A DNA stretch of 39,305 nucleotides, from contig CANBVR010000011.1 in assembly GCA_947372965.1 (NCBI GenBank), positions 1 through 39,305 on the forward strand, read 5' to 3'. Numbering within the stretch: position 1 is the first letter of the stretch; each line of letters opens with the position of its first letter. The translations under genes were made by a program, and so were the position numbers. The notes beneath the pieces were generated by a model that worked only from the letters and a program-made list of their open reading frames with translations, was not told the DNA's origin and did no database searches. The DNA is from Actinomycetota bacterium. Lineage in GTDB: Bacteria > Actinomycetota > Actinomycetes > Nanopelagicales > Nanopelagicaceae. Shown piece after piece: positions 1 through 39,305 of this stretch.

Positions 1-9
1 AGACCCGTT

Positions 10-51
10 TTGACCTTTCGGACTTGGCTCAGATACCCTTCGCGTCTGCTC
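10..51 (+). promoter_or_regulatory. rpsL (str operon) promoter
   Basis: TTGACC at 10-15, an 18-bp spacer, TACCCT (fits TAnnnT) at 34-39, then five bases (TCGCG) and TCTGCTC at 45-51. This fits the actinobacterial housekeeping sigma consensus. Transcription would start at about 45-47, leaving a leader of about 145 nt. The same layout recurs at infA and rplM. Predicted from sequence only. Confidence 0.65.
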
Positions 52-75
52 TTTTTTACGGAGTGCTATTTCCAT

Positions 76-137
76 GTGCGATTTATTCGCACTTGATTTG
101 CGAAGTTGGGTCAACACACCCGACCGCGTGGGTCGGG
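76..137 (+). promoter_or_regulatory. structured leader of the str operon
   Basis: Two perfect hairpins lie in the rpsL leader: 76-81 pairs with 87-92 (6 bp, 5-nt loop), and 119-125 pairs with 131-137 (7 bp, GC-rich, 5-nt loop). No U-tract follows the second, so it is unlikely to be a simple terminator. A ribosomal-protein-binding leader (S12 or S7 autoregulation) or an mRNA-stabilising structure is possible. The structures are seen; the function is inferred. Confidence 0.4.
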
Positions 138-190
138 AAACAAGCGCAAAATTAAATTAGATAACGCAGTAACGAACTGGAGAAAACGTA

Positions 191-568
191 GTGCCAACAA
201 TTCAGCAGCTGGTCCGAAAGGGTCGCGCAGAAAAGATAGACAAGACAACTACACCTGCACTTAAGGGAAGTCCTCAACGTCGCGGTGTTTGTACTCGTGT
301 TTACACAACAACTCCTAAGAAGCCTAACTCTGCGCTTCGTAAAGTTGCACGTGTTCGTCTAACAAGTGGCATGGAAGTTACTGCATACATTCCAGGTGAA
401 GGACATAACCTTCAAGAGCACTCAATCGTTCTTGTTCGCGGTGGTCGTGTAAAAGATCTTCCAGGTGTTCGTTACAAAATTATTCGCGGTTCACTAGATA
501 CCCAAGGCGTTAAGGATCGTAAGCAATCACGATCACGCTACGGCGCTAAAAAAGAAAAGAAGGGCTAA
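191..568 (+). CDS. rpsL: 30S ribosomal protein S12
   Basis: Decoding-centre protein S12 (125 aa, usual length). It carries the family hallmarks KKPNSALRK and [12 protein letters not shown]; the lysines altered in streptomycin-resistant mutants (K42/K87 in E. coli numbering) are unaltered here, so a sensitive-type sequence is predicted. The start is GTG, with GGAGA about 7 nt upstream, and the N-terminus [12 protein letters not shown] is typical. It is the first gene of the str operon and lies 4 bp before rpsG. Confidence 0.98.
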
Positions 569-572
569 TTAG

Positions 573-1046
573 ATGCCACGTAAAGGTCCCGTCACTAAGT
601 CACCAGTAGTTGCAGATCCTGTTTACAACTCTCCAGTTGTTACTGCTCTAATCAACAAGATTTTGTTACACGGCAAGCGTTCAACTGCAGAAGCAATTGT
701 TTACGCTGCTCTTGAAGGCGTTCGCGAAAAGTCTGGCGGAACAGATCCAGTAATTACTTTGAAGCGCGCACTAGATAACGTAAAGCCAACTCTAGAAGTT
801 AAGTCACGTCGTGTTGGTGGAGCTACATACCAAGTACCAATGGAAGTTAAGGCCGGCCGTGCAACAACACTTGCACTTCGCTGGATGGTTGATTTCTCAC
901 GTGCACGTCGCGAAAAGTCAATGGCAGAGCGTCTGCAAAACGAACTACTAGATGCATCAAATGGTCTAGGAGCTGCAGTTAAGAAGCGCGAAGACACCCA
1001 CAAGATGGCAGAAGCGAATAAGGCATTCGCTCACTACCGCTGGTAA
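573..1046 (+). CDS. rpsG: 30S ribosomal protein S7
   Basis: Primary 16S rRNA-binding protein that nucleates assembly of the 30S head (157 aa, usual bacterial length). It starts [12 protein letters not shown] and contains the conserved central segment [14 protein letters not shown] and the C-terminal [20 protein letters not shown]. In many bacteria S7 is the translational repressor of the str operon, so the structured leader upstream of rpsL may be relevant. Second gene of the operon, 36 bp before fusA. Confidence 0.98.
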
Positions 1047-1082
1047 TCAGAAGAATTAATTAGGAATTAGGAGACTCACAAA

Positions 1083-3185
1083 GTGGCCGTAGAGACAGCA
1101 ATCGACCTAGCTAAGGTGCGCAACATTGGCATCATGGCTCACATCGACGCAGGTAAGACAACCACAACTGAGCGCATCCTTTTCTACACCGGTATCAATT
1201 ACAAGATCGGTGAAGTTCACGATGGCGGCGCCACCATGGACTGGATGGAACAAGAGCAAGAGCGCGGAATCACTATTACTTCTGCTGCTACAACTTGCGA
1301 ATGGAAAGGCCATCTAATCAACATCATTGATACACCTGGCCACGTTGACTTCACAGTTGAAGTAGAGCGTTCACTTCGTGTTCTAGATGGTGCAGTTTGC
1401 GTATTCGACGGTGTTGCTGGCGTAGAGCCACAATCAGAAACCGTTTGGCGTCAAGCAGATCGCTATAACGTTCCTCGTATTTGTTTCGTTAACAAGCTAG
1501 ACCGTACCGGTGCATCATTCGACCGTTGCGTAGAAATGATTGGTTCACGTCTAAATGCAATCGCTCTAGTTCTACAACTTCCAATCGGCCTAGAAGCTGA
1601 TTTCCAAGGTGTTGTTGATCTAATCGCTATGAAGGCTCTTGTATGGCCTGGCGAAACAAAGAAGGGCGAAGATTACGTAATCGAAGAGATCCCTGCGAAC
1701 ATGGCAGAAGCTGCAAAGGCTGGACGTCACGCAATGATCGAAACTCTTGCAGATGCAGATGATGCAATCATGGAGAAGTACCTTGAAGGTATCGAACTTT
1801 CAGAACAAGAAATTATTGATGGAATCCGTCGTGCAACACTTGCTGACAAGTTGACTCCAGTACTAACTGGTTCTGCATTCAAGAACAAGGGCGTTCAGCC
1901 AATGCTTGATGCAGTTAACCGTTACCTACCAAGCCCACTTGATATCAAGGCAATCGTTGGTCACAAAATGGGCGATGCAGAAGTTGAAGTAGAACGTCAA
2001 CCTGCAGATTCAGAGCCTTTCTCAGCACTTGCATTCAAGATCATGTCAGATCCACACCTAGGAAAGTTAACCTTCGTGCGTATCTACTCTGGTCGTCTAG
2101 ATACCGGTTCTTCAATCCTGAACTCAACAAAGGATAAGAAAGAGCGCATCGGAAAGATCTACCAGATGCACGCAAATAAGCGTGAAGAAAAAGATTCAGC
2201 AGGCGCAGGAATGATCATCGCTGTTATGGGTCTTAAGGACACCACAACTGGCGACACTCTCTGCGATCCAGCAAAGCCAGTAATCCTTGAGTCAATGGAC
2301 TTCCCAGATCCAGTTATCTCGGTTGCAATTGAGCCAAAGACAAAGGCTGACCAAGAGAAGCTCGGCGTTGCTATTCAACGTCTTGCAGAAGAAGATCCAA
2401 CATTCCACGTTAAGTCTGATGAAGAGACCGGCCAAACCATCATCTCTGGTATGGGCGAACTTCACCTTGAAATTCTTGTTGACCGTATGCGTCGCGAGTT
2501 CAAGGTTGAAGCAAACGTTGGTAAGCCACAAGTTGCTTATCGCGAATCTCTAAAGAAGGCTGTCGAGCGTTATGACTACACCCACAAGAAGCAATCTGGT
2601 GGTTCTGGTCAATTCGCAAAGGTTCAAATTGCTATCGAACCACTTCCAGTTGGAACTGAAGGAAGCTACGAATTCGTAAACAAGATCACCGGTGGTCGCA
2701 TTCCTAAGGAATACATCCCATCAGTTGATGTTGGCTGTAAGGAAGGTATGCAGAACGGTCCACTAGCTGGCTATCCACTAGTAGATGTTCGCGTAACGCT
2801 TCTTGACGGCGCTTACCACGATGTTGACTCATCAGAACTTGCATTCAAAATTGCAGGTCTTCAAGCTTTCCGCGAAGCTGCAAAGCTCGCTAATCCAGTA
2901 ATCCTTGAGCCGGTTATGTCGGTTGAAGTTATTACTCCAGAAGATTTCATGGGCGATGTCATCGGCGATCTAAACTCTCGTCGCGGACAAATTCAATCCA
3001 TGGATGAGCGTTCAGGCGCTCGCATTGTAAAAGCAGTTGTTCCGCTATCAGAGATGTTCGGCTATGTCGGAGATCTACGAAGCAGAACACAAGGTCGCGC
3101 AAGCTACAGCATGCAATTTGATTCGTATGCCGAAGTACCAGCCGCGGTCGCGAAGGAAATCATCGCGAAGGTTCGCGGCGAGTAA
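1083..3185 (+). CDS. fusA: translation elongation factor G
   Basis: EF-G, the GTPase that drives tRNA-mRNA translocation and, with RRF, ribosome recycling (700 aa, full length). The G1 motif [13 protein letters not shown]2/G3 region ([20 protein letters not shown]) and G4 NKLD are intact, followed by domains II-V with [15 protein letters not shown] and a C-terminal [12 protein letters not shown]. The start is GTG, with AGGAG upstream at about 1067-1071. It is third in the str operon, 69 bp before tuf. Confidence 0.98.
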
Positions 3186-3254
3186 TCGCTAAGAGCTCTC
3201 GGCAGACGAAAACAAACAAACTAACTAACAGAACAGAAACAACAGGAGGAAAAA

Positions 3255-4448
3255 GTGGCAAAGGCTAAATTCGAGCGCAACAAGCCGCACGTAAACATTG
3301 GCACAATTGGTCACATTGACCACGGTAAGACCACTCTTACTGCTGCCATCTCAAAGGTACTTCACGATAAGTACCCAGATGTAAACCCATTCACACCGTT
3401 CGATCAAATCGATAAGGCGCCAGAAGAGCGTCAACGCGGTATCACAATTTCGATCGCACACATCGAATACCAAACTGAGTCACGTCACTATGCACACGTT
3501 GACTGCCCAGGCCACGCTGACTACATCAAGAACATGATTACTGGTGCAGCTCAAATGGACGGCGCAATTCTTGTAGTTGCTGCAACTGATGGACCAATGC
3601 CACAGACAAAGGAGCACGTACTACTTGCTCGTCAGGTTGGCGTTCCATCAATCGTTGTTGCTCTAAACAAGTCAGATATGGTTGACGATGAAGAAATTCT
3701 TGAACTTGTTGAAATGGAAGTTCGCGAACTTCTAAGCAAGTACGAATTCCCAGGCGATGACACACCAATCGTTCGTATCTCAGCACTTAAGGCTCTCGAA
3801 GGAGATGCAAAGTGGGCTGAATCAATCATGGAACTAATGGCTGCGGTTGATTCATTCATCCCACAACCAGCTCGTGAAGTTGATAAGCCATTCTTGATGC
3901 CAGTAGAAGATGTTTTCACAATCACAGGTCGTGGAACCGTTGTTACCGGTCGTATCGAGCGCGGTATTGTTAAGGTCAACGAAGAAGTTGAAATCGTTGG
4001 TATCCGTCCAGATTCACAGAAGACAACTGTTACCGGCGTAGAAATGTTCCGCAAGCTTCTTGACGAAGGTCAAGCAGGCGAGAACGTTGGACTTCTACTT
4101 CGTGGAACAAAGCGTGAAGATGTAGAGCGTGGCCAGGTTGTTTGCAAGCCAGGTTCAATCACACCTCACACTGACTTCGAGGCAAATGCTTACATCCTTT
4201 CAAAGGATGAAGGCGGACGTCACACACCATTCTTCAACAACTATCGCCCACAGTTCTACTTCCGTACAACTGACGTAACAGGAATCGTAACTCTTCCATC
4301 AGGAACAGAAATGGTTATGCCTGGCGATAACACTGAAATGACCGTAGCTCTTATTCAACCAATCGCTATGGAAGATGGTCTTCGCTTCGCTATTCGTGAA
4401 GGTGGCCGCACAGTAGGTGCAGGTCGCGTAACAAAGATCATCAAGTAA
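3255..4448 (+). CDS. tuf: translation elongation factor Tu
   Basis: EF-Tu delivers aminoacyl-tRNA to the ribosome (397 aa, usual length). P-loop [13 protein letters not shown], switch region [22 protein letters not shown] and NKSDMVDD are all present. The GTG start follows a very strong AGGAGGAAAA ribosome site, consistent with extremely high expression. The 69-bp spacer from fusA is rich in AAC/TAAC repeats and I see no promoter in it. A hairpin follows the gene. Only one tuf copy is seen in the window. Confidence 0.98.
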
Positions 4449-4466
4449 TACAAAAAAGTAGTAAGG

Positions 4467-4490
4467 GTGAGTGGCCGAAAGGCCACTCAC
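4467..4490 (+). terminator. hairpin between tuf and rpsJ
   Basis: A perfect 10-bp stem, GTGAGTGGCC with GGCCACTCAC, closed by a GAAA tetraloop, begins 19 nt after the tuf stop. It is followed by TTAGTAAAAA rather than a U-run. It could be an actinobacterial U-less terminator, a stabilising 3' end for tuf mRNA, or part of the S10-operon leader. No clear promoter is visible between it and rpsJ, so partial read-through is plausible. Confidence 0.6.
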
Positions 4491-4550
4491 TTAGTAAAAA
4501 AGAATTCATAAATTTTCGAAACTAGCAGTAAAGAAAAAAAGGAGAAGCAA

Positions 4551-4859
4551 ATGGCGGGACAAAAGATCCGCATTCGGCTTAAGGCTTACGACCACGAAGT
4601 GATCGACACCTCTGCGAAGAAGATCGTTGAGACTGTAGAGCGCACTGGTGCGACCGTTGCTGGGCCAGTTCCACTGCCAACAGAGAAGAACACATTTTGT
4701 GTTATTCGCTCTCCTCATAAGTACAAGGACAGCCGCGAACATTTCGAGATGCGCACACACAAGCGCCTAATCGACATCATCGATCCAACTCCTAAGACAG
4801 TTGACTCATTGATGCGTCTTGATTTACCTGCTGGCGTCGACATTGAAATTAAGCTGTAA
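4551..4859 (+). CDS. rpsJ: 30S ribosomal protein S10 (NusE)
   Basis: S10 is a 30S head protein and, as NusE, a partner of NusB/NusG in antitermination (102 aa, usual length). It begins [19 protein letters not shown], with the family [31 protein letters not shown] motif in sections. ATG start behind AAAGGAGAAG. First gene of the S10 operon, 14 bp before rplC. The 60 bp between the tuf hairpin and this gene are AT-rich without a convincing -35/-10 pair. Confidence 0.98.
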
Positions 4860-4873
4860 GGAAGCGCTGACAA

Positions 4874-5563
4874 ATGACAAATAAGACTATTCAATCTCAG
4901 GGATCTGCCATCAAAGGCATCCTGGGCAAGAAGCTTGGTATGACCCAAGTCTTCGATGCCAATAACAAGATTGTTCCGGTGACAGTAATTGCTGCAGGTC
5001 CTTGTGTTGTTACACAGATCCGCACAGTTGAAAAGGATGGCTACACAGCCGTTCAACTGGCATTTGGCGCAACCGATCCCCGCAAGGTAACCAAGCCAGA
5101 AGCTGGTCACTTTGCTAAAGCAGGCGTAACTCCTCGCAGCGAAGTTGGCGAACTTCGCACATCAGATATTTCTAACTACACAGTTGGCCAAGAAGTTCGC
5201 GCAGATGTATTTGCTGCTGGCGAAATTGTTGATGCAACTGGAACCTCACGCGGTAAGGGATCTGCTGGTGTAATGAAGCGCCACGGTTTCTCTGGTATCG
5301 GCGCATCTCACGGTGTTGACCGTAAGCACCGTATGCCAGGTTCTATCGGTAACCGAACAACACCAGGTCGCGTTTTCAAGGGAAAGCGAATGATGGGCCG
5401 CATGGGTGTTGACACCGTTACAACACAAAATCTTCTAGTTCATTCAGTTGATGCTGAGAACTCACTTCTTCTAATCAAAGGTGCAGTTCCTGGTGCAACA
5501 AACTCGATCGTCTTCATCCGCTCTGCGGCCAAGAAGGCTAAAGCAGAACAGGCAGGTGCATAA
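4874..5563 (+). CDS. rplC: 50S ribosomal protein L3
   Basis: L3 binds 23S rRNA near the peptidyl-transferase centre and initiates 50S assembly (229 aa). It has a short actinobacterial-style N-terminal lead, then [14 protein letters not shown], the central loop [19 protein letters not shown] and the [19 protein letters not shown] segment that reaches toward the catalytic centre. ATG is preceded by AAGGAAG. rplD follows after 3 bp, implying translational coupling. Confidence 0.98.
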
Positions 5564-5566
5564 CTC

Positions 5567-6241
5567 ATGGCACTTAAAGTAGATATTAAGAGCGCAGAAG
5601 GAAAGGTAACTGGTTCAGTCTCACTTCCAGCCGAAACCTTCGACGTTCAAGCAAATGTTCCACTAATCCACCAAGTTGTTGTTGCTCAACTTGCAGCTGC
5701 TCGCGCAGGAACTGCAAAGACCAAGAACCGTGGTGAAGTAAGCGGTACAGGTAAGAAGCCTTTCAAGCAGAAGGGAACCGGTCGCGCCCGTCAGGGTTCA
5801 GTCCGTGCTCCATTGCAGCGTCACGGTGGTGTTTCACATGGTCCAGTACCTCGTAAGTACGATCAACGCACACCAAAGAAGATGATCGCAGCAGCGCTTA
5901 AGGGCGTTCTTTCAGATCGTCAACGTGAAGATCGTATCCACGTAATTGATGCAATCTCTGCAAAGAGTGCTTCAACTCAAGGTGCAATCACTGCAGTTCG
6001 TCAGTTCTCAGATCGCAAGAATCTTCTAGTTGTTCTAGCTCGTACCGAAGATATGGCATGGCGTTCACTTCGCAATGCAGACAATCTTCACCTCATCGTT
6101 AACGATCAATTAAATGCTTACGACGTTCTAGTAAGCGATGACATCGTTTTCACTGAGACAGCGATCAAGGAATTCATCACTGGATCAAACAAACCAGCAA
6201 CCGCAGTTGCTAGAGAAAGCGAAGTTGAGGTGTCAGCATGA
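5567..6241 (+). CDS. rplD: 50S ribosomal protein L4
   Basis: L4 lines the polypeptide exit tunnel and in E. coli represses its own operon (224 aa). The tunnel loop is recognisable as [19 protein letters not shown] followed by [11 protein letters not shown]. The ATG lies 3 bp after rplC with only a weak ribosome site, so coupling to rplC is likely. It overlaps the rplW start by 4 nt (ATGA). Confidence 0.97.
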
Positions 6242-6531
6242 AAGACCACCGCGATGTACTTCTAGCTCCAGTTGTTTCTGAGAAGTCTTACGGACTTCTT
6301 GATGAAAACAAGTACACATTTTTAGTTGACCCACGTGCCAACAAGACTGAAATCAAGATTGCAGTTGAGAAGGTATTTGGCGTCAAGGTTCTAAGCGTTA
6401 ACACCATGAACCGCGAAGGTAAGCGCAAGCGCACCCGCGTTGGTTTTGGAAAGCGCAATGACACAAAGCGTGCGATCGTGCACGTTGCAGCTGGACAACG
6501 CATCGACATCTTCGGAGGTCCGGTCTCGTAA
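6238..6531 (+). CDS. rplW: 50S ribosomal protein L23
   Basis: L23 sits at the tunnel exit and docks trigger factor and SRP (97 aa, usual for Gram-positives). N-terminal [24 protein letters not shown] and [17 protein letters not shown] are family signatures. The start overlaps the rplD stop as ATGA, so translation is probably coupled. Confidence 0.97.
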
Positions 6532-6561
6532 GGGGCTGGATTAAAGGACAGGGATATATAA

Positions 6562-7395
6562 ATGGCACTTCGTAAACTTAAGCCGACCACTCCGGGTCAA
6601 CGCGGCGCAAGCGTTCCAGATTTCGCAGAAATCACACGCACAACACCTGAGAAGTCATTGGTTCGTCCAATTCACTCAAAGGGTGGACGTAACGCAAGTG
6701 GAAAGATCACAGTTCGTCACCAAGGTGGCGGCCACAAGCGTGCGTACCGTCTAATCGATTTCCTTCGTAACGATAAAGATGGCATCCCAGCAAAGGTTGC
6801 TCACATCGAATACGATCCAAACCGCACATCACGTATTGCTCTATTGCACTACGCAGATGGCGAAAAGCGTTACATCATTGCACCTAACAAGCTAAACCAA
6901 GGTGACATGATTGAAAACGGACCATCTGCAGATATCAAGCCTGGCAATAACTTGCCACTTCGCAATATCCCAGTTGGTACAACAATTCACGCAATTGAAC
7001 TTCGCCCAGGTGGCGGAGCAAAGATTGCTCGTTCTGCTGGCGCATCAGTTCAATTAGTTGCAAAAGAAGGCCCATACGCACAACTTCGTATGCCATCTGG
7101 TGAAATCCGCAACGTAGATGTTCGTTGCCGCGCAACTGTTGGTGAAGTTGGAAACGCAGAACAATCAAACATTAACTACGGAAAAGCAGGCCGCAAGCGT
7201 TGGTTGGGTATTCGTCCAACTGTTCGTGGTGTTGTTATGAACCCAGTTGATCACCCACACGGTGGTGGTGAAGGTAAGACCTCTGGAGGTCGTCACCAAG
7301 TTTCACCTTGGGGTAAGCCGGAAGGCCGTACTCGTAAGAAAAAAGCGAGTGATTCAATGATTGTCCGCCGTCGCAAGTCGAACAAGAAACGATAA
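6562..7395 (+). CDS. rplB: 50S ribosomal protein L2
   Basis: L2 is essential for subunit association and peptidyl transferase (277 aa, usual length). It shows [15 protein letters not shown], the core [16 protein letters not shown], and the catalytic-loop region [16 protein letters not shown], including the conserved histidine. It lies 30 bp after rplW with an AGGGA site before ATG and 14 bp before rpsS. Confidence 0.98.
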
Positions 7396-7409
7396 GGAGC
7401 CCACTACAA

Positions 7410-7691
7410 ATGCCACGTAGTTTGAAGAAGGGTCCATTCGTGGACGGTCACCTTGTGAAAAAGGTTGATGCCCAAAATGAGGCCAACACAAAGAATGTCA
7501 TCAAGACCTGGTCACGACGTTCAATGATCACACCATCAATGATTGGTCACACAATCGCAGTACACGATGGTCGCAAGCACGTTCCAGTTTTCATCACAGA
7601 TGCCATGATCGGTCACAAGCTTGGTGAGTTCTCACCTACTCGTACCTTCAAGGGACACGTAAAGGGAGATGCGAGGGCTTCACGTGGCTAA
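7410..7691 (+). CDS. rpsS: 30S ribosomal protein S19
   Basis: S19 in the 30S head contacts S13 and the A-site region (93 aa). [19 protein letters not shown] and the core [28 protein letters not shown] (in parts) identify it, with C-terminal [18 protein letters not shown] follows AAGGAG. The end overlaps the rplV start. Confidence 0.98.
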
Positions 7692-8124
7692 TACAGATAC
7701 AGCACTAGTTGCACGCGCAATTCTTCGCGAAACCCGCACAACTCCACAAAAGGCACGTCGCGTTGTAAACATCATTCGTGGTGAGCGCGCTGACACTGCT
7801 CTTTCAACTTTGAAGTTTGCTAACCAAGAGATCGCAAAGGAACTTTATGTTCTTGTTGCATCAGCGGTATCAAATGCAAAGCAGAAGAATCCATCACTTC
7901 GTGATGCTTCAGAACTTTTCATTGCCGAAGCAACAGTGGATGAGGGCTTCACACTCAAGCGCTTCCGTCCACGTGCTCAAGGTCGTGGCTTCCAGATTCG
8001 CAAGCGCACATCAACAATCACAATCGTGGTTTCAGATGATCGCAACTATCGTTCAAATGGACCACGTAAGAAGTTAAAGCATGCTCCAGCTGCTCCTGCA
8101 AAATCAGAAGGGAAGGCCGAATAA
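7684..8124 (+). CDS. rplV: 50S ribosomal protein L22
   Basis: L22 lines the exit tunnel; its beta-hairpin ([18 protein letters not shown]) includes the macrolide-relevant loop. I place the start at GTG 7684 (146 aa): GAGGG lies about 7 nt upstream, giving [21 protein letters not shown]. An in-frame ATG at 7669 would add five residues inside rpsS and lacks a ribosome site. With the GTG the overlap with rpsS is 8 nt. It has a C-terminal Lys/Ala/Pro-rich tail and abuts rpsC directly. Confidence 0.95.
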
Positions 8125-8940
8125 ATGGGTCAAAAAGTAAATCCACATGGCTTTCGCCTAGGTATCACCACCGAATTCAAATCTCGTTGGTATGCAGAGA
8201 AGCTTTACAAGGATTATGTAAAAGAAGATATTGAAATCCGCAAGCAAATGTCTAAGGGCATGGAGCGCGCTGGAGTTTCACGTATCGAAATCGAACGTAC
8301 ACGTGAACGCGTACGTATCGATCTACACACTGCTCGTCCCGGAATCGTTATTGGTCGCCGCGGAACTGAAGCAGACAAGATTCGCGAACGTCTAGAAAAG
8401 TTAACTGGAAAGCAAGTACAGCTAAACATCCTAGAAGTTAAGAATCCTGAAATTGATGCGCAACTTGTGGCACAAGGAATTGCAGAGCAGTTAGCTGCTC
8501 GTGTTTCTTTCCGCCGTGCGATGCGTAAGTCAATGCAAACAGCTCTAAAGGCTGGCGCACAAGGTATTCGTGTTCAATGCGGTGGTCGTCTCGGCGGCGC
8601 TGAAATGTCACGTTCTGAGTTCTACCGTGAAGGTCGCGTTCCTCTACACACACTTCGTGCGGATATTGATTATGGCTTCTACGAAGCACATACAACATTC
8701 GGTCGCCTTGGTGTAAAGGTTTGGATCTACAAGGGTGAAGTTATCGAATCACGCGCGGAGCGCGCAGCTTCTGCACTTGCAGCAGCACGTGCACCAAAGC
8801 CAAGCCGTGGTGGACCTCGTTCTCCACGTGCACCTCGTGGCGAAGTAACAACCACAACAGTTGAGTCTCGCGCTGCAGAATCTGCAGTTGCAACAGAAGC
8901 TCCAGCAGCTTCTCCAGTACAAGAGGGAGGCGAGGCGTAA
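8125..8940 (+). CDS. rpsC: 30S ribosomal protein S3
   Basis: S3 forms part of the mRNA entry channel helicase (271 aa). [17 protein letters not shown] domain with [21 protein letters not shown] in sections, and the C-terminal core [12 protein letters not shown] are intact. A tail of about 50 residues rich in Ala, Pro, Arg and Glu extends past the E. coli length, as is common in actinobacteria. It starts immediately after the rplV stop and overlaps rplP by 1 nt (TAATG). Confidence 0.98.
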
Positions 8941-9353
8941 TGTTAATTCCACGTCGCGTTAAGCACCGTAAGCAGCACCACCCAAAGCGTGGAGGCAAGT
9001 CAAAGGGCGGAACTGTTGTTTCTTTCGGTGACTTCGGTATCCAAGCTCTTGAACCGGCTTATGTAACTAACCGCCAAATTGAAGCTGCACGTATTGCTAT
9101 GACTCGTCATATCAAGCGCGGTGGAAAAGTTTGGATCAATATTTATCCAGATCGTCCGCTAACAAAGAAGCCTGCTGAAACCCGTATGGGTTCCGGTAAG
9201 GGTTCACCTGAATGGTGGATTGCAAACGTAAAGCCTGGTCGCGTTATGTTTGAAATCTCTGGTGTAACTGAAGATATCGCTACAGAGGCAATGACTCGCG
9301 CAATTCACAAATTGCCAATGAAGTGCCGCGTAGTTCGTCGTGAGGAGTTCTAA
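8940..9353 (+). CDS. rplP: 50S ribosomal protein L16
   Basis: L16 organises the A-site tRNA-binding region of the 50S (137 aa). It starts [17 protein letters not shown] and carries the [20 protein letters not shown] loop. Start and stop both overlap neighbours by one base (TAATG), so it is translated in a coupled series with rpsC and rpmC. Confidence 0.97.
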
Positions 9354-9571
9354 TGCCAAATATCGTAACTGCTGAAGCGCTACGCGCTATCACCACAGAA
9401 GAATTGGGTATCAAGTTGCGTGAATTGAAGGAAGAGCTATTCAACCTTCGTTTCCAAGCAGCAACTGGACAACTCGAGAGCCACGGTCGCCTGACTGCGG
9501 TACGTAAAGAGATCGCGCGTGTTTACACAATTCTGCGTGAACGTGAACTAGGAATTGGAGGGGCTGCATAA
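9353..9571 (+). CDS. rpmC: 50S ribosomal protein L29
   Basis: Small tunnel-exit protein L29, adjacent to L23 (72 aa). It is identified by [18 protein letters not shown]-type sequence here ([19 protein letters not shown]) and [17 protein letters not shown]. Overlaps of 1 nt with both rplP and rpsQ indicate translational coupling. Confidence 0.95.
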
Positions 9572-9846
9572 TGACATCTTCAAACGATGAATCAACTCGT
9601 GGCTTCCGCAAGACTCGCGAAGGAATCGTTACCTCAGACAAGATGGATAAGACCGTCGTTGTCGCGATTAAGGATCAGGTTAAGCATGGTCTTTACTCAA
9701 AGGTTATGACCCGCACACACAAATTAAAGGCACACGACGAGAACAACACAGCCGGAATTGGCGATCGCGTTCTCTTGATGGAAACTCGTCCGCTATCTGC
9801 TACCAAGCGTTGGCGCGTAGTTGAAATCCTTGAGAAGGCTAAGTAA
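9571..9846 (+). CDS. rpsQ: 30S ribosomal protein S17
   Basis: S17 is a primary 16S rRNA binder with an OB-like fold (91 aa). [18 protein letters not shown] and [16 protein letters not shown] are family motifs. A short acidic/polar N-terminal lead precedes the core. The start overlaps the rpmC stop by 1 nt and follows a GGAGGGG site; rplN follows after 14 bp. Confidence 0.97.
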
Positions 9847-9860
9847 GGGGCAGATAAGAA

Positions 9861-10229
9861 ATGATTCAACAAGAATCGCGACTTCGTGTTGCTGATAATA
9901 CCGGTGCAAAGGAACTCCTTTGTATTCGTGTTCTCGGTGGCTCATCACGTCGCTACGCCGGAATCGGCGACATCATTGTTTGCTCTGTTAAGGATGCAAT
10001 TCCTGGCGGTCAAGTGAAGAAGGGTGAAGTCGTAAAGGCTGTCATCGTTCGTACCGTAAAGGAGAACCGTCGTCCTGATGGTTCATACATAAAGTTTGAT
10101 GAAAACGCAGCTGTCATTCTTAAGGCAGATGGCGAACCACGCGGCACCCGTATCTTCGGACCAGTTGCCCGTGAACTTCGCGATAAGCGTTTCATGAAGA
10201 TCATTTCATTAGCACCGGAGGTGTTATAA
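9861..10229 (+). CDS. rplN: 50S ribosomal protein L14
   Basis: L14 sits at the subunit interface and is the RsfS silencing-factor site (122 aa, invariant length). [28 protein letters not shown] and the C-terminal [14 protein letters not shown] are diagnostic. It is spaced 2 bp from rplX and opens the rplN-rplX-rplE-rpsN half of the spc genes. Confidence 0.98.
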
Positions 10230-10231
10230 AA

Positions 10232-10558
10232 ATGGCACATACAACAAAGATTAAGAAGGGCGACACCGTCCTTGTTATCGCTGGAAAAGATAAGGGCTCA
10301 ACTGGCAAGGTCATCTCAGTTGATCGTGCAAAGTCACGAGTTCTTGTTGAAGGCGTAGCAAGCGTTAAGCGCCATACCCAAGAGAGCACAAACGAGCGCG
10401 GCGTTAAAGTCGGCGGAATCCTTACCAAGGAATCTGCAATCCACATCTCAAATGTGATGGTTGTCGATGCTGAAGGAACTGCAACTCGAATCGGTTCTCG
10501 CAAAGATGAGGATGGCAAGAATGTTCGCATCTCTCGCCGTTCTGGAAAGGATCTCTAA
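10232..10558 (+). CDS. rplX: 50S ribosomal protein L24
   Basis: L24 initiates 50S assembly by binding the 5' end of 23S rRNA (108 aa). KOW motif: [22 protein letters not shown]. The rest of the fold ([27 protein letters not shown]) is typical. The start is 2 bp after rplN, behind CGGAGGTG located in the rplN coding end; the stop overlaps the rplE start by 1 nt. Confidence 0.97.
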
Positions 10559-11115
10559 TGTCAACAAGTACTGCTCCTCGTCTAAAGGCGCGTTACGCGG
10601 CTGAGATCAAGCCAGCTCTTAAGAGCAAGTTTGCTTACAAGAACGTAATGCAGATCCCAACCCTCACAAAGGTAATTGTGAATATGGGTGTTGGTGAAGC
10701 AGCTCGTGATTCAAAGCTAATCGAAGGTGCAATCCGTGATCTAACAATTATCACCGGACAAAAGCCACAGGTTACAAAGTCTCGTAAGTCAATTGCTCAG
10801 TTCAAGTTGCGTGAAGGAATGCCAATTGGCGCACACGTAACACTTCGCAATGATCGTATGTGGGAGTTCACAGATCGTCTGCTATCGATCGCACTTCCTC
10901 GTATCCGCGACTTCCGTGGTCTTTCACCAAAGCAATTCGATGGAAACGGTAACTACACATTCGGTCTTACCGAGCAAAATGTGTTTCCAGAAATCGAACA
11001 AGACAAGATTGATCGCACCCGCGGTATGGATATCACTTTCGTAACTACAGCAAAGAATGATGAAGAAGGTCGCGAATTACTTCGTGCACTTGGCTTCCCA
11101 TTCAAGGAAAACTAA
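10558..11115 (+). CDS. rplE: 50S ribosomal protein L5
   Basis: L5 binds 5S rRNA and contacts P-site tRNA and S13 (185 aa). It shows [46 protein letters not shown] (in parts) and [24 protein letters not shown]. It overlaps rplX by 1 nt (TAATG). rpsN follows after 12 bp. Confidence 0.98.
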
Positions 11116-11127
11116 GAGGGGCTCGCT

Positions 11128-11313
11128 ATGGCAAAGACATCACTCAAGGTCAAGGCAGCTCGTAAGCCTAAGTTCAAGGTACGTGGTTACACACGTTGCC
11201 AGCGCTGTGGTCGCCCACACTCTGTTTATCAAAAGTTCGGTATCTGCCGTATTTGCTTCCGCGAAATGGCGCACCGTGGCGAACTTCCAGGTATTACAAA
11301 AGCTTCTTGGTAA
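11128..11313 (+). CDS. rpsN: 30S ribosomal protein S14, zinc type
   Basis: Short, zinc-binding S14 (61 aa). Four cysteines form the ribbon C24-x2-C27-x12-C40-x2-C43, and the end [11 protein letters not shown] is invariant in this class. Many actinobacteria also keep a Cys-less, zinc-repressed paralogue elsewhere; none is in this window. ATG lies behind AGAGGGG. A 94-bp intergenic stretch separates it from rpsH. Confidence 0.97.
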
Positions 11314-11407
11314 CCCAGGAAAATCAGGTTTTATCCAACTATCAACTACGTGAAAGGTCCTTAAAAATTAAGGAAACCGGCTCGAGAAAGGCCAGAGGCC
11401 AAAAAGA
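11314..11407 (+). promoter_or_regulatory. rpsN-rpsH intergenic leader
   Basis: This 94-bp gap stands out in an operon whose other joints are mostly 0-30 bp. It contains a 7-bp hairpin (11358-11364 with 11368-11374, AAA loop) and a second short inverted repeat, GGCC-AGA-GGCC, at 11390-11400 just before the ribosome site. No consensus promoter is seen. In E. coli S8 represses spc translation, so an S8 site is a plausible but unproven reading. Confidence 0.35.
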
Positions 11408-11812
11408 ATGACAATGACAGATCCGATCGCAGACATGTTGTCTCGTCTGCGCAACGCGAACTCTGCTTACCATGAGGTGGTTGCTATGCCATCTTCATCG
11501 GTAAAAGTTCGCATTGCCGAAATCCTCAAGCAAGAGGGTTACATCGCAGGCTTTAAGGTAGAAAATACTTCTACTGGTTTTGGAAAGACTCTATCCATCG
11601 ATTTGAAGTTCGGTTCAAACCGTGAACGTTCAATCGCTGGTCTTCGTCGCGTTTCAAAGCCAGGACTTCGCGTTTACGCAAAGTCAACCGCACTTCCAAA
11701 GGTCCTTGGTGGCCTTGGCGTTGCAATCATTTCAACTTCATCTGGTCTCTTGACTGACAAGCAGGCCAATAAGCAAGGTGTAGGCGGAGAAGTTCTCGCC
11801 TACGTATGGTGA
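11408..11812 (+). CDS. rpsH: 30S ribosomal protein S8
   Basis: S8 binds 16S helix 21 and is the spc operon repressor in E. coli (134 aa). [20 protein letters not shown] and the C-terminal [22 protein letters not shown] are family hallmarks. ATG 11408 is chosen; a second ATG two codons on (11414) would drop only MT. rplF begins 5 bp after the stop. Confidence 0.97.
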
Positions 11813-11817
11813 TTTAG

Positions 11818-12357
11818 ATGTCACGTATCGGTCGTAACCCAATCACAGTTCCATCTGGCGTAGAAGTTTCAATCGCTGGTTCAGCTGTAACAGTCAAGGG
11901 TCCTAAGGGAACTTTGTCTCACACAGTTGCAGCCCCAATTGCAATTTCACAAGAAGGAACAACTCTTACTCTTACTCGTCCAAATGATGATCGTGTTGCA
12001 CGTTCACTTCATGGACTTTCACGTACTTTGGTCTCTAACTTGATCGAAGGCGTCACAAATGGTTATTCAAAGTCGATCACCATCGTTGGTGTTGGTTACA
12101 AAGTTACAGAAAAGGGCAAGGATCTTGAATTCGCGCTCGGCTATAGCCACGTAATTAATTTCCCGGCTCCAGAAGGAATCACTTTTAAAGTCGAATCTCC
12201 AACACGTTTCCACGTGTCAGGTATCGATAAGCAACTCGTAGGTGAAACCGTTGCAAAGATCCAAAAGCTTCGTAAGTCTGATCCTTATAAGGGTAAGGGC
12301 TTGCATTTGGATGGACAACGTATCCGCCGCAAGCAAGGAAAGACAGGTAAGAAGTAA
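11818..12357 (+). CDS. rplF: 50S ribosomal protein L6
   Basis: L6 lies near the factor-binding site, next to the sarcin-ricin loop (179 aa). [40 protein letters not shown] (in parts) and the end [25 protein letters not shown] identify it. The two-fold duplicated L6 fold is full length. It overlaps rplR by 1 nt. Confidence 0.98.
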
Positions 12358-12737
12358 TGGCAATCGGTGTAAAAGTCGCTAAGGGATCTTCACAAAAGGC
12401 CCGCGCTCGTCGTCACTTCCGTGTTCGCAAGAAGATTGCTGGCACAACTGCTCGTCCACGTCTTGTGGTCTCACGCTCTGCGCGTCACCTCTTCGTTCAA
12501 ATCGTTGACGATTCAATTGGTCAAACAATTGTTTCTGCCTCAACTATGGAAGAAGCACTTCGCAAAGACTCACAGAACGATAAGTCTGCAAAGGCTCGTA
12601 TCGTAGGCAAGTCAATTGCTGATCGCGCGAAGGAAAAGGGAATTACCACGGTCGTATTTGACCGCGGTGGAAACAAGTATCACGGTCGTGTAGCTGCACT
12701 TGCAGATGCTGCCCGTGAAAGCGGATTGGACTTCTAA
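12357..12737 (+). CDS. rplR: 50S ribosomal protein L18
   Basis: L18 anchors 5S rRNA in the central protuberance (126 aa). [35 protein letters not shown] and the terminal [25 protein letters not shown] are typical. TAATG overlaps couple it with rplF upstream and rpsE downstream. Confidence 0.97.
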
Positions 12738-13366
12738 TGGCAACTACTCCTACAACAACAACACGTGATGATTCACGCGGCGGCAAGTCTGCTGGCGGAA
12801 ATGATCGTCGCGAACGTCGTGGTCGCGATGGTGGACCAGAAAAAGAGAAGTCTCCTTACACAGAGCGCGTTGTATTCATCAACCGCGTATCAAAGGTTGT
12901 TAAGGGCGGACGCCGTTTCTCATTCACAGCGCTAGTCGTTGTTGGTGACATGAATGGCACCGTTGGAATCGGTTACGGCAAGGCAAAGGAAGTTCCGCAA
13001 GCAATTGCTAAAGCGGTTGAAGAAGCAAAGAAGTCATTCTTCAAAGTTCCTCGTCTATACGGAACAATTCCTCACCCAGTTCAAGGTGAAAAGGCTGCAG
13101 GTGTAGTTCTACTTCGCCCAGCATCACCTGGTACCGGAGTTATTGCTGGCGGTCCAGTACGTGCAGTATTGGAATGCGCTGGAATCACAGATGTTCTAAC
13201 CAAGTCACTTGGATCTAACAATCCAATCAACATGGTTCACGCAACAGCAGCAGCACTTCGTGCGTTGGAAGCCCCAACCGCAATTGCAGCTCGCCGTGGC
13301 CGTCCACTAGAAGATGTCGCACCAGCAGCAATTGTTCGTGCCGTTAACGCAGTAGTAGGTGCATAA
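12737..13366 (+). CDS. rpsE: 30S ribosomal protein S5
   Basis: S5 contributes to decoding fidelity and mRNA unwinding (209 aa). The core [21 protein letters not shown] and [20 protein letters not shown] is preceded by about 40 extra residues rich in Thr, Arg, Gly and Asp, making it longer than E. coli S5 (167 aa); such extensions are usual in actinobacteria. One-base overlaps occur with rplR and rpmD. Confidence 0.98.
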
Positions 13367-13548
13367 TGCCTCGTCTAAAAGTAACTCAACTTCGTTCAAA
13401 GGTTGGCGGTCGTCCAGAACACCGCGAAACTTTGCGTTCACTTGGTCTAAAAAGAATCGGTGACGTTGTGGTTAAGGAAGATCGTCCAGAAATTCGTGGA
13501 ATGGTCGTCGCTGTTCGCCACCTCGTTAAGGTAGAGGAGGTCGAATAA
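13366..13548 (+). CDS. rpmD: 50S ribosomal protein L30
   Basis: Small 50S protein L30 (60 aa, usual length). [30 protein letters not shown] is the family pattern, followed by the short C-terminal [15 protein letters not shown]. It overlaps rpsE by 1 nt and ends 2 bp before rplO, whose ribosome site (GGAGG) lies inside the rpmD 3' end. Confidence 0.96.
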
Positions 13549-13550
13549 CA

Positions 13551-13991
13551 ATGGTTCTCAAAGTTCATCATCTTCGTCCAGCTCCAGGAGCTAAGAAGGC
13601 ACGTACTCGTAAGGGTCGCGGTGAAGCATCAAAGGGTAAGACTGCAGGTCGTGGCGGTAAGGGAACACGTGCTCGTAACGTTGTTCGCGCCGGCTTCGAA
13701 GGTGGTCAGCTACCTCTCGTAATGCGTCTGCCAAAGCTTCGTGGTTTCAAAAACCCAGAGCGCACCGAGTACCAGCCAGTTAATGTTTCAACTATCAATG
13801 CTCTTTATCCAAAGGGTGGAACAGTTACCGTTGCAGATTTAATTGCAAAGGGCGCAGTTCGTGATGGTTACCCAGTAAAGGTTCTTGGCAACGGCGATAT
13901 ATCTGTAAAGGTATCTGTCGAAGCTCACGCATTCTCATCATCAGCATCTGAAAAGATCGCTGCTGCTGGCGGAAGCGCTAAGAAGCTTTAA
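13551..13991 (+). CDS. rplO: 50S ribosomal protein L15
   Basis: L15, a late-assembly 50S protein (146 aa). The Gly/Arg-rich N-terminal part ([31 protein letters not shown]) and [19 protein letters not shown] are diagnostic. ATG is placed behind a GGAGG in rpmD. A 31-bp gap leads into secY. Confidence 0.97.
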
Positions 13992-14022
13992 TTACTAATT
14001 AAGTTTAAAGAAGGAGAAATTC

Positions 14023-15318
14023 GTGCTCTCAGCATTTGGTAAGGCCTTTAAGACCCCAGATCTGCGTAAAAAGATTTTCTTCACGCTCTCAATCATGGCG
14101 TTGTTCCGCTTTGGTTCGATCGTTCCAACACCAGGTGTTTCATACACCAACGTGCAAACTTGCTTAAAGCAAGCAAACTCTGGTGGGCTTTTTGGATTGA
14201 TCAACCTATTCTCAGGCGGAGCACTTCTTCAACTTTCAGTCTTTGCTTTGGGCATCATGCCTTACATCACCAGCTCAATCATCATCCAACTTCTAACCGT
14301 TGTTATTCCACGTTTTGAGGCTCTGAAGAATGAAGGACAATCTGGTTCTGCAAAGCTAACTCAGTACACCCGTTACCTAACGATTGGCCTAGCAATCTTG
14401 CAATCAACTGGTTTGATTGCTGTTGCTCGCACACCTGGTCGTCTGTTTAGCGGATGTTCTTACCCAATTATTCCGGACTCATCATGGCCAAGAATTATGA
14501 CCATGGTTTTTGTAATGACCGCTGGAACAGCAGTAATCATGTGGCTCGGTGAATTGATCACAGATCGCGGTATCGGAAACGGTATGTCTATCTTGATTTT
14601 CACATCAATCGCCGCACGTTTCCCAACCCAGCTCTGGTCAATCAAGCTACAAAAGGGTCTATTTGCTTTCATCTTCGTAACCGCAGTTGGTATCTTGGTT
14701 ATCGCCGGCGTTGTATTCGTTGAACAAGCGCAACGTCGTATTCCAGTTCAGTATGCAAAGCGCCAAGTTGGCCGTCAGTCATACGGTGGAACTTCTACCT
14801 ATATTCCAATCAAGGTTAACCAAGCCGGCGTTATCCCAGTAATTTTTGCATCCTCACTTCTATATATTCCATCTTTGATCGTTAACTTCTCTGGAAGTTC
14901 TTCAAAGTGGGCAGTTTGGATTCAACAGAACTTGGTAAAGGGCGATCACCCGATCTACATCATCGCTTACTCAGCCTTGATCATCTTCTTTACTTACTTC
15001 TATGTGGCAATCACCTTTAATCCGGATGAAGTAGCTGAAAATATGAAGAAGTACGGTGGATTTATTCCAGGTATTCGCGCTGGTAAGCCAACTTCAGATT
15101 ACTTGGCCTATGTCCTCTCACGTATTACTGCTCCAGGCGCGGTCTACCTAGCCCTGATTGCGATTATTCCAATCGGTGCACTTATTCTTTTCAACGCAAC
15201 CCAGAACTTCCCATTCGGAGGTACCGCGATCTTGATCGTGGTTGGTGTTGGTCTTGATACTGCAAAGCAGATTGAGTCACAACTACAACAGCGTTCCTAT
15301 GAGGGATTCCTTAAGTAA
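14023..15318 (+). CDS. secY: preprotein translocase subunit SecY
   Basis: Channel-forming subunit of the Sec translocon in the cytoplasmic membrane (431 aa). About ten hydrophobic helices are visible, with the family segments FRFGSIVPTPGV near the N-terminus, LGIMPYITSSIIIQLL, GIGNGMSILIF and NPDEVAENMKKYGGFIPGIRAG in the last cytosolic loop. The GTG start has AAGGAGAA 7 nt upstream. It keeps its usual place after rplO and overlaps adk by one base (TAATG). Confidence 0.98.
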   Translation: MLSAFGKAFKTPDLRKKIFFTLSIMALFRFGSIVPTPGVSYTNVQTCLKQANSGGLFGLINLFSGGALLQLSVFALGIMPYITSSIIIQLLTVVIPRFEALKNEGQSGSAKLTQYTRYLTIGLAILQSTGLIAVARTPGRLFSGCSYPIIPDSSWPRIMTMVFVMTAGTAVIMWLGELITDRGIGNGMSILIFTSIAARFPTQLWSIKLQKGLFAFIFVTAVGILVIAGVVFVEQAQRRIPVQYAKRQVGRQSYGGTSTYIPIKVNQAGVIPVIFASSLLYIPSLIVNFSGSSSKWAVWIQQNLVKGDHPIYIIAYSALIIFFTYFYVAITFNPDEVAENMKKYGGFIPGIRAGKPTSDYLAYVLSRITAPGAVYLALIAIIPIGALILFNATQNFPFGGTAILIVVGVGLDTAKQIESQLQQRSYEGFLK

Positions 15319-15959
15319 TGCGTTTAATCCTGGTCGGACCACCAGGTGCGGGCAAGGGAACACAAGCAGTTCATCTCGCATCTAATTTCGCCATCCCACA
15401 TATCTCAACCGGCGATATCTTTCGTTTTAATATAAAGGGCGAAACCGAACTCGGTTTACTTGCAAAGTCTTATATGGATAAGGGAAACCTTGTTCCAGAT
15501 TCTGTAACCAACGATATGGTTAAAGATCGTTTGACCCATCCTGATACAAAAAATGGATTTCTTTTAGATGGCTACCCACGCAATATCGAACAAGCTGATT
15601 TTCTTGCCGATGTTCTAAAAGAGAACGGAACTCCGTTAGATGCAGTTCTTGAATTCTCTCTAGATAACGCCGAAATCATCAAGCGCCTTGCTGGTCGTCG
15701 CGTTTGCCGCGGTTGCGGTGCTACTTCACATGTTGAGTTTGATAAGCCAAAGGTTGCTGGTATTTGTGATGCCTGCGGCGGCGAGCTCTACCAACGAGAT
15801 GACGATAAAGAGGAAGTTATCGCCAATCGTTTAGCAGTTTATGGCGAGCAGACTGCCCCAATCATCAATTACTACAAGCAGGCCGGAATCTTGAAGACCA
15901 TCTCTGCCATTGGTGAAGTTTCAGATATTGCAGCACGAGCAATCGCAGCTATTAAGTAA
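15318..15959 (+). CDS. adk: adenylate kinase
   Basis: Converts ATP + AMP to 2 ADP (213 aa, long form with full lid). P-loop GPPGAGKGT at residues 7-15, AMP-site region DGYPRN at 84-89. The lid holds C130-x2-C133 and C150-x2-C153, a structural zinc site seen in Gram-positive enzymes. The start overlaps the secY stop. The usual secY-adk-map arrangement is preserved. Confidence 0.98.
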   Translation: MRLILVGPPGAGKGTQAVHLASNFAIPHISTGDIFRFNIKGETELGLLAKSYMDKGNLVPDSVTNDMVKDRLTHPDTKNGFLLDGYPRNIEQADFLADVLKENGTPLDAVLEFSLDNAEIIKRLAGRRVCRGCGATSHVEFDKPKVAGICDACGGELYQRDDDKEEVIANRLAVYGEQTAPIINYYKQAGILKTISAIGEVSDIAARAIAAIK

Positions 15960-15963
15960 TCAA

Positions 15964-16773
15964 ATGGCAATTCAAATCAAGACTCTCGATCAGCTAAAGC
16001 TGATGCGTAGAGCGGGTCTGGTTGTTGGCGAAACCTTGGAATTAATGCGTGAGGCGATCAAGCCAGGAATCACAACAAATCACTTGAATGAGATCGCCGT
16101 AAAGAATCTTAAGGCAAATAAAGCTAAGCCAAATTTCTTGAATTATCACGGTTATCCCGCAGTTATCTGCGCTTCAGTAAATGATGAAATTGTTCATGGA
16201 ATTCCAAATGATCGTCCAATCAATGATGGAGATGTAGTTTCAATTGATTTTGGTGCGATTATTGAAGGTTGGCATGGAGATGCTGCGTTCTCTGTAATCG
16301 CCGGAACTGTAGATCCAGAAGACCAGAAGTTAATTGATACCTGCGAAGAATCTATGTGGCAGGGGATTGCTGCTGGAAAACTCGGTGGAAAGTTAACTGA
16401 TATTTCATATGCAATTGAAAAATACATCCACGCCCAAGGTCATTACGGAATCCTTCGCGAATACGGTGGTCATGGAATTGGAACCGAAATGCACCAAGAA
16501 CCTCATGTTCTAAACTTTGGTGCAGCCGGAATGGGACCAGAACTTAAGGTTGGAATGGCCCTAGCTATCGAACCGATGATTACTCGTGGATCAGCTAAGA
16601 CAAAAGTCTTGGCCGATGAATGGACCGTTGTTTCGCAAGATGGATCTAGGGGAGCGCACTTTGAAAACTCATTCGCGCTACTTCCAGATGGAAAGCCATT
16701 TGTTCTAACATCGATCGATGGCGGAAAAGAGAAACTTGGTTCAATGGGAATTGAGATTTCTACCCTTATTTAA
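15964..16773 (+). CDS. map: type I methionine aminopeptidase
   Basis: Removes the initiator methionine co-translationally (269 aa). All five metal ligands are visible: D95, D106, H170, E203 and E234, in motifs SIDFGAII, HGDAAF, GGHGIGTEMH, IEPM and HFENS. I chose ATG 15964, 4 bp after adk; an upstream in-frame GTG at 15910 lies inside adk and adds 18 non-conserved residues. The 3' end overlaps the convergent amidohydrolase by 8 bp. Confidence 0.96.
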   Translation: MAIQIKTLDQLKLMRRAGLVVGETLELMREAIKPGITTNHLNEIAVKNLKANKAKPNFLNYHGYPAVICASVNDEIVHGIPNDRPINDGDVVSIDFGAIIEGWHGDAAFSVIAGTVDPEDQKLIDTCEESMWQGIAAGKLGGKLTDISYAIEKYIHAQGHYGILREYGGHGIGTEMHQEPHVLNFGAAGMGPELKVGMALAIEPMITRGSAKTKVLADEWTVVSQDGSRGAHFENSFALLPDGKPFVLTSIDGGKEKLGSMGIEISTLI

Positions 16774-18328
16774 CTTTCACTCCACCTTTGTAAACGGCCT
16801 TAATGGTTAATTCACTACTCGTAAGTGGATCTTTATCTAGTACTACGAAATCTGCTCGGAAGCCAACTTCTAATTTTCCTAATTCATTTTCGCGAAGGTT
16901 TTGATAGGCAACCCCGCTGGTATAAAACTCAAGTGATTCTTCAATTCTGATTGCTTCTTGCGGACTCCAAGGGGCGCCGCCTTTTGAACGAGTAACTGGG
17001 ACATAAATGGCTTCAAGTGGAACTTCACTTGTAACTGGCCAATCTGAACCAAATGCAACTCTTGCGCCAGAATTTACCAGAGTGCGTAATTGGTACTGCT
17101 GGTTATTTCGTACCTCACCAATTCGCGGAAGAATTAATTCTTTATTCATTGGGTCTAGGTACATCCAAAGTGGTTGGAAGTTTGCAATCACGCCCAACTC
17201 TTTAAATCTAGGTAAATCTTCTGGGTGAATTAGTTGGGCATGAACCAATACTGGGCGGCGATCCCACTCGGGGTTAACTCGTTGCATTGCTTCAAAAGCG
17301 TCAAGTGCTTGGCGAATTGCCGCATCACCAATTGCATGAATATGAATTTGAAAACCGCGCGAATCAAATTCTTTCACCGCAGCCATTAACTCAACATCGC
17401 TCCAGATCTTTAGGCCAGAAAATCCAGGTTGATCAAGATACGGCTCGAGAAGCGCGGCAGTTCCAGATGAGAGCGCGCCATCTGCTAGAAACTTAACGCT
17501 CTTGGCATTTACTTGCTTTTGATACGGCGCAAACTCTTCTACCAAAGTTTCAATTTTCGTAATATCGGCCCGCCAACTTTCTGGATTGGCAAGGTGGGAG
17601 ATATTCATATCAATTGTTAGAGCACCAGATTTAACGGCCGCTAAATATGCCTCGGCCATACCTGCTTCAAGCCAAGAATCATTTGCAAAGGTAACTCCAG
17701 ATTTTAAAAATTGGTTGCAGGCATATTTGATGGCTTTTACATCAGATTCAATTGTGTTTTTTGGAGCGTGATCGAGTACAAGTGCGAATGCTTCGGGTTC
17801 GCGAAGAGTTCCCTTTGGGGAGCCATCTTCTCTCCGGGCAATAGCGCCGCCGGATGGATCTTTACTCGCAGAATTAATTCCCGAAAGTTCTAGTGCTTTG
17901 GAGTTAACCCAAATAGTGTGATGATCAACGGCATGCAGAACCACTGGACGATCACTGACCACTTCATCTAACCAGTGCGAATCGAAGTCGCCACCTTCAG
18001 TAATTGCCGCTTCGTAAGCACCACCAATAATCCACTCGATATCTGGGTTGTTTTGTGCAAAGTCTTTTACCGCTGCAACAATTTCTTCAATACTTTGCAA
18101 CCCATTGACTTTTGGCCCAGCTGCTTCACGCCCAGCAAAGATTGGGTGAGCATGGCCATCTCCAAATGCAGGGATGATGAATGAATTTTCTAGATCAATT
18201 GTTTGATCGGCGCTGGCGCTAAGGGCTTGTGCCCCAGTTGCGATGATCTGCCCATCTTCAACCAGGATCCCGGAAAATGGGCTCTGCCCTGGGCTCCAAG
18301 CCTGCGCACCCTTGAAAATCTGCCTCAC
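16766..18328 (-). CDS. amidohydrolase family 3 protein (YtcJ-like)
   Basis: A cytosolic metal-dependent hydrolase of the amidohydrolase superfamily, family 3 (520 aa, full length). The metal motif is HAH at residues 59-61 (in AFGDGHAHPIF). Also visible are LADGALSSGTAAL, a HAIGDAAI histidine motif, VHAQLIHPEDL and the late FGSDWPV aspartate, the order seen in YtcJ and N-substituted formamide deformylase relatives. The substrate cannot be told from sequence. It is the only minus-strand gene found, inserted between map and infA where spc operons are normally continuous; its 3' end overlaps map by 8 bp. Start GTG 18328, with only a weak GTGGGA ribosome-like site. Confidence 0.85.
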   Translation of the reverse strand: MRQIFKGAQAWSPGQSPFSGILVEDGQIIATGAQALSASADQTIDLENSFIIPAFGDGHAHPIFAGREAAGPKVNGLQSIEEIVAAVKDFAQNNPDIEWIIGGAYEAAITEGGDFDSHWLDEVVSDRPVVLHAVDHHTIWVNSKALELSGINSASKDPSGGAIARREDGSPKGTLREPEAFALVLDHAPKNTIESDVKAIKYACNQFLKSGVTFANDSWLEAGMAEAYLAAVKSGALTIDMNISHLANPESWRADITKIETLVEEFAPYQKQVNAKSVKFLADGALSSGTAALLEPYLDQPGFSGLKIWSDVELMAAVKEFDSRGFQIHIHAIGDAAIRQALDAFEAMQRVNPEWDRRPVLVHAQLIHPEDLPRFKELGVIANFQPLWMYLDPMNKELILPRIGEVRNNQQYQLRTLVNSGARVAFGSDWPVTSEVPLEAIYVPVTRSKGGAPWSPQEAIRIEESLEFYTSGVAYQNLRENELGKLEVGFRADFVVLDKDPLTSSELTIKAVYKGGVKVK

Positions 18329-18354
18329 GGTCCCACTCTTTCACGAAAAAGGGG

Positions 18355-18360
18355 AGTATA
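18355..18360 (-). promoter_or_regulatory. possible -10 box of the amidohydrolase gene
   Basis: On the minus strand, TATACT ends 26 nt before the GTG start at 18328, giving a leader of about 20 nt. No good -35 is seen at 17-18 bp. It would sit back to back with the infA promoter, about 35 bp apart. Confidence 0.4.
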
Positions 18361-18393
18361 AGTACCCGATTTCTCCTTTTCGGGCCCCCGCCT

Positions 18394-18412
18394 TAGACTA
18401 ACCCTCTGCCCA
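18394..18412 (+). promoter_or_regulatory. infA promoter (-10 and initial transcribed region)
   Basis: TAGACT (TAnnnT) at 18394-18399, then AACCC and TCTGCCCA at 18405-18412. The -10, 5-nt C-rich discriminator and TCTGC match the rplM promoter over CCCTCTGCCCA and the rpsL promoter in spacing. The -35 region is poor (TTTCTC at 18 bp), so this promoter may depend on an activator or be weaker. Start of transcription about 18406. Confidence 0.55.
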
Positions 18413-18464
18413 GTAATGGTCGGAACCAAATTGACGAGTTTGAAATCAGAGAAGAAGGTACTGC

Positions 18465-18686
18465 TTGGCTAAGAAAGATGGAGCAATCGAAATTGAGGGC
18501 TCTGTATCCGAAGCGCTACCTAACGCAATGTTTCGAGTTACGTTAACAAACGGACACGTTGTACTTGCACACATCAGCGGAAAGATGCGACAGAACTACA
18601 TTCGCATTTTGCCCGAAGATCGCGTGATTGTAGAACTCAGTCCATACGATCTCACAAGAGGTCGAATTATCTATCGTTACAAGTAA
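18465..18686 (+). CDS. infA: translation initiation factor IF-1
   Basis: IF-1 occupies the A site during initiation (73 aa, usual length). Single S1/OB domain: [24 protein letters not shown], then [39 protein letters not shown] in sections. The start is TTG at 18465 with GAAGAAGG 6 nt upstream; it gives the near-universal N-terminus MAKKDGAIE, so the rare codon is well supported. It is the first gene after its own promoter. Confidence 0.97.
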
Positions 18687-18698
18687 GAGGAGTTAGTC

Positions 18699-18812
18699 GT
18701 GAAGGTAAAGCCAAGCGTTAAGAAGATCTGCGACAAGTGCAAAGTCATTCGTCGTAATGGTCGCGTCATGGTTATTTGCGACAATCTTCGCCACAAGCAA
18801 CGTCAGGGATAA
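18699..18812 (+). CDS. rpmJ: 50S ribosomal protein L36, zinc type
   Basis: Smallest ribosomal protein (37 aa): [19 protein letters not shown] followed by [18 protein letters not shown]. Zinc ligands C11, C14, C27 and H32 are intact (the C+ form). The start is GTG behind AAGAGGAG, 12 bp after infA, in the conserved infA-rpmJ-rpsM order. Confidence 0.96.
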
Positions 18813-18952
18813 TTAAAAAAAACGCGTGATGCGACTTGGTTAGTAGTAACTAGTTACTAATAACTAAGACCTCTGGACCGGTAGGCCAGAGCCCATTAAC
18901 AAATGGGATGCATTGCGAAGGACCTTCCGGATAAAAGAAAAAAGGTAATGAT
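18813..18952 (+). promoter_or_regulatory. rpmJ-rpsM intergenic leader with three inverted repeats
   Basis: A 140-bp gap. It contains a perfect 14-bp palindrome AGTAACTAGTTACT (18845-18858), a hairpin CTCTGG(A)CC / GGCCAGAG (18871-18891, GGTA loop, one bulge) and CCCAT / ATGGG (18892-18907). A weak promoter-like series, TTGGTT (18836), TAACTA (18861), AGACC, TCTGG, resembles the rpsL/infA/rplM pattern but breaks the consensus. In E. coli S4 represses the alpha operon at rpsM, so this may be an S4-responsive leader (inference). Confidence 0.4.
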
Positions 18953-19330
18953 ATGGCACGTCTTGTCGGTGTCGATCTTCCTCGCGAAAAGCGTTTGGAA
19001 ATCGCACTAACTTACATTTTCGGTATTGGCTTAACACGTTCGCACGCAATTCTTAGTGCAACTGGTGTTAGCCCAGATACTCGAGTTAAAGATCTTCAAG
19101 AGCCAGAATTGGCAAAGCTTCGTGAATTCATCGAAGCAAATTACAAAATCGAAGGTGATCTTCGTCGTGAAGTAGCAGGAGATATTCGCCGCAAGGTTGA
19201 AATCCAGAGCTACCAAGGTATTCGCCACCGCAAGGGACTTCCTGTACGTGGTCAACGCACACACACAAATGCGCGTACTCGTAAGGGCCCTCGTAAGGCA
19301 ATCGCTGGAAAGAAGAAGGAGACCAAGTAA
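18953..19330 (+). CDS. rpsM: 30S ribosomal protein S13
   Basis: S13 in the 30S head bridges to L5 and P-site tRNA (125 aa). [22 protein letters not shown], the helix-turn segment [11 protein letters not shown], and [24 protein letters not shown] (in parts) are diagnostic. ATG lies behind AAAAAAGG. First gene of the alpha operon; the stop overlaps the rpsK start by 1 nt. Confidence 0.98.
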
Positions 19331-19746
19331 TGGCCGCACCTAAGAAAGCCGTTGCCGCAGGTAAGGGCAAGGTCAAACTTCGCAAGAAGGAAAAGAAGAA
19401 CGTTGCACTTGGACAGGCTTACATCAAGTCAACCTTCAACAACACAATTATTTCTATTACAGATCCTACGGGCGCTGTTATCTCTTGGTCATCAGCTGGC
19501 CAAGTTGGTTTCAAGGGTTCTCGTAAATCAACACCATTCGCAGCACAGATGGCCGCTGAAGCAGCAGCTCGTCGTGCGCAAGAACATGGTCTAAAGAAGG
19601 TAGATGTTTTCGTAAAGGGTCCAGGCTCTGGTCGCGAAACAGCTATCCGTTCATTGCAAGCAGCCGGTCTTGAAGTTGGAGCCATCTCAGATGTAACTCC
19701 AGCTCCACACAACGGATGCCGCCCAACCAAACCACGTCGAGTTTAA
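19330..19746 (+). CDS. rpsK: 30S ribosomal protein S11
   Basis: S11 in the 30S platform near the E site (138 aa). [42 protein letters not shown] (in parts) and the end [18 protein letters not shown] identify it, preceded by a Lys/Ala-rich N-terminal lead. It is coupled to rpsM through TAATG. Confidence 0.98.
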
Positions 19747-19763
19747 GGAAAGGAAGAGAATAA

Positions 19764-20390
19764 ATGGCTCGTTATACCGGAGCAGATTGCAAGCGCTGCC
19801 GTCGCGAAAAAGTAAAGCTCTTTCTTAAGGGCTCTAAGTGCGATGGACCAAAGTGTCCGATCGAATCACGTCCATATCCACCAGGACAACACGGCCGCGG
19901 CCGTGCCAAGGAATCTGAATATCTAGGCCAGCTACGTGAAAAGCAAAAGTGCGCACGTATCTACGGTGTTCTAGAGAAGCAATTCCGTGGTTACTACGAA
20001 GAGGCAAACCGTCTTCAAGGTAAGACTGGTGACAACCTACTTATCATTCTAGAAACTCGTCTAGATAACGTTGTCTTCCGCGCTGGCTTTGCAAAGAGCC
20101 GCGACATGGCTCGTCAACTAGTTCGTCACGGTCACTTCTTAGTGAACGGCAAGAAGGTAAACATTCCTTCATTCCGTGTAACCCCAATGGACATCATCGA
20201 TGTCGTTCCAGGTTCACTTGACGCCACACCATTCATTATCGCTTCAGCTGAATTGGGCGAGAAGGCAGTTCCTGCATGGATGGAAGTTGTTGGATCAAAG
20301 TTACGTATTTTGGTTCACGCTCTTCCAACCCGTCCAGTAATTGACACTCAAGTTCAAGAGCAGTTAATCGTCGAGCTTTACAGCAAGTAA
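19764..20390 (+). CDS. rpsD: 30S ribosomal protein S4, zinc type
   Basis: S4 is a primary 16S assembly protein and, in E. coli, the alpha-operon repressor (208 aa). The N-terminus holds a zinc site C9-x2-C12-x13-C26-x4-C31 (C+ form), then PPGQHGRGR and the S4 RNA-binding domain RLDNVVFRAGFAKSRDMARQLVRHGHFLVNGKKV (in parts). ATG lies behind AAGGAAAGGAAG, 17 bp after rpsK. Confidence 0.98.
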   Translation: MARYTGADCKRCRREKVKLFLKGSKCDGPKCPIESRPYPPGQHGRGRAKESEYLGQLREKQKCARIYGVLEKQFRGYYEEANRLQGKTGDNLLIILETRLDNVVFRAGFAKSRDMARQLVRHGHFLVNGKKVNIPSFRVTPMDIIDVVPGSLDATPFIIASAELGEKAVPAWMEVVGSKLRILVHALPTRPVIDTQVQEQLIVELYSK

Positions 20391-20418
20391 AAAAACTTAA
20401 AACCAATTAAAAAACTAA

Positions 20419-20445
20419 CTGGAGATCAAATAGAGGGTCTCCCAG
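20419..20445 (+). promoter_or_regulatory. hairpin upstream of rpoA
   Basis: CTGGAGA (20419-20425) pairs with TCTCCCAG (20438-20445) with one bulge and a 12-nt loop, within the 72-bp rpsD-rpoA gap, about 15 nt before the GGAGG of rpoA. It could modulate rpoA translation or partial termination. No promoter is evident. Confidence 0.3.
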
Positions 20446-20462
20446 ACAGACGGAGGAAATAA

Positions 20463-21470
20463 GTGCTAATTGCACAACGCCCCATCCTCACCGAGGAAGT
20501 AGAAAACGAGTACCGCTCACGGTTCATCATTGAACCACTAGAGCCAGGTTTCGGTTACACCCTTGGTAATTCATTACGTCGTACCCTGCTCTCCTCGATT
20601 CCTGGTGCTGCAGTTACCAGTATTCGTGTGAACGGTGCGCTGCATGAGTTTGCAACAATCGAAGGCGTTAAGGAAGACCTCACAGAGGTAGTTCTTAATA
20701 TAAAGAACCTAGTTCTCTCATCAGATAACGATGAGCCTTCACTTCTGTACATCCGCAAGAATGGTGAAGGTGTCGTAACCGGCGCTGATATCGCTACTCC
20801 TGCCGGCGTAACAGTTCACAACCCAGAGCTTCACATCGCAACTCTTAATGGCAAGGCCAACCTAGAGGTTGAACTAACCATCGAGCGCGGTCGCGGTTAT
20901 GTAACAGCTGTTCAGAACAAGGCTGCTGGTGGCGAAATTGGTCGCATCCCAGTTGACTCAATCTACTCACCTGTTCTTCGCGTTACTTACAAGGTAGAAG
21001 CAACTCGTGTTGAACAACGTACCGACTTCGATCGTTTGATCCTAGATGTCGAGACCAAGCCTTCAATGAAGCCTGCTGATGCAATGGCATCTGCTGGTAA
21101 GACACTTGTTGAGCTATTCGGCCTTGCTCGTGAATTGAATGTTGATGCAGAGGGTGTCGAAATGGGACCTTCTATTCAAGATGCTGCACTAGCTGCTGAT
21201 CTGGCACTTCCAATTGAAGATCTAGATCTAACTGTTCGTTCATACAACTGCCTAAAGCGTGAAGGTATTCACACTGTTGGCGAACTTGTTGGACGTTCCG
21301 AAGCCGATCTAATGGATATTCGCAACTTTGGTTCAAAGTCAATCGATGAAGTGAAGGCAAAACTTCACTCAATGGGTCTCCAACTTAAGGACAGCCCAAT
21401 CGGATTCGATCCAACCAAGCACGCTAACTACGGCAATAACGTTGACGATGATCTCGTCGATGCAGAATAA
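20463..21470 (+). CDS. rpoA: DNA-directed RNA polymerase subunit alpha
   Basis: Scaffold for polymerase assembly and contact for UP elements and activators (335 aa). N-terminal dimerisation domain with [34 protein letters not shown] (in parts); C-terminal domain with [23 protein letters not shown] and [15 protein letters not shown], two helix-hairpin-helix-like elements. Start GTG behind GGAGG. It ends in an acidic tail and lies 14 bp before rplQ. Confidence 0.98.
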
Positions 21471-21484
21471 GTCAGGAGAAATAA

Positions 21485-21838
21485 ATGCCACGTCCAAGTA
21501 GAGGTCCTCGCCTAGGTGCTGGTCCATCTCACGAAAGGCTGTTGCTAGGTACCCTGGCTGAACAACTTTTCGAACACGGAAAGATCACCACAACAGAGAC
21601 CAAGGCAAAGCGCCTACGTCCATTGGCTGAAAAGTTAATCACTGCTGCAAAGGCAGGAGATCTAGCTGCTCGCCGTCGCGTTATGGAGACAATCCAAAAC
21701 AAGAGCGTTGTACACACACTATTCACCGATATTGCGCCAACATTCGCAACTCGTGAAGGTGGTTATACACGTATTACAAAGATCGGTCCACGCAACGGTG
21801 ACAATGCACCAATGGCGGTTATCGAATTAGTAAAGTAA
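21485..21838 (+). CDS. rplQ: 50S ribosomal protein L17
   Basis: L17 near the tunnel exit (117 aa). [53 protein letters not shown] (in parts) is typical of actinobacterial L17. ATG follows AGGAG. It is the last gene of the alpha operon; its terminator lies 34-62 bp downstream, inside the truA frame. Confidence 0.97.
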
Positions 21839-21854
21839 CAAGCTAAGTAATAAG

Positions 21855-21860
21855 TAAAGT
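21855..21860 (+). promoter_or_regulatory. candidate leaderless -10 box of truA
   Basis: TAAAGT ends 7 nt before the truA ATG (21868), placing the transcription start at or next to the A of the start codon. The same hexamer, in nearly the same position, precedes mtnA. No ribosome site is present upstream of truA, consistent with leaderless initiation. Confidence 0.4.
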
Positions 21861-21867
21861 AATTTGT

Positions 21868-22668
21868 ATGGAACCCACTCTTGAACCTAAGAGTGGGTTT
21901 CTTGCTTTAAGACGTTTAAAGATCGAATTAACTTACGAAGGAACAAATTACGCCGGTTGGGCTTTCCAACCAGATCAACGAACTTTGCAGGGCGAAATTG
22001 AATCTGCAATTTCAAAGATTGCTCGAACCAAAGTCGAGACAATAGTTGCGGGAAGAACTGATGCCGGAGTTCATGCCCGCCAGCAATTTATTCATGTAGA
22101 TATTCCACAGAATCCTTTGCCGCCAGATATCACTTGGGATATTCCAAATTGGGCCTACAAGTTAAATCGAATCCTTGATGAAGATATTCGCATCCTAAAA
22201 GTTGAAGATGCACCACCTGGATTTCACGCTCGCTTTTCACCGACTGAACGTCGCTATGAATACAAAATTGCTGATGATTTGCAGATTGTTAAGCCCCTAG
22301 AGCGCTTTGATGTCGAACCCTGGTATCGCAAATTGGATATCGATTTGATGAATGAGGCAGGTAATTACCTACTTGGCGAGCATGACTTCAAAGCATTCTG
22401 TAAATTCCGGGAAGATCAAACAACAATCCGTACGTTGATGAAATTTCATTGGCGCCGAGCCGAAAATGGATTTTTAATTGCCGATGTCCGGGCAAATGCT
22501 TTCTGCTATTCGATGGTGCGAAATCTAGTTGGTGCCGCCGTCTGTGTCGGTGAAGGTCGCTTTCCAAAGGAATGGGTCCTTGAAGTTCTAGCGAATAAAG
22601 AGCGCGTTTCAGATAGTTACGTCTTTCCTGGTCGTGGATTAACTCTCACGGAAATCGTCTTACCTTAA
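21868..22668 (+). CDS. truA: tRNA pseudouridine(38-40) synthase TruA
   Basis: Isomerises uridines 38-40 of the tRNA anticodon arm (266 aa). The catalytic aspartate sits in AGRTDAGVHARQQ; YEGTNYAGWAFQPDQRTLQGEIE and FCYSMVRNLVGAAVCVGEGRF (in parts) are family segments. The core normally begins near RRLKIELTYEGT; the 14 or so residues before it are encoded by the rplQ terminator hairpin. ATG 21868 is the only in-frame ATG/GTG/TTG before the core, so it is accepted, but its use is unusual. It lies downstream of rplQ as in most actinobacteria. Confidence 0.93.
   Translation: MEPTLEPKSGFLALRRLKIELTYEGTNYAGWAFQPDQRTLQGEIESAISKIARTKVETIVAGRTDAGVHARQQFIHVDIPQNPLPPDITWDIPNWAYKLNRILDEDIRILKVEDAPPGFHARFSPTERRYEYKIADDLQIVKPLERFDVEPWYRKLDIDLMNEAGNYLLGEHDFKAFCKFREDQTTIRTLMKFHWRRAENGFLIADVRANAFCYSMVRNLVGAAVCVGEGRFPKEWVLEVLANKERVSDSYVFPGRGLTLTEIVLP
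21872..21910 (+). terminator. intrinsic terminator of the rplQ operon, inside truA
   Basis: An 11-bp perfect stem, 21872-21882 with 21889-21899, loop GAACCT, followed by the T-rich TTCTTGCTTT. It is the strongest classic terminator noticed in the window. It begins 34 nt after the rplQ stop and lies wholly within codons 2-15 of truA. Confidence 0.75.
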
Positions 22669-22688
22669 GCGGTATATCGCAGTAAAGT
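22660..22688 (+). promoter_or_regulatory. leaderless promoter of the mtnA cluster
   Basis: TTACCT (22660-22665), a 17-bp spacer and TAAAGT (22683-22688). Six bases then separate the -10 from ATG 22695, so the predicted +1 is the A of the start codon. No ribosome site precedes mtnA. The -35 overlaps the truA 3' end. Together these suggest the accessory cluster is transcribed separately as a leaderless mRNA. Confidence 0.55.
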
Positions 22689-22694
22689 GCAGTC

Positions 22695-23708
22695 ATGTCG
22701 ACGCAGATCATCGCAATTGAATGGGCTGATGGTTCGGTCCGACTTATAGATCAAACACTTCTGCCAGTTGAAGAGAAGTATCTTCAAATCAAAACAGTTG
22801 CAGAACTAATCGACTCAATTAAACGTTTGGCAGTTCGCGGCGCACCAGCCCTTGGCGTTGCAGGTGCATATGGTGTGGTCCTCGCCCTCGATGAAGGTAA
22901 AGAGAAAAACTGGAGCCCAACAGAATTAGAGAAGCAGATTGATGCAATTCGCGATGCTCGTCCAACTGCGGTAAACCTTGCTTGGGGCGTGAATCAAGTT
23001 CGCCCACTTATTTCACAGGGACGCGATGCAGTTCTAAAGGCGGCTCAAGATTTAGCAGCCGCTGATCGTAAATCAAATACCGATATGGGAAATATCGGCG
23101 CAGACTGGTTGATTGCAAAGTTGGGCGATCGAAAGTTTAATCTTTTAACGCACTGCAATACGGGATCATTGGCTACCACCGGAACAGGTACCGCCCTTGG
23201 TGTTATTAAAGAATTGCATAAACGTGGCAAGGTTCAAGAAGTCTTTGCCGATGAATCTCGCCCACTTTTACAAGGATCAAGGTTAACTGCTTGGGAGCTA
23301 GCAAAATCTAATATTCCTTATCGCATCCAACCTGATAGCGCTGCCGCGATGGCAATTCTCGGTGGAAAGATTGATGCGGCGTTAATAGGCGCAGATCGCA
23401 TTGCAAAAAATGGCGATAGCGCAAACAAGATTGGTTCACTTGGAGTGGCGCTGGCCTGCCATATTGCAGGAATTCCATTTCTAGTTGTGGCACCGGAATC
23501 TACAGTTGATCGCACGATTGCTGATGGTTCACAAATACATATTGAAATTCGTGGCGATCGGGAAGTGACCCATCTTGGCGATACACAATTAGCACCTGAT
23601 GGTGCTAAGACATTTAATCCAGCCTTTGATGTCACTCCCGCAAGATTTATCTCAGCCGTAATTACTGAATTAAAAGCATATGAAATAGCCAAAGGTGAAG
23701 CACTGTGA
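22695..23708 (+). CDS. mtnA: S-methyl-5-thioribose-1-phosphate isomerase
   Basis: Aldose-ketose isomerase turning 5-methylthioribose-1-P into 5-methylthioribulose-1-P (337 aa, usual length), of the eIF2B-alpha-like fold. Catalytic C154 in LLTHCNTGSLATTG and D234 in LIGADRIAKNGD match the known Cys/Asp pair; VRGAPALGVAGAYG near residue 48 is the N-terminal signature. Close homologues act on 5-deoxyribose-1-P, so either substrate is possible. First gene of the cluster, apparently leaderless. Its stop overlaps the next start (GTGA, 4 nt), implying coupled translation. Confidence 0.93.
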   Translation: MSTQIIAIEWADGSVRLIDQTLLPVEEKYLQIKTVAELIDSIKRLAVRGAPALGVAGAYGVVLALDEGKEKNWSPTELEKQIDAIRDARPTAVNLAWGVNQVRPLISQGRDAVLKAAQDLAAADRKSNTDMGNIGADWLIAKLGDRKFNLLTHCNTGSLATTGTGTALGVIKELHKRGKVQEVFADESRPLLQGSRLTAWELAKSNIPYRIQPDSAAAMAILGGKIDAALIGADRIAKNGDSANKIGSLGVALACHIAGIPFLVVAPESTVDRTIADGSQIHIEIRGDREVTHLGDTQLAPDGAKTFNPAFDVTPARFISAVITELKAYEIAKGEAL

Positions 23709-25675
23709 GTCAATACAAACCGCTCGAAGAATTAGTCGCCCGCTCCCAAAAGCTTGGGGCCGATCAGAGCCTTGTTGTCTTTGGCGGCGGAAACACTTCA
23801 AGTAAGGGCGAGATCACCGATCATCTTGGGCGATTAAAAGCAGTTCTTTGGGTAAAGGGTTCTGGCGCGGATATGCAGCACGCGATTGCTAAAGATTATC
23901 CCGCCCTATATTTAGATGAACTTCACGAGCTCGCCAAATTTGATGATCTAGATGATGACACGATGGTTGATTATGTGACTCGCGCACTTGTTGATCCAGC
24001 CTCAAGGCGTCCTTCAATTGAAACTCTTTTGCATGCATTCCTGCCGGCAAAACATATTGATCACGTTCACGCAGATGCAATCTGTGCCCTTACAAATCAT
24101 CCAAAGGGCGAAAAAGCTGTTAAAGATGCTCTTGGCGATGGCTTTGCATATGTGGATTGGAAGCGTCCTGGCTTTGAACTATCAAAGATTGTTGGAGCGC
24201 TAAAGGATCACGAAGGTGTTGTATTGGCCCATCATGGACTTGTCGTTTGGGATGAAGATTCCGATCGCTGCTATCAGAAGAATTTAGTTGCAATTGAGAA
24301 ATCAGAAAAGTATTTGGATTCTTTTGCCAAACGGCCAGAATCTAAATTCGTGCACCAAGAGGTTCCACTAAATGAGTTAAATCAACTTCTCCTAAAGCTA
24401 CGTGGAACTCTAGGAAAGAAGCAGATTTTGCGAGTGGATAACCGACTTGCGGAAATTGCTTCCCGTAAAGATCTGAGCCAGGTTTTATCGGCGGGGGTTT
24501 CAAGTGCGGATCATATGCTTCGAATTCGACCAAAGTCAGCGCAAGTAACTTTGTCAGATCCAAAGAGCGGAATTGAAAAGTATCGCGAAGAGTATGCCAG
24601 CTACTTTGATGCCAATAAGAATTTGCTGCCGCAAGGCTATTCCAGTCACGGCAATGATCCAAAGGTAGTTCTAGTTCCTAGCGTTGGAGCAATTACAACT
24701 GGTGCCAATTTAACTGAAGGAGAGATGCTCGCTGATATCGCAACTCATACGCACGAAGTTGCGGCTCGGGTTATTGATGTCTTCGGCGAAGGTCGTTCGT
24801 TGCCAGATTCTGAAATATTTGGTTTTGATTATTGGCCGATGGAGCTATTTAAATTAAAGAACCGACCATCTCCTGCAAAATTTACGGGCCATATCTACGT
24901 AGTGACAGGCGCAGGCAGCGGGATTGGTCGCGGTATTTCTCTAGAGCTTGCCAGACTTGGCGCTTGCGTAACTTTGGCAGACCTAGATGAAAAAGGTTTG
25001 AAGGAAGTGGAAGCAGAATTTAGGAGTAACAAGTATTTAGATCCACTTCTTATTGTGGGGGATCAATCTGATGAGGCGACAGTAGCCCGAACTGTTGCCG
25101 AAACTATTTCCCACTTTGGTGGAATAGATGGTGCCGTAATTAATGCTGGTATCGGAGTCTCAGATAAGTTAGAAGAGTTAACGGTTGATAAATGGCGCAA
25201 AGGGTTAGAAGTAAATCTTTCAAGTGCCTTCCTGATGACCAAAGAAGTTATGGGCGCACTTAAGACACAAGGCTTTGGTGGTTCTGTTGTTTATGTTGCA
25301 AGCAAGAATGCATTTGCGCCAGGTGCTGGTTTCGGTGGGTACTCCGTAACGAAAGCTGGAATGCTGCAATTAATGCGAATCGCAGCACTTGAAGGTGGTG
25401 GCGATGGAATTCGCTTTAATGCGGTTAATCCCGATGCCGTATTTGATAACAGTAAGTTGTGGGCCGGTGGCATCCGCGAACAACGTGCTGCGGCGCATGG
25501 CGTTAAACCGGAAGATCTGGAAGATTTTTACGCCTCAAGAAATCTCTTAAAGGCTCGAGTTAGAAGTGTTGATGTTGCTAATTCAGTAGCCTTCTTGCTT
25601 TCCGATGAATCATCTCGTACCACCGGAGCTGTTATTGCAGTTGATGGTGGCGTAGCAGCAGCCTTCCCACGGTAA
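23705..25675 (+). CDS. bifunctional class II aldolase / short-chain dehydrogenase
   Basis: Two enzymes in one chain (656 aa), the architecture of rhamnulose-1-P aldolase/lactaldehyde dehydrogenase fusions. Residues 1 to about 370 form a zinc class II aldolase/adducin domain: FGGGNTSSK, the metal pair H120-x-H122 in HVHADAICALT, and H176/H177 in LAHHGLVVWDED. Residues about 395-656 form an SDR domain: TGAGSGIG at 401-408, NAG at 480-482, and S533, Y546, K550 (YSVTK). Beside mtnA and mtnK, the likely reaction is cleavage of methylthioribulose-1-P or 5-deoxyribulose-1-P to DHAP plus a C2 aldehyde, with the SDR reducing or oxidising that aldehyde (inference). No rhamnose genes are nearby. Start GTG overlaps mtnA. 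Confidence 0.88.
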   Translation: MSQYKPLEELVARSQKLGADQSLVVFGGGNTSSKGEITDHLGRLKAVLWVKGSGADMQHAIAKDYPALYLDELHELAKFDDLDDDTMVDYVTRALVDPASRRPSIETLLHAFLPAKHIDHVHADAICALTNHPKGEKAVKDALGDGFAYVDWKRPGFELSKIVGALKDHEGVVLAHHGLVVWDEDSDRCYQKNLVAIEKSEKYLDSFAKRPESKFVHQEVPLNELNQLLLKLRGTLGKKQILRVDNRLAEIASRKDLSQVLSAGVSSADHMLRIRPKSAQVTLSDPKSGIEKYREEYASYFDANKNLLPQGYSSHGNDPKVVLVPSVGAITTGANLTEGEMLADIATHTHEVAARVIDVFGEGRSLPDSEIFGFDYWPMELFKLKNRPSPAKFTGHIYVVTGAGSGIGRGISLELARLGACVTLADLDEKGLKEVEAEFRSNKYLDPLLIVGDQSDEATVARTVAETISHFGGIDGAVINAGIGVSDKLEELTVDKWRKGLEVNLSSAFLMTKEVMGALKTQGFGGSVVYVASKNAFAPGAGFGGYSVTKAGMLQLMRIAALEGGGDGIRFNAVNPDAVFDNSKLWAGGIREQRAAAHGVKPEDLEDFYASRNLLKARVRSVDVANSVAFLLSDESSRTTGAVIAVDGGVAAAFPR

Positions 25676-25682
25676 ATCTAAA

Positions 25683-26906
25683 ATGTCAGATTACGAGTTT
25701 TTAACGCCAGAAAATATTCCTGGCTATTTAAAGGCTCATCCGCAAACGCATTCAATTGTGGACCACAGTAATTTAGTTGAAATCCAAGAAGTTGGAGATG
25801 GCAATTTAAATCTAGTTTTTATTATCAAAGACAACGCAGGTGACGGAATCGTCCTGAAGCAAGCACTGCCATATGTTCGCCTTGTCGGTCCAAGCTGGCC
25901 AATGTCACCAGACCGAGCTCGAATCGAATATGAAACAACAACAGCACATGCGCAAGCCGCGGCCGATCTTGTGCCGCTTATATATTTCTATGACAATGCT
26001 CGCTACATAATTGCGATGGAAGATCTCTCTGATCATCGCGTATGGCGTGGTGCGTTGAATGATGGGCAATTCCACCATGGCAGTGCAGCTGCAGTAGGTG
26101 AATATATGGCGAAGGTTTTGTTTAAGACTTCTATCTTTGGACTGGGTCAAGCGGCTCATAAGTTCGAGGTGGCGCGAGCAATTAATCCGGAGATGTCACT
26201 TATCACTGAAGACCTAGTTTTTACCGAACCATGGTACCCAGGCGATCGAAACAGTTATTTACCGGAGAATGAACCCGATGCGATTGCAATCACAAAAGAT
26301 GAATTCATGAAATTAGAAATAGGAAAACTGAAGTACGAGTTCATGACCAACGCAGAGGCTCTGATCCATGGAGACCTTCATTCTGGTTCCGTCATGGTCA
26401 AAGCTGATGAATCCGGAAAGAGCATTTCAACAAAGGCATTCGACTCAGAATTCTCATTCTATGGACCTGTTGCATTTGATATTGGAGCCGTTATTGCAAA
26501 TTACTACATCGCCATGGCTCGTTCAGTTGCGCTAAATCGCAACGAGCATCTTGAATATTTAACAGACTTACCAACGCAAACTTGGAATTCGTTTGAATCC
26601 AATTTTCGAGCGTTATGGCCAACTCGAAAAGATAGTCGGATATTTAGTGATGAATTATTAGACGTAATTATTATGAAATGGAAAGTTGACTCCCTTGGAT
26701 TTGCCTGCGCAAAGATGTGCCGAAGAATCGTTGGTTTAGCTAAAACAACAGATATTGAGACTTTAGCTCCTAACTACCGGATAGGTGCGGCGCGAGGCGT
26801 TCTACAATCAGCGCAAATGATCATTCGCGAACGCTTGAAGAATACAGATATCTCTCATGTCACAGAGCAAGTACTTTTAATTTTGGCAAAAACAAAGACC
26901 GTTTGA
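25683..26906 (+). CDS. mtnK: S-methyl-5-thioribose kinase
   Basis: ATP-dependent kinase forming 5-methylthioribose-1-P (407 aa, usual length), of the aminoglycoside phosphotransferase-like fold. Diagnostic segments: EVGDGNLNLVF at 36-46, KQALPYVRLVG and SWPMSPDRARIE at 59-82, catalytic HGDLHSGSVMV at 229-239 and the metal-binding DSEFSFYGPVAFDIGA at 254-269. It supplies the substrate of MtnA, although mtnA lies two genes upstream. ATG is 7 bp after the aldolase stop, with no evident ribosome site. Related kinases can use 5-deoxyribose. AT-rich codon use is close to that of the rest of the cluster. Confidence 0.93.
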   Translation: MSDYEFLTPENIPGYLKAHPQTHSIVDHSNLVEIQEVGDGNLNLVFIIKDNAGDGIVLKQALPYVRLVGPSWPMSPDRARIEYETTTAHAQAAADLVPLIYFYDNARYIIAMEDLSDHRVWRGALNDGQFHHGSAAAVGEYMAKVLFKTSIFGLGQAAHKFEVARAINPEMSLITEDLVFTEPWYPGDRNSYLPENEPDAIAITKDEFMKLEIGKLKYEFMTNAEALIHGDLHSGSVMVKADESGKSISTKAFDSEFSFYGPVAFDIGAVIANYYIAMARSVALNRNEHLEYLTDLPTQTWNSFESNFRALWPTRKDSRIFSDELLDVIIMKWKVDSLGFACAKMCRRIVGLAKTTDIETLAPNYRIGAARGVLQSAQMIIRERLKNTDISHVTEQVLLILAKTKTV

Positions 26907-26933
26907 GTCTTTTTGGACTATTATCAAATTCTA

Positions 26934-27860
26934 ATGAATTCAAATAAGTCAGCACACAATCTAATAAAGATGCAAGAGATTGCCACGGGAATACGGAGGC
27001 GGGTTCTAGCGCATACGCTTTCTAATAATGGTGGCTATATGAGTCAGGCTTGTTCGTCTGCTGAGTTATTGGCCGCAATGTATGGCGGAATATTGAATCT
27101 GGCCCCAGTTCCAAGTCCAATCGACCCACCATCATTTATTGGTGTGCCGTTGGTGGGAAAAGCAATCAAAAGAGATTACTTAACTGGAGCACAATTCCAT
27201 GGCGCCAAGGGTCCAGAGTTTGATCGCTTTATTGTTAGCCCAGCGCACTATGCCCTAGTTGTTTATGCAGCTTTGATTGAAACGAATCGACTTCGCGAAG
27301 ATGGGTTAGAGCATTTCAATAAAGATGGTTCAACCGTTGAAATGATTGGCGCCGAACACTCACCCGGATTTGAAACAACGACCGGATCGCTTTCTCAAGC
27401 AATTTCACAAGCTGGTGGCATCGCACTTGCTCGAAAGCTCCGTAAGGAATCTGGCAAGACTTGGGTTTTCATGAGCGATGGTGAATTTCAAGAGGGACAA
27501 ACCTGGGAAGCACTGCAAGCTGCCGCCTTCCACAAACTAGATAAGTTGCGAGTAATCGTGGATGTAAATCAAGCGCAGTGCGATGGTCCAATGGATTCTG
27601 TTATGTCGATCGAGCCATTAGTGGCTCGAGTTAAGGCATTTGGTTGGAGCGCCTCTGTTGTAGATGGACATGAACTTTCAGCCATTACCGATGCATGTGC
27701 TTTGGATACCGGCCACCCGCATATCGTTCTTTGTTACACCGATCCAGTTCGCGGTCTACCGCTACTTAATGAACGCCGCCCAGTACTTCATTACCTCCGC
27801 TTTAAGAGCAAGGATGAGCATGCTAAGTACGAGCTTGCTTATAAAGAGATGGTGAAATAA
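26934..27860 (+). CDS. transketolase, N-terminal (thiamine diphosphate) subunit
   Basis: ThDP-binding half of a two-subunit transketolase (308 aa). It contains NNGGYMSQACSSAELLAAMY near residues 31-50, DRFIVSPAHYALVVYAAL with the conserved His, GSLSQAISQAGGIALA, and the ThDP/Mg motif SDGE at 181-184 ending in N212 (DVNQAQ). The first Gly of the usual GDG is Ser. I chose ATG 26934; an in-frame TTG at 26913 would add seven residues and neither start has a ribosome site. The partner follows directly with no gap. The substrate is unknown; split transketolases of this type often serve a specific sugar pathway rather than central carbon flow. Confidence 0.88.
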   Translation: MNSNKSAHNLIKMQEIATGIRRRVLAHTLSNNGGYMSQACSSAELLAAMYGGILNLAPVPSPIDPPSFIGVPLVGKAIKRDYLTGAQFHGAKGPEFDRFIVSPAHYALVVYAALIETNRLREDGLEHFNKDGSTVEMIGAEHSPGFETTTGSLSQAISQAGGIALARKLRKESGKTWVFMSDGEFQEGQTWEALQAAAFHKLDKLRVIVDVNQAQCDGPMDSVMSIEPLVARVKAFGWSASVVDGHELSAITDACALDTGHPHIVLCYTDPVRGLPLLNERRPVLHYLRFKSKDEHAKYELAYKEMVK

Positions 27861-28874
27861 ATGAGCTATGAAATTGTGGCTCGCCCACACGAACAGAACT
27901 TCATTGATTGGTCGAAAGATAAGCCGGAAGTAGTGGTACTTACCGCTGACTTAACTAATTCTTGTGAAGTCGGCAGGTGGCGAGATACCTACCCAGATCG
28001 CTATTTTTCAATGGGTATGGCCGAGCAGAACATGATGGGCATGGCTGCTGGTTTGGCCCGTGAAGGTTTCGAACCTTGGCTCCACACTTTTGCCGTATTT
28101 CTTTATCGTCGTCCACTTGATCAATTACAGATGTCAGTTGCTTATCCATCACTCAAGGTGCGGTTGATGGGATTTTTGCCAGGGATTATGACTCCAGGTG
28201 GTGTTACACACCAAGCGATTGAAGATATTGCTGTACTTCGTTCTGTTCCAAATATGACGATCTTTGAGGTCGGAGATGCAACTGAAGCCGAATCAATTCT
28301 TGACGTGGCTCACGAAGTTGATGGCCCGGTTTATATTCGCGCCCTTCGAGGTGAAGTAAGTCGGATTTTTCCTAAGAGTGAGCCATTTAAATTCAATACG
28401 GCAAGAATTCTTTCAACTGGAAGCGATATCACTTTGATTACATCTGGAATCATAACCGAGGAAGCGCTTCGCGCAATTCCTTTGTTGCAGGAAAAAGGTA
28501 TTGGCATAAACCATTTGCATATATCAACCCTTAAACCGTTTACAGACCCATTGGTGCTTAAGGCAATCGAGGGAGCAAAGCACGGAGTAATAACCATGGA
28601 GAATCACTCAATCGTTGGTGGCCTCGGGAGTATGGTCGCAGAACTCATGGCAGATAATGGAATTGGGTTAAAGCTAAAGCGGATTGGCCTGCAGGATACA
28701 TATGCACATGGCGCATCACAGAAGTATTTGATGTCAGAGTATGGATTAGATGCAAAAGCTTTGGTTGAAACTGTGGCTACTTTGTTAGGCAAGGATTTGG
28801 GCATTAGCGAAACTGATTTGCAAGAAGTGAGAACGGTAAGCGTTCACAGTAGTGCAAAGGCAGAGGCGCTATGA
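27861..28874 (+). CDS. transketolase, C-terminal subunit
   Basis: Pyrimidine-binding and C-terminal domains of the split transketolase (337 aa). The catalytic glutamate that activates ThDP is E55 in MGMAEQNMMG. HTFAVFLYRRPLDQLQ and THQAIEDIAVLRSVPNMTIFE follow, then the C-terminal domain with ENHSIVGGLGSMVAELM. The N-terminal subunit ends immediately upstream, so an obligate heteromer is expected. A tail of about 30 residues after LLGKDLGI is not typical. The last codon overlaps the RuBisCO-like gene by 4 nt (ATGA), tying transketolase and RuBisCO-like protein synthesis together. Confidence 0.88.
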   Translation: MSYEIVARPHEQNFIDWSKDKPEVVVLTADLTNSCEVGRWRDTYPDRYFSMGMAEQNMMGMAAGLAREGFEPWLHTFAVFLYRRPLDQLQMSVAYPSLKVRLMGFLPGIMTPGGVTHQAIEDIAVLRSVPNMTIFEVGDATEAESILDVAHEVDGPVYIRALRGEVSRIFPKSEPFKFNTARILSTGSDITLITSGIITEEALRAIPLLQEKGIGINHLHISTLKPFTDPLVLKAIEGAKHGVITMENHSIVGGLGSMVAELMADNGIGLKLKRIGLQDTYAHGASQKYLMSEYGLDAKALVETVATLLGKDLGISETDLQEVRTVSVHSSAKAEAL

Positions 28875-29971
28875 CCGAATCATTAATTGTCACATACGAA
28901 TATTTTGGCGAGGATCCAAAAGCAATTGCTGATGTAATCCGAGTAGAGCAATCAATTGAATTTCCAAATGATCTTGCTCCGGCTTGGATACAAGATGAGG
29001 TAGTAGGAAAGATTGTCGAAATTACTTCGCTAAATCCAAATTCTCACCAAATTAAGATTGCCTTCAACCCAGATAACACTGGTGGAGAGTTGCCACAATT
29101 CTTAAATGTCTTGTGGGGAAATGCCTCACTATTTCCTGGCCTGCGAGTCATCGATGTTGACTTACCAGATTCATTAACTAAGAAATTTAAGGGCCCACGA
29201 TTTGGAATTGAAGGGTTGCGCAAACACTTCGGCGCACCAACCAGGCCACTCTTAACAACCGCACTTAAACCAATGGGCTCGGATTCAAAGACCCTTGGTG
29301 AGATGGCGCGAACACTTGCGCTTGCTGGTTTTGATTTGATTAAAGATGATCACAGTCTGGCAAACCAACCATGGTCTAAGTGGCGCGAGCGCGTTGAGGT
29401 AGTTGCAACAGCGGTACAAGAAGCTAATCAAATCACTGGTAAGAATTGTGCCTATGCACCAAGTTTGAATTTGCCTTTTGATCAAGTCCACGAAGCTGCA
29501 CATACTGCCAAAAAGCTAGGCGCAGGTTCACTTTTAGTTTTGCCAGGAATTACTGGCTTTGATTCGATGCGAACTCTTGCAGAGGACGATTCGATCGCGC
29601 TTCCAATCCAAGCCCACCCAGCACTTTTGGGATCTTTTGTTTCATCTCCTACAAATGGAATTGCACATGGAATTATTTTCGGAACCATTGCACGATTAGC
29701 TGGCGGAGATATTTCTATATTCCCAAATACTGGCGGACGTTTCTCGTTTACTCCTGCGCAATGCTTAGAAATCAAAGCCAAGGCAGTTGCCCCACTTGGA
29801 AATCTAAAACCAATTTGGATTGCTCCTGCGGGTGGAATGACCTTAGAGCGAATTCCAGAGATGCTTGCTAGTTATGGAAGTGATACGGCGCTTCTAATTG
29901 GTGGGGCGCTAAGCCGAGGGGATCTGGCGGCCAATGCCGCAGCGATGGTTTCGGCCGTTTCTGGGCGTTAA
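28871..29971 (+). CDS. RuBisCO-like protein (form IV)
   Basis: Large-subunit RuBisCO homologue (366 aa) that should not fix CO2. The N-terminal GN motif (83-84) and barrel are clear. K133 (equivalent to K175) lies in TALKPMG, but the K177 position is Met. The carbamate motif is KDDH at 158-161: the lysine (K201) and D203 are kept, E204 is His. Loop 6 reads FPNTGGR (284-290) and lacks K334; S379 appears to be Ala (APAGGM, 318-323). Known form IV proteins enolise or isomerise methylthio-pentulose phosphates, or act in apionate catabolism. With mtnA and mtnK nearby, a methylthio or deoxy-pentulose phosphate is a likely substrate. Start ATG overlaps the transketolase stop. Last gene of the cluster. 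Confidence 0.9.
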   Translation: MTESLIVTYEYFGEDPKAIADVIRVEQSIEFPNDLAPAWIQDEVVGKIVEITSLNPNSHQIKIAFNPDNTGGELPQFLNVLWGNASLFPGLRVIDVDLPDSLTKKFKGPRFGIEGLRKHFGAPTRPLLTTALKPMGSDSKTLGEMARTLALAGFDLIKDDHSLANQPWSKWRERVEVVATAVQEANQITGKNCAYAPSLNLPFDQVHEAAHTAKKLGAGSLLVLPGITGFDSMRTLAEDDSIALPIQAHPALLGSFVSSPTNGIAHGIIFGTIARLAGGDISIFPNTGGRFSFTPAQCLEIKAKAVAPLGNLKPIWIAPAGGMTLERIPEMLASYGSDTALLIGGALSRGDLAANAAAMVSAVSGR

Positions 29972-30002
29972 ATCGAGCCTAATTCAGCGCGAAAAGGCCA
30001 TT

Positions 30003-30045
30003 TTGACCCCTACCCCTGCTGGAAGGTAATCTAGCCCTCTGCCCA
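30003..30045 (+). promoter_or_regulatory. rplM-rpsI promoter
   Basis: TTGACC (30003-30008), an 18-bp spacer, TAATCT (30027-30032), then AGCCC and TCTGCCCA (30038-30045). It has the same -35, spacer and TCTGC position as rpsL, and the same CCCTCTGCCCA as infA. The predicted start near 30039 leaves a leader of about 75 nt before the rplM GTG. No terminator for the preceding cluster was seen. Confidence 0.7.
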
Positions 30046-30113
30046 AGTGACCTTCGAGTTACTGAGCTAAACCGAAATCAAATAAGTTCTAAAGCTAGAA
30101 AGAGAGATACCTC

Positions 30114-30569
30114 GTGCGCACATTTACACCAAAAGCTGGTGATGTCACTCGTAAGTGGCATGTCATCGATGCAGAAGGCGTAGTACTTGGCCGTCTTGCT
30201 AGCCATGCAGCAGTTCTTCTTCGTGGAAAGCACAAGACAACATTCGCACCTCATATCGACATGGGCGACTTTGTTATTGTCATCAACGCAGAAAAGATTG
30301 TCCTAACTGGACAAAAAGCTGGTCAGAAGTTTGCTCACCACCACTCTGGTTATCCAGGCGGTATGACATCAATCGTTTACTCAGATCTTATTAATCAAGA
30401 TCCAACACGTATCGTTGAGAAGGCAATCCTAGGAATGATTCCTAAGAACAAACTCGGACGTTTCGTTGGTACAAAGCTAAAGGTTTACGCAGGCCCAACA
30501 CATCCACATGCTGCTCAAAACCCAACACCATTCGTATTCAATCAAGTTTCACAAATCGTGAAGAAGTAA
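30114..30569 (+). CDS. rplM: 50S ribosomal protein L13
   Basis: L13, an early 50S assembly protein (151 aa). [29 protein letters not shown] and the signature [31 protein letters not shown] (in parts) are diagnostic. The start is GTG, giving MRTFTPK. It is first of the rplM-rpsI pair, 14 bp before rpsI. Confidence 0.98.
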
Positions 30570-30583
30570 GGGAAGAGCCATAC

Positions 30584-31081
30584 ATGTCTGATTTTGATAC
30601 AACAATCGATACCGATACAGATAACGAAGAAGTACTAACTTCTTACACCTCTACAACTCCTGGCGCTGCAACAATCAGCCGCAAGGGTGTACTTGCACCA
30701 GGTGGCGGTACCGGTCGTCGTAAGGAAGCTGTTGCTCGCGTGCGCCTTGTTCCAGGAACAGGTAAGTGGGTTGTTAACGGTAAAGCTCTTGAAGTTTATT
30801 TCCCTAACAAAGTTCACCAACAACTAGTTTCAGAGCCATTCCGCACCGTTGGTGCAGAAGGTTCATTTGATGTTTTTGCTCGCATCAACGGTGGCGGAAC
30901 ATCAGGTCAAGCTGGTGCGCTACGTCTAGGTGTTGCACGTGCGCTAAATGAAATTGATCGTGATGCAAACCGTCCTTCACTTAAGAAGGCAGGATTCCTT
31001 GCACGTGATGCTCGCGTTATCGAACGTAAGAAGTACGGCCTAAAGAAGGCTCGTAAGCGTTCTCAATACAGCAAGCGTTAA
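30584..31081 (+). CDS. rpsI: 30S ribosomal protein S9
   Basis: S9; its C-terminal SKR tail touches P-site tRNA (165 aa). The core [26 protein letters not shown] and the end [17 protein letters not shown] are typical. About 35 additional N-terminal residues, acidic and Thr-rich, make it longer than E. coli S9 (130 aa), as in other actinobacteria. glmM follows after 14 bp. Confidence 0.98.
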
Positions 31082-31095
31082 TTTCAAATACAGAT

Positions 31096-32427
31096 ATGGC
31101 GCTCTTTGGCACCGATGGTGTTAGAGGTCTTGCCAACCGCGATTTAACTGCGGAACTCGCACTTGATTTAGCCGTTTCGGCTGCCCATGTTTTGGGAGAT
31201 CTTGGCGCGTTTAAAGGTCATCCACAAACTAGACCGCGGGCAATTGTTGGTCAAGATTCACGAGCTTCTGGTGAATTCTTAGAAGCTGCTGTTATTGCAG
31301 GTTTAGCAAGCGCAGGTGTTGATGTATTGAAAGTTGGTGTTTTACCAACTCCAGCAATCGCACATTTAGTCGCAGAAAGCGGCGCTGATCTGGGCGTAAT
31401 GATTTCAGCCAGCCACAACCCAATGCCAGATAATGGAATTAAGTTCTTTGCAAAAGGCGGCGGCAAGTTAGATGACGCACTTGAAGCAGAGATTGAAAAG
31501 CGTCTTAAAGAGAAGTGGGAACGCCCTACCGGCAAAGATGTAGGCCGAGTAGTTCAAGATGAATCAGCTTCTGAGCGTTACATCTTTCACCTTCTATCCT
31601 CACTAACCACCAGCCTGCGCGGCTTAAAGATCGTCGTTGATTGCGCAAATGGCGCCTCTTCTGAAGTTGCTCCCGAGGTTTACACCAGAGCTGGCGCAGA
31701 AGTTATTGCTATCTCCAATGAGCCAAATGGCTGGAACATCAATGAAAATTGTGGCTCAACCCATCTAGAAAATCTGATGGCAGAGGTTAAGAAGCACAAT
31801 GCCGATATTGGAATTGCCCACGATGGCGATGCTGATCGTTGTTTAGCCGTTGCCCCAAATGGCGAAGTAATTGATGGTGATTTCATTATGGCTATCCTCG
31901 CGCAAGATTGGAAAGTTACGACAGTTGTAGGAACTGTAATGTCCAACCTTGGCTTTATGAAGGCGATGGAAGAACTTGGAATAAAGGTTGAAAAGACTCC
32001 GGTTGGCGACCGCTATGTTTTGGAAAATATGATTGCAAATGGTCACAAACTTGGCGGCGAACAATCAGGCCACATAATCATGCGCGATCACGCAAATACT
32101 GGTGATGGACTCTTGACTGCGCTCCAACTTCTTCAAGTAATGGCTAAGACCGGTAAGCCAATTCTCGAACTTGCCAAGGTTATGAAGCGCTTCCCACAAG
32201 TATTAGTAAATGTTAAAGATGTTGATAAATCTAAATTGAGTACCTCAGAGCCTTTAAAGAAGGAAATTGAAAACCATGAAGCCAAGTTGGGAAGCGATGG
32301 CCGTGTTTTGGTCCGCGCATCTGGAACTGAAGCCTTGGTACGCGTAATGGTTGAAGCTGAGAGTCAAACAACAGCAGAATCAATCGCAGATGCGATCGCT
32401 GCAATAGTAAGATCAGAACTTAAATAA
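31096..32427 (+). CDS. glmM: phosphoglucosamine mutase
   Basis: Interconverts glucosamine-6-P and glucosamine-1-P on the way to UDP-GlcNAc and peptidoglycan (443 aa). Starts MALFGTDGVRGLANRDLTAE. The phosphoserine loop is ISASHNPMPDNGIKFF near residue 100, the metal loop is AHDGDADRC, the sugar loop GGEQSGHII and the phosphate site RASGTEALVRVM. There is no clear ribosome site before ATG, so it may depend on rpsI translation. glmS, the preceding pathway step, is next. Confidence 0.96.
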   Translation: MALFGTDGVRGLANRDLTAELALDLAVSAAHVLGDLGAFKGHPQTRPRAIVGQDSRASGEFLEAAVIAGLASAGVDVLKVGVLPTPAIAHLVAESGADLGVMISASHNPMPDNGIKFFAKGGGKLDDALEAEIEKRLKEKWERPTGKDVGRVVQDESASERYIFHLLSSLTTSLRGLKIVVDCANGASSEVAPEVYTRAGAEVIAISNEPNGWNINENCGSTHLENLMAEVKKHNADIGIAHDGDADRCLAVAPNGEVIDGDFIMAILAQDWKVTTVVGTVMSNLGFMKAMEELGIKVEKTPVGDRYVLENMIANGHKLGGEQSGHIIMRDHANTGDGLLTALQLLQVMAKTGKPILELAKVMKRFPQVLVNVKDVDKSKLSTSEPLKKEIENHEAKLGSDGRVLVRASGTEALVRVMVEAESQTTAESIADAIAAIVRSELK

Positions 32428-32459
32428 GCAGCAATATTTAACCAAAGGAGTGCGTAGCC

Positions 32460-34280
32460 ATGTGTGGCATCGTTGGATACACCGGCAAAGAGCTCGCACT
32501 TTCACCAGTCCTCGAGGGATTACGGCGTTTGGAATACCGCGGATATGACTCTGCTGGAATCGCACTTGCCGTTGGTGTTGGCGAAAAACTTTGGATTGAA
32601 AAGCGCGCTGGAAAATTAGGAAATCTGGAAGAGATTCTCGGCGATAGCGTTCCAGAATCACATTCGGGAATCGGTCACACACGTTGGGCAACTCATGGTG
32701 GACCAACAGATCAAAATGCACATCCACATATGGATAATGAAGGAAAACTTGCCTTAATTCATAATGGGATCATCGAGAACTATTTAGAACTTCGCGCCGA
32801 ACTTGAAAAGCGCGGCCATATCTTTAAATCAGAGACTGATACCGAATCGGTTGCTCACCTTTTAAGCGATGCTCGCAAAGCACATAATGGAGATTTAGCT
32901 GCAGCCATGCGTGATGTGTGCGGCCAATTGCGCGGTTCATTTACCCTGCTTGCAATTCATTCCGATGAACCAGGCCGAATTGTTGGCGCCAGACGAAATT
33001 CACCACTCGTGGTCGGCGTTGGCGATGGCGAAAACTTCCTCGCATCAGATGTATCAGCCTTTATCTCTCACACAAAGCGCGCTCTTGAACTTGGTCAAGA
33101 TGAGATTGCCGATATCACGGCAACCTCAGTTGTGATCACTGATCTCTCTGGCAAAGTTTTGCCACATAAAGAATATGAAATCTCTTGGGATGCCTCAGCT
33201 GCCGAGCGAGGTGGCTACGAACACTTCATGCTTAAGGAAATTTTTGAACAACCAAAGGCGATCTCAGATACCTTGCTTGGCCGAATTACCGGGCTTGATA
33301 GTGCAATTACAAAGGGAATTAATTTAGATGGCATCGATAAGGTTGTAATCGTTGCCTGCGGAACTGCCTTCAATGCCGGCCTTGTTGGGAAGTATGCGAT
33401 TGAGAAGTGGGCAAATATTTCAGTAGATGTTGAGCTCGCCTCGGAGTATCGCTACCGCGAACCTGCGGTAGATAAAAACACTTTAGTTATTCCTATTTCG
33501 CAATCAGGTGAAACGATGGATACCTTGATGGCAATGCGATACGCCAAGGAACATGGCGCTCGGGTCTTTGCCGTATGTAATACAAATGGCAGCACAATTC
33601 CACGCGAGTCAGATGCAGTTCTTTACACACATGCTGGCCCAGAGATTGCAGTGGCATCGACAAAGGCATTTGAAACCCAACTCGTTGCTATGTACTTAGT
33701 GGCACTTCATTTGGGCCGTGTTAGAGGAACTATCGATAAGAATCTGATGGCTGAAATTGAAGCAGAGTTGGCCGGACTTCCAGCAAAGGTCGAACAAGTC
33801 CTTGAAACTGTTGAGCCACTTCGTGCGCTTACTCGTCAATTTAAAGATTCTGCTTCGATGCTCTTCTTGGGGCGCCATGTTGGTTTTCCAATTGCACTCG
33901 AAGGCGCCCTAAAGTTAAAAGAATTGGCATATATGCATGCCGAAGGTTTTGCTGGCGGCGAACTAAAGCATGGCCCAATTGCGCTGATTGATAAGGGAAC
34001 TCCGGTTGTTGCAATCATGCCCGCCGAAGGATCGCTCCTAGCCGAAAAAATGGCTTCTAATATTCAAGAAGTAAAAGCCCGCGGAGCTGTAATTATTGCA
34101 ATTGCAGATGCACCGCTTGCATCAGCTGACCACTTAATTCGCATCCCTAAAACCCACGAATTCTTAGCTGCCGTACTCGCAGTTGTCCCACTCCAAGTTA
34201 TTGCATATGAGATGGCAGTTGCTCGCGGTAACGATGTTGATCAACCAAGAAACCTTGCAAAATCTGTAACTGTTGAATAA
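32460..34280 (+). CDS. glmS: glutamine-fructose-6-phosphate aminotransferase
   Basis: Makes glucosamine-6-P from fructose-6-P and glutamine, committing carbon to amino sugars (606 aa, full length). Glutaminase nucleophile Cys2 in MCGIVGYTG, then HTRWATHGGPT and the HPH segment. Two SIS domains follow (CGTAFNAG, PISQSGETMDT), ending in PRNLAKSVTVE. ATG behind AAAGGAG. The 32-bp upstream gap is too short for a glmS ribozyme. Its product is the GlmM substrate. Confidence 0.97.
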   Translation: MCGIVGYTGKELALSPVLEGLRRLEYRGYDSAGIALAVGVGEKLWIEKRAGKLGNLEEILGDSVPESHSGIGHTRWATHGGPTDQNAHPHMDNEGKLALIHNGIIENYLELRAELEKRGHIFKSETDTESVAHLLSDARKAHNGDLAAAMRDVCGQLRGSFTLLAIHSDEPGRIVGARRNSPLVVGVGDGENFLASDVSAFISHTKRALELGQDEIADITATSVVITDLSGKVLPHKEYEISWDASAAERGGYEHFMLKEIFEQPKAISDTLLGRITGLDSAITKGINLDGIDKVVIVACGTAFNAGLVGKYAIEKWANISVDVELASEYRYREPAVDKNTLVIPISQSGETMDTLMAMRYAKEHGARVFAVCNTNGSTIPRESDAVLYTHAGPEIAVASTKAFETQLVAMYLVALHLGRVRGTIDKNLMAEIEAELAGLPAKVEQVLETVEPLRALTRQFKDSASMLFLGRHVGFPIALEGALKLKELAYMHAEGFAGGELKHGPIALIDKGTPVVAIMPAEGSLLAEKMASNIQEVKARGAVIIAIADAPLASADHLIRIPKTHEFLAAVLAVVPLQVIAYEMAVARGNDVDQPRNLAKSVTVE

Positions 34281-34283
34281 TAA

Positions 34284-34955
34284 ATGTCTGACGCAAAAGT
34301 AGCCCTTCGCCGAGAAGAGATGTTTCATGCTCTTCGGGTATCGGCGCTTTTAACCCTTGGCTTTGCACTGGTAACAGAACAAGTTCTAAATAGAGGTTGG
34401 CTTTACACATTTGATCATTGGATTGAATCTCGTAAGCACCACACTTTTAAAGGACTATCTAGCCATCTCCTACTTGCTACAGATGACTTGGGACTTCGTT
34501 GGTTTACCGCGACAGTTCTACTTGTAAGTGCGGCATTTATTGGCTTACGTTTTAAATCATGGCGCCCATTTAATCTCTCAGTTCTTGCACTTCTTGCGCT
34601 TAATGGAGTTGTCGGTGTCTGCAAGATTGTGATTGGGCGAACCAAGCCAAGGCTTTACGTTGATGCGCTTCATGCAAATGGAATGTCATACCCAAGCGGT
34701 CATGCTTCCAACGCCCTAATAACCTGGGGGCTATTGGCATATTTAATATATCGCTACACAAATCGCTATCCCTTTCAGGGTATTCGCCTCTACCCACTTG
34801 TGGGAGTAATTACCGGATCGGTATTTATCGTCTCGCTGATAAGAAAGACTCACTGGTTTTCAGATCTACTTGGTGGAGTATTTATTGGTGGCGCACTTCT
34901 AGTCGCAATTATCGCGATTGATCGTTTTATTCCATCAGAGAAGCAGCCTTCATAG
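34284..34955 (+). CDS. PAP2-family membrane phosphatase-like protein
   Basis: Integral membrane protein (223 aa) with about five or six hydrophobic segments and the phosphatidic acid phosphatase type 2 fold. Motif 2, PSGH (137-140), and the motif 3 histidine and aspartate (H190, D194 in [11 protein letters not shown]) are present. Two phosphate-contacting arginines look replaced: motif 1 is K114-x6-K121-P122 rather than K-x6-RP, and the motif 3 Arg position holds Ser184. It may be a divergent lipid or undecaprenyl pyrophosphate phosphatase; cell-envelope neighbours (glmS, alr) fit that. The function is not certain. It is 3 bp after glmS and overlaps acpS by 1 nt. Confidence 0.75.
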
Positions 34956-35305
34956 TGGCAAACATTCTTGGAATCGGCATTGATGTTGTTGATATCGAAA
35001 GGTTTCAGGAATCACTTGATCGTACGCCTGGACTATTAACAAGAGTCTTTACGCCTAATGAGAGCAAGTTGAAGATAGCTTCACTTGCTGCAAGATTCGC
35101 CGCCAAAGAAGCTCTAGCAAAAGCGCTAAACGCTAAAGCAACCTTTAATTGGCAAGAGGCCGAGATCGTGAGTGAGGCGACAGGTAAGCCAATCTTTACT
35201 TTTAGTGGGGAGATGGCAAAGCGCTTAGTCGGACACAATGTGCATCTAACTCTTTCGCACGATGCCGGAATAGCATCAGCTATGGTGATTGTGGAGGTCG
35301 CATAG
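34955..35305 (+). CDS. acpS: holo-[acyl-carrier-protein] synthase
   Basis: Transfers 4'-phosphopantetheine from CoA to acyl carrier protein (116 aa, usual length). Mg ligands D10 in [12 protein letters not shown] and E52 in [13 protein letters not shown] are present, with the C-terminal [16 protein letters not shown] strand. The start is GTG overlapping the PAP2 stop. Its linkage to alr downstream (1-nt overlap) is common in Gram-positive bacteria. Confidence 0.96.
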
Positions 35306-36399
35306 TGCGCGCCTACGTTGAGGTTGACCTAAAGGCTATTGCTTCAAATATTAAATGGGTAAAGCGCGGCACTAAGGCGCAAATTCTTGCCGTAGTTAAA
35401 GCCGATGCGTACGGTCATGGATTAGTTCCCGTAGCCAAAACAGCAATCAAGGCTGGGGCAACTTGGCTTGGCGTAGCTTTACTAGAAGAGGCTTTAATCC
35501 TTCGTAAGAATAAAATAAAGGCGCCAATAATTGCTTGGCTAACGCCACCAGGTGAAGATTTTAAAGCCGCGATTAAGAACAACATACAACTTTCAGTGCC
35601 ATCAATTAAACATTTAAATTTGATTGAAGCCGCTGGTAAAAAGGTAAAGAAACGGCCACAAGTACATATCGAAGTTGATACTGGAATGAGTCGAGGCGGT
35701 TTGCTTGACGAATGGGAAGATTTTCTTAAAGCAATCGTGAAAGCCGATGTCGATGTTCTTGGATTTTGGTCTCATTTTGCAAGAGCCGACGAACCGGGCC
35801 ATGCTTTTAATAAGAGCCAAGAATTAAAATTTAATAAAATGCTTTTAGAATTAATGGGCGTTGGCATTGTTCCAAAGTATGTGCACTTCGCTAATTCTGC
35901 TGCAGCCCTGACAAACCCAGGCGTTCATGGTCAAATCGTTCGCTTAGGAATTTCAATGTATGGACTCTCTCCTGATGTGATTCATATGGGTACTGGCGCC
36001 GAGCTTGGATTAAAACCAGCCATGAAAGTGAAGGCCGAAATACATCTGGTTAAAGATGTTAAGAAGGGCGCACCAGTTGGTTACAGCGGAGTTGAATCAA
36101 CAAGGCAAGATACGAAATTAGCGATTATTACCATGGGCTATTCCGATGGAATCCCTCGCCCAACAAGTAATAAAGCTGGCGTATTTGTTGCAGGAAAGCG
36201 TGCGCCAATAATTGGACGCGTATCTATGGATCAATTTGTTGTAGACCTTGGAATAGATTCAAAGGCAAAGGCGGGAGATATTGCCACGGTTATTGGGGGC
36301 AAGGGCTATTCCATTGATGAATGGGCTGCCGCTGCCGGAACTATTAACTATGAAATAGTTACACGAATTGCCTCGCGGGTGCCTAGAATTTATGTATGA
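35305..36399 (+). CDS. alr: alanine racemase
   Basis: PLP enzyme making D-alanine for peptidoglycan (364 aa). PLP lysine K32 in AVVKADAYGHG, and second catalytic base Y260 in PVGYSGVES; EVDTGMSRGG, HFANSAA and the SMDQFVVDLG segment are typical. The start GTG overlaps acpS by 1 nt. The stop overlaps livG by 4 nt (ATGA), so the transporter genes may share the envelope transcript. Confidence 0.96.
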   Translation: MRAYVEVDLKAIASNIKWVKRGTKAQILAVVKADAYGHGLVPVAKTAIKAGATWLGVALLEEALILRKNKIKAPIIAWLTPPGEDFKAAIKNNIQLSVPSIKHLNLIEAAGKKVKKRPQVHIEVDTGMSRGGLLDEWEDFLKAIVKADVDVLGFWSHFARADEPGHAFNKSQELKFNKMLLELMGVGIVPKYVHFANSAAALTNPGVHGQIVRLGISMYGLSPDVIHMGTGAELGLKPAMKVKAEIHLVKDVKKGAPVGYSGVESTRQDTKLAIITMGYSDGIPRPTSNKAGVFVAGKRAPIIGRVSMDQFVVDLGIDSKAKAGDIATVIGGKGYSIDEWAAAAGTINYEIVTRIASRVPRIYV

Positions 36400-37160
36400 G
36401 TGCACCGCTGCTTTCAATTAAGAACCTTGGCGTCCACTTTGGCGGGCTCGCAGCACTTTCCAACGTTGATCTAACTTTAAATAGCGGTGAAGTGGTTGGA
36501 CTTATTGGTCCTAATGGCGCTGGCAAGACAACTTTATTTAACGCCATCTCTGGTTTAGTAGATTGTCAAGGAACTCTTGAGTTAGATGGCAAAACACATG
36601 ATTGGCCCAAGCCAGATCAATTAGTAAATCTTGGAATCTCCCGCACGTTACAAGGTGTTGGACTTTTTCCAGATATGACAGTTTTAGAAAATGTAATGGT
36701 GGGAGCAACTAAATTTGCTAGAGGTGGATTGATAAGGGCAGCTCTTGGATTAGATGGGCGCACTGAGAAGGCTTTGCGCGAGCAAGCTATGGAAGCCCTT
36801 GCCAAAGTATCTTGCACTTCAATCGCCGATCGCAAAGTTGAGTCACTGCCTTATCCAATTACAAAGCGCGTTGCAATTGCACGAGCGCTAGTAAGTGACC
36901 CAAAGATTCTCCTTCTAGATGAACCAGCTGGCGGCCTCGGTGCTGAAGACATTGAATGGATGAATGGCTTTATAAAGGCGATCTCCGGGCGATGTTCAAT
37001 TCTGATTGTGGAACACCACATGGATGTCGTGATGTCAGTCTGTGATCGTATTTATGTCCTTAACTTTGGCAAAGTTATTGCAAGTGGTGATGGCGCATCA
37101 GTGCGAAATAATCCTGAAGTTATCGCGGCCTATCTTGGAAGCGCGGCGGTTAAAAAATGA
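36396..37160 (+). CDS. livG: branched-chain amino acid-type ABC transporter, LivG-like ATPase
   Basis: Cytoplasmic ATPase of a HAAT-family uptake system (254 aa). Walker A GPNGAGKTT at 38-46, Walker B ILLLDEP at 171-177 and the H-loop region EHHMDVV are intact. The ABC signature is degenerate: the expected LSxGxxR reads LPYPITKR (151-158), missing the Ser-Gly pair. The partner LivF has a canonical signature, so one of the two composite ATP sites may be weak. It overlaps alr by 4 nt and livF by 4 nt. The substrate could be amino acids, amides or urea-like compounds. Confidence 0.88.
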   Translation: MSAPLLSIKNLGVHFGGLAALSNVDLTLNSGEVVGLIGPNGAGKTTLFNAISGLVDCQGTLELDGKTHDWPKPDQLVNLGISRTLQGVGLFPDMTVLENVMVGATKFARGGLIRAALGLDGRTEKALREQAMEALAKVSCTSIADRKVESLPYPITKRVAIARALVSDPKILLLDEPAGGLGAEDIEWMNGFIKAISGRCSILIVEHHMDVVMSVCDRIYVLNFGKVIASGDGASVRNNPEVIAAYLGSAAVKK

Positions 37161-37867
37161 GTTTAATTATTGATAACCTCACCGTTCGACATGGCGCGAT
37201 TACTGCGATCGATGGCCTCTCCTTTTCAGTAAAAGAACAAGAACTAGCAGCAGTAATTGGTGCAAATGGCGCGGGTAAGACCACACTTCTTCGCACGCTA
37301 TCTGGGCTAAAAACTCCGGTAAGTGGAAGCGCGTCGTGGCAGGGCGAATCAATACTTAATTGCAAGCCAGAAGATTTAGTACGTCGTGGAATCTTGCATG
37401 TAAGCGATGGCAAAACAGTTATTCCAGAGCTCTCGGTTAAGGAGAATTTGGCCTTAGGTGGCCTTTGGCGAAAAGATAAAAAAGATGTCGCAGTTGCCAC
37501 TGATGAAGTAATTGATCTCTTTCCAAGGCTAGGTGAGCGTCTTTCACAGAGCGCAGATACGTTATCTGGTGGTGAGCGACAGATGCTGGCGATTGGCCGC
37601 GCCCTAATTTCCAGACCAAAATTACTCTTTTTGGATGAACCATCACTTGGCTTGGCACCATTAATAATTGAGCAAATCTTTTCAACGCTAGATTCCTTGC
37701 GCCACAAACTTGGTTTGACTGTTGTTCTAGTTGAGCAAAATGCAATGAGTGCGCTCGGAATAGCAGATATCGGGATAATTATTAATTTAGGAAAGTTAGT
37801 GACAACCGGGAAGTCAAAAGATTTAACAAGTGACCCAGCCCTTCAAGCAGCTTACTTGGGGTACTAA
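37157..37867 (+). CDS. livF: branched-chain amino acid-type ABC transporter, LivF-like ATPase
   Basis: Second ATPase of the transporter (236 aa). Walker A GANGAGKTT at 35-43, signature LSGGERQ at 136-142, Walker B LLFLDEP, and VLVEQNA with the short LivF-type C-terminus ending AAYLGY. The overlap of 4 nt with livG (ATGA) and the 2-bp gap to livH indicate coupled synthesis. Confidence 0.92.
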   Translation: MSLIIDNLTVRHGAITAIDGLSFSVKEQELAAVIGANGAGKTTLLRTLSGLKTPVSGSASWQGESILNCKPEDLVRRGILHVSDGKTVIPELSVKENLALGGLWRKDKKDVAVATDEVIDLFPRLGERLSQSADTLSGGERQMLAIGRALISRPKLLFLDEPSLGLAPLIIEQIFSTLDSLRHKLGLTVVLVEQNAMSALGIADIGIIINLGKLVTTGKSKDLTSDPALQAAYLGY

Positions 37868-37869
37868 TT

Positions 37870-38763
37870 ATGCGATTAATTAGTACGCTCCTAATTGGAA
37901 TTAGTTCTGGATCAATTTATAGCCTGATGGCACTTGCGCTGGTTTTAGTGTGGCGCTCAACTCGAGTTGTTAACTTTGCCCAAGCTGGCCAAGCGATTGC
38001 ATCAACTTATTTAGGTTATTTAATAATTTCTCGGACAGATAATTATTGGTTGGCACTCCCGGTTGCACTAGTAGCTGGCGCAATAATCGGAGCGCTAGTA
38101 GATATTTTCTTAATTCGTACGTTAAATAAGAGAGTCAAATCTGGACCGGTTGCCTCAATTTCACCAGTAATCATCACGCTAGGTTTGCTGGGGATGATTC
38201 GCTCAGTTGTTGGAATGATTTGGGGAGGTGACGCTCGGGCTTACAAAGCTCCAATTAGTACTCACGGATTTACTTTTGGGACTACGACAATTCCTTTTTC
38301 CCCATATAACTTGCTCACGGTATTTACCTGCATTGTGGTGATGGTTGCATTTTCAATTATCTTCCAGCGCACCAATTTAGGTCTTTCACTTCGCGCGGCA
38401 GCTTTTCAGCCAGAAATCGCACGCCTTGCAGGTGTGCGCGTTGATTTAGTTCGCACAATTGGCTGGGCTTTTGCAGGTGGAGCCGGCGCGGTTGCCGGCG
38501 TTTTGGTTACTCCTGCTAATTCCCTTTCGCCCAATTCACTAGATCTTTTGCTCGTCCTTGGTTTTGTCGCTGCGGTAATTGGTGGTCTTGAAAGCATGAT
38601 CGGCGCAGCGATTGGAGGATTGGTTCTTGGAATCGGCCTGGCACTTATCTTGGAATATGTAAGTACATCATTGGCCTTCCCTTCTGCTTTTATAATTTTG
38701 ATTTTGGTTTTATTAATCAAGCCATCTGGAATCTTTGGCAAGAAAGGTGGTCGTGATGCATAA
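37870..38763 (+). CDS. livH: branched-chain amino acid-type ABC transporter permease, LivH-like
   Basis: Membrane permease (297 aa) with about eight hydrophobic segments. SGSIYSLMALALVLVWRSTRVVNFAQAG (in parts) at the N-terminus, RAAAFQPEIARLAGVRVD for the EAA-like ATPase-contact loop, and GGLESMIGAAIGGLVLGI are LivH-family features. It ends in a polar KPSGIFGKKGGRDA tail. It overlaps livM by 8 nt. Confidence 0.92.
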   Translation: MRLISTLLIGISSGSIYSLMALALVLVWRSTRVVNFAQAGQAIASTYLGYLIISRTDNYWLALPVALVAGAIIGALVDIFLIRTLNKRVKSGPVASISPVIITLGLLGMIRSVVGMIWGGDARAYKAPISTHGFTFGTTTIPFSPYNLLTVFTCIVVMVAFSIIFQRTNLGLSLRAAAFQPEIARLAGVRVDLVRTIGWAFAGGAGAVAGVLVTPANSLSPNSLDLLLVLGFVAAVIGGLESMIGAAIGGLVLGIGLALILEYVSTSLAFPSAFIILILVLLIKPSGIFGKKGGRDA

Positions 38764-39305
38764 GAACCGCGCCATCAGATTATTAGTATTTATTGTGATT
38801 GGGTTGATTGCATATTTCTTAAGTAACGTTGTAGATGAACTTCGGGTATTCCAAGGAGCAACACTCAGCGTTTATGTAGTTGCGATCTCATCCATTATTT
38901 TGCTCACGGGATTTTCTGGTCAAATCTCCTTAGGCCATGGTGCCTTAATGGCAATCGGTGGTTATTCAGCAGTCTTAGCTCATAACCATTGGAAAGTATC
39001 GATTTTGGTTTCATTTGCGATTGCCGTTGTAGTTACTGCGGCATTTGGTTCGGTACTCGGCTGGGCTGCTGCAAGACTAAGTGGGCCATATCTTGCCGGA
39101 TCGACTTTGGCCCTTGCTGTTGGCTTACCTTCGCTAGCAAATCAATTTGGAGTACTTGGAGGAGAGCAAGGACTTTCATTTGATGTCGGCGCACCGCCGA
39201 AATCTTTAGGTGCAGATTTCACGCAATATAAATGGTATTTCTGGATCGCGGCACTTGCAGCTTTAATTATGGTTTGGTTTACGCAAAATATTTTGACTAG
39301 TCGTT
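38756..39305 (+). CDS. livM: branched-chain amino acid-type ABC transporter permease, LivM-like (partial)
   Basis: Second permease, open to the end of the window (183 codons visible; LivM proteins usually exceed 300). MHKNRAIRLLVFIVIGLIAYF is a first membrane helix; then ILLTGFSGQISLGHGALMAIGGY, the hallmark LivM segment, and LSGPYLAGSTLALAVGLPSLANQF (in parts). The start ATG 38756 is inside livH (8-nt overlap) behind AAAGGTGG; a GTG one codon upstream is an alternative. No stop, and no substrate-binding protein, appears before the window ends. Confidence 0.9.
   Translation, partial: MHKNRAIRLLVFIVIGLIAYFLSNVVDELRVFQGATLSVYVVAISSIILLTGFSGQISLGHGALMAIGGYSAVLAHNHWKVSILVSFAIAVVVTAAFGSVLGWAAARLSGPYLAGSTLALAVGLPSLANQFGVLGGEQGLSFDVGAPPKSLGADFTQYKWYFWIAALAALIMVWFTQNILTSR

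Follow-up and report, generated by a model that had tools for sequence, protein, structure and literature searches.

A RuBisCO-like protein and a split transketolase in one actinobacterial operon: a possible new route for recycling S-adenosylmethionine by-products

Gene content of the operon

The stretch of DNA analysed here (the window; 39,305 nucleotides, contig CANBVR010000011.1 of a Nanopelagicaceae genome, Actinomycetota) contains a gene for a RuBisCO-like protein (RLP), the last of a tight operon with the order mtnA, aldolase-SDR fusion, mtnK, TkN, TkC and RLP, in which TkN and TkC encode the two subunits of a split transketolase (Table 1). Gaps between the genes range from -4 to 7 bases; mtnA and the aldolase gene overlap by 4 bases, and so do TkC and RLP, where the RLP start overlaps the TkC stop. 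The gene set of the DHAP shunt is clustered in the window, where mtnK and mtnA are joined by the putative shunt aldolase of class II. A separate cluster of the host genome (G000:C5, L151) combines a BMP-type binding protein with an MTA/MTI phosphorylase and an amidohydrolase related to MTA/5'-deoxyadenosine deaminases, and probably constitutes a second entry to MTR-1-P.

Table 1. Genes of the operon and motifs of the RuBisCO-like protein, in window coordinates
Feature	Coordinates	Strand	Remarks
mtnA, S-methyl-5-thioribose-1-P isomerase	22695..23708	+	TIGR00512, 388 bits (cut-off 279)
Class II aldolase / short-chain dehydrogenase (SDR) fusion	23705..25675	+	RhaD-ADH-like; under every full-length equivalog cut-off
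mtnK, S-methyl-5-thioribose kinase	25683..26906	+	TIGR01767, 387 bits (cut-off 275)
TkN, split transketolase N-terminal (ThDP-binding) subunit	26913..27860	+	315 aa, TTG start; H26 to Tyr, H100 to Met (E. coli numbering)
TkC, split transketolase C-terminal subunit	27861..28874	+	337 aa; E411, H473, R520, S385 and R358 kept, D469 to Gly (E. coli numbering)
RLP, DeepYkr type	28871..29971	+	366 aa, ATG start; predicted 5-(methylthio/deoxy)ribulose-1-P 1,3-isomerase
KDDH motif, RLP residues 158-161	29342..29353	+	corresponds to RuBisCO K201-x-D203-E204, His for Glu
FPNTGGR, RLP residues 284-290	29720..29740	+	loop-6 region without the catalytic lysine

Active site and clade of the RuBisCO-like protein

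The RLP matches the Pfam RuBisCO_large family with 78 bits. Its AlphaFold2 model (mean pLDDT 95.6) has its best PDB match in 3qfw, a RuBisCO-like protein of R. palustris (TM 0.90, 1.7 A, 34% identity), and the sequence identity between the two proteins is only 34-38%. We take 3qfw to be RLP1 (RPA2169) by elimination, since R. palustris rlp2 has its own PDB entry, 2qyg.

Active-site residues were compared in an alignment of 98 rows, made up of 93 relatives and reference sequences. As the original prediction had read them from the single sequence, the equivalents of K175 (K133), K201 and D203 are kept, the latter two within the motif formed by K158, D159, D160 and H161 (K201 to E204); K177 is replaced by M135, E204 by H161 and S379 by A320, and the loop-6 lysine of form I-III RuBisCO, K334, is absent, with FPNTGGR in its place. 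These residues bear out the exclusion of a carboxylase role, and judged by them the protein should be unable to fix CO2. Enolisation-type chemistry, also proposed at the outset, is plausible, as RLP1 with the same residue set is a measured isomerase of the DeepYkr clade, converting MTRu-1P to MTXu-5P with a kcat of 1.3/s (PMC5893883).

The original prediction had further suggested that the His of the putative metal site might mark a distinct form IV clade, and here it failed. The KDDH motif, the loss of the loop-6 lysine (FPNYGGR in 3qfw) and Ala379 within PAGG are common to the window RLP and 3qfw; K175, K201, D203 and His204 agree in both, the one difference being Met135 in the window RLP and Gln in RLP1. 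A cupin-linked RLP of Terrarubrum carries the same set as 3qfw (KDDH, FPNxGGR, PAGG), and the His occurs in 90 of the 93 relatives, while three MtnW enolases have KDDE, with Glu instead of His. KDDH is therefore the general state of a clade of known function, an outcome that the original prediction had itself named as refuting, and the alignment rules it out as the marker of a new one. In a tree of DeepYkr-like and MtnW sequences, which left out the RLP of R. rubrum as well as the remaining form IV clades (Photo, NonPhoto and others), all 95 DeepYkr-like rows fell on one side and MtnW on the other, with a support of 100. The window RLP, nearest to RLP1 by sequence and fold and apart from MtnW, is thus placed by sequence as a further member of the known DeepYkr isomerase clade, and its predicted isomerase function is assigned by homology. 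It is set apart by its genomic association with a transketolase and not by the metal motif.

Pairing with transketolase among relatives

The proposed partnership with a transketolase was borne out in the window, and across relatives it holds far beyond chance. A split or fused transketolase lies at most 4 kb from the RLP gene in 62 of 93 relatives; another 14 lack one despite more than 3 kb of flanking sequence on either side, and 17 are too close to a contig end, so that the two genes adjoin in 62 of the 76 relatives with enough flank. The order mtnK-mtnA-TkN-TkC-RLP is frequent. Transketolase-linked loci occur in at least nine phyla, among them Actinomycetota, Chloroflexota, Acidobacteriota, Spirochaetota, Pseudomonadota, Bacillota, Thermotogota, Deinococcota and Synergistota. 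One record labelled Rhodothermota is probably a mislabelled bin. Records L023, L046 and L053, titled Bifidobacterium breve or Rubrivirga, hold the aquatic actinobacterial cluster, and their titles suggest mislabelled bins. The adjacency persists down to an RLP identity of about 40%, with changing flanks, and in Treponema the transketolase is a single fused chain. RLP-linked TkC subunits form nearly one group, and RLP and TkC distances correlate with r = 0.86 over 59 loci, although shared ancestry alone also yields such a correlation. Searches of viral contigs found no relatives.

On plasmids of Rhizobiaceae and Devosiaceae a ribose-type ABC transporter precedes mtnK-mtnA-TkN-TkC-RLP. The Thermaceae genome L081 contains mtnA-TkN-TkC-RLP and no class II aldolase match at all, and the transketolase-RLP module can therefore stand without the DHAP shunt there. 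Conversely, this transketolase is missing from the mtnA-aldolase-RLP loci of a nested actinobacterial subclade (the TkC matches in its genomes are only about 35% identical), and Lachnospiraceae loci combine the RLP with an aldolase and microcompartment genes, again without transketolase; the RLP thus does not always need the transketolase. On a plasmid of Vibrio nigripulchritudo (L111, 4994-10629), TkN-TkC-RLP has no mtnK or mtnA nearby; its neighbours are genes for a xylulokinase-like FGGY kinase and an SDR, and it possibly serves another substrate. Taken with the transketolase-free loci, this locus indicates that the cluster is modular and that its substrate may vary.

In Ponticoccus alexandrii, a plasmid-borne cluster mtnA-TkN-TkC-RLP (L110) includes a bisC-family S/N-oxide reductase (3698-5974), together with a nucleoside deaminase and a phosphorylase. 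This content fits a methylthio nucleoside, and the reductase, which perhaps reduces MTA sulfoxide, favours a methylthio substrate there. Microcompartment loci with a DeepYkr RLP were found in Treponema (L083/L153) and in Lachnospiraceae and Oscillospiraceae (L084, L089, L090). They contain an ABC transporter, mtnK, mtnA, a class II aldolase, a PduL-type PTAC, EutN, an acylating AldDH, an RnfC-like protein and shell proteins, to which L083 adds a fused transketolase. That transketolase is not the sole possible aldehyde source in the Treponema locus, because the contig also encodes a class II aldolase, upstream of mtnK.

Two further observations concern the neighbourhood. Six relatives (L022, L024, L031, L047, L049 and L051) have a gene for a SnoaL-like protein of about 120 aa (cluster c14) next to mtnK and the transketolase/RLP genes. 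In Ornithinimicrobium cavernae the intact RLP gene is followed, about 2 kb downstream, by another copy (L060, 12858-13748) that appears to be broken.

Active site of the split transketolase

The best PDB matches of both window subunits are those of the split transketolase of Carboxydothermus (6yaj, 6yak), likewise built from two subunits. Residues were surveyed in 56 TkN and 61 TkC sequences of RLP-linked loci in E. coli numbering, which was checked. D155, N185, H261, E411, H473 and R520 are kept in all of them, S385 in 60 of 61 TkC, and R358 in most, so that the catalytic Glu, the Mg/ThDP ligands and the phosphate-binding Arg and Ser are present. The two His residues of ordinary transketolases are missing in nearly all copies: H26 is Tyr in every TkN and H100 is Met in 52 of the 56. 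D469 is Gly in 60 of the 61 TkC. The host's canonical transketolase retains H26, H100 and D469, and so does the Carboxydothermus enzyme, unlike the RLP-linked enzymes, which replace all three.

In transketolases H26 and H100 lie at the C1-C3 end of the donor, and hydroxyl groups of the substrate are contacted by D469, which makes a donor with a different group at C1 plausible. Much of the same signature is shared by split transketolases from loci that lack an RLP (L116, L118, L119 and partly L126), with Tyr, Met (Ile) and Gly (Tyr) at the His26, His100 and Asp469 positions. H26Y/H100M/D469G can thus be ruled out as an RLP-specific signature; as far as sequence comparison goes it appears to mark a wider subfamily, and it is not specific evidence for the donor of the RLP-linked enzymes.

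Cupin methylsulfurylase and sulfur metabolism of the host

The RLP1 of R. palustris and the RLP of R. rubrum are DeepYkr MTRu-1P 1,3-isomerases of the MTA-isoprenoid shunt, where they are partnered by a cupin methylsulfurylase. Our RLP resembles them in fold, KDDH, missing loop-6 lysine, Ala379, FPNxGGR and the tie to MtnA chemistry, but it is accompanied by a split transketolase and no cupin was found. The cupin MTXu-5P methylsulfurylase was not found in the host genome (92% complete) or in 20 other transketolase-linked genomes or records, which gave only weak matches to other cupins (E 5e-6 at best), while the positive control was recovered with E 1e-114. The search covered 23 targets, including the control and the transketolase-less L084, also negative; two targets were plasmid records and not whole genomes. 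In Terrarubrum, where the order is RLP-cupin-cysE, the cupin matches R. rubrum 3jzv with E 3e-51.

A DXS (636 bits) is present in the host genome, as is a canonical transketolase, and this rules out the split transketolase as a DXS replacement. The genome has MetY, and no PAPS reductase was detected in the 92% complete assembly.

Proposed pathway and alternatives

5-Methylthioribose and 5-deoxyribose are by-products of S-adenosylmethionine. We propose, with a probability of about 0.5, that the operon serves the salvage or catabolism of one or both of them, and that the RLP product is cleaved by the split transketolase in place of the cupin step. The substrate may be methylthioribose or 5-deoxyribose. 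MtnK and MtnA, assigned by curated models, would yield 5-(methylthio/deoxy)ribulose-1-P, in which the RLP, to judge from its clade and shared active site, would shift the carbonyl along the chain by enolisation to give 1-(methylthio/deoxy)xylulose-5-P. A ketose-1-P such as MTRu-1P is no transketolase donor, C1 being phosphorylated; the RLP step would turn it into a xylulose-type ketopentose-5-P with the geometry of one. Such isomerisation is catalysed by R. palustris RLP1 and R. rubrum RLP (PMC5893883), and since this known reaction yields a 1-substituted xylulose-5-P with donor geometry, RLP and transketolase together make chemical sense. The split transketolase would presumably cleave the C2-C3 bond, releasing glyceraldehyde-3-P; the C2 unit left bound to ThDP would bear the methylthio (or methyl) group and may depart as (methylthio)acetaldehyde, pass to an acceptor or lose methanethiol. 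Through the aldolase-SDR fusion, the same ribulose-1-P would have a second way out, along the DHAP shunt.

A more specific version, which we consider doubtful, makes the RLP-linked transketolase a ThDP lyase for 1-methylthio-xylulose-5-P, whose ThDP-bound methylthio-enol would expel methanethiol to give glyceraldehyde-3-P, methanethiol and acetate or acetyl-P. Comparable expulsions are those of sulfite in sulfoacetaldehyde acetyltransferase and of water in phosphoketolase. The methanethiol could enter methionine synthesis through MetY, and the route would amount to oxygen-free methionine salvage without the glutathione-dependent cupin.

The cluster shares mtnK, mtnA and a class II aldolase with the DHAP shunt of E. 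coli ATCC 25922, B. thuringiensis and R. rubrum, and many relatives also have a sugar transporter; it differs in the RhaD-like aldolase fused to an SDR, in the added RLP and transketolase, and in that some relatives lack an aldolase near the cluster. With the sulfo-transketolase SqwGH it would share the recruitment of a split transketolase for the breakdown of a sulfur-bearing sugar. SqwGH removes the non-sulfonated C2 end, whereas here the C2 end would bear the methylthio group, with the RLP supplying the substrate.

It is possible, though rather unlikely, that the RLP does no more than supply isoprenoid synthesis with MTXu-5P or, from 5-deoxyribose, with 1-deoxyxylulose-5-P and that the transketolase has another job, for instance using aldolase aldehydes as acceptors. 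In R. rubrum and R. palustris the clade's isomerase works in the isoprenoid shunt (PMC5893883), several loci combine RLP with aldolase but no transketolase, and transketolases can take deoxysugar acceptors, converting 5-deoxyribose to 7-deoxysedoheptulose (PMC8102628). Against it stand the failure to find the methylsulfurylase in the 21 transketolase-linked genomes or records searched, the DXS already present in the host, and the Rhizobiaceae and Thermaceae clusters, which have no aldolase within the stretch read and yet keep a strict transketolase-RLP adjacency.

That the RLP isomerises or epimerises another ketose-1-P, as OiaX/OiaT-type RLPs do in apiose breakdown, the mtn annotations being nominal, appears improbable. 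The Vibrio nigripulchritudo locus is consistent with it, as are the recruitment of split transketolases to other sugars, such as SqwGH for sulfoquinovose (PMC11659671), and the use of mtn-like kinase/isomerase/aldolase trios for 5-deoxyribose (PMC6079011). However, MtnK and MtnA of the window exceed curated equivalog cut-offs, and the RLP reaches only 76.9 bits with the OiaX model NF042437, whose cut-off is 700.

A role as 2,3-diketo-5-methylthiopentyl-1-P enolase (MtnW) of classical methionine salvage is very improbable, for although the best NCBIfam model is the MtnW-type PRK09549, the scores lie far under the curated cut-offs (206 of 409 bits and 164 of 513.6), KDDH, N84, FPNxGGR and PAGG are unlike MtnW, the tree separates the two, and mtnB, mtnX and mtnD are not adjacent to the RLP gene. 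A purely historical adjacency devoid of functional coupling is also very improbable. It would fit mobile operons moving as blocks, since only 5 of 37 genomes of the host's family have the operon, a patchy distribution, but it hardly accounts for an association held across so many phyla and so low an RLP identity, amid changing flanks and with a fused transketolase in Treponema.

Significance

No description of RLP and transketolase pairing was found in the literature searched (RLP with transketolase, apiose, methylthio, microcompartment), and the operon is apparently undescribed; within that literature it is a new variant of the salvage of S-adenosylmethionine by-products. It suggests that the sulfur-containing or deoxy sugars left from S-adenosylmethionine may be recycled along an additional route. 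If the proposed pathway is right, a relative of RuBisCO would prepare a substrate for transketolase and not only feed isoprenoid synthesis, and a function would be assigned to a widespread gene pair. Bacteria of at least nine phyla would gain a direct route from S-adenosylmethionine by-products to central metabolism, and the host, with MetY and no detected PAPS reductase, could draw on methylthio sugars for carbon or reduced sulfur.
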